Counted from the first letter of the stretch, positions 1 to 35,825 are shown. The stretch is 35,825 bases of DNA from Anaerolineae bacterium (GCA_016931895.1 JAFGDY010000289.1:1-35825); one strand, 5' to 3'. The notes: generated by a model not told the origin, from the sequence alone. Program-made: numbers and translations.

Positions 1-1245
1 CCAACGCCAGCGGAAGGTAGTGGGCCGGCCGGTGAAGATGGACTCATCCTGTTTGGGCGAGAGCAGGGTAGGCGAGACGAGCAGGGTGGGGGTTATGGTG
101 GGTGAGGCAGCGGCTGTTGGGGTGGGGGTAGTTATGGGAGAGGTAGCAATAATTAAAGTGGGTGTAGGCGGGATGGGGGTGGGGGCTTGGGTTGGAGATG
201 GTTCGGTTGTGGGCGTTTCGGTCTGAACGCCGATGACGGTATCGGACGTTTGCGCTGCGGGTTGAATTTGCGGCAGGTTTTTGGTGATTGTTTCCCGCGC
301 CTTTTCGCCGCCGCCCAGGGCCATTACAATTACCACCACCGCCAATAAGGCTATCAACAATGCGGCAATCACTAAAGGCAGGCGGTTAGATTTGGGGCGG
401 GCCGCGCCTTTGAACGCGCTCAGGCCAATCACGGCGGCGGTGATGTTGTCCGGGCCGCCGCGCTCATTGGCCTGGGCTATCAGCCGGTTGACGGCCGCCT
501 GCGGCCCGGCGCCGGATTGCAGCGCGTGTTTGATCTCCTCATCGCTGACCACGCCGGTCAGGCCGTCGGAGCAGAGCAGGTAAATGTCGCCGGGTTGGGT
601 TTGGAAGTGGTTGAGATCGGGTTCAACCTGGGGTTTGGCCCCAATGGAGCGCAAAATAACGCTGCGATTGGGGTGCGCGGCCGCTTCTTCTCTGGTAATG
701 GTGCCCTGTTTGAGCGCCTGCTGCACCCAGGAGTGGTCTTCGGTCAAGGGGGTCAAGTGGCCCTGCCGCAGCAGGTAGGCCCGGCTGTCGCCCACCCAGG
801 CCACGTGCAGGGAGCCATTTTGCAAAACGGCGGTGACAACGGTGCTGCCCATGCCCTGTAATTCGGGATGCTCCTGAGCGTAGCCGTACACCGCGGCGTT
901 GGCCCGGTGGATCGCGTTAACCAAACGCTGGCCGGGGTCGGGCGCGGGGTCGTGGTAGTAGTGGAACATAATTTCTCGCACCACCATCCTGCTGGCCTGC
1001 TGGCCGCCCACGTGCCCGCCCATGCCGTCGGCCACAATCCAGAGCGGCCCCATTTGCGTGGCGCGTTCGGCAATCTGGGCATACAGATTTGGGTCCTGTT
1101 TGGCCACCTCCTTCAAGTCCAGGTAAGAGTCCTCATTGGCCTGACGCTGCTGACCAATATTGCTTTCGCCGTAGGGCTGAATTTTAATGGGGCTGCGGGC
1201 CGCGGCCGGTTTACTGCGGGGGTTACGTTTGGGTTTTTTGGTCAT
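1..1245 (-). CDS. PP2C-type Ser/Thr protein phosphatase with membrane anchor (partial, C-terminus outside window)
   Basis: Metal-dependent phosphatase expected to remove phosphate from Ser/Thr on substrates of the neighbouring kinases; catalytic domain cytoplasmic. 415 residues are in the window and the frame is still open at base 1. Visible PP2C motifs: NED at 37-39, DGMGGH at 73-78, GDSRAY at 152-157, SDGL near 226-229 and GGPDN at 263-267, so all metal-binding Asp positions are present. A hydrophobic helix follows (about 289-310), then a Thr/Pro-rich linker (TPTPT type), then the start of an outer domain reading GRPTTFRWRW, resembling the Ig/FnIII-like modules common in Chloroflexota. ATG at 1245 has AGAGG eight bases upstream. 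It is the last visible gene of the leftward block and lies beyond the hairpin repeat at 1286-1374. Paralogous to the phosphatases at 1423-2865 and 24731-25846. The catalytic call is firm; the function of the outer part is unknown. Confidence 0.93.
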   Translation of the reverse strand, partial: MTKKPKRNPRSKPAAARSPIKIQPYGESNIGQQRQANEDSYLDLKEVAKQDPNLYAQIAERATQMGPLWIVADGMGGHVGGQQASRMVVREIMFHYYHDPAPDPGQRLVNAIHRANAAVYGYAQEHPELQGMGSTVVTAVLQNGSLHVAWVGDSRAYLLRQGHLTPLTEDHSWVQQALKQGTITREEAAAHPNRSVILRSIGAKPQVEPDLNHFQTQPGDIYLLCSDGLTGVVSDEEIKHALQSGAGPQAAVNRLIAQANERGGPDNITAAVIGLSAFKGAARPKSNRLPLVIAALLIALLAVVVIVMALGGGEKARETITKNLPQIQPAAQTSDTVIGVQTETPTTEPSPTQAPTPIPPTPTLIIATSPITTPTPTAAASPTITPTLLVSPTLLSPKQDESIFTGRPTTFRWRW

Positions 1246-1285
1246 ATTATGCGCCTCTCTATCTTTTTTGTAGTTGCCTCAGGCA

Positions 1286-1374
1286 TGTCATTTCGAGGAG
1301 CGTAGCGACGAGAAATCTTTTCAAAGCCGTACCTTTAGAAAGAGATTTCTCAGCCTGACGGCCTCGAAATGACA
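1286..1374. repeat. 89-bp imperfect inverted repeat, MITE- or REP-like hairpin
   Basis: The left arm begins TGTCATTTCGAGG (1286-1298) and continues to AGAAATCT (1311-1318); the right arm is AGATTTCT (1343-1350) through CCTCGAAATGACA (1362-1374). The outer 13 bases and inner 8 bases of the arms pair perfectly, with a less matched middle and a loop of about 24 bases. Arms of the form GTCATTtCGAGgAGCGtAGCGACGAGaAATCT resemble small dispersed palindromic elements seen in intergenic DNA of many bacteria (recalled, not searched). A tiny palindrome, TGCCTCAGGCA, abuts it at 1275-1285. It occupies the gap between two PP2C genes; no second copy was seen in the window and no clear target duplication. 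Confidence 0.75.
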
Positions 1375-1422
1375 TTTTTAGAAACCTTTGTCAGGATGGC
1401 TAAATAGAAACTTTTTTTTAAA

Positions 1423-2865
1423 CTAATAAGGTTGTCCATTTTCATCCAAAATCTTTTCGGGATTGGTCAAAAACAGGTAGGTGTTATCGGCTTTCTGCCA
1501 CTGCCCCCGGATAAAAAACGGGGGAGAAAAGGGTATTTGCGGCAGAACGGTTTCCGGGGCCTGGTTAAAACGGATGTAAAAAGCGTTCTGGTTGGATAAA
1601 CTGGTCTGCACCAAAACCTCCTGCCCGGTGGGCGAAAATTGGTCGCACCACAGATACCAGTTGACGCCATTGTACGGAAAGGCTTCGGCCTCGATGAAAT
1701 CGGCTTCCACGTGTTGGGGGTCGGCGGCGGGCCGCCGGCCGTATACCACCACCAGGTTGTACAACAAGGGCGCAGATTCCGGAAAAGTTTTGCCGCCGCC
1801 GGGCCGGCAGTAAACCAGATATTGCCCGCCGGTGTTGCGCGCCGTTAATTGCCACACCTCGCCCTGCCGGGCGACCCGTTCCAGCCGGCCGCTAAACAAT
1901 AAACCGGGCACAGGCGGCGAGGTTATGACCGGCTGCGGCGGTTCGTAGGGCAGGTCGTTGGTGAAAAAGAAGCGGACCACGGCCGCCAGGATGACCACCG
2001 CCAGCAGGCCCAGCCCCAGGGCCATCAAGGCCAGCCCGGGCCAGGCTCGCTCCGAGCGGTCCAGTAAATTTGTCAACCAAAAACGGCGCGCCCCGGATTT
2101 GGGCCGGTATCCCACCAGCGCGGTAATGTTATCCGGGCCGCCGCGCTGATTGCTGCGGGCTACCAATTGCTCGGCAGCCTGCTGCGGCGGGGCCTGGGCC
2201 AGGATGGCGGCAATCTCCTGGTCGCTCAAGCAGTTGGTCAGCCCATCGGTGCAGAGCAAAAAGGTGTCGCCGGGTTGCCAGGGATAGGCGCCAATGGAAA
2301 CGTCAACCGCCGGCCGCCGGCCCAGGGCGCGGGTCAAGACCCCTTTTTGTTCGTGTTGGGCGGCTTCCTGGGGGGTCAGCACGCCCGCCTTCACCTGGCC
2401 GGCCACCCAGGTATCATCTTCGGTCAAACGCTGAAAACGGCGGTGGCGCAGCAGGTAGGCCCGGCTGTCGCCCACGTGGGCAATCATCAGCCGGTTTTGA
2501 TAAATCAGCGCGGCCACCAGGGTGGTGCCCATGCCCTGCCATTCAGGCAGTTGGGCGCGCTGATACACGGCCTGGTTGGCGGCCTGGACAGCGGTCTCAA
2601 GGACCTGGGCCAATGCCTGCCGCGGTTGGTTATTGGCGGCTTGGTAAAAAACGGTTTGCACTGTTTCCACGGCCAATTGGCTGGCCACGTCGCCGGCCCG
2701 GTGGCCGCCCATGCCATCGGCCACTACCCACAGCCTCCCTTGCCGGCGGAGAACGCCGGCCGGCCGGCGCGGCGGCAGCCCCAGGGCGTCTTCGTTATGT
2801 TCGCGGGCGCGGCCGGGGTCGGTGCAAAAGCCGATTTGGATGGCTGAAGCGGCCTTTCCTTTCAT
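1423..2865 (-). CDS. PP2C-type Ser/Thr protein phosphatase, membrane-anchored
   Basis: 480-residue phosphatase with an intact PP2C core: HNED (23-26), DGMGGH (50-55), GDSRAYLLR (132-140), CTDGL (205-209) and RGGPDN (241-246). One membrane helix (about 277-300) follows the catalytic domain, then a roughly 180-residue C-terminal region outside the membrane that I do not recognise; it is rich in aromatic residues and beta-like stretches, and has several Cys (YCRPGGG, WCDQF). The cytoplasmic part should dephosphorylate kinases and FHA ligands of the cluster. Only 2 bases separate it from the upstream FHA gene (ends 2868), indicating co-transcription and probable translational coupling. Core length fits bacterial Stp/PrpC-type enzymes (about 240-260 residues); the tail is extra and may sense an envelope signal (inference). 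Confidence 0.94.
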   Translation of the reverse strand: MKGKAASAIQIGFCTDPGRAREHNEDALGLPPRRPAGVLRRQGRLWVVADGMGGHRAGDVASQLAVETVQTVFYQAANNQPRQALAQVLETAVQAANQAVYQRAQLPEWQGMGTTLVAALIYQNRLMIAHVGDSRAYLLRHRRFQRLTEDDTWVAGQVKAGVLTPQEAAQHEQKGVLTRALGRRPAVDVSIGAYPWQPGDTFLLCTDGLTNCLSDQEIAAILAQAPPQQAAEQLVARSNQRGGPDNITALVGYRPKSGARRFWLTNLLDRSERAWPGLALMALGLGLLAVVILAAVVRFFFTNDLPYEPPQPVITSPPVPGLLFSGRLERVARQGEVWQLTARNTGGQYLVYCRPGGGKTFPESAPLLYNLVVVYGRRPAADPQHVEADFIEAEAFPYNGVNWYLWCDQFSPTGQEVLVQTSLSNQNAFYIRFNQAPETVLPQIPFSPPFFIRGQWQKADNTYLFLTNPEKILDENGQPY

Positions 2866-2867
2866 TG

Positions 2868-3413
2868 TTATCTTACCTGTACCCTGGTTTGTCCCAGGCG
2901 CAGGTCATCGCCGGGGTGTAGATAAGCTTGCGACACCCGGCGGCCATTAACCAAAACGCCATACCGGCTGCGATTGTCATACACCTGCAAATATCCCTGT
3001 TTGGGGCCAATCCAACAATGATGCCGCGAGACCATGGCGTCGTGTAAGCAGAGTTGGCAATCGTGGCTGCGCCCCACCCAGCAGCCGGATTGGTGCACCG
3101 GCAGCCGGTAGATGGAGCCATCGGGATTGGTGATTTTAAGCGACCAAGCGGTGGGCAAACGATAGGGCCTGGGCCGGTAGCCGGTCAGGCGGGTAGCGTA
3201 ATGGCCCATGGTGTGGCGGCGTTGCGCCCCACCGGTACCCAGGTTCAGCAAAGCGATGACCGCGATCACCAGCAGAATAACCCACCAATACTCGGCGCTT
3301 ACGGCAAACACCAGGCAGCCGCCAAATAAAAGCGCCAGCAGAATAAAGGGGGCGCAGCCCCAGAGAGCCTGTCCCAGCACCACTCCCATGGCAATTTCAA
3401 TGATATTTTTCAT
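2868..3413 (-). CDS. Membrane FHA-domain protein
   Basis: 181 residues. The N-terminus has two hydrophobic segments (about 8-38 and 43-56), followed by a basic linker and a C-terminal FHA domain (about 108-181). FHA landmarks: VGRSHDCQ (the Arg that normally contacts phosphate), VSRHH (the Ser/Arg/His of the binding loop) and YGVLVNGRRV, where the usual NGT is changed to YGV. FHA domains bind phospho-Thr peptides, so this should recruit phosphorylated partners to the inner membrane face. ATG at 3413 is preceded by GAGGTGAG. It sits 9 bases after the lipase-VWA-FHA gene and 2 bases before the PP2C gene, so the three probably work on the same phospho-proteins (inference from context). No catalytic domain is present. 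Confidence 0.88.
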   Translation of the reverse strand: MKNIIEIAMGVVLGQALWGCAPFILLALLFGGCLVFAVSAEYWWVILLVIAVIALLNLGTGGAQRRHTMGHYATRLTGYRPRPYRLPTAWSLKITNPDGSIYRLPVHQSGCWVGRSHDCQLCLHDAMVSRHHCWIGPKQGYLQVYDNRSRYGVLVNGRRVSQAYLHPGDDLRLGQTRVQVR

Positions 3414-3422
3414 AAACTCACC

Positions 3423-6038
3423 TCAATTTATCCTGAAAATAATCGTTGTGTCGCCAATGGTAATCTGGTCGCCGTGGTTGAGTGAATATCGGTTCACGCG
3501 CTGGCCGTTGACCAATGTGCCATTAACGCTGTTTAAATCTTCCAAAATATATTCCCGGCCAACCCGCTGGATGCGGGCATGATGGCGAGACACGTTAGCG
3601 CCGGGCAAAACCACATGGTCTCGCGGGTGGCGGCCAATGGTAATGAGGTTGTTGGCAAAGCCCACCAGCCCTATTCCCGGCGCTTCAACGCCGGGCAGTT
3701 GGGCCGGGGGTCTGATTGCTGCCGTCCGGCGCGGCTGGCGATACAGCAGCAGCAAAACAAGGCCGCCCAAAACGGCCACGCCGGTAAGAAGATAAAGCGG
3801 ATTAAAACCCGAAGCCGTCTTTAAGGTGCGGGTAGACACCAACACGTTAAAGTCGGTGACGCCGGATGGCACTTGCATCCCCGTTACCGATAGTTGCCAT
3901 TGACCGGCCGGCGGGCGTTGGATAACCAAATACACCAGATTGCCAAACTCGCGGCGCACGGAATTTGGATAATTGGCCTCTACCGGCTGGCCCCGGGGGT
4001 CTATCAACTGCAAAGCCAATTGGCTGCCCGGCCAGTTCAAACTGACGGTAAGCTGCTGCGCCCCCCCGGCTACCTGAAACCCGTTCAGATTGACGGTTTC
4101 ATTCTGTTTTATTTGACCGCTGTATTGGGTAATTAATTTTCCCAGGGCCTGGTGACGAGATTGCAAATAAACCGTAGATAGTTCAAAGGCATTTTTAGCA
4201 TTGTAATACCGGCCGCAGCCGGAACCGGCGGCAATTTGCTGCAAAAAAGACTCGTCCAACGCGCCGGATGCGCCCAGGGGGGCGGGGCGGCCAAATCCAA
4301 TGGTAAAGATGCAAATATTGGCCGCTTTAGCCCGGGGCACCTGTTGGTTGAGGATTTCATCCTTTAAATCATCCACGTACTCCAATTCATCAAATATAAA
4401 AGGCGGCTGGGGATTGGCGTCGGAGGTGGTGGGCTGGCCGTCGCTCAAGAGCAGCAGGATACGGGCCGCGCCTGAAGGCGCGTTTTCCAGAATATCAATG
4501 CCCCGGTCCAGACCGGCGGCCATATTGGTCTGGTCCAGCGGGGAAAGCTGGCCCATCATCCGGCGCGCATCGTCCGGGTTATGGCTCAAGGGCAGGTTAA
4601 TTTTGGCCCTGTTGCTAAAACTGACCACGCCTACCTGGTGCGCGCCGGGCGCGAGCGTATTTTCGGTGTCAATCAGGTTCAAAATATCATGGCCGGCGGT
4701 GATGGCGGCTTCAATTTTTCTGGCTCCGCCCGGCTCCGGTTCTTCCATACTGCCGGACACATCAAACACCAGAGCCGTGGCGGTGTGGCCGCCGTCAACC
4801 GGCTGAATGTCAATCACCGGCTCAGGCTCAATGACCGGAGGGGGAACGGTAGGCGGTGTAACTACGGGCGGCTGGTTGACCGCCACATATTCATTTTCCA
4901 GAAGTTCCAGGATTTTTTGGCGCACCTCTTCCTTTTGATGGATATTGGTATGGAACAAGGCTCCAGCCAGAGGTAACATTTGGTCCAGATTGTCCAGTTT
5001 GATCTCCGGTTTTAGCAGCACCGCCTGGTAATGCAGGGTTATTTCGGCGTCGAAACCAAAGGGTTGGTAGTAAGGCGGATTGGGGCCGCTCCGGCCGCCC
5101 AGGTTGGGGATGGTGGTGGCATTGTCTTTACTGACCACCCAATCGCCCACGCTCAAAACCTGGCCCGAGGCTACCGGCATATCAAAAAATTTGGTAGCCA
5201 CATTCATGCCAATATCGCTGTATAACAGGTAATAATCAATATCATTGGGATTGGGGCGTTGGTTCAAGGTTTTAATGAACTCGCTGTTGGGGTCCAGCTG
5301 CTGCCCGGCCGGGCTTTCGGGATCAGGGAGCAATGAAATCATATCGGTTGACGCGCTGACAAATTCTTTGATAAAACTGCGAATCACCGGCTTGGCCATT
5401 TTATTTGGCACCGCCCGCGTCAATTGCTCGGCTACGGCGTCGGCGCCCTGGTTATACAGGTTAATGTATTCGCTGCCGCTGTGGGGCGTGGCCAGGTCTA
5501 TGAACCGGCCAATGTTGCCCTGGTATTGGGTTTGGCGCGGCCCGGCGTTGTGGCGATAAGCCAGCAGTTGGCGCGTCACCAGCCCGCCCAGGCTGTGAGC
5601 CACAATGTCCACCTGGCCGCTGCCCCCGCGCTGCCGGTCCACCTGGCTTAACACATTGACCGCTTCCATCAGGTAACGGGCGGTGCAGGTCACATCGGCC
5701 TCGCCGTCCGGCTGGCCGTTAGGGCCGGGCGGGTAACTCAAACGATGCACCAGGCTTGGGTCGTACTTTTGAATCAAACGGCCATACAGGCTGTGGGGGT
5801 CGTTTTCATCGCCCCACATGCTCGCGCTGCTGTTGAAGCCATGCACCAGCACCAGGGGATGCTGTTCTTGGGCCGGGTTGTTATGCTCCTGCGCGTAGGC
5901 CAGCAGTTCCTGGCCGTAGGTCGTGGGGTCGCAGGCAGGCGCTTGCGCTGCAACGGTTCCTGCCGAACCCGATATCAGGCTGAGACCAAACCACAGCAAG
6001 CCAAGCAACAGATAGCGGCGGTGATAAGCAGTTGTCAT
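3423..6038 (-). CDS. Signal peptide - lipase-like alpha/beta hydrolase - VWA - TM - cytoplasmic FHA protein
   Basis: 871 residues with an unusual domain order. A signal peptide (1-33, ending AQA) is followed by an alpha/beta-hydrolase with an oxyanion-type HGFNSSASMW (from about 66), nucleophile elbow AHSLGG (Ser about 149), ATPHSG (184-188), an acid-site candidate GDWVV (Asp about 299) and a His candidate in FHTNI (about 363): a lipase/PGAP1-like set that looks active. A Pro-rich linker leads to a VWA domain with complete MIDAS (DVSGS from 426, Thr about 504, SDG about 533), a beta-rich region, one TM helix (about 746-766) and an FHA domain (800-868; IGRH, VSRHH, NGTLVNG). The hydrolase and VWA should be outside and the FHA inside. 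Start chosen at 6038: it makes an ATGA overlap with the upstream stop and has GAGG seven bases away; the ATG at 6044 is too close to that site. Substrate unknown; esterase versus lipase cannot be settled. Confidence 0.9.
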   Translation of the reverse strand: MTTAYHRRYLLLGLLWFGLSLISGSAGTVAAQAPACDPTTYGQELLAYAQEHNNPAQEQHPLVLVHGFNSSASMWGDENDPHSLYGRLIQKYDPSLVHRLSYPPGPNGQPDGEADVTCTARYLMEAVNVLSQVDRQRGGSGQVDIVAHSLGGLVTRQLLAYRHNAGPRQTQYQGNIGRFIDLATPHSGSEYINLYNQGADAVAEQLTRAVPNKMAKPVIRSFIKEFVSASTDMISLLPDPESPAGQQLDPNSEFIKTLNQRPNPNDIDYYLLYSDIGMNVATKFFDMPVASGQVLSVGDWVVSKDNATTIPNLGGRSGPNPPYYQPFGFDAEITLHYQAVLLKPEIKLDNLDQMLPLAGALFHTNIHQKEEVRQKILELLENEYVAVNQPPVVTPPTVPPPVIEPEPVIDIQPVDGGHTATALVFDVSGSMEEPEPGGARKIEAAITAGHDILNLIDTENTLAPGAHQVGVVSFSNRAKINLPLSHNPDDARRMMGQLSPLDQTNMAAGLDRGIDILENAPSGAARILLLLSDGQPTTSDANPQPPFIFDELEYVDDLKDEILNQQVPRAKAANICIFTIGFGRPAPLGASGALDESFLQQIAAGSGCGRYYNAKNAFELSTVYLQSRHQALGKLITQYSGQIKQNETVNLNGFQVAGGAQQLTVSLNWPGSQLALQLIDPRGQPVEANYPNSVRREFGNLVYLVIQRPPAGQWQLSVTGMQVPSGVTDFNVLVSTRTLKTASGFNPLYLLTGVAVLGGLVLLLLYRQPRRTAAIRPPAQLPGVEAPGIGLVGFANNLITIGRHPRDHVVLPGANVSRHHARIQRVGREYILEDLNSVNGTLVNGQRVNRYSLNHGDQITIGDTTIIFRIN

Positions 6039-6517
6039 GGGCATGCCTCAACTTCGATGGTGGCAAAGAGCCACCACTTTCCTTCTTCCAGGTAATAGCG
6101 CAGCACGTAAAACTGGCTGGCTCGCTCGCGGGCCAGGCGAACGCAACCATCGGCCCATTGGCCGTTCCAGGGGTCTGCGCTCATAATGGCGGGCGGTTTG
6201 AGCACCTCCACCGTTTGCACCGGGCCGCCGGCGGTCTCGGCAGCTTGCATGCCCTGGCGAAAGCTATCCTCAGAGAACATTTCCTGCAACGAGGGGCCGA
6301 TTTCTCCCTGGAGGGCTTCGGGCTGATTGTTACGCATGGCCTCTACCACCCGTTCCTGCACCGGCCCCGGTTGGGAGCGGTCAGGCGCGGGCGTGGCGGT
6401 AGGAACGGTCACTGCCGGCCGGCGCTCCTGCCGGCTGAACCAAAGCAGGCCGCCCACAACGGCGATGATAATTAATGCGGCAATAAGGAGGGGGGTGTTG
6501 GTTTGTCGTTGGTTCAT
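6035..6517 (-). CDS. Small membrane-anchored protein, unknown function
   Basis: 160 residues: an N-terminal membrane helix (about 9-27, LLIAALIIIAVVGGLLWF) followed by Arg-rich residues, a short Thr/Pro linker and a globular part of about 100 residues outside the membrane. The globular part has alternating helices and beta strands ending in QFYVLRYYLEEGKWWLFATIEV, a pattern resembling NTF2-like or DUF4878-like folds; that is only an impression from the pattern. The start codon has AGGTGA upstream. Its stop overlaps the next gene's ATG by 4 bases (ATGA), so it is probably translationally coupled to the lipase-VWA-FHA protein and may act as its partner. A 147-base gap separates it from the kinase gene upstream. 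Confidence 0.8.
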   Translation of the reverse strand: MNQRQTNTPLLIAALIIIAVVGGLLWFSRQERRPAVTVPTATPAPDRSQPGPVQERVVEAMRNNQPEALQGEIGPSLQEMFSEDSFRQGMQAAETAGGPVQTVEVLKPPAIMSADPWNGQWADGCVRLARERASQFYVLRYYLEEGKWWLFATIEVEACP

Positions 6518-6664
6518 TTTTTCACCTAGAGCCTATCCAAAACATGAGCCAGACGCCTGTAGATAATCCTATTTTGGCAATAGATTAGTTGAACAATATG
6601 AAACCCAATATTTTTACCCGGATAATAAATTATCGGATTTGGTCACAAGTTTAACCTAACCCAC

Positions 6665-8563
6665 TCACTCGAGGCCGAAGATAGTAAAATCCTGGTAACG
6701 GACTACAGCGCCATCAACAAATTCACCATTAATAAAATCTGTAGCCACAGCGATATCACCATAATTGGTTCGCGCCGATAGATCAAGGTAGGCAACCTCG
6801 TCATTGATATAGAGTTCACCCCCGTCATCTTTAACAATCATAACGACGACATTGGCCTCGTTATCGCCAGTATTCAAATTAGAAATTGAGCCGCCGGCGA
6901 TAGAATTATTTGGGCCATTCCGTAACTCCCATGTGTTATTAGAGAAGATGATCAGACGCAATTGCTCATCATACCCTTGATGACGGAATGAGAAACCATA
7001 ATTCCAAGAGTTGGTTGATGCTGAATAGGGATTAAAGAATATCGCTGCCACTAAAAAATCACGCACAGAAACCCCGGCGAAATAATCTTCAATTAAATCA
7101 TCATCTTCCATAACCAATTCGCCACTTACCGGACCAAATAAAGGCAGTAAGGGGGTTGGAGTCGGTTCGGCCTGGACAGCAGCAACTGCTGTAGCTGTGG
7201 CTTCAGCGGCCCGGGCTGTGGCGGCATATTGGGCCTCGGCCGTAACGGCCATAGTAGTGGCCCAAGCTCTGGCCGAGGCTGTTTCAACCGCTTGGGATGT
7301 TGCGACGCTTTCTGCTTTAGCGGTAGCTATTCGTTGGGATTCAAGAGTAAATTGAGCCAAGACTGTGTTTTGCATTTCCACGGTAGCTGTATGTTGGGCC
7401 TCAATAGTGGCCGTTTGTTGAGTTTGAGCGGCAACTGTGTCTTGGGTTTGTTGGGCTATTGCAGTGCTTTTTGCCTCAGTAGTGGCCGTTCGCTGGGCCC
7501 CAAGAGTAGATTGGGCGGCGGTTAGCCTAACTTGAATTGTAGCGGTTCCTTGCGCCTCAACGGTGGCAGTATAGCCTGACTGTATGGCATTTTGACTGCT
7601 TATAGACGTAAACACCATTAATAATATCACCAATACAGCCGCTGCGCTGCCAGCCCAAACCCAAACCGGCACACGCTTCTTGAGTACATTTCGGTCGGGA
7701 GTGGGGGTCGGCAGGGGCGTTGAAACAGGCGTTTGAGACGACGGCGATGCGGATTGCCCCCGACCAGTATTATCTAGAGCACGGCCAAAGTCGGCGACGG
7801 TGGGAAACCGCTGTTCCGGCTCTTTGGCCAACGCCTGCCCCAAAACGGCCTGGTAAGGCAGCGGCAGCCAGTTTAAATCTGGAGACTGGTGGACGTGCTG
7901 ATATAAAATAGCGTGCGAGGTGTCGGCGTCAAAGGGAGGATGGCCGGTCAGCATTTCGTAAGCCACCACGGCCAGGGCGTACTGGTCGGTTTGGCCGCTC
8001 ACGGGCTGGCCTTTAGCCTGCTCCGGGGCCATGTAGGCCGGCGTGCCGACCATGGTGCCGGTGCGGGTCAGGCGGCTGCTTTCGAGGGCGGCTTTGGCAA
8101 TACCAAAATCCGTTAAAAAAGCGTGGTCATCACGAGTCACCAAAATATTGCCGGGTTTTACATCGCGGTGGATAATGCCCTGGCTATGGGCGTAATCCAG
8201 GGCGTGGGCTATTTGGCCGATAATGTGCGCGGCGCGAAACGGCGGCAGCGGGCCTTGCCGCAGCATGTCGGCCAAGGAAACGCCGTCAATATGGGCCATG
8301 GCGATATAATAAACCCCATTGGCCTGGCCCACGTCGTGGATGGTGACAATGTTGGGGTGAGTCATTTTGGCAGCAGCCCGCGCTTCTTGAAAGAAACGCT
8401 CAACAAAGGTGGCATCGGCGGTTAATTGGGGTAATAACACTTTGAGGGCAATGTCGCGGTCCAGCGACTCCTGGCGGGCGCGGTAAACCACCGCCATCCC
8501 TCCTTCGCCAATTTTGCCGGTAACTTTATATTGTCCAATCGTTTGACCAATGAGATTTGTCAT
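6665..8563 (-). CDS. Receptor Ser/Thr kinase with Ala/Thr stalk and LamG-like ectodomain
   Basis: 632 residues. Cytoplasmic PknB-type kinase (about 11-265): glycine loop IGEGGMAVVY, Lys41, HRDVKPGN (catalytic Asp134), DFG at 152-154, activation segment with TRTGTMVGTP, and APE at 179-181. All catalytic residues are present. A Pro/Thr-rich juxtamembrane segment leads to one TM helix (about 300-319), a 135-residue Ala/Thr/Gln-rich stalk (about 330-465), TPTP linker and a beta-sandwich ectodomain (about 475-632, concanavalin/LamG-like, by pattern). RBS AAGGAA precedes ATG at 8563. Last of five tandem kinases; the catalytic domain is closely similar to those at 8604-10166, 12866-14914 and 14941-17781, implying duplication with exchange of the sensor. 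The ligand is unknown; LamG-like folds often bind carbohydrate or protein. Confidence 0.95.
   Translation of the reverse strand: MTNLIGQTIGQYKVTGKIGEGGMAVVYRARQESLDRDIALKVLLPQLTADATFVERFFQEARAAAKMTHPNIVTIHDVGQANGVYYIAMAHIDGVSLADMLRQGPLPPFRAAHIIGQIAHALDYAHSQGIIHRDVKPGNILVTRDDHAFLTDFGIAKAALESSRLTRTGTMVGTPAYMAPEQAKGQPVSGQTDQYALAVVAYEMLTGHPPFDADTSHAILYQHVHQSPDLNWLPLPYQAVLGQALAKEPEQRFPTVADFGRALDNTGRGQSASPSSQTPVSTPLPTPTPDRNVLKKRVPVWVWAGSAAAVLVILLMVFTSISSQNAIQSGYTATVEAQGTATIQVRLTAAQSTLGAQRTATTEAKSTAIAQQTQDTVAAQTQQTATIEAQHTATVEMQNTVLAQFTLESQRIATAKAESVATSQAVETASARAWATTMAVTAEAQYAATARAAEATATAVAAVQAEPTPTPLLPLFGPVSGELVMEDDDLIEDYFAGVSVRDFLVAAIFFNPYSASTNSWNYGFSFRHQGYDEQLRLIIFSNNTWELRNGPNNSIAGGSISNLNTGDNEANVVVMIVKDDGGELYINDEVAYLDLSARTNYGDIAVATDFINGEFVDGAVVRYQDFTIFGLE
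7169..7573. repeat. Degenerate repeat region encoding an Ala/Thr/Gln stalk
   Basis: Within the kinase gene, about 405 bases encode repeated units of the type (T/A)AQxTAT(I/V)E, for example QTATIEAQHTATVE. At DNA level the units recur as variants of GCCTCAATAGTGGCCGTT on the plus strand. The protein repeat lies directly after the TM helix, where a helical or coiled-coil spacer would hold the sensor domain away from the membrane. A shorter stalk of the same kind is present in the kinase at 14941-17781. Confidence 0.6.
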
Positions 8564-8603
8564 GCTGAGTTCCTTTTATGAGGCAAGCAAACATAAACAC
8601 CTG

Positions 8604-10166
8604 TTACTCTTCATATACAACCAGATTATCAAATACCACTCTTACACCGCCTTGTTCACCTTCTGTGCCAGCAGCCAAGGCCAGTTCAGTAACAATAAAA
8701 GGTTCAGCGGTTTCGAGAAGAATCATCGGCTGATTATTCACATAGAAAGTAAATTTACTATCCTTAGCCTGAACTGCCAACAGATTTATTCTTCCCAGCT
8801 CGTTAACAATTACTGAATTTTTTGTCCAATTTTGTAGAGTATGCCAGGTGCCATTCTCTGATTTTTGCACACAAAAATAACCCTCACTGGAAATTGCAAA
8901 ATATATCACATCCCTGTTGGAGTTGAGGAAAAAGAAACCGTAGTTATTATCACGCGATCCCGCGATAGGGGCTGCTTTTACTTGTACCGTAAAATCAGTC
9001 AACTGTAGAGGAGAGAGATAAGTAGAAGATTTTGTATAATATGGCTGTTCAACATAAATAGATAAAAAACCGTCCAATATCTCAATGACTCCTATATCAT
9101 TTTCTAGCCACCCCCATCGGCCCTCGTTAATGCTGAAATCATCTGAAATGATAGGTGTGGAGGTAGATATGAGTGAAGGATTCCTTTGGTCGGTCAAGAC
9201 AGACAAAACCAGAAGTAAGATGACCACGATGGCGGCAATGCCGCCAGCCCATAACCAAACAGGCAGTCGCCTTTTTGGCAAACGCTGGTCAGACGAGACA
9301 ACAGGCCTTGGCGGCGGCGTAGTTGAAACAGGTGATTGAAGGGATACCGGGGTGATTTGCTCGCTGGCTGCAAATTGTAAAGCCTGTCCAAACTCACTCA
9401 CCATCGTAAACCGTTCTTCCGGCGTCTTGGCTAAGGCTCGCTGCAGTACGGGATGATACGGCAACGGCAACCAGCTTAGATCCGGGGCTTGATGCACGTG
9501 TTGGTATAAAATGGCATGCGAGGTATCGGCGTCAAAGGGGGGATGGCCGGTGAGAGTTTCGTAGGTCACTACAGCCAGGGCATACTGGTCAGTCTGCCCG
9601 CTCACAGGCTGGCCTTTGGCCTGCTCAGGGGCCATGTAGGCCGGCGTACCGACCATAGTGCCGGTGCGGGTCAGGCCGCCCTCGGTCATGGCTTTGGCAA
9701 TGCCAAAGTCGGTCAGCCAGGCGTGGTCGCCTTCGGCCACCAGGATATTGCCGGGTTTCACATCACGGTGAATCACGCCCTGGCGATGGGCATAATCCAG
9801 GGCGTTGGCCATCTGGCCGATCAGGTGGGCCGCGCGGGCCGGGGGCAGCGCATGTTGAGTTTGCAAAATTTGGGCCAGGGAGTGGCCTTTAATATAGGCC
9901 ATGGCAATGTAGTACCCCTGGTCAAACTCGCCCACGCTATAAACAGTAACAATATGGGGGTGCATCATTTTGCCGGAGGCGCGGGCTTCTTGCATGAAGC
10001 GTTGCACAAACACCCGGTCCCGGGTCAATTGGACCGGCAAGATTTTTAGGGCCACTTCTCTATCCAACGCTTCTTCGTAAGCGCGGTAGACTACGGCCAT
10101 ACCCCCTTCGCCGATAAAGCCGGTAATGTGGTACGGGCCAATGGTTTGGCCGATGAGTTCGGTCAT
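8604..10166 (-). CDS. Receptor Ser/Thr kinase with LamG-like ectodomain
   Basis: 520 residues from the chosen start. Kinase domain about 11-265 with IGEGGMAVVY, Lys41, HRDVKPGN (Asp135), DFG at 153-155, TRTGTMVGTP and APE: complete PknB-type catalytic set. Juxtamembrane SPVSTTPPPRP, one TM helix (about 312-332), then a single beta-rich ectodomain (about 341-520) starting DDFSINEGRW, resembling LamG/3-keto-disaccharide-hydrolase-like sandwiches. The frame is open up to 10232, but that would overlap the previous gene; ATG at 10166 has GGAG eight bases upstream and gives MTELIGQTIG, the leader shared by sister kinases, so I use it. Its kinase domain is nearly superimposable on that of 6665-8563 down to the DNA level around the activation segment, suggesting recent duplication or gene conversion. 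Confidence 0.94.
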   Translation of the reverse strand: MTELIGQTIGPYHITGFIGEGGMAVVYRAYEEALDREVALKILPVQLTRDRVFVQRFMQEARASGKMMHPHIVTVYSVGEFDQGYYIAMAYIKGHSLAQILQTQHALPPARAAHLIGQMANALDYAHRQGVIHRDVKPGNILVAEGDHAWLTDFGIAKAMTEGGLTRTGTMVGTPAYMAPEQAKGQPVSGQTDQYALAVVTYETLTGHPPFDADTSHAILYQHVHQAPDLSWLPLPYHPVLQRALAKTPEERFTMVSEFGQALQFAASEQITPVSLQSPVSTTPPPRPVVSSDQRLPKRRLPVWLWAGGIAAIVVILLLVLSVLTDQRNPSLISTSTPIISDDFSINEGRWGWLENDIGVIEILDGFLSIYVEQPYYTKSSTYLSPLQLTDFTVQVKAAPIAGSRDNNYGFFFLNSNRDVIYFAISSEGYFCVQKSENGTWHTLQNWTKNSVIVNELGRINLLAVQAKDSKFTFYVNNQPMILLETAEPFIVTELALAAGTEGEQGGVRVVFDNLVVYEE

Positions 10167-10198
10167 AGTTAGCTCCAGAACGGTGAAAGTTGTTTGGG

Positions 10199-12811
10199 TT
10201 AGCGCACCAACGGGTCGCCCCAGATTGTCCAATCGCAGCCGTTGTTATCGGCCGGGCCGTCATCGGTGATCAGGGTTAATTGTTGGCCATTGGTTATGCT
10301 CACCTGAATGTTTTGCGGTTCGGAATAACTGAACATGGTGGGGCTGTGGTAGATTTCATTGCCGTCCAGTTGCATAATGAACTCCGCCCCATCGCCACAC
10401 TCAATGGATTGCACCATGCCGATGGTGGCCAGGAATTCAGAGAAGTTCCCGCCCAGATTGTAGACCAGCATGGAGGGCGCATGCGCGTAAAGGCCAAGCG
10501 GATATTCAACATTATGCACAATGATAGGGTCGCCCGCATGCACATTGTCAGACTCGGAATCGGAATCAAAGGCGTATCTTCCAATAGAGAATGTCTCATA
10601 ACCCACCTGTACGGCCTGGGGCTGAAATTGCGAAAGATAGCCATGGGTGGCAGGTGTGTTTGCCGACGCAGCGGTAGATGGTTCAACTTGCCCAATCCGC
10701 ACATCGTCAATGTAGCCAACAATGGCGTCTGTGCTGTCGCTCCAAACGCCGACATAGACCGTAAAGTTGGCATTTTTGAGTTGTTCGGCATCAACCGGCA
10801 CATGCGAACCGGCCACTTGGCCGTCAATATAGTAGGTGAATGTCATCGAGCCTGGGTCTAACTCGATGCGGAAGGTATGCCACTCGCCATAATTTACCTG
10901 TTTTCCCTCCGCATCATAACTATGCTCTTCTTGCCAGGGCCAGAGTGTATCAAAACAATAAGCCCAGCCTTCATCGCCGATACCACATTCGGCAAACCAA
11001 GCGTCTCCTACCACCAGATCAGCGTTAAAATGTAACTGGACATTACCCGAGGCATGTTTGTTGTTATCCAGCATGAGTTTCGCTTCAAAAAAGGTAGGCG
11101 AGTTTGAGGTTAGAGTGCGTAAGTGGACATATTCATATTTATGCAAAGCCAAATTTGTGCCTTCTACTTTTCCATCTTTGGTTATGACCAACATTCCCTC
11201 TCTTTGCTCAATTTGATTGGGCGGGTCGCTCCAATACGTCCATAGACTTTGATTAAAACCGCCGTCGTGGGCGGGATTGTTGAAATTATCGTACACGGTT
11301 GGGTCGGCGTCCATCGTCGCGGTAGGGGTGGGGGTGGGACGAGGGGTACTGGTGGGTTTTAGGGTTGGGGTAGGCTTGGTTGAAGCTTCAACTTCTGTCA
11401 GTTCATCCAGAGAAATATTCAGTTCCAGTTTGTCAACCGCTATCCAACCCATCCGGCCAGGGGCCGTTATTTTTACCCATGTGCGCTCTTTGTTAACCGC
11501 CAACAAATCAAAGCCGTCTCCGCCTTGTAAAATTTCTATTGCTTCAGCAGAATCTCCTGGCCCGTCACGGAGATAAGCAAAGTATGTTTTTACTACGGCA
11601 TCCCAATTATCTTGAGATGAGCCATCATTTTTGGGTTGGCTTTTGGGGGCGTTATCCGGTACCGGCGTAGGACGAGGGGTAGACGTTGGGGCCAGAGTAG
11701 GAGTTGGCGTTTTGGTCAAACCGACCGCTAAAAGGATGCCGGTTTGAGGTTTTTCTGGCTCATGTTCTCTCTCCACCATGGTTAAACCAATGGCCACGGC
11801 CAAAACCACTACCGCCGCCAGCGCCCCCCAGGCCCAGATTGGCAAACCGCCCGGTTTTGGGGTGGAGCCGGGGCGCGGGCCGGTCGAGGAACGCGAGACA
11901 CCTGGATGGGAATCCGTATCGCGGCGCGATGCAGCCGGTTGAGGGGAAGGCGAGGTCTGGGAAAGAGTGGGGGCAACCGTCTGGCCTTGTAAGGCCTGGC
12001 GCAAGGCGCTTACGCTTTCCCATCGTTCCGTGGTTTTCATGGCCATGGCTCGCAGCAGGGCGGCCTCAACTCCCGGCGAAATCTGCGAGACCACCTGGCG
12101 CGGCGGGATCAGGGGCCTGTCCCCGGATATCAACACCGGCGCTTCCGGCGGCACCAGGCCGGTCAAGAGGGTGTATAGCGTGGCCCCCAGGGCGTAAATA
12201 TCGCTCCGGGCGCTGGTGGAAAAGCCATACTGTTCCGGCGGCGAGTACCCCGCGGTCACGGCTCGCGCCCCGGTCATGGTGCCCTGCCCGGCCAGTTTGA
12301 CCAGCCCAAAATCAACCAGCACGGCTTTGCCCTGCGGGGTGATTTTGATGTTGGCCGGTTTGATGTCGCGGTGGATGATGGGCGGGTTTTGGCGATGCAT
12401 GTACTCCAGGGCGTCGAGGACCTGGCCCAGCCAATTCAAGGCCACCTGTTCGCTGAGCAAGCCGGAACGGCGAACAATGGTTTCCAGGTCGTCCCCTTCA
12501 ATATACTCCATCACCAGGTATTGCCGGCCGGTTTCGTCGTCAAAAAAATGGTCGGATACTTTGGGTAGATTGGGATGAGATAATTTAGCCAGCAAGCGAG
12601 CTTCGTTTTCAAACTGGCGGCGAGACTCGCCCTGCCCCATCTGGCCCACTTGCAGGTTTTCTTTTACGGCCACCGTAATCCCCAGGCGCGTATCCTCGGC
12701 CCGGTAAACCCGGCTCATGCCGCCCGCGCCAATCACTTCTAAAAGGCGATAACGGCCGCCAAGAACCGCGCCGGTGGGCAGAGGGTCAAACCCCATCATC
12801 GTATTGGTCAT
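10199..12811 (-). CDS. Receptor Ser/Thr kinase with SH3b, LamG-like and NPCBM ectodomains
   Basis: 870 residues. The kinase (about 20-275) is of a different subfamily from its neighbours: IGAGGMSRVY, Lys50, IIHRDIKPAN (Asp149), DFG at 167-169, and PPE in place of APE. TM helix about 323-344. Outside: Thr/Pro linker, bacterial SH3-like module (about 410-464; YLRDGPG, WVKI, GRMGWI), second TPT linker, LamG/GH16-like sandwich (about 507-715) and a C-terminal NPCBM-like domain (about 725-870; YPLGLYAHAPSMLVYNLGG, then a terminal WTIWGDPLV). SH3b modules bind cell-wall peptides and NPCBM modules bind carbohydrate in known proteins, so a wall- or glycan-sensing role is a reasonable inference. RBS AAAGG lies eight bases before ATG at 12811. 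Less similar to the flanking kinases, so possibly recruited separately. Confidence 0.94.
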   Translation of the reverse strand: MTNTMMGFDPLPTGAVLGGRYRLLEVIGAGGMSRVYRAEDTRLGITVAVKENLQVGQMGQGESRRQFENEARLLAKLSHPNLPKVSDHFFDDETGRQYLVMEYIEGDDLETIVRRSGLLSEQVALNWLGQVLDALEYMHRQNPPIIHRDIKPANIKITPQGKAVLVDFGLVKLAGQGTMTGARAVTAGYSPPEQYGFSTSARSDIYALGATLYTLLTGLVPPEAPVLISGDRPLIPPRQVVSQISPGVEAALLRAMAMKTTERWESVSALRQALQGQTVAPTLSQTSPSPQPAASRRDTDSHPGVSRSSTGPRPGSTPKPGGLPIWAWGALAAVVVLAVAIGLTMVEREHEPEKPQTGILLAVGLTKTPTPTLAPTSTPRPTPVPDNAPKSQPKNDGSSQDNWDAVVKTYFAYLRDGPGDSAEAIEILQGGDGFDLLAVNKERTWVKITAPGRMGWIAVDKLELNISLDELTEVEASTKPTPTLKPTSTPRPTPTPTATMDADPTVYDNFNNPAHDGGFNQSLWTYWSDPPNQIEQREGMLVITKDGKVEGTNLALHKYEYVHLRTLTSNSPTFFEAKLMLDNNKHASGNVQLHFNADLVVGDAWFAECGIGDEGWAYCFDTLWPWQEEHSYDAEGKQVNYGEWHTFRIELDPGSMTFTYYIDGQVAGSHVPVDAEQLKNANFTVYVGVWSDSTDAIVGYIDDVRIGQVEPSTAASANTPATHGYLSQFQPQAVQVGYETFSIGRYAFDSDSESDNVHAGDPIIVHNVEYPLGLYAHAPSMLVYNLGGNFSEFLATIGMVQSIECGDGAEFIMQLDGNEIYHSPTMFSYSEPQNIQVSITNGQQLTLITDDGPADNNGCDWTIWGDPLVR

Positions 12812-12865
12812 TGCTGATACCTTTCTCCAATTTATTTGGAAACATTCAACCGAAGGTGATCTAAC

Positions 12866-14914
12866 CTACCGGTCAACGCGAAATCTAACTAAATCGCTGG
12901 CGGTAATTTCACCCCGGCTGCCGTAGGCTTCTAATAAAATGTAACAGTTGCCCCTGATGGCCATAGGGCCGCTAACGCACGCTCCCGCCGGGCCAAGCGA
13001 GTCCCATTGACCCAAAACAATATCCTGGCCGCTATTCCCTTCATGCGCAATGGCTTTGGCCCGGGCCGGAATAGCCAAGCGGAAGCAGAATTCCACCCCT
13101 TCACCGAAAAGGTAAATGCTGTCGGGACCTTTATTTAAGGTAGCCTCGGCTACTTGCGCCGAAACAGCCGTTGGTTTGGGCGGCGGTTTCGGAGTGGGGG
13201 TAGAAGTAGAGATAGGTGTAGCAGCAGGAATGGGGGTAGATACTTTCACCGTTGCGGTTTGGCCGGGCAAAGACCACAACTTAAAATCATGCAAAGCCAC
13301 ATGATTGCCCTTAAGCCCACTGGCGTAAATGCCCACTTTCCCTTGTTTGAATGTGCCGTCCACAACAGAACCGACATGCATATTGTTAGCATACAAATCA
13401 ATTTTGGCTCCACTGGCCACTACCTGTAAATGGTTGGGGCCGCCGTCTATTAAAGCCGGCGACTGTTCCCACTCTAACAAAAAATCCCATTCGCCATCTT
13501 CTTGTTTGCCAATGCTAAAAAAATCTTCACTGATTTCGGCCGTATAATAATTGTGTTCGTCAACCATTCTAAAAATAAGGCCATAAGAGTGATCTTTGTC
13601 GCCCGCCACCAACTCGCCCCTGGCTTCAACGGCAAAATCCCGGTAAATTGTTTCATCCGGTAAATCCCAGGTGGCCCCATTGGAATCAAACCAATCAAAA
13701 TGGTATAAGCCATCCCGGCTGTAGGAAATGAAATCCCCCTGGTCCAAAGGGCCAACCACCCAACTGGCGGCATCTATCTGGCTGTCTTGAAACAGGAGGT
13801 CATCCAGAGGAATCGCGGTGGCTGTAGCCGCCAGGGTGGGAGTGTCGGCTCTGGCCAGGGTTGGAGTTTCTGTGGGGAGAGGGGTAGGGGTAGGCGTTGC
13901 CGAGGGAGGCTTTGAGGTAGGGATAGACGTGGCAGTTTTGGGAATAAGGGTAGGGCTGGCGACACGGCTGATTTCAGGCGCGGATTTTGAGCCGGCCATA
14001 AAGACCACCAAGAGAATGAGACCAATGATAATCGCTCCGCCAACCCACAACCAAAAGGATTGATTGACTTTGGTTTGTGGCTTGGAGTAGGGTGTTGCAG
14101 AAACGAACTGACCCTTGAGCGCGTTTTGCAGCGACCGGCCAAATTCGCTGACAGAAGTAAAACGCTGCCCGGATTTTTTGGCCAAAGCGCGCTGCAAGAC
14201 TGACTGATAAGGCAAAGGAAGCATGGAAAGATCAGGCGGCTGGTGCACATGTTGATAAAGGATGGCCTGGGAAGTATCGGCCTGGAAAGGCGGATGGCCG
14301 GTCAGGGCTTCATAGGCTACAACGGCCAGGGCATATTGGTCGGTTTGGGGCGTTACCGGCTGTCCTTTGGCTTGTTCTGGAGCCATGTAGGCCGGCGTGC
14401 CTACCATTGTGCCGGCGCGGGTCAGCCCGCTGCTCTGTTGGGCGGCTTTGGCAATGCCAAAATCGGTCAGCCAGGCCTGATCACCTGCGGCCACCAGAAT
14501 GTTGCCCGGCTTAATGTCGCGGTGAATGATGCCCCGCCCATGGGCATAGTCCAAGGCCCCGGCAATCTGATTAATGATATGGGCCGCCCGTACCGGGGGC
14601 ATAGCTCCTTGTTGCAATATATCGGCCAGCGATGCTCCTTCGATATAGGCCATAGCAATATAGTAAAGGCCATTGACCTCAGCCACATCATAAACATGCA
14701 CAATATTGGCGTGATTCATTTTGGCGGCAGCGCGCGCTTCCTGTAAAAACCGCTCAATGAAGGTGGCGTCGGCCGTTAGCTGCGGCAGCAGCACCTTCAG
14801 GGCAATCTGGCGATCCAGCGACGGTTGGTAGGCCCGGTAAACCGCCGCCATGCCGCCTTTGCCAATTTGGCCGGTGATTTTATATTGCCCAATTGTTTGT
14901 CCAATGAGATCCAT
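12866..14914 (-). CDS. Receptor Ser/Thr kinase with LamG-like ectodomain and extra C-terminal domain
   Basis: 682 residues from the chosen start. Kinase about 10-263: IGKGGMAAVY, Lys40, HRDIKPGN (Asp133), DFG at 151-153, TRAGTMVGTP, APE. TM helix about 287-307, Thr/Pro linker (320-370), LamG-like sandwich (about 373-548, SYGLIFRMVDEHNYY core), a second TPTP linker and a C-terminal beta-rich module (about 590-682) with two Cys (EFCFRL, GACVSG) that I cannot name. The frame continues to 14974, but ATG at 14914 has AGAGG upstream, gives the family leader MDLIGQTIGQ and avoids overlap with the preceding kinase, which stops at 14941. Catalytic domain closely related to those at 6665, 8604 and 14941. 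Confidence 0.94.
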   Translation of the reverse strand: MDLIGQTIGQYKITGQIGKGGMAAVYRAYQPSLDRQIALKVLLPQLTADATFIERFLQEARAAAKMNHANIVHVYDVAEVNGLYYIAMAYIEGASLADILQQGAMPPVRAAHIINQIAGALDYAHGRGIIHRDIKPGNILVAAGDQAWLTDFGIAKAAQQSSGLTRAGTMVGTPAYMAPEQAKGQPVTPQTDQYALAVVAYEALTGHPPFQADTSQAILYQHVHQPPDLSMLPLPYQSVLQRALAKKSGQRFTSVSEFGRSLQNALKGQFVSATPYSKPQTKVNQSFWLWVGGAIIIGLILLVVFMAGSKSAPEISRVASPTLIPKTATSIPTSKPPSATPTPTPLPTETPTLARADTPTLAATATAIPLDDLLFQDSQIDAASWVVGPLDQGDFISYSRDGLYHFDWFDSNGATWDLPDETIYRDFAVEARGELVAGDKDHSYGLIFRMVDEHNYYTAEISEDFFSIGKQEDGEWDFLLEWEQSPALIDGGPNHLQVVASGAKIDLYANNMHVGSVVDGTFKQGKVGIYASGLKGNHVALHDFKLWSLPGQTATVKVSTPIPAATPISTSTPTPKPPPKPTAVSAQVAEATLNKGPDSIYLFGEGVEFCFRLAIPARAKAIAHEGNSGQDIVLGQWDSLGPAGACVSGPMAIRGNCYILLEAYGSRGEITASDLVRFRVDR

Positions 14915-14940
14915 GCTCAACCTCTTGATAAGGAATAAAC

Positions 14941-17781
14941 TTACGGCCCCCAAGAAATCCTTTCGGTGGTCCAACTGCGATCACCGGAAGACCCCCATGG
15001 GTTGGCGCTTGGGAAATCAAATAGTTTTTGGGGTTTGCCGCCAACGGCAGGAACAAGCCAAATGCCCCACACCCCATCCCGGTCGGAGACAAAAGCCACC
15101 CACTGGCCATCCGGTGATACGGTGGGCAAACCATCGTTAGATGACGGGCTGTTTGAAAGGTTAAGGGGAGCACCGCCTTCAAGACTGACGGCGTAAGCCT
15201 CCCAATTTCCGTCTATGCTGCCGGCGGAAAAATAAAGGTTTTCGCCCAGGGTGTCGCTGGGTAAAGCATCCGGCGAGGCTAATAACAAGCGCGGTTTTAA
15301 ACCGCCGCCATCTCGGGGGGTGGCCCAGGAACCAATCAGGTAGATGCCATCTTGACTTGAACCCATTCGGCGGAAAGCAAGGTTTTGTTTGCCGTCCGTG
15401 GTCCAAACCGGCGACTGAGCCACCAATTCGTGGTCCGGCCCCGTTATAATGCCGTAGGTAGAAATGTTTTTACATTCCTCGGCGTTTTCATACTGCGGGC
15501 GTTTGGTTGAACATTGCACAAACAGAAACGAGTTCCCGGCTCGTCCCGGCACCAAATTGGGATTGCCGTAAACAAATCGAGTGCCATCCGGGTCCCAGTA
15601 AGGATGTTCGTCCGTTGGAGAGTCGCTGACCAGGTCAATCTGGTCAAAGTAGCGGCCGGCCATAACAATATTATTTTGGCCGCTAACGCTATCTTGACCA
15701 TTGGCCAAAAGGCGGCCATCACCCTTGAAAAAACTGGGCTGTCGCGCTCTTTGCAGGGCCATAAACGGTTTGCCGTTGGGCAATTCAGCCACCCAAATAT
15801 CAAAGTGCCCCACCCCGTCGTCAACCGGAAAGGCAATTCGTCCGGCAGGGGCGCCGGGGGGTTGTTTGGTCGGTGTTGTTATTGTGGCGGTAATGGCCTC
15901 CTGGGGTATTGCTTCGGCTACATCCGCAGCGGTTTTGGTTTCGCCTGATACGTCATCAATATAGATGGCTCCTTGACCCTGAAAACTGTCGGGAATATCG
16001 TCCAACACCAGGGCGTTGAAACTAAGGGGATAATCTATAGCGCCGTTGTCGGGGCCGCTAATAGCGGTATGGGGCCATTCCCCCTTTGGGTCTAACCAGG
16101 CGGTCATTTTTTGCCAGCCGGTGTGCTCAATTTGACCCAGGGGCGCTTGCCAGACCTGGCCTTTAGCATCTTTAACCCATACATTAAGATAGTGACCAGA
16201 ACCATCGCCATAAACCCAGGCTGAAATGGCATTTGGCTGCCCGGGCAGGGCGTGCGATTGCTGGAACACCACAAAATCATTATCCTGGCCAGGGAATCTG
16301 TACATAAGCTGGCCGGCGTAATGACCGTTATATTTTTGAACAGAGGAGCGATGGAATTCGCCGTTGGGCTGATCCCCCCTCCGCCATGTGTTTTCACTTT
16401 CAAAATCTTGCAGGAGAGACGATGACGGGCCAGAGGCCATGTTTATGGTTGGTGAGGGCAAGGTAGGCGCAAGCGTAGGCGCAGCGGTGGGTGTATCGGT
16501 GGGAACGGGGGTATCGGTGGCCGTAGCCGTAACCACCTGAATAACCGGCGTGTTTTGATTTTGATTGGCCAGGGTGGCCAGCATGGCGTTTTGGGTAGCC
16601 ATTTCAGCATCCCGGGCCGATTCGGTGGCGGCCCGGACCGCTTCTGTAGCCGCCTGCGCCGCCTGAGTAGCGGCCTGAACCGTTCCTGTTTCTACCAAAG
16701 CCAGTTGCGCCGTTTTAGTAGCCTGAACCGCTAACGCCATAGTCGTGGCGTTTTGAATATCTGTGGCCTGCGCCGGAGATTTGTTGCTGAAAAACGACAA
16801 CAGCAAAATTAATGTTACCACCACCATCGCTATTCCGCCGCCCCAAATCCAGGCCGGGAACTTCTTTTTGGCCGGGGGCGAAAACGGTAAAGGTGTGCCC
16901 CCGTACGGCAACGGTGTGGACTTAACGCCGGGCAGGGGCGTGGCCGGTGTAGGATAGGCAATCACCTGTCCTTGCGCCGCATGTTGCAGGGCCTGGCCAA
17001 ATTGGCTCACTGTGCTAAAACGGTGACCCGGTTCTTTGGCCAGAGCGCGCTGCAAAACAGATTGGTACGGCGCAGGCAGAACGGTCAGGTCTATTGGTTC
17101 ATGGACATGTTTATACAAGGTTGAATAAGAACTATCCTCAGAAGAGAAAGGAGGTTTGCCGGTCAATCCTTCATAGGTAACAATGCCTAACGCATACTGG
17201 TCTGTTTGCGGCACCACCGTTTGCCCTTTGGCTTGCTCCGGGGCCATGTAGGCCGGCGTACCCACCATCATGCCCGTTCGGGTCAGTCCCGTTCCCTGCT
17301 CCGCCGCCTTGGCAATGCCAAAATCGGCTAAAAGCGCGCGGTCATGTTCCGCTATGAGGATATTGGCCGGTTTAACATCCCGGTGAATGATGCCCCGGCG
17401 ATGAGCATAATCTAACGCTTCAGCAATCTGGTTGATAATTTTAACCAACCGGGCCGGCGGCACTTCTCCCTGTGCCACCAGATTGGCCAGCGAAGTTCCC
17501 TTGACGTACGGCATGGCGATATAGTAGACATTATCCAGCTGCCCTACCTCGTAAATAGCCACAATGTTGGGGTGGTCCATTTTGGCGGCGGCGCGGGCTT
17601 CTTGTAGAAATCTTTGAACAAAGGTGGCGTTACGAGCCGTTAGTTCCGGCGGCAGTACCTTAAGGGCAATGTCCCGGTCTAACACCTCTTGATAAGCCCG
17701 ATACACCACGGCCATGCCCCCTTCGCCAATTTTGCCGGTGATTTTGTATTGTCCAATGGTTTGACCAATAAAATCTGTCAT
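14941..17781 (-). CDS. Receptor Ser/Thr kinase with galactose-binding-like and TolB-type propeller ectodomain
   Basis: 946 residues. Kinase about 11-265: IGEGGMAVVY, Lys41, HRDVKPAN (Asp135), DFG at 153-155, TRTGMMVGTP, APE. TM helix about 311-331, short Ala/Thr stalk (340-405), Thr/Pro linker (417-450), then a jelly-roll module (about 455-617) ending AIYIDDVSG, which resembles carbohydrate- or galactose-binding-like domains, then a TolB/PD40-like beta-propeller (about 645-946) with repeats such as DPDGTRFVYG and SPDGQWVAFVSDRDGVWGIW. Propellers of this type usually mediate protein or peptidoglycan-associated binding. It is the first gene of the five-kinase run; a 110-base gap upstream (17782-17891) separates it from the FHA gene, with no convincing promoter seen there. 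Ligand unknown. Confidence 0.94.
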   Translation of the reverse strand: MTDFIGQTIGQYKITGKIGEGGMAVVYRAYQEVLDRDIALKVLPPELTARNATFVQRFLQEARAAAKMDHPNIVAIYEVGQLDNVYYIAMPYVKGTSLANLVAQGEVPPARLVKIINQIAEALDYAHRRGIIHRDVKPANILIAEHDRALLADFGIAKAAEQGTGLTRTGMMVGTPAYMAPEQAKGQTVVPQTDQYALGIVTYEGLTGKPPFSSEDSSYSTLYKHVHEPIDLTVLPAPYQSVLQRALAKEPGHRFSTVSQFGQALQHAAQGQVIAYPTPATPLPGVKSTPLPYGGTPLPFSPPAKKKFPAWIWGGGIAMVVVTLILLLSFFSNKSPAQATDIQNATTMALAVQATKTAQLALVETGTVQAATQAAQAATEAVRAATESARDAEMATQNAMLATLANQNQNTPVIQVVTATATDTPVPTDTPTAAPTLAPTLPSPTINMASGPSSSLLQDFESENTWRRGDQPNGEFHRSSVQKYNGHYAGQLMYRFPGQDNDFVVFQQSHALPGQPNAISAWVYGDGSGHYLNVWVKDAKGQVWQAPLGQIEHTGWQKMTAWLDPKGEWPHTAISGPDNGAIDYPLSFNALVLDDIPDSFQGQGAIYIDDVSGETKTAADVAEAIPQEAITATITTPTKQPPGAPAGRIAFPVDDGVGHFDIWVAELPNGKPFMALQRARQPSFFKGDGRLLANGQDSVSGQNNIVMAGRYFDQIDLVSDSPTDEHPYWDPDGTRFVYGNPNLVPGRAGNSFLFVQCSTKRPQYENAEECKNISTYGIITGPDHELVAQSPVWTTDGKQNLAFRRMGSSQDGIYLIGSWATPRDGGGLKPRLLLASPDALPSDTLGENLYFSAGSIDGNWEAYAVSLEGGAPLNLSNSPSSNDGLPTVSPDGQWVAFVSDRDGVWGIWLVPAVGGKPQKLFDFPSANPWGSSGDRSWTTERISWGP

Positions 17782-17891
17782 GGTTTTTCTCTCTAAAAGG
17801 TAGATTTTTTATAGGTAGATAGCTGTGCTCTGCCTAATATTGCCCAAAGTATGCTCGGTGTTCTGTTTAGCGCCCTAAAAAACGCAATCCA

Positions 17892-18701
17892 TCAACCCTT
17901 TTCTTTATAATTCTTATAACTGCCCCACACAGCTAACAGAAATCCCGCCAGCGTGCCCCAATATCCCAACAATAAACTGATCTCCAGCCCTATTTGTTTG
18001 GCCTGATGGTAAACACCGGGAGGGCTAATAACCAGCCAGAGGGTCGCCAGCAGCCCCACGCCGGATGCGCCTAACTCCCACCGGGCGGAAGCCTGCGGTC
18101 CCTGCCGGCGGCCGCTGTACCGCAAGTAAATCAACACTAAAACGGTTATGGCCGCTATAGGCGCCAACCAGAGGTAAGTAATGCCACTTTGCCCTTCCAG
18201 GCCGGCGGCCATTTGATAACCGCTAAAGTCTCGAGTTTGACCGGCGCACGATAAACGCGTCCAGGGCAGAAAAAAGCAAAACAAAACCAACAGCGTGCCG
18301 GAAACCGAAAACTTTCGGTTTTGGGTTAAACTTTGCCAAAAATGTTGTAAATCAAACTTGTTGGCCCGGTGAAGCGGGGGCGCGCCAAAACTGGTGGGCT
18401 GCTGCCAGGGCTGGGCCTGAGCCTGCCCCTGAAAAACCAATACCGTGGCCCCAATCTGAATCCGGTCACCGGATTTTAGGGCATGAGGCTTAAGCAGGCG
18501 TTGCCCGTTTACATAAGTGCCGTGCGAGCTGCCCTGGTCATACACTATCCATCGGCCGTTTTGATGAACCAGTACGGCATGCTGCCGCGATACGTTGGGG
18601 TCTTCCAGGTAAAGGCTATTTTGAGGGTGACGCCCAATGGTTATTTGCTGGTTATTTAAGGCAATTGACCGGTTATTGTAATGAAGCGATGCCTGACTCA
18701 T
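17892..18701 (-). CDS. FHA-domain protein with four membrane helices
   Basis: 269 residues from the chosen start. N-terminal FHA (about 21-91) has canonical phospho-Thr pocket residues: IGRHPQN, VSRQH (38-41) and HGTYVNG. A Gln-rich linker is followed by four hydrophobic segments (about 132-147, 174-194, 209-228, 239-259), so the FHA faces the cytoplasm ahead of a membrane domain of unknown role. The frame can be extended to 18872, but that would run 109 bases into the upstream kinase gene; ATG at 18701 has an AAAGGG site and starts a typical FHA beta strand. Lies between two kinase genes, so it is likely a membrane receptor for their phospho-substrates (inference). Confidence 0.9.
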   Translation of the reverse strand: MSQASLHYNNRSIALNNQQITIGRHPQNSLYLEDPNVSRQHAVLVHQNGRWIVYDQGSSHGTYVNGQRLLKPHALKSGDRIQIGATVLVFQGQAQAQPWQQPTSFGAPPLHRANKFDLQHFWQSLTQNRKFSVSGTLLVLFCFFLPWTRLSCAGQTRDFSGYQMAAGLEGQSGITYLWLAPIAAITVLVLIYLRYSGRRQGPQASARWELGASGVGLLATLWLVISPPGVYHQAKQIGLEISLLLGYWGTLAGFLLAVWGSYKNYKEKG

Positions 18702-18763
18702 AGCTAATTTTCCCTTTCTTAACCTGAGTATCTCCCAGAAATAAGCCCCTGATGAGGAATGAC

Positions 18764-21700
18764 CTACTGCACGTCCATTCGGCTTTTGGCCCACTCTTGG
18801 GGATGAATGCCCGCATTGGCAATGATCTCCGTTTGACCGGCGCCGGCACCGTTCATTTTCCAGATACCCCAACTGCCGGAACGGGCGCTGCGAAAGATAA
18901 TGCCGCCGCCGGGCGTATACGTGGGCAAGGTATCAGGGCCGGGCGCGTCGGTCAAACGTTGCAAATTGGAACCATCTACATTGATGGTGTAAATATCCAT
19001 ATTGCCATCCACCTCGCGGCTAAAGGCAATGGCGCGGCCATCTGGCGACCAGGCCGGAAATGAATCGGTGCCGTGCAAGGTAAGATTGATATGGCCTGAA
19101 TCATCCCGGTTAGAAATCCACAAACCCTGCTTGTTGTCTCGTCCAGAACGATAGACCAAACGCTCCCCATCGGGCGACCAATCGCCTTGCTCCCCCACCA
19201 GTTCAAAACGATACAGCGGATTATCGGCCAAGCTTCTAAAATAAATACGGTAATCCCCGCCCGGCCGGGCGTCGTAGGCCACTGCTTGCCCATCCGGCGA
19301 CACATTGGCCCAACGCGCGCTGCCTTCTTTCCAGTCAAGATTTTGAAATACTCTATATCCGGCCTGTTCGCATACATCACCGGGTGGCAAATGCACGTCC
19401 ACCTGCTTTCGCTCGCAAGACCAGACGCCGTAATATACGGCGCAAATATCGCCTGTAGGCGGCACATCAATAGCCACAATGCCCCCGCTAATGGTGCCAA
19501 ACTCACAATCCACCCGCCCGTCTATAGTGATTTGTTGGTTTACGCCCTGCTCTCCAAAGAAAAAGAGGCGCTTCCCGTCAGGCGACCAGGAAGGCCCGGC
19601 CACCCGGTGCATAATTAACCGTTCATTTTTGCCGTTTGTATCGGCAATATAGGCATTGTGAAACTGGCCGTCCCATTTGGAATAGGTCAGCAGGTAAGTT
19701 CCGCCATCGCTGTTAACCGACGAGGGCGGAGGGGACGTTTTAGTGGGCAGCGGCGTGGCCGTGGGCAGGTTGGCCAGCTCCAACTCAGGGTTTGGACTGC
19801 TTTGGGCCAAAAACGGTTGCGCCGTTTTCTGTTCGTCGCCTGTAACGATATGGCCTGCGGCAAAAATAGCCCCCTCAGGCCCGGCCGCTAACCACAGATC
19901 GGTCACGAGCCGGTTACGGCTGATTGTTAGGGGAATATTGGGAGACCACTGTTGGCCGTTGATACTGCGTGATAAATAGGCTTTCAGTTCGCCGTCCCTA
20001 TCGTCCAGCCAGGTGGCGTAAAAAACGTTGTTGTCTCCCCTGACCAAACTCACATCCTCCCACCGGCCGGCCTGTTTGCCATTGTCATCACTGAGCCAAT
20101 TCAATTCGGGATGAGATCCGGCGCCGGTTTCCAGTAGGGCGGCCAAAACACCCGATTGTTGGTCATCTTCTCCCTGGCCTGCTTGCGAGGATACAATCAT
20201 CAAAAATTTATCCTCGGCCAGCGCGGTTAAGTAAGGCGGGCTATACGTTGTCCCTGTTTCAGTAATAATTTTTTGAGGCGCGCTCCAGGTTTGGCCCAAA
20301 TCGCGGGAGGTGATCATATAAAGTTGGTCTCTGTCCTCGTTCTGCTCCACCCAGGCCAGGCAAAGCGAGTCTTCAAATCGAACAACATTGCCGGGAATGA
20401 TGGGGCTGCCGGAACCGGCCAGTTTTTCATTGCTGCTCCAGGTTTCACTATCTTTTTGACTTGCAGCAAAGTAAAGGTCAAAAGAAGCGCCCTTGGTTTC
20501 AACCCACGCCGCGCCCAACCGCTCCGACCCCAGGGAAATGAGGTTAGCTCCATAGCGATCAGCCGGCCGGGATTCGTCGTTGACCACTACCGGCGCTTTC
20601 CAGGAGCCGCCGTTATTGGGGCTTAAACTGCTGAATACTTTTGTAGTACCCCCCGATTTTTCAACCCAAACAGCAAACAGGCGGCCCTGTTCATCATAAA
20701 CTAACCAATTATCGGCCAGTGGGGTTAAGATCGCTTCATCAGGCCGGTTGGTTGTTATGGGTATGCGCCGCGCCGCCGTCCAGTTTTGGCCCCGGTCTTC
20801 GCTGGCGGTCACTAGCAGGCCGGTTTCCGGCTGCAGCCAGCCCACGGCCAACCGGCCGGAAGAGTCGGCGGCAAGGGTGAGGTGCTCTTGCCGCGTGTCG
20901 CCGGGCAAATTTAAATTAGAGGTTAAAGGTTGCCATTTTTCACCGGCAATACCTGCCGCCATTTCTCCGGTTGGAGTAGCGTCACCTGGACGGGGTAATT
21001 CTTTCCCCCCCTCTGAACTCTCGGTAGAGGTTATTTTAGAAATAGGCTTGGCTACCGTAACAACAGGAGTGGTTGGAGTAGCGGCAGGGATAGTTGTCTT
21101 TTTGACCTCTAAGGAAATCTTCATTTGCCCCTCGCCCGCTATAGCTGTTGCCGTGCCTGTTTCCGGTTCTTTATCCCTACCCAGTAATACGACCGTTGTC
21201 ACCATTCCGGCCACGCACGCTACAGCCAGCAAAGCGGCGGCCACAACGAGCAGGTTACTTTTGCGCCGTTTCTTGTTGGGGGCCGGATAAGGGCCGAGTA
21301 CAGAACTATCCCAAACCGTTGTGGGCGGTTCATCCGGCACGGTTCCCTGTGCAGAAATGGGCGGAGGGGTATATTGCCCGACTTCACCTGAAACGCCACA
21401 AGCGGCGGCAAAGGCCCGGGCCAGAGCGCCGGCCGAAGCAAAACGTGTGGCGGGGTCTTTGGCCAAAGCCTGGGCCAACACCTTCTCCACCGCTTTGGGC
21501 ACATCTGGCCGGGCGGCGCGAATAGAAGGCAGCGGTTCATGCACGTGAGCGTACAACACGGCCATTGTGTCCCCCACAAAGGGTGGTTGTCCGGCCAGCA
21601 ATTCATAAATAACAACGCCCAGGGAATAAATATCTGATTGAACGGTGGGTTCTTGCCCTTTGATCTGTTCAGGCGAGGCGTAAAAAGGCGTGCCCACGCT

Positions 21701-22210
21701 GCCCTGTTCGGTGGTGATGCGGGTAGAATCACGATGCCAGGCAATGCCAAAGTCGGTTAAAACAATCCGGCCGTCGTTGCGCAAAATAATATTGGCCGGT
21801 TTCACATCACGGTGAACCATGCGGTGAGCGTGGGCGTGGTCCAGGGCCGCGGCAATTTGATTGAGCCAGACAGAAATTTGGGGCAAGGCGGGCAAACCCT
21901 GAGTTTGTGTCACTTTGTCCAGGGTGCGCCCGCCCACAAATTCCATGGCAATATAGTGCCGGTCATCCTCCTGATTCACATCAAAAATAGTAATGATGTT
22001 GGGATGTTGGAGGCTGGCGGCCAACTGCGCTTCCCTGCTAAACCGCTGCACAAATTTTTGGTCCCAGGCCAGGTGAGGGGCCAGCACTTTTAACGCGGCC
22101 ACCCGGTTCAACTGCGTATCCTGCACCCGATAAACAGCCCCCATGCCGCCCCGCCCCAGTTCATTCAAAATCTTGTAACGATTGGCGATGATTTGGCCTT
22201 CTTCAAACAT
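18764..22210 (-). CDS. Large receptor Ser/Thr kinase with sialidase-like and TolB-type double propeller
   Basis: 1148 residues, the largest protein here. Kinase about 11-270: LGRGGMGAVY, Lys41, HRDVKPAN (Asp135), DFG at 153-155, SVGTPFY, and ASPE in place of APE. Basic juxtamembrane NKKRRKSN, TM helix about 319-343, then two ectodomains. The first (about 430-800) carries Asp-box-like repeats (SEDRGQNW, SPNNGGSW, SRDLGQTW, SINGQQW) typical of sialidase/BNR propellers; without the catalytic Arg/Tyr set traced, I read it as a fold rather than an enzyme. The second (about 840-1140) has TolB/PD40 repeats (WSPDGKRLFF, SPDGERLVYRSG, WSPDGRAIAFSR). AAGAGGT precedes ATG at 22210; only 8 bases separate it from the FHA gene upstream. 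Sensor function inferred. Confidence 0.94.
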   Translation of the reverse strand: MFEEGQIIANRYKILNELGRGGMGAVYRVQDTQLNRVAALKVLAPHLAWDQKFVQRFSREAQLAASLQHPNIITIFDVNQEDDRHYIAMEFVGGRTLDKVTQTQGLPALPQISVWLNQIAAALDHAHAHRMVHRDVKPANIILRNDGRIVLTDFGIAWHRDSTRITTEQGSVGTPFYASPEQIKGQEPTVQSDIYSLGVVIYELLAGQPPFVGDTMAVLYAHVHEPLPSIRAARPDVPKAVEKVLAQALAKDPATRFASAGALARAFAAACGVSGEVGQYTPPPISAQGTVPDEPPTTVWDSSVLGPYPAPNKKRRKSNLLVVAAALLAVACVAGMVTTVVLLGRDKEPETGTATAIAGEGQMKISLEVKKTTIPAATPTTPVVTVAKPISKITSTESSEGGKELPRPGDATPTGEMAAGIAGEKWQPLTSNLNLPGDTRQEHLTLAADSSGRLAVGWLQPETGLLVTASEDRGQNWTAARRIPITTNRPDEAILTPLADNWLVYDEQGRLFAVWVEKSGGTTKVFSSLSPNNGGSWKAPVVVNDESRPADRYGANLISLGSERLGAAWVETKGASFDLYFAASQKDSETWSSNEKLAGSGSPIIPGNVVRFEDSLCLAWVEQNEDRDQLYMITSRDLGQTWSAPQKIITETGTTYSPPYLTALAEDKFLMIVSSQAGQGEDDQQSGVLAALLETGAGSHPELNWLSDDNGKQAGRWEDVSLVRGDNNVFYATWLDDRDGELKAYLSRSINGQQWSPNIPLTISRNRLVTDLWLAAGPEGAIFAAGHIVTGDEQKTAQPFLAQSSPNPELELANLPTATPLPTKTSPPPSSVNSDGGTYLLTYSKWDGQFHNAYIADTNGKNERLIMHRVAGPSWSPDGKRLFFFGEQGVNQQITIDGRVDCEFGTISGGIVAIDVPPTGDICAVYYGVWSCERKQVDVHLPPGDVCEQAGYRVFQNLDWKEGSARWANVSPDGQAVAYDARPGGDYRIYFRSLADNPLYRFELVGEQGDWSPDGERLVYRSGRDNKQGLWISNRDDSGHINLTLHGTDSFPAWSPDGRAIAFSREVDGNMDIYTINVDGSNLQRLTDAPGPDTLPTYTPGGGIIFRSARSGSWGIWKMNGAGAGQTEIIANAGIHPQEWAKSRMDVQ

Positions 22211-22218
22211 ATTACCTC

Positions 22219-22722
22219 TTAAGATTTATTAGCAGCTCTGAAAATAAGGATGGTGCTGCCAACCTGAATTCTGTTACCATTCCCCAAATTTTGTTCTCTA
22301 ATAGCTTTGCCGTTAACTATCGTTGGCACCCGGCGCGATAGATTGCAGATTTTATAACGATGGCCGTTCCAGTATACCCGGGCCTGAACCATGTCTGCGC
22401 CGGAGTCCGCCCGCAAGCGCACTGTATTTTGCGGACCGGCGCCCAGGTAAACTTCCTGATACCCACTCAGGTTATGACTTCGCCATTGGCTATGCGCCGC
22501 TTCAAACCAGATGGTGGGCATCTTCTGGCCGCTCCGCTTGGGTTTAGGCCGGGGATTGGCCTGGTTGCGCCCTTGCCGGTTGGCTTCAATGGAAAATTTG
22601 TTTTTGCCAAAGATATTGATGTGCGCCCGTACCCGGTCGCTAATAAGCAGCGCCAGGATGACAACAACCATTGCCAGGATGATGAATACAAGGATGATGT
22701 TTGAAACGTCCAAAATACTCAC
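22219..22722 (-). CDS. Membrane-anchored degenerate FHA-like protein
   Basis: 167 residues: one N-terminal membrane helix (about 8-27), a basic Pro-rich linker (50-66) and an FHA-like fold at the C-terminus (about 88-163). The fold is recognisable from the final part, TIVNGKAIREQNLGNGNRIQVGSTILIF, by length and pattern, but the phosphate-binding residues are gone: GR becomes GAG and the SRxH loop becomes MVQAR. It therefore probably does not bind phospho-Thr in the usual way, or has another role. Located 4 bases after the VWA-FHA gene and 8 bases before the double-propeller kinase, so tightly co-transcribed with both. A structural or decoy role is only a guess. Confidence 0.82.
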   Translation of the reverse strand: MSILDVSNIILVFIILAMVVVILALLISDRVRAHINIFGKNKFSIEANRQGRNQANPRPKPKRSGQKMPTIWFEAAHSQWRSHNLSGYQEVYLGAGPQNTVRLRADSGADMVQARVYWNGHRYKICNLSRRVPTIVNGKAIREQNLGNGNRIQVGSTILIFRAANKS

Positions 22723-22726
22723 CCTT

Positions 22727-24697
22727 TTATTTAACTTGTTTAAACACCAACCGCACCCGGCCTAACTCAATCTTATCGCCGTCCTCCAATCTCATCCCGG
22801 AGGTTTCTTGCCCGTTAACGCGGATGGGGTTGGTGGCGGCCAGGTCGTAAATATAAAAAACGCCCCGGCTCTGCTGTTTAATGCGGGCGTGGCGGCGGCT
22901 GACCGAGCCGTCGTCAATCACCAGGTCGCATTGGCCGCCGTCGCGGCCAATGGTGTTTTGCTCGCCCAGGGGATATTGCTGGCCGGGCCGGTTGCCCTGT
23001 TCCATCACCAAAAAAGCAACGGCACCGGTAGCCTCACCAATGGCCTGGGTCGGCGGGATGGGCATGCCCACTCCGGGCCGGCCAGGCGGCGCCACACCGG
23101 GAGCCTCCCCGGTTACGATCAGCGGCACGCCCGAGGCAGAGGGGGGCGCGGTTGGCCCGGCTGGGGGAAAATCAAAAGGTCCCGGTCCTATTGGTGCCGG
23201 GGGCTGTTGCGTGGGAGCGTCGGCATAATCTACTCCTACCGCGACCACTTCGGGTTCGGTGCGTCGGGCGCGTAAAATGAGGGCAGTAGCCACCACCAGG
23301 ATAATGAGCAGGATGATGATGACCACCCAGGCCCAGACCGGCAGCAGTGATTCATCCGTCACCAGCCAGCCGGCGCGCATCGTCACCGCTTTTTCGCCCT
23401 GGTTAGACGGCGATTGGTCGTCGTAGGCTACTACCCGAATCCGGTGGCCGCCAGGCGTAACCGTGGCGGTGTCCCACAAATAACTGAAAGGGGCATTGGT
23501 TACGATAAATGGTTCGGCGGCGTCATCTATAAAATACTCCACGCGCTCAATGGGATAACGGGCCGAAATAACCGGCACAATATTAAAAAGTTTATACTCG
23601 TCACTTTGAGGCACTTCAAAGTTATCTGGCAATGGTTCCATGGTGGGCTTGCCGCCAACCACCTCTGAGGGTTTCTCATAAAAAAGTTGGATGCCGGGTT
23701 TTACCGGGCACAGGGCGGTAAAGGTTTCGGTATTTACGGTTTCGCCGTCTATGGTTTTTACCTTTATTTCCAGGCCGTGGTCTTTGTTGTCGCAGCGAAG
23801 ATTTGAGGCAAAAGTCAGGTCATATTGGGTTTTGAGCTGGTCAGAAATTTCTTGGTAAACTCCGGCCAAAGCGGCGGCCTCGGCGGCCTCAAAATAGCTG
23901 CCGCCGGTCAGCACGGCCAAACGCCGCAGGTATTCGGTATCGGGTAAAGCGCCCAGGCGAATACTAAACACGGGAATATGCTTATTTTGGGCTTCGGAAA
24001 TGGCCGCTTCCTGGCTCAATTTGCTTACCGGCGTGCCATCCTCGCGGCCCTCTTTGCCATCGGTAAACAGGATAACCGCCCGTTTGCCGCTGCCCCCTTT
24101 TTTTTCGGCGGCCAGGCGCACCGATTTATAGGCCCCATCATATAAAGGGGTGGTGGTTTCGCCGGGCACGGGGTCGGGCAGGTTTTCGACTTTGGCGATC
24201 AAACTCTGTTTGTCGGCTGTAAAATTGGCCTCCCGCACCGGGTCAATGTTTTCCAAAATGGGTTCATTGGTGTTCACGGCGTCGCCAAAAACAACCAGGG
24301 CCGCTTCATCGGCCGGGCCAAGCGCCCGTAAAAAAGTAATGGCCGACTCTTTAGCCTGACGCCAGGGTTTAAAGTTACCGGCGCCCATGCTGCCGCTGCC
24401 GTCAATGGCCAATACCACCGATATTTTTACATCGGGATTGACTTTTTCGGTCACGGTCTTGATTTCCACCCGCTTGCCATCCTCGGCGGCCTGAAAGTCG
24501 CCCGGCTGTAGCTGCCGGTAGGGAATACCGCTATTGTTGATAACGGTGACAGTTGTTTTTAATTCAGGGAAGGCGTTGTAATCAAACTCATTAAAGGCGA
24601 GGTTGACCCCTTCTTGAGACGAGGCGGTGACAGTAAATAATAAGAGCAATCCCAGGGTTAAGAAGGTGATAAGTTGACTGCGTTTTTTGGTATCCAT
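22727..24697 (-). CDS. Signal peptide - VWA - Ig-like - TM - cytoplasmic FHA protein
   Basis: 656 residues. Signal peptide (1-27), a beta-rich N-terminal segment, then a VWA domain (about 92-290) with a full MIDAS: DGSGS (99-103), Thr in GETTTPLYDG (about 181-183) and FTDGKEG (Asp213). An Ig-like module follows (about 365-440, ERVEYFIDDAAEPF and APFSYLWDT), then TM (about 455-476), a Pro/Gly-rich cytoplasmic linker and a C-terminal FHA (582-656) with IGRDGGQCD, VSRRHAR and a changed NGT (ATNPIRVNG). By analogy with VWA proteins it should make metal-dependent contacts outside while the FHA reads kinase output inside. The linker ends in PTQAIGEATG, a Thr with Ile at +3, near the position where sister FHA proteins have a conserved Thr motif. 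ATG at 24697 has AGAGG upstream. Confidence 0.92.
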   Translation of the reverse strand: MDTKKRSQLITFLTLGLLLLFTVTASSQEGVNLAFNEFDYNAFPELKTTVTVINNSGIPYRQLQPGDFQAAEDGKRVEIKTVTEKVNPDVKISVVLAIDGSGSMGAGNFKPWRQAKESAITFLRALGPADEAALVVFGDAVNTNEPILENIDPVREANFTADKQSLIAKVENLPDPVPGETTTPLYDGAYKSVRLAAEKKGGSGKRAVILFTDGKEGREDGTPVSKLSQEAAISEAQNKHIPVFSIRLGALPDTEYLRRLAVLTGGSYFEAAEAAALAGVYQEISDQLKTQYDLTFASNLRCDNKDHGLEIKVKTIDGETVNTETFTALCPVKPGIQLFYEKPSEVVGGKPTMEPLPDNFEVPQSDEYKLFNIVPVISARYPIERVEYFIDDAAEPFIVTNAPFSYLWDTATVTPGGHRIRVVAYDDQSPSNQGEKAVTMRAGWLVTDESLLPVWAWVVIIILLIILVVATALILRARRTEPEVVAVGVDYADAPTQQPPAPIGPGPFDFPPAGPTAPPSASGVPLIVTGEAPGVAPPGRPGVGMPIPPTQAIGEATGAVAFLVMEQGNRPGQQYPLGEQNTIGRDGGQCDLVIDDGSVSRRHARIKQQSRGVFYIYDLAATNPIRVNGQETSGMRLEDGDKIELGRVRLVFKQVK

Positions 24698-24730
24698 GAT
24701 AAAACCTCTGCTGTTGAAGATGATGATGAT

Positions 24731-25846
24731 TTAACTCTGATGAGTGGCAAATAACCAATAGCTAAAAAGAAGGCCAATGATAAAGCCCAATCCTGCGCTT
24801 CCCCCAACAAAGGTACTCCACGTCAATTTCGAACTGATGACGAAGACAACGGCGGTGATACTCAATTGCAAAAAAATCAAAATCACCAAAGCGAGGATCG
24901 CGGTTGAGATTCTCGAAAATTTGGGGGATTTTTGAGCAGAAAGTTGAATAGTTTTGGCCGGGGCGGCTGTGGTAGCCGGCCGAATCAGTCTATCCGTATT
25001 GGCCAAGTTTTTCTCCGCCTCGCTGGCCTGCCGGTGAGGGCCAAAGACCCGGCCGCCGGGTAAACTGGGGGCGTTCCGGCTGTCTAGGCGAGCAATGAGC
25101 ACGGTAATGTTATCCTCGCCGCCCCGGCTGTTGGCTAATTGCACCAGTTGCCGGCAGGCGGTTTTAGGGTCGGGCTGGCCGGTTACTATTTGGGTCATTT
25201 CCAAAGGATTGACTTTATTGGTCAAGCCGTCGCTGCATAAAATAAGCGTATCGCCAGGGTACACGTCTTGGATCATCCGGTCTACCCGCACCACAACGTT
25301 GTTGCCCAGCGCCCGCAGTAGCAAATTCTTTTTGGGATGATAGTAGGCTTCGCTGGCCGTCATGGCCCCGCTGGCTACCTGGTCGGCCACCCAGGAGTGG
25401 TCCTGAGTGATTTGTTGTAACAGCCCGTTTCGCAGCAAATAGGCCCGGCTATCTCCCACATGGCCAATAAAGAGCTGCTGACCGGAGAGCAAAGCCACCG
25501 TGGCCGTTGTGCCCATCTGGGTTACTCCCAGTTGGGTTGACAGGTCTAGCAGGCGGTCGTTGACGGCTTCAATGACGTCTTTTAAAACCGCCGCATAATA
25601 ATCGGCGCGGCCGGGGCTATAATCAACCAACTGCTGAAATTGGCCGGTGGAAAAGAATTGGTCCAAACTGGCAATGGTATATCCACTGGCCATATCACCG
25701 GCCTGATGACCGCCCATGCCATCGGCCACGGCCAATAACAGGGTTACATTTGGCGGTAAATTAGGTTGGGTTAAAATCAGGTAACTATCTTCATTAAGTT
25801 CCCTGACCCGACCCCGGTCGGTGAGATGGCCAATTTGAAAGCCCAT
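24731..25846 (-). CDS. PP2C-type Ser/Thr protein phosphatase with two C-terminal membrane helices
   Basis: 371 residues. Intact PP2C core: LNED (17-20), DGMGGH (42-47), GDSRAYLLR (131-139), CSDGL (204-208) and RGGEDN (241-246). After the core comes a linker containing AKTIQL (Thr299, Leu at +3, an FHA-compatible pattern) and two membrane helices (about 316-338 and 346-366) with almost nothing outside, unlike the two PP2C genes at the left end, which have ectodomains. ATG at 25846 overlaps the stop of the upstream FHA gene as TAATG, which indicates translational coupling and suggests that this enzyme acts on the GarA-like FHA set directly upstream. Expected to dephosphorylate kinases and/or FHA proteins at the inner membrane. 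Confidence 0.95.
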   Translation of the reverse strand: MGFQIGHLTDRGRVRELNEDSYLILTQPNLPPNVTLLLAVADGMGGHQAGDMASGYTIASLDQFFSTGQFQQLVDYSPGRADYYAAVLKDVIEAVNDRLLDLSTQLGVTQMGTTATVALLSGQQLFIGHVGDSRAYLLRNGLLQQITQDHSWVADQVASGAMTASEAYYHPKKNLLLRALGNNVVVRVDRMIQDVYPGDTLILCSDGLTNKVNPLEMTQIVTGQPDPKTACRQLVQLANSRGGEDNITVLIARLDSRNAPSLPGGRVFGPHRQASEAEKNLANTDRLIRPATTAAPAKTIQLSAQKSPKFSRISTAILALVILIFLQLSITAVVFVISSKLTWSTFVGGSAGLGFIIGLLFSYWLFATHQS

Positions 25847-26742
25847 TACAATTTGCCGCTTTTAACTTGCATAAAAGATAGGGTGGTGCGGCCAATATTT
25901 ATCTGGTCGCCATCTTCCAAAATATGACGGTCTATTTCACTGTTATTCACTTTGGTGCCGTTGGTGCTGGCCAGGTCGTGCAAAACAAAGCGCCCCTTTT
26001 CCAGTTTCACTCGGGCGTGCTGGCCGGAGGCCGAGGTGTCGTCCAGCACAATGTCGCATTGTTGGGCATCCCGGCCCAGGGTGGTCACTTCAGCCAATCT
26101 ATACTCTTTGCCGGCCCGCGGCCCGGAGCGAATAACCAGAAAGGCCATTTCTTCCGGCATCTGATGGAGCAATTCGGTTTTGGCCGGGCCGGGCACGCCC
26201 GGGGCCGGCCCGCCGAGAAAAGAGACACCGGCCATGCTGCCGCCTATATTTTCGGTGGGTAAGGGGGCCACAGGCGGGATTTGCCCAGGGTCAGTTGCGG
26301 TGGCTCCTCCTGCCCAGGGAGGCGCAGGAGATTGCCCGGTGGGCGGTTCAAAGGTTGGCAGCGGAGATGCCGGATACGGCGGCATGCCCATTTCGCCTGC
26401 ATATACCTCGGCGTTATAAAAAATTTTGGCCAGGTATCCCAAAATTGAAATTAGCCCGGCCACCGCCGCGCCGATACCCAGGTAAGCCAATAACGGCACC
26501 GCGTGGATAACATTTTGGGCAATACGCTCGTCTATGGCCACCGCTACCGAAGGCACCAGGAAGACAATAGACACCACAATCAAAACCTTCCAGATAAGTG
26601 GTTCGGTGCCTTTGCGTTGGGAGTCGTAAAAAATCCAGAAAGCGCCCAGCAAGGCCACGCCCAGGGTCACAAAGGCAATCCAACTATACCATTGTAAAAC
26701 TACAATATTTTCACCATAAATGGCCGGATTTAAGTCTCTCAC
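25846..26742 (-). CDS. Membrane GarA-like FHA protein
   Basis: 298 residues. Three hydrophobic segments (about 21-38, 50-69, 82-104), a Pro/Gly-rich cytoplasmic linker, then an FHA domain (about 189-294) with LGRDAQQCD and STNGTKVNN; the binding loop reads SGQH rather than SRxH. Two Thr motifs lie before the FHA: TENIG (Thr153) and AKTELL (Thr179), the latter 34 residues before the Gly of the FHA GR. This layout resembles the GarA/OdhI family, in which a phosphorylated N-terminal Thr folds back on the FHA. Start is GTG at 26742, with a strong AAGGAGGT 11-12 bases upstream; no ATG fits better. Paralogous to 27096-28094 and 28703-29608. Its stop overlaps the PP2C start (TAATG). Confidence 0.9.
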   Translation of the reverse strand: MRDLNPAIYGENIVVLQWYSWIAFVTLGVALLGAFWIFYDSQRKGTEPLIWKVLIVVSIVFLVPSVAVAIDERIAQNVIHAVPLLAYLGIGAAVAGLISILGYLAKIFYNAEVYAGEMGMPPYPASPLPTFEPPTGQSPAPPWAGGATATDPGQIPPVAPLPTENIGGSMAGVSFLGGPAPGVPGPAKTELLHQMPEEMAFLVIRSGPRAGKEYRLAEVTTLGRDAQQCDIVLDDTSASGQHARVKLEKGRFVLHDLASTNGTKVNNSEIDRHILEDGDQINIGRTTLSFMQVKSGKL

Positions 26743-26743
26743 C

Positions 26744-27085
26744 TCAATCTTTGACCTCCTTAAACACCAGTTTTACCTTACCCAGTTGAATAACATCTCC
26801 ATCCAGCAAGGCTTGTTTTTCAATCGATTTGTCGTTTAGATAGGTGCGGTTTCGGCTGGCCAGGTCGTATAAGACAAAACGATTATTTTCATATTTAATC
26901 ACCGCATGTTCCGCCGACACATGTTCATCATCCAGGATAAGGTCATTCGTGGCGGTGTCGCGGCCAATGCGATAGGTGGTATGACCAATGCGTTGGGGTT
27001 TCTTGGGAGAACGAACGCCGCTCCGTATCACCAGGAATGCTTCGGGCAGTGGAGGCTGGCCCATAATTTTTGTTTTTGCGACCAT
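26744..27085 (-). CDS. Soluble single-domain GarA-like FHA protein
   Basis: 113 residues, essentially one FHA domain with a short N-terminal tail. FHA signature: IGRDTATND, then SAEH in the binding loop (Arg missing) and SRNRTYLND where NGT is usual (NRT). The tail contains AKTKIM with Thr5 36 residues before the FHA Gly, matching the Thr motif in the neighbouring FHA proteins (AKTELL, ERTKLM), and the first strand AFLVIRSG is identical to that of the protein encoded downstream at 25846-26742. ATG at 27085 has AAGGAGC upstream. A cytoplasmic phospho-switch or adaptor is likely; the loop substitutions mean binding to phospho-Thr needs testing. Confidence 0.88.
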   Translation of the reverse strand: MVAKTKIMGQPPLPEAFLVIRSGVRSPKKPQRIGHTTYRIGRDTATNDLILDDEHVSAEHAVIKYENNRFVLYDLASRNRTYLNDKSIEKQALLDGDVIQLGKVKLVFKEVKD

Positions 27086-27095
27086 TGTCTGCTCC

Positions 27096-28094
27096 TTATT
27101 TCATTTGTTTAAAGACCAGCACGGTTCGGCCTAAACTTACTTCGTCGTTATCTTGCAGCACTTGTTTGGAAACATCTGCTCCATTTACTTTGGTGCCATT
27201 GGCCGTAGCCAGGTCAAACAGGGTAAATACATCTTGGTTATCTTGGCCTTTACTTTGGCGGATTTTAACGTGTTGGCGCGAAATGGCCGTGTCGTCTAAA
27301 ACAATATCGCAGTTACTTGGGTCCCGGCCAATGGTGGTTGCTTCAGGGCTGAGATGGTACAATTTACCGGCGCGGGAGCCTTCTTTCACCACAAACCAGG
27401 CGTTCACCGTAGTGGGGACAGCGTTGAGTAGTTCTGTTTTGGGAGGCGCGCTTCCTACCTGCCCCACCAGGCCAGGTCCCGCCATTCCCCCGCCGCCCAT
27501 ACCAATTTGTTCTGTAACCGGGTGGGACATTTGGGCCGTGGGGTCAACCGGAAACGAACCAGGAACCTGGGGGGTAGGTGGGGAAAAGTCTACCTGGGGT
27601 TGAGTGGGAGGATACGCGCCCATAGTTGGCTCCATCCCGCCATAAAACGGCGCGGGCGAAGCAACCGACACCGCTTGACGGGCGCTTTGAAAATAGCCAA
27701 TAACGCTAATAATGCTGCCCACCAAACCGGCCAGGCTCAAATACAAAAACCACTCCAGATTTTGATAGTCAACGCCTATCTCTTCGGTTAAGCCTAACTG
27801 CGCGGCAATGGTCTCAAAGGCCTGGGTTATGTTTTCACCAAATTGTTCAGAAAACTCGGCCCGTCCTTCCAGATAACTTTGCAAGAGTTGCTTATCTTCT
27901 TCTTGAAAATGCAAAGTGGTCCAGGCGGCCGGCAGGGTCAAGGCCAGGCTCACCAAACCTATGGCCAACCAGAGGCTGGCTTGAATATTCTGTTGGCGGG
28001 CCGCATACCAGATATAACCCGTTACAATCAACACAATGGCCGGCACAACCAGGGCCACGTAGTTGAGATACCAGAGTTCAATTATTTTTTCCAT
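27096..28094 (-). CDS. Membrane GarA-like FHA protein
   Basis: 332 residues. Three membrane segments (about 12-30, 40-58, 116-135), with a charged helical stretch between the second and third (62-112), then a Pro/Gly-rich linker and a C-terminal FHA (about 232-330) with canonical IGRDPSNCD, ISRQH and ANGTKVNG, so phospho-Thr binding looks intact. Linker motifs: VTEQIG (Thr194) and PKTELL (Thr220); Thr220 is 36 residues before the FHA Gly. The N-terminal 75 residues align closely with those of 28703-29608 (IELWYLN start, LPAAWT), showing gene duplication. AAAGGAGT precedes ATG at 28094. The 113-base gap upstream contains no feature I can support. Confidence 0.91.
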   Translation of the reverse strand: MEKIIELWYLNYVALVVPAIVLIVTGYIWYAARQQNIQASLWLAIGLVSLALTLPAAWTTLHFQEEDKQLLQSYLEGRAEFSEQFGENITQAFETIAAQLGLTEEIGVDYQNLEWFLYLSLAGLVGSIISVIGYFQSARQAVSVASPAPFYGGMEPTMGAYPPTQPQVDFSPPTPQVPGSFPVDPTAQMSHPVTEQIGMGGGGMAGPGLVGQVGSAPPKTELLNAVPTTVNAWFVVKEGSRAGKLYHLSPEATTIGRDPSNCDIVLDDTAISRQHVKIRQSKGQDNQDVFTLFDLATANGTKVNGADVSKQVLQDNDEVSLGRTVLVFKQMK

Positions 28095-28207
28095 AGTCCA
28101 ATTACTCCTTTAGAAAACGGTGAATTTTTACCGGTCATCCTAACCTTCGCTGAATCACTGAGTCGCGCGGTTTTAATTTGTGACCACGCTATGAATAATA
28201 ATTTTGC

Positions 28208-28681
28208 TTAATCAACTTTTTTGAATACAAGAACGGTCCGACCAATTTCTATTCGGTCTCCATCCTTGAGGGGGTGTTTAACCACTTCTTCCCCGTTAAG
28301 TTTGGTGCCATTTGGGGTTGCCAGGTCATGGAGAACAAATTCCTGCTCGCCTTCAGAATTTTTTAAGACCCGTATCTTGACATGCTGGCGCGAGATAGCC
28401 GAGTCATCCAGAATAACGTCACAGTCAGTGTCGCGGCCAATGGTGGTATCATCTGGATTGAGATGATAAATCTTACCGGCTCGCATGCCTTCCCGGATCA
28501 CCACCCAGGCAAAAGTGGGCGGGGTAGTATCTAGTAGTTCTGTTTTAGCCTGGGGACCGGCCATGCCTGCCGGCCCATAACCGGCCTGCTGACCAGCCTG
28601 CCCCATTTGTTCGGTGGGCCGATAACCGCCCGGTTCCGCACCCGGCCATTGCGTGGTTGGATTTTCATAATCTTGACTCAT
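28208..28681 (-). CDS. Soluble GarA-like FHA protein
   Basis: 157 residues, no membrane helix. An N-terminal Gly/Gln/Pro-rich tail of about 55 residues carries PTEQMG (Thr23) and AKTELL (Thr47); the FHA domain (about 57-155) has IGRDTDCD, ISRQH and PNGTKLNG, the full phospho-Thr pocket. Length, order and the strand pattern WVVIREGMRAGKIYHL resemble actinobacterial GarA/OdhI (about 140-160 residues), where a kinase phosphorylates a tail Thr and the FHA then binds it, releasing target enzymes. I infer the same switch but not the same targets; nothing of central metabolism is encoded nearby. AAGGAG precedes ATG at 28681. Confidence 0.91.
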   Translation of the reverse strand: MSQDYENPTTQWPGAEPGGYRPTEQMGQAGQQAGYGPAGMAGPQAKTELLDTTPPTFAWVVIREGMRAGKIYHLNPDDTTIGRDTDCDVILDDSAISRQHVKIRVLKNSEGEQEFVLHDLATPNGTKLNGEEVVKHPLKDGDRIEIGRTVLVFKKVD

Positions 28682-28702
28682 CAGTTTCTCTCCTTAATCT
28701 CA

Positions 28703-29608
28703 TCAACGCACTTCTTTAAAGGTAAATGTCATCGCGCCCAGGCGAATTTCGTCTCCATCTTCCAGCCGCTGGCGTTGAATGCGCTGGTTATTGAGAAAAG
28801 TGCCGTTAGTGCTGGCCAGGTCGTACAACCAGAAGGTATTATGTTCCGGCCTGATTTTGGCGTGTTGTCCAGAAACAGACTCGTGGTCCAAAACCACCTG
28901 GCACCGGCCGTCGCGGCCAATAACCGATTCGCCTGTGCCAATAGGATAGCTCTTCCCCTGGCGCGACCCGCTCCGAACGACCAACCAGGCCACTACCTGG
29001 GCCGGTTCTGCCATAAGTTTGGTGCGTTCTAAAGGGGGAGAACCACTTTTAGCCGCAGATGGTATAGATGGCGGGACTGTAGCGGTTGGCGCCGGAGGCG
29101 TTACCGGCGGGGGGGGCTGTTGGGGATATGTTGGCGGCATTTGATATGTTTGCGGATAGTCTGTGGGCGGCGGAGAAACCACAAAAGAAGCCGACGCGCT
29201 ACGATAATATCCGGCTCCGGCAATGACGCTGCCCACAAAACCGGCAATGCTTAAATAAATAAACATTTCCAGATTGTCATAATTGATATTGGTTGTTTGG
29301 GTCAGCCCCATCTGTTGGGCCAGGGCTTCAAGCACTCTGGTGACATCTTCGCCAATAAGCTGTTGGGAGGTTCTCACCTGATCCAGATAGGCCTGTAAAA
29401 GTTCTTTCTCAACCTGATCCATATTCAGCGCAGTCCAGGCCGCCGGCAGAGTTGCGGCCAGGCTGACCACGCCGACAATCAGCCAGTTGGTGGCCGGCAC
29501 GGCTTTTTGATTGGCGTCGTACCAAATATATCCGGCCACGGCCAGGGCAATTACCGGTACAATGATCGCCACACTGTTTAGATACCAAAGCTCAATCAAG
29601 TTTTCCAT
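28703..29608 (-). CDS. Membrane GarA-like FHA protein
   Basis: 301 residues from the chosen start. N-terminal membrane segments (about 12-29, 40-58, 116-134), a long Pro-rich cytoplasmic linker (about 140-190) and a C-terminal FHA with IGRDGRCQ, SGQH (Arg of the loop replaced) and TNGTFLNN. LERTKLM (Thr196) lies 35 residues before the FHA Gly, matching the Thr motif of four neighbours. An in-frame ATG six bases earlier (29614) is only three bases from its AGGAG; the second ATG (29608) is nine bases away and gives MENLIELWYLN, matching the paralogue's MEKIIELWYLN, so I use it. Directly follows the FHA-kinase-FHA gene. Confidence 0.91.
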   Translation of the reverse strand: MENLIELWYLNSVAIIVPVIALAVAGYIWYDANQKAVPATNWLIVGVVSLAATLPAAWTALNMDQVEKELLQAYLDQVRTSQQLIGEDVTRVLEALAQQMGLTQTTNINYDNLEMFIYLSIAGFVGSVIAGAGYYRSASASFVVSPPPTDYPQTYQMPPTYPQQPPPPVTPPAPTATVPPSIPSAAKSGSPPLERTKLMAEPAQVVAWLVVRSGSRQGKSYPIGTGESVIGRDGRCQVVLDHESVSGQHAKIRPEHNTFWLYDLASTNGTFLNNQRIQRQRLEDGDEIRLGAMTFTFKEVR

Positions 29609-29632
29609 AATCATTATCTCCTGGGTTAATTA

Positions 29633-31267
29633 TTATTTAACTTCAAACCGCAATAAGGCATTGCCAATTTGAATCTGGTCGCCATGTTGTAAAATAGCCA
29701 TCTGGTCAATTCTGACCCCGTTCAAAAACGTGCCGTTAACAGATATATCTTTCAGCCAGTAACGACCTTCATGATTTTCAACCTGAGCATGCGTGCGTGA
29801 AATGAGATGGTCGTTTGGCTCAATATCGCGACGGTGTAGTTCAACGATTGTGGTATTAAGCCGAATAGTTCGGCCGTTGTGGAGAACCACCAATTGGGCT
29901 TGCTGTGTTGGTTTCCAAAAAAGGCTGTCATCAATGTGGCTGGTCACTTGAGGGGTATAGCCAATCGCCCCGGCCAATTCCAGCGCGGTCTGGAAACGAC
30001 GATTTTTGTCTTTCTCCAGGCAACGCAGGGTGGCTTTTTCTAAATGAGCCGGGATCTGAGCATTGAGTTTGCCGGGCGGGGTGGGCGCCTGGGTAACGTG
30101 ATAATGAACTATCTGCAAAGTATCTTGGCTAAAAAATGGCACATAGCCGGTCAACAATTCATACAGCACTACGCCTAACGAGTAAATATCGCTCCGCCCG
30201 TCAACCTGATGGCCTTTGGCCTGTTCATAAGATAAATACAAAGGCGTGCCCACAATCATGCCGTCGGCGGTGTGGGTAGTTTGAGACGTGATGCGGGCAA
30301 TACCAAAGTCAATCAATTTCACCTGGCCTTGGGTATTGAGCATAATATTTTCTGGCTTAATATCCCGGTGATAAATACCCAATTTGTGGGCGTATTGCAG
30401 GGCCTCACAAGTTTGACCCACAATGGATACCACTTTATCAAAGGGCAACCGGCCTTGAGCCATCCGCGCGCGCAGGGTAGGGCCATCCACATATTCCATA
30501 ATCAGATAAAGTTTGTTGTCAGGGGTAACGCCGCCGCCATAAATCCGGGCAATATGGGGATGGCGTAGGGTTTGTCCGTATCTGATTTCCCCCTGAAACT
30601 TTTGGCGTAAATATGGATCAGGCCGAACCAGAAATTTAATGGCCACTGTCTCTCCCTTTTGGTCTTGCGCTTTGACTACTTGGGCCGCCCCACCGCCGCC
30701 CAAGTTTTGCAACCTTTGATAATTTTGTAGATTAATATCTTTAGAATCAGAAGGCGCAGATACCGGTTGTGAGAGGGTCTGAGGCGGTGGGGAAGGGGCT
30801 GGCGTAACCACGCTGCGGTTATCTTGAAAAGCAAAAATGGTCGGCCCGATCTGAATTTGATCCCCCGACTTTAGATAATGTTGGGCAACCCGTTCTCCAT
30901 TAACCCAGGTGCCGTTGACACTCCCCCGGTCATACAGAACCCAACGGTTGGTATGATCTAACGTAATCTGAGCATGGTTTCTTGAAACCAGATCGTTGTG
31001 TATTGTTAAATTATTTTCCTGGCCCCGGCCAATGGACAACGGTTTTTGTTGAGCCTGGGCAGGATTAATGGAAATTCGTCGTCCCTGATATTCTCCCTTA
31101 AGACCACTTAATTCCACTAAATGATTTGCAGGAAAAGATGTGGCTCCAGACTGTTTTCCGGGAAAAGATGTGACCACAGGTTGTTTGCCAGGGGGAGACT
31201 TTACAATAAAAAAAACAACCACCACAACAACGACCAAAATAATGACTAAAAAGGTTAGACCATCCAT
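29633..31267 (-). CDS. Membrane-tethered FHA-kinase-FHA Ser/Thr protein kinase
   Basis: 544 residues. A single N-terminal membrane helix (about 5-23) with no outer domain tethers FHA-1 (about 77-148; IGRGQEN, VSRNH, VNGTWVNG), a kinase (about 183-437) and FHA-2 (about 448-544; ISRTH, VNGTFLNG, but HRRD where GR is usual). Kinase motifs: LGGGGAAQVV, VAIK (Lys211), YHRDIKPEN (Asp302), DFG at 320-322; the APE region reads SYE, so that structural motif is altered while catalytic residues remain. With FHA domains on both sides it can read phospho-Thr marks and write new ones, a design fit for signal relay. The start lacks an obvious Shine-Dalgarno. It is the first kinase of the leftward block, 30 bases after the HTH gene. 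Confidence 0.94.
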   Translation of the reverse strand: MDGLTFLVIILVVVVVVVFFIVKSPPGKQPVVTSFPGKQSGATSFPANHLVELSGLKGEYQGRRISINPAQAQQKPLSIGRGQENNLTIHNDLVSRNHAQITLDHTNRWVLYDRGSVNGTWVNGERVAQHYLKSGDQIQIGPTIFAFQDNRSVVTPAPSPPPQTLSQPVSAPSDSKDINLQNYQRLQNLGGGGAAQVVKAQDQKGETVAIKFLVRPDPYLRQKFQGEIRYGQTLRHPHIARIYGGGVTPDNKLYLIMEYVDGPTLRARMAQGRLPFDKVVSIVGQTCEALQYAHKLGIYHRDIKPENIMLNTQGQVKLIDFGIARITSQTTHTADGMIVGTPLYLSYEQAKGHQVDGRSDIYSLGVVLYELLTGYVPFFSQDTLQIVHYHVTQAPTPPGKLNAQIPAHLEKATLRCLEKDKNRRFQTALELAGAIGYTPQVTSHIDDSLFWKPTQQAQLVVLHNGRTIRLNTTIVELHRRDIEPNDHLISRTHAQVENHEGRYWLKDISVNGTFLNGVRIDQMAILQHGDQIQIGNALLRFEVK

Positions 31268-31297
31268 ATTTTAATTCAATACCCCGCCAAATAATGG

Positions 31298-31561
31298 TTA
31301 GCAACTATCTTTAAGTTTGATATCGGCAACAGGCTGCTGTGATTCCGGTTTAGCCGCCTGGAACCTTTCGTTTTCACTCTCTTTACCATCCTCTTCGCCA
31401 ATTTCCTCTCCAATCAACTCCTCCACCCTTGATCGGTGGATACGCCATCCCCGTCCAACCTTAAACGCCGGTAGTTTTCCCTGATTACACCAGCGCCACA
31501 CCGTAGTCCGGCTTACTTTTAAGTAGTCTGCGACTTCTTGCACCGTCAAAATCTTATCCAC
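31298..31561 (-). CDS. Excisionase/MerR-type HTH DNA-binding protein
   Basis: 87 residues. Residues 5-50 form a typical helix-turn-helix of the excisionase family: LTVQEVADYLKVS, then TTVWRWCNQGKLPAF and KVGRGWRIHRS. The C-terminal third is acidic then polar (GEEIGEEDGKESENE) and looks disordered. Start is GTG at 31561 with AGGGGG seven to eight bases upstream. Although this family includes phage excisionases, no integrase or phage gene is nearby; the position at the head of a 30-kb co-directional block suggests a transcription regulator of that block, or an adaptor modified by its kinases (inference). A 134-base gap upstream should hold its promoter, but I see no convincing -35/-10 pair. Confidence 0.88.
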   Translation of the reverse strand: MDKILTVQEVADYLKVSRTTVWRWCNQGKLPAFKVGRGWRIHRSRVEELIGEEIGEEDGKESENERFQAAKPESQQPVADIKLKDSC

Positions 31562-31695
31562 AAATAGTCCCCCTGCTTTGTTGCATTAACCAACACCACC
31601 AAATAATATTCGCCAAGAAATTCACAAATATGCATAACCTAACATAGTTTAACTTCAGCGGCAATAGATTTTCTGCCAAAAAACTGCCGGCTTTG

Positions 31696-32394
31696 TTAGT
31701 GTAGGTCAACCAGGTATTGCGCCACAGTGTGAATCGCCACTCTCAATTCACGATAGTATTGGCGTTCACTGATTGATAATCTCAAGGCAATATTTGAGGG
31801 GTTCATTTTTTCGTAGTAGGTCAGCGTCAAAATATCATGGCGTAACTGCCACCGCGACCAAGTGGCCTGGTCGGCAAAAAGTTTTACCGACTCAATAGCC
31901 TGGGTTAGAATTTGTTGCAGGCTTGAGCCATCCAAATAAATTTGCCAGGTTTCAGCCATTAATTTGGCCAATGCACTTCTCTCTAAATAACGCGTGTTAT
32001 CCAAATAACGAAGCGCGTTACGGACAATTTTTTCTATTTTCTGTTGCTGCCGGATAAAAAAGAGTTGGGTCAATTGCTCTAAATCTTCTTGTAGACTCAT
32101 CTCTTTTATTTTTTCCACGCAGCGAGGCGGAAATAGATCATCAATATTTATCTGATCAACATAAATATTTACCCATGCCGCCTTATGAACTTGATATTGC
32201 CTGGAAAGCAAAAAATCAACCGGACATTGTGACCTTTTCGTACCGGGTAGGGAGGCGGGAGAGGTTTCTGACGCATCCGTTCCATTTTTCACATGCTCAG
32301 AAGGCGTTTGGAGAGCTTGCAGTTGCTTCCGGTACTGAAAAATCAATTTGATGAGTTCTGTTTTAGGCAAGCTTTTTAGTTGATGAGCATCCAT
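31696..32394 (-). CDS. Helical protein with C-terminal HTH, unknown function
   Basis: 232 residues, mostly helical by pattern, no membrane segment. The N-terminus has a short helix (LPKTELIKLIFQYRKQL), then a variable Ser/Thr-rich linker (36-55), a central helical domain (60-175) and a C-terminal segment (about 180-228; NPSNIALRLSISERQYYREL) that looks like a sigma-region-4 or LuxR-like HTH. The same kind of HTH occurs in the NB-ARC protein at 33980-35392 (VANWLNVGESTAYRKQ). Starts 6 bases after the stop of the upstream DJ-1-like gene, so it is the last gene of that operon; no clear ribosome-binding site precedes ATG at 32394. Probably a DNA-binding regulator; not identified further. Confidence 0.82.
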   Translation of the reverse strand: MDAHQLKSLPKTELIKLIFQYRKQLQALQTPSEHVKNGTDASETSPASLPGTKRSQCPVDFLLSRQYQVHKAAWVNIYVDQINIDDLFPPRCVEKIKEMSLQEDLEQLTQLFFIRQQQKIEKIVRNALRYLDNTRYLERSALAKLMAETWQIYLDGSSLQQILTQAIESVKLFADQATWSRWQLRHDILTLTYYEKMNPSNIALRLSISERQYYRELRVAIHTVAQYLVDLH

Positions 32395-32400
32395 ATTTTT

Positions 32401-32865
32401 CTAGCCAATTACCGATAATGACCGGGCCACCTGACGGGCAAATTCCACCAAATCTCTCTTGTCCGGGTAGATCACCAGCTTGTCAAACACGTTCCCTAAT
32501 CCCAAATCAGTTATTTCAGTTTCAGGTAAAGGCCCAACCACAAACCTGGCATTATTGACGCAAGCTCGTTCGCAAAAATCGGGCCAGGCGGGAATATCCC
32601 TGAGTTGTGAAGTTCCTGATGACGCACAGGGAATAATCAGGCAGATAGCGTTGTCGGCCAGGGGCAATGCCTGCTCCAGGGTTAAATCGGGCACTAACAC
32701 CAACCCTTGCGCCCCGCACAATCGCTGGGGGCTTAAACCAATCACTTTGACCCTTAAGCCAGCCTTGCGCATTTCGGTAACAAAAATAATAGCCGTTGTT
32801 TCTTCAAATTTATCTCCCCACAACACAAAAATATAATCCTGAGTTTTGATAGTTGATTTTTTCAT
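32401..32865 (-). CDS. DJ-1/PfpI-like protein lacking the nucleophile Cys (copy B)
   Basis: 154 residues from ATG at 32865, which sits five bases after the response-regulator stop; a TTG 12 bases earlier is the only other option. The sequence has the DJ-1/PfpI layout: strand YIFVLWGDKFEE with the conserved Glu (21/22), then MRKAGLRVKVIGLSPQ, GAQGLVLVPDLTLEQAL and ICLIIPCASSG. Where active members have the nucleophile elbow (AICAG type) this one reads FVVGPLPE, with no Cys, so it is probably a pseudoenzyme used for binding or signalling. Close paralogue of 33264-33704. Co-transcribed with the response regulator and the HTH protein. Fold assignment is by pattern only. Confidence 0.78.
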   Translation of the reverse strand: MKKSTIKTQDYIFVLWGDKFEETTAIIFVTEMRKAGLRVKVIGLSPQRLCGAQGLVLVPDLTLEQALPLADNAICLIIPCASSGTSQLRDIPAWPDFCERACVNNARFVVGPLPETEITDLGLGNVFDKLVIYPDKRDLVEFARQVARSLSVIG

Positions 32866-32870
32866 TATTC

Positions 32871-33248
32871 TCAACAATACCCCAATACGTCATCAACAAC
32901 CTCTAATAACTGCATTGGCGAGAAGGGTTTTTTAAGATAATGGGTCAGGCCTAACTGTTTGAGATGACGTCTTATATCCGGTGGAGGATGGCCGCTGATG
33001 AGTACGATCCCGGTGCGGGGCCAACGTTTATAAACATTGTAGGCCAGTTCCAGGCCATTCATTCCGGGCAATTGATAATCAATAATAACCAGGTTAAATA
33101 ATTGTTGTTGCAACTCTATCAGCGCCTCCGGCCCGTCAATTGCCGTTGAAACTCTATAATCCGGCCTCAGCGTTTTAAAAATATGTTTTAACAACAACCG
33201 AATGGCAGGTTCATCATCTACTACCAGAATTTGCATATTGGTGTGCAT
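32871..33248 (-). CDS. Single-domain response regulator (CheY-like receiver)
   Basis: 125 residues from the chosen start, a bare receiver domain. Acidic pocket VVDDE (Asp11, Asp12), phospho-acceptor Asp57 in VIIDYQLPGMNG, switch Ser85 in LISGH, and Lys107 in KKPF: all residues for Asp phosphorylation are present. No output domain and no histidine kinase gene in the window, so the phosphate donor is encoded elsewhere. The frame is open to a GTG at 33263 directly after the previous stop; ATG at 33248 has AGGTG about 12 bases upstream and is preferred, though ATG at 33236 is also possible. It is flanked on both sides by DJ-1-like paralogues, suggesting that it interacts with them. Confidence 0.92.
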   Translation of the reverse strand: MHTNMQILVVDDEPAIRLLLKHIFKTLRPDYRVSTAIDGPEALIELQQQLFNLVIIDYQLPGMNGLELAYNVYKRWPRTGIVLISGHPPPDIRRHLKQLGLTHYLKKPFSPMQLLEVVDDVLGYC

Positions 33249-33263
33249 AATTTTCAGTTTCAC

Positions 33264-33704
33264 CTAAACAAAAGATCCGGCTAAATCCTGGACAAATTCC
33301 TGCAAATCTTCAATATTGGGATAAATAGTCACCTGTTCCGCCGCCGAAAAGGATCCTTCATCCAGATTGGTCTCATCCCCTGAGGCAAAAACAAATCTGG
33401 ACTGATTGGCCTGGGCCTGTTGTAAAAGTTCAGCCAAACGCGGATCATGCTGAAAGCGCTTCAATCCCGCCAAAGTTGTGGGAATAATCAAACAAGTTGT
33501 ATGAGGAGCCAAAGCCAGGGCCTCATCCAGGGTGAAATCGGGCTGTAAAATCAGGCCATGGGCGCCATTGATAGGTTGGGGCGTCAGGCCCACCACTTTC
33601 ACCCGCATTCCAACTTCACGCAGCATAGTTACAAAAATAGCTGTCGCTGCTTCATCAAATCGGTCTGCCCATAGTACAAAAACGTAGTGGTGAGATCTGT
33701 TCAT
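33264..33704 (-). CDS. DJ-1/PfpI-like protein lacking the nucleophile Cys (copy A)
   Basis: 146 residues from ATG at 33704, with GAGG upstream; a TTG at 33728 would add eight residues not shared with copy B. DJ-1/PfpI-like features: YVFVLWADRFDEAAT with the conserved Glu (18), MLREVGMRVKVVGLTPQ, GAHGLILQPDFTLDEAL, and TCLIIPTTLAG. At the nucleophile elbow it reads FVFASG (105-109), so the catalytic Cys is missing. Pairs with copy B on the other side of the response regulator; the two share most of the first 75 residues. It is the first gene of the leftward operon that diverges from the NB-ARC gene. A binding or sensing role is inferred from the lost Cys. Confidence 0.8.
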   Translation of the reverse strand: MNRSHHYVFVLWADRFDEAATAIFVTMLREVGMRVKVVGLTPQPINGAHGLILQPDFTLDEALALAPHTTCLIIPTTLAGLKRFQHDPRLAELLQQAQANQSRFVFASGDETNLDEGSFSAAEQVTIYPNIEDLQEFVQDLAGSFV

Positions 33705-33813
33705 AGAACTATCTACCTCAATTATCAATCAGCATATCCTAAAAATGCTATCATCATCTACCATCTACCTCTCATCTATCTCTCACTTTCCTCTCATTAG
33801 GCAATGCCGCACA

Positions 33814-33842
33814 TTGTTTTTACTCAGAGAGTGTGGTATGCT
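33814..33842 (+). promoter_or_regulatory. Candidate sigma-70-type promoter for the NB-ARC gene
   Basis: TTGTTT (33814-33819) and TATGCT (33837-33842) are separated by 17 bases. They match 3 of 6 and 4 of 6 consensus positions, so this is a moderate candidate. The -10 box overlaps the first unit of the 18-bp repeat array, which would place the whole array within the transcribed leader or just downstream of the start point. Confidence 0.35.
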
Positions 33843-33959
33843 AAAGTATCTCGATGATGCTCAGTATCCTGATGATGCTCAGTATCCTGATGATGCTCAG
33901 TATCCTGATGATGCTCAGTATCCTGATGATGCTCAGTATCCTGATGATGCTAAAATATC
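33838..33959. repeat. Tandem array of 18-bp repeats (seven core units)
   Basis: Five identical cores ATGCTCAGTATC start at 33857, 33875, 33893, 33911 and 33929, spaced exactly 18 bases apart by CTGATG spacers. Variant cores bracket them: ATGCTAAAGTATC at 33838 and ATGCTAAAATATC at 33947. With one base added, the core is an imperfect palindrome (GATGCT-C-AGTATC, 5 of 6 pairs). The 11-mer GAGAGTGTGGT occurs directly before the array (33827-33837) and again at the gene start (33971-33981). The array ends about 20 bases before the NB-ARC start codon. Because 18 is a multiple of three, one frame stays open and reads DDAQYP repeats; I regard that as incidental but cannot exclude a leader peptide. 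Confidence 0.92.
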
Positions 33960-33979
33960 CTGTGGTTTAGGAGAGTGTG

Positions 33980-35392
33980 GTGAACAGAAAAATCTCATTG
34001 CCAAAACTCCAAGACGATGTTTATAGTGCGCTTAAGTTGTGGCATGAAGCTGGCACTGAGATCAGCCCGCTTAATTATCTGTACCTCTTTCAGCAGGCCC
34101 GGCTCAAAAGCGGCGGTAATGCTCACCAGGCCACCAACCAGCTTCTCTTTGAAGCCTTAGAAACTATGGCCATTGAGTATCCCACTGAGGCCGGTTTACT
34201 GCGCAAGCGTTTTTTGGATGGGCAGGTGATGTATACCGTGGCTAACTGGCTCAACGTGGGTGAGTCTACGGCCTACCGCAAGCAACAGGAAGCTATTGAA
34301 CGTCTGGCCCTCATCCTACAAAACCAAGAAACCCAGGCCCGCGCTGAATACCGGGCCCGCCTGGAAAAACGGCTAAAATTGCCTCTGGCAGTTGAACTGA
34401 TTGGGGTGGAAACGCACCTGGATACTTTGGTAGAGGTTTTAACTTTACCGACGCCACCCTGGCTGATTTCTATTGAAGGATTGGGGGGTATTGGCAAAAC
34501 AGCCCTGGCCAACGCTCTGGTGCGCCAGCCCGATTTAAGCGCCCGGTTTTACGACATCGCCTGGGTGAGCGCCAAACAACAAGAGCTGCTGCCCGGAATT
34601 GGTTTGGCCCAGATTGATAGGCCGACTCTCACCACCGAGGCTCTGATTGATGCCCTGCTGGAGCAGTTTAATGACTCTCTCCCCCTGACCCTATCGGTTT
34701 CACAAAAAAAGGAGGCGCTGGTCAAAATACTCAAACAAGCGCCACGCCTGATTGTGATTGATAACCTGGAGACGGCGTCCGATTACCAAACTTTCCTGCC
34801 GTTTCTGGTGACCCTGGTCAATCCAAGTAAATTTCTGTTGACCAGCCGCCACAGTTTGTGTGCTTATCCCGATATTTTTTGCCATAGCCTGGCTGAACTC
34901 AGTCAGGCCGACACAATTCACTTGATTAGATACGAGGCCAGAATGCGGGGCATTCCCATGTTGGCCAACGCTCCTACCGACAAGCTGCGAAGTATTTATG
35001 ATGTGGTCGGCGGCAATCCCCTGGCCCTAAAATTGGTAATAGGACAAATTTCAATTCTGCCCTTGAGCCAGGTGCTGGATAATCTTAAGCAGGCGCGAGG
35101 CCCCAAAAATGACGAACTATACACCTACATTTATTGGCAAACTTGGAATATGCTGACTGTGACCGGCCAGCAGGTGTTATTGACGATGCCCCTGGCCCAG
35201 GAGGGCACCCTGGAACAATTGCTGGCGCTCAATGAACTTGAACCGGACGAACTCAGCCGGGCGCTTGAGCAACTGGCAGCTTTGTCCCTGGTGCAAATTG
35301 GCGGCGGACTGGAAGAACGGCGTTACAGTATTCACCGTCTGACAGAGACGTTTTTATTGAATGAAGCCATCCAATGGAATACGTCAGTTTGA
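33980..35392 (+). CDS. NB-ARC/STAND-type ATPase with N-terminal HTH
   Basis: 470 residues from the chosen GTG start (33980), six bases after GGAG; a GTG one codon earlier is equally in frame. The N-terminal helical region (1-115) holds an HTH (about 82-104, VANWLNVGESTAYRKQ). The NTPase core follows: Walker A GLGGIGKT (167-174), Walker B RLIVIDN (Asp261), LLTSRH (286-291, sensor-like) and GNPLAL (345-350), then a winged-helix-like segment (about 395-465). This is the STAND order HTH-NBD-WH, but there are no TPR, WD40 or LRR repeats after it and it is short for the family. Such proteins act as ATP-dependent switches, often in transcription control or defence. It diverges from the DJ-1/response-regulator operon and sits behind the repeat array. 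Target unknown. Confidence 0.9.
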   Translation: MNRKISLPKLQDDVYSALKLWHEAGTEISPLNYLYLFQQARLKSGGNAHQATNQLLFEALETMAIEYPTEAGLLRKRFLDGQVMYTVANWLNVGESTAYRKQQEAIERLALILQNQETQARAEYRARLEKRLKLPLAVELIGVETHLDTLVEVLTLPTPPWLISIEGLGGIGKTALANALVRQPDLSARFYDIAWVSAKQQELLPGIGLAQIDRPTLTTEALIDALLEQFNDSLPLTLSVSQKKEALVKILKQAPRLIVIDNLETASDYQTFLPFLVTLVNPSKFLLTSRHSLCAYPDIFCHSLAELSQADTIHLIRYEARMRGIPMLANAPTDKLRSIYDVVGGNPLALKLVIGQISILPLSQVLDNLKQARGPKNDELYTYIYWQTWNMLTVTGQQVLLTMPLAQEGTLEQLLALNELEPDELSRALEQLAALSLVQIGGGLEERRYSIHRLTETFLLNEAIQWNTSV

Positions 35393-35545
35393 ATGAGCGC
35401 CAGCCTCAACAACAATATCGGATAGCCTGCCTCCGGCCACAGCTACCAAAAGGGTAAAGCGAAGAACAGACTCGGCTTGAGTTTACTTGCCTCTTCCGGC
35501 GGCAAAAGTAAAATACGGCCAAACACCATAGAAAGTAGGATTGAA

Positions 35546-35825
35546 ATGACCCCACAACTGCCCCCCATTGCCGATATTCCCCTTCCCAATAGCATCCCGA
35601 AGGACTCTCATTGGTGGTTGTGGTCACAATCGACACGTCGGATTGAGCTTGAGTACCCGGCTGGTACTTTGAATTTATCCCGCCAGCAGAAAGCCAGCCC
35701 AAATAGTTGGTTTTTAGTAAAGCAAAATAATACCCTTATCTCCTCTGCCTTTGACGCAGGTACCTTTCGTGGTTACAATAAGCTGAGATTGGATTTTTCA
35801 CATTTACCCACTCTTGTTTTGACGG
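35546..35825 (+). CDS. Unknown protein, N-terminal part (runs off the window)
   Basis: 93 codons from ATG at 35546 stay open to the window end; TAGGA lies six bases upstream. The first 20 residues are Pro-rich (PPIADIPLPNSIP), followed by WWLWSQSTRRIELEYPAG and a polar stretch; no signal peptide, membrane helix or motif that I recognise. The 153 bases between it and the NB-ARC stop hold no gene. Same strand and close spacing suggest co-transcription with the NB-ARC gene, so it might be its effector or partner, but that is only position-based. An overlapping minus-strand frame exists (35406-35702) and cannot be fully excluded. Confidence 0.55.
   Translation, partial: MTPQLPPIADIPLPNSIPKDSHWWLWSQSTRRIELEYPAGTLNLSRQQKASPNSWFLVKQNNTLISSAFDAGTFRGYNKLRLDFSHLPTLVLT

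Follow-up and report, generated by a model that had tools for sequence, protein, structure and literature searches.

A shared threonine ahead of FHA domains suggests that kinases make bacterial adaptor proteins clip together like chain links

The window, by which we mean the whole stretch of 35,825 nucleotides from an Anaerolineae bacterium that was analyzed (a single contig), contains a tight series of genes on the minus strand: an FHA-kinase-FHA protein is followed by five FHA adaptors (proteins E, D, C, B, and A), a PP2C phosphatase, a VWA-FHA protein, a degenerate FHA protein, and further kinases. Most of the intergenic gaps are 1 to 33 bases long, or else the genes overlap. The main features, in the order of transcription, are as follows.

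29633..31267, minus strand: FHA-Ser/Thr kinase-FHA protein, upstream of the five adaptors, with no equivalent of their Thr motif kept before its own FHA domains; a candidate for the kinase and for an alternative reader of the adaptors' phosphothreonines
28703..29614, minus strand: protein E, 303 amino acids, with three predicted transmembrane (TM) segments, a linker, the Thr motif, and an FHA domain (28736-28924)
28208..28681, minus strand: protein D, 157 amino acids, soluble, with the Thr motif and an FHA domain (28241-28447)
27096..28094, minus strand: protein C, 332 amino acids, with three predicted TM segments, a linker, the Thr motif, and an FHA domain (27129-27338)
26744..27085, minus strand: protein B, 113 amino acids, soluble, with only the Thr motif and one FHA domain (26780-26974); AAGGAG precedes the ATG
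25846..26742, minus strand: protein A, 298 amino acids, with three predicted TM segments, a linker, the Thr motif, and a C-terminal FHA domain (25891-26085)
24731..25846, minus strand: PP2C phosphatase with a C-terminal TM segment; a candidate for resetting the phosphorylation state
22727..24697, minus strand: VWA-FHA protein, 656 amino acids, with two predicted TM segments and an FHA domain (22760-22954)
18764..22210, minus strand: Ser/Thr kinase with a PD40/BNR sensor region, downstream on the same strand

The FHA domains of proteins A to E and of the VWA-FHA protein all match the Pfam model (PF00498) with 62 to 79 bits, versus a cut-off of 20.7. A first-pass annotation of this DNA described three of the five adaptors as tied to the membrane, and the proteins at 25846, 27096, and 28703 do each have three predicted membrane segments; its count of seven kinases in the window was matched by domain annotation. 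The genome as a whole has 47 FHA matches. The degenerate FHA protein (22219-22722, minus strand) has a TM segment and lacks GR and SxxH. It is also kept in the corresponding cluster of G004, which is another genus of the same family (locus L074, 16373-16900), so a non-binding FHA protein seems to be a conserved member of the cluster. Elsewhere in the window, one protein (3423-6044, minus strand) joins an alpha/beta-hydrolase, a VWA domain, and an FHA domain, which is an unusual combination.

In-frame translation and alignment place a threonine shortly before the FHA domain of six of these proteins, as follows.

29012..29029, minus strand: ERTKLM, protein E (Thr198 counted from the first ATG at 29614, or Thr196 counted from 29608)
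28532..28549, minus strand: AKTELL, protein D (Thr47)
27426..27443, minus strand: PKTELL, protein C (Thr220)
27062..27079, minus strand: AKTKIM, protein B (Thr5)
26167..26184, minus strand: AKTELL, protein A (Thr189)
23039..23056, minus strand: PPTQAI, VWA-FHA protein (Thr550); KTSVI in the G004 orthologue

The motifs in the five neighboring adaptors had been noticed in the first-pass annotation, and all five, each of the form T-x-x-[LM], were found in frame on the minus strand; the threonine given there as Thr179 of the protein at 25846-26742 is correctly Thr189. Those threonines had been placed 34 to 36 residues before the Gly of GR, and we measured 34, 36, 36, 35, and 35 (proteins A to E). 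The spacing from the Thr to the first residue of FHA strand 1 is tighter, at 12, 12, 13, 12, and 12 residues. The sixth copy, in the VWA-FHA protein, had been missed: it lies 34 residues before the Gly and 12 before strand 1. An alignment of the six paralogues has 22 invariant columns, and the Thr is the sole one upstream of the FHA domain, strand 1 included. G82, R83, S97, H100, and N124 are also invariant, so each adaptor's FHA domain has the Arg, Ser, and Asn that are expected to bind phosphothreonine.

Some similar strings are not part of this pattern. We excluded AKTIQL, which lies just before the TM segment of the PP2C phosphatase (24731-25846), as relatives in G004 and G035 lack it there. 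PKTELI occurs in the product of 31696-32394, which is unrelated and has no FHA domain, and looks like chance. In another genome, a PP2C-like ORF of 504 amino acids (L195, G497:C109) contains a run of at least 7 TATTEL repeats; here a T-x-x unit is iterated within a phosphatase that adjoins FHA genes.

We then considered whether the Thr is invariant in homologues, which was the check proposed in the first-pass annotation: it is kept in every G004 orthologue and is enriched among more distant relatives. The G004 motifs are KTEVL, KTQVL, KTKVM, KTELL, KTSVI, and RTRQM (twice), all with a hydrophobic residue at +3, and the linkers around them have otherwise changed. RTRQM occurs twice because G004 encodes protein E as two tandem copies (L074, G004:C473, 8492-9292 and 9283-10203), a duplication in which the motif was kept. 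A scan of the collection with a single protein returned 9 loci, among them the closest related cluster, which is from a MAG named as Chloroflexi. Across 12 related clusters, which include the window's own and several from other families and classes, T-x-x-hydrophobic lies 10 to 17 residues before strand 1 in 42 of 59 non-kinase FHA domains, versus 4 of 20 kinase FHA domains, which served as an internal control. The automatic anchor missed AKTEVL in two more VWA-FHA proteins (L119 and L120), and one VWA-FHA protein of a related cluster does lack the motif. In six clusters, a small soluble adaptor starts with the Thr at about residue 4 to 6, sometimes after a clear Shine-Dalgarno sequence, so that the tail is reduced to the motif itself. 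None of 8 FHA domains from loci in other phyla (L158-L163) had the motif at this position, a sample that is too small to limit its range.

To quantify the enrichment, we clustered C-terminal FHA proteins at 60% identity, which left 70, and shuffled each linker. T-x-x-[LIMVF] was present at positions -16 to -11 from strand 1 in 40 of the 70, versus 6.8 ± 2.4 in the shuffles (maximum 16 in 2,000 shuffles); what is counted here is non-redundant sequences rather than separate origins in evolution. The other 30 lack the motif. The proteins were collected either because they resemble protein D or because they are among the FHA matches of the window's own genome, so the fraction is not a census. Without the clusters from the window and G004, 34 of 63 relatives had the motif (6.0 ± 2.3 when shuffled), and with a cut-off of 45% identity, 17 of 36 did (3.5 ± 1.8). 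Among the 63 relatives outside the discovery clusters, Thr outnumbers Ser by 32 to 2 in the motif zone, versus 22 to 22 further upstream (P = 2e-5). Of the ungapped pairs that share 45-90% identity, 40% keep the Thr, and 10-22% keep the residues beside it. For the positional profile we used strand 1 as the anchor, because anchoring on GR alone is blurred by loop length; the spacing from Thr to strand 1 among the relatives is mostly 12 to 15. GR, SxxH, and Asn are intact in 59 of the 70, and the presence of the motif was not correlated with the integrity of the pocket (P = 0.75), because nearly all of the pockets are intact. From these comparisons, the Thr element is real and conserved well beyond this genome. 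Because it is kept in orthologues, exceeds the shuffles, and is Thr far more often than Ser, it is under selection and is a probable FHA ligand.

Kinases of this type may also favor threonine, so the bias towards Thr is not in itself proof of FHA binding. In the flanks of the Thr, hydrophobic residues occupy +3 in 68% of cases and +2 in 54% (background 18%), and acidic residues occupy -2 in 29% (against 10% in the background). The self-ligands of DgcB, GarA, and OdhI share hydrophobic residues at +2 and +3 and Glu at -2, and the +3 residue is a crucial recognition feature for FHA self-ligands (PMC6733907). The scarcity of Ser also fits, as FHA domains prefer phosphothreonine over phosphoserine (PMC3146460). 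Overall, it is likely that the Thr, when phosphorylated, is a ligand for an FHA domain.

The shared Thr tag suggests that the adaptors are phosphorylation-gated connectors, each with a phosphothreonine ligand and an FHA receptor, that bind in trans, and we give this a slightly better than even chance. The sequences show the motif, its selective conservation, the preference for Thr and for a hydrophobic +3, pocket residues that are kept almost everywhere, and the gene neighborhood; that the Thr is phosphorylated, that it binds FHA domains and does so in trans, and which kinase and output belong to it, we infer. A kinase from the cluster, most simply the upstream FHA-kinase-FHA protein, would phosphorylate the Thr, and the phosphothreonine would dock in the FHA pocket of a neighboring molecule, either another copy or a paralogue. 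Docking would build homogeneous or mixed chains from the three-TM proteins, the VWA-FHA protein, and the small soluble adaptors, and PP2C would take these chains apart. Counting against this model, 30 of the 70 C-terminal FHA relatives have no such motif, and its presence does not track the integrity of the pocket.

The phosphothreonine tails might instead be bound by the FHA-kinase-FHA protein through its own FHA domains, which would let this kinase draw in its substrates or let the membrane adaptors draw in the kinase; binding between adaptors would then be secondary. A gene for such a protein is in or adjoins most of the related clusters, its FHA domains have no tail of their own while most keep the pocket residues, and PknG and GarA are a precedent for coupling a kinase to an FHA protein, albeit in the opposite direction. 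However, docking to the kinase does not explain why each adaptor has an FHA domain of its own, mostly with an intact pocket, or why the Thr is at a fixed position beside that domain, and no FHA-kinase-FHA gene is present in the stretch read at loci G430 and G450. We consider it unlikely.

The first-pass annotation had proposed an intramolecular switch like that of GarA or OdhI; the phosphorylated Thr would then fold onto the protein's own FHA domain and shut out other partners. Part of this holds up. The Thr is conserved, so the proposal passed the half of its own refutation test that sequences can address; its flanks are ligand-like (acidic -2, hydrophobic +2 and +3, Thr rather than Ser) and resemble the tails of GarA, OdhI, and DgcB, and kinases and PP2C are encoded alongside. 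GarA, OdhI, FhaA, and DgcB are the closest solved structures, and GarA and OdhI are the best matches both by structure (Z of 19.1, rmsd of 1.3 over 99 residues, 37% and 35% identity) and by sequence (E of 1e-24 to 1e-26). Folding in cis is the part that is not supported. Mapped via alignments, the Thr is about 35 residues before strand 1 in GarA (pThr22), 33-34 in OdhI, and about 21 in DgcB, but 12 here. The part of protein D that superposes on the ordered FHA domain of GarA begins at residue 53-54, or +6/+7 from the Thr, so only about three free residues would lie between the docked +3 residue and the base of the domain, and these would have to span the distance from the apical cleft to that base; GarA spans its gap with a disordered linker (residues 34-54). 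Nor do the relatives suggest that the linker must have some minimum length. AlphaFold models of proteins D and B have confident FHA domains (most residues above 90), with the motif at low confidence and outside any strand, and indicate nothing about the motif's partner. From the residue counts, we infer that binding in cis is unlikely and that binding in trans, as with Thr9 of TIFA, is likely. The analogy with GarA and OdhI is thus partly supported: it is good for the fold and the ligand chemistry and fails for the geometry, and the cis switch as a whole seems quite improbable. Trans action between adaptors is our preference, at roughly even chances; trans binding would not by itself require a fixed spacing, which counts against the trans model.

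It is very unlikely that the motif is not a phosphosite at all and is instead structural or an unrelated short motif (a strand cap, a protein-protein contact, or a start-site artifact): hydrophobic residues at +2 and +3 could suit a short strand, and the members of one cluster look more alike because they are close paralogues, but the motif lies outside strands in both AlphaFold models, its Thr is seldom swapped for Ser where +3 is hydrophobic, and it recurs among relatives of less than 45% identity.

If adaptors do bind each other in trans, then the broadest form of the proposal, which we put forward only tentatively, is a bacterial assembly wired by phosphothreonine and widespread in Chloroflexota, in which paralogous FHA adaptors polymerize or mix. 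Co-encoded kinases would phosphorylate the common tail to form signaling clusters like TIFA assemblies; some of the adaptors would be membrane-bound, and protein B would be a ligand and a receptor and nothing else. At 113 residues, protein B would then be a minimal assembly unit controlled by phosphorylation, and assembly in trans of the TIFA type would exist in bacteria. Bacterial genomes carry many FHA proteins and Ser/Thr kinases, most of them with no known target, and a fixed Thr beside the FHA domain is a concrete, testable candidate phosphosite shared by dozens of proteins. We found no paper that combines FHA, phosphothreonine, and Chloroflexi. The parts are known, but as far as we found, a whole FHA family wired by a common Thr tag has not been described.

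Among known systems, GarA from M. tuberculosis and OdhI from C. glutamicum are likewise small FHA proteins with an N-terminal Thr that is targeted by kinases and binds the FHA pocket, and their tails share with the adaptors an acidic -2 residue and hydrophobic residues after the Thr. In the adaptors, 12 residues separate the Thr from strand 1; in GarA and OdhI the distance is about 33-35, much of it a long disordered linker, and binding is in cis. GarA and OdhI bind and inhibit 2-oxoglutarate dehydrogenase; the adaptors are six paralogues in one cluster, three of them with three TM segments. The conserved N-terminal motif of GarA and OdhI is ETTS (PMC8546545); it was not found in the adaptors from the window or G004, where the motif is [KRP]-T-x-x-[LIM].

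DgcB from Bdellovibrio bacteriovorus has a bacterial N-terminal tail, LEKpTSIV, with the same pattern at -2, +2, and +3, bound by a GarA-type FHA domain (6hc0/6hc1; PMC6733907). Unlike the adaptors, it has a GGDEF enzyme after the FHA domain, and its Thr is further from strand 1. Between its docked part, which extends to +7, and the domain lie ten residues that are not resolved, and its authors left open whether binding is in cis or in trans, noting that inter-chain binding may dominate (PMC6733907).

Binding of one molecule's N-terminal segment by another's FHA domain is seen in MDC1 (3unn/3uot) and kanadaptin (PMC4157861). Both are eukaryotic; Thr4 of MDC1 is further from its FHA domain than the adaptors' Thr is, and the kanadaptin peptide is an unphosphorylated mimic. 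Another case is TIFA, an adaptor of mammalian innate immunity, whose Thr9 is separated from the FHA domain by only a few residues and whose phosphorylation drives intermolecular binding of FHA to phosphothreonine and the formation of oligomers (PMC7083832). TIFA differs from the adaptors in that it is eukaryotic, is an intrinsic dimer, has another sequence around the Thr, and binds TRAF6; we compared the two as FHA folds only, and the likeness is of mechanism, not of kinship. Set beside these systems, the adaptors are self-ligand FHA proteins of a new variety rather than a new kind of system.
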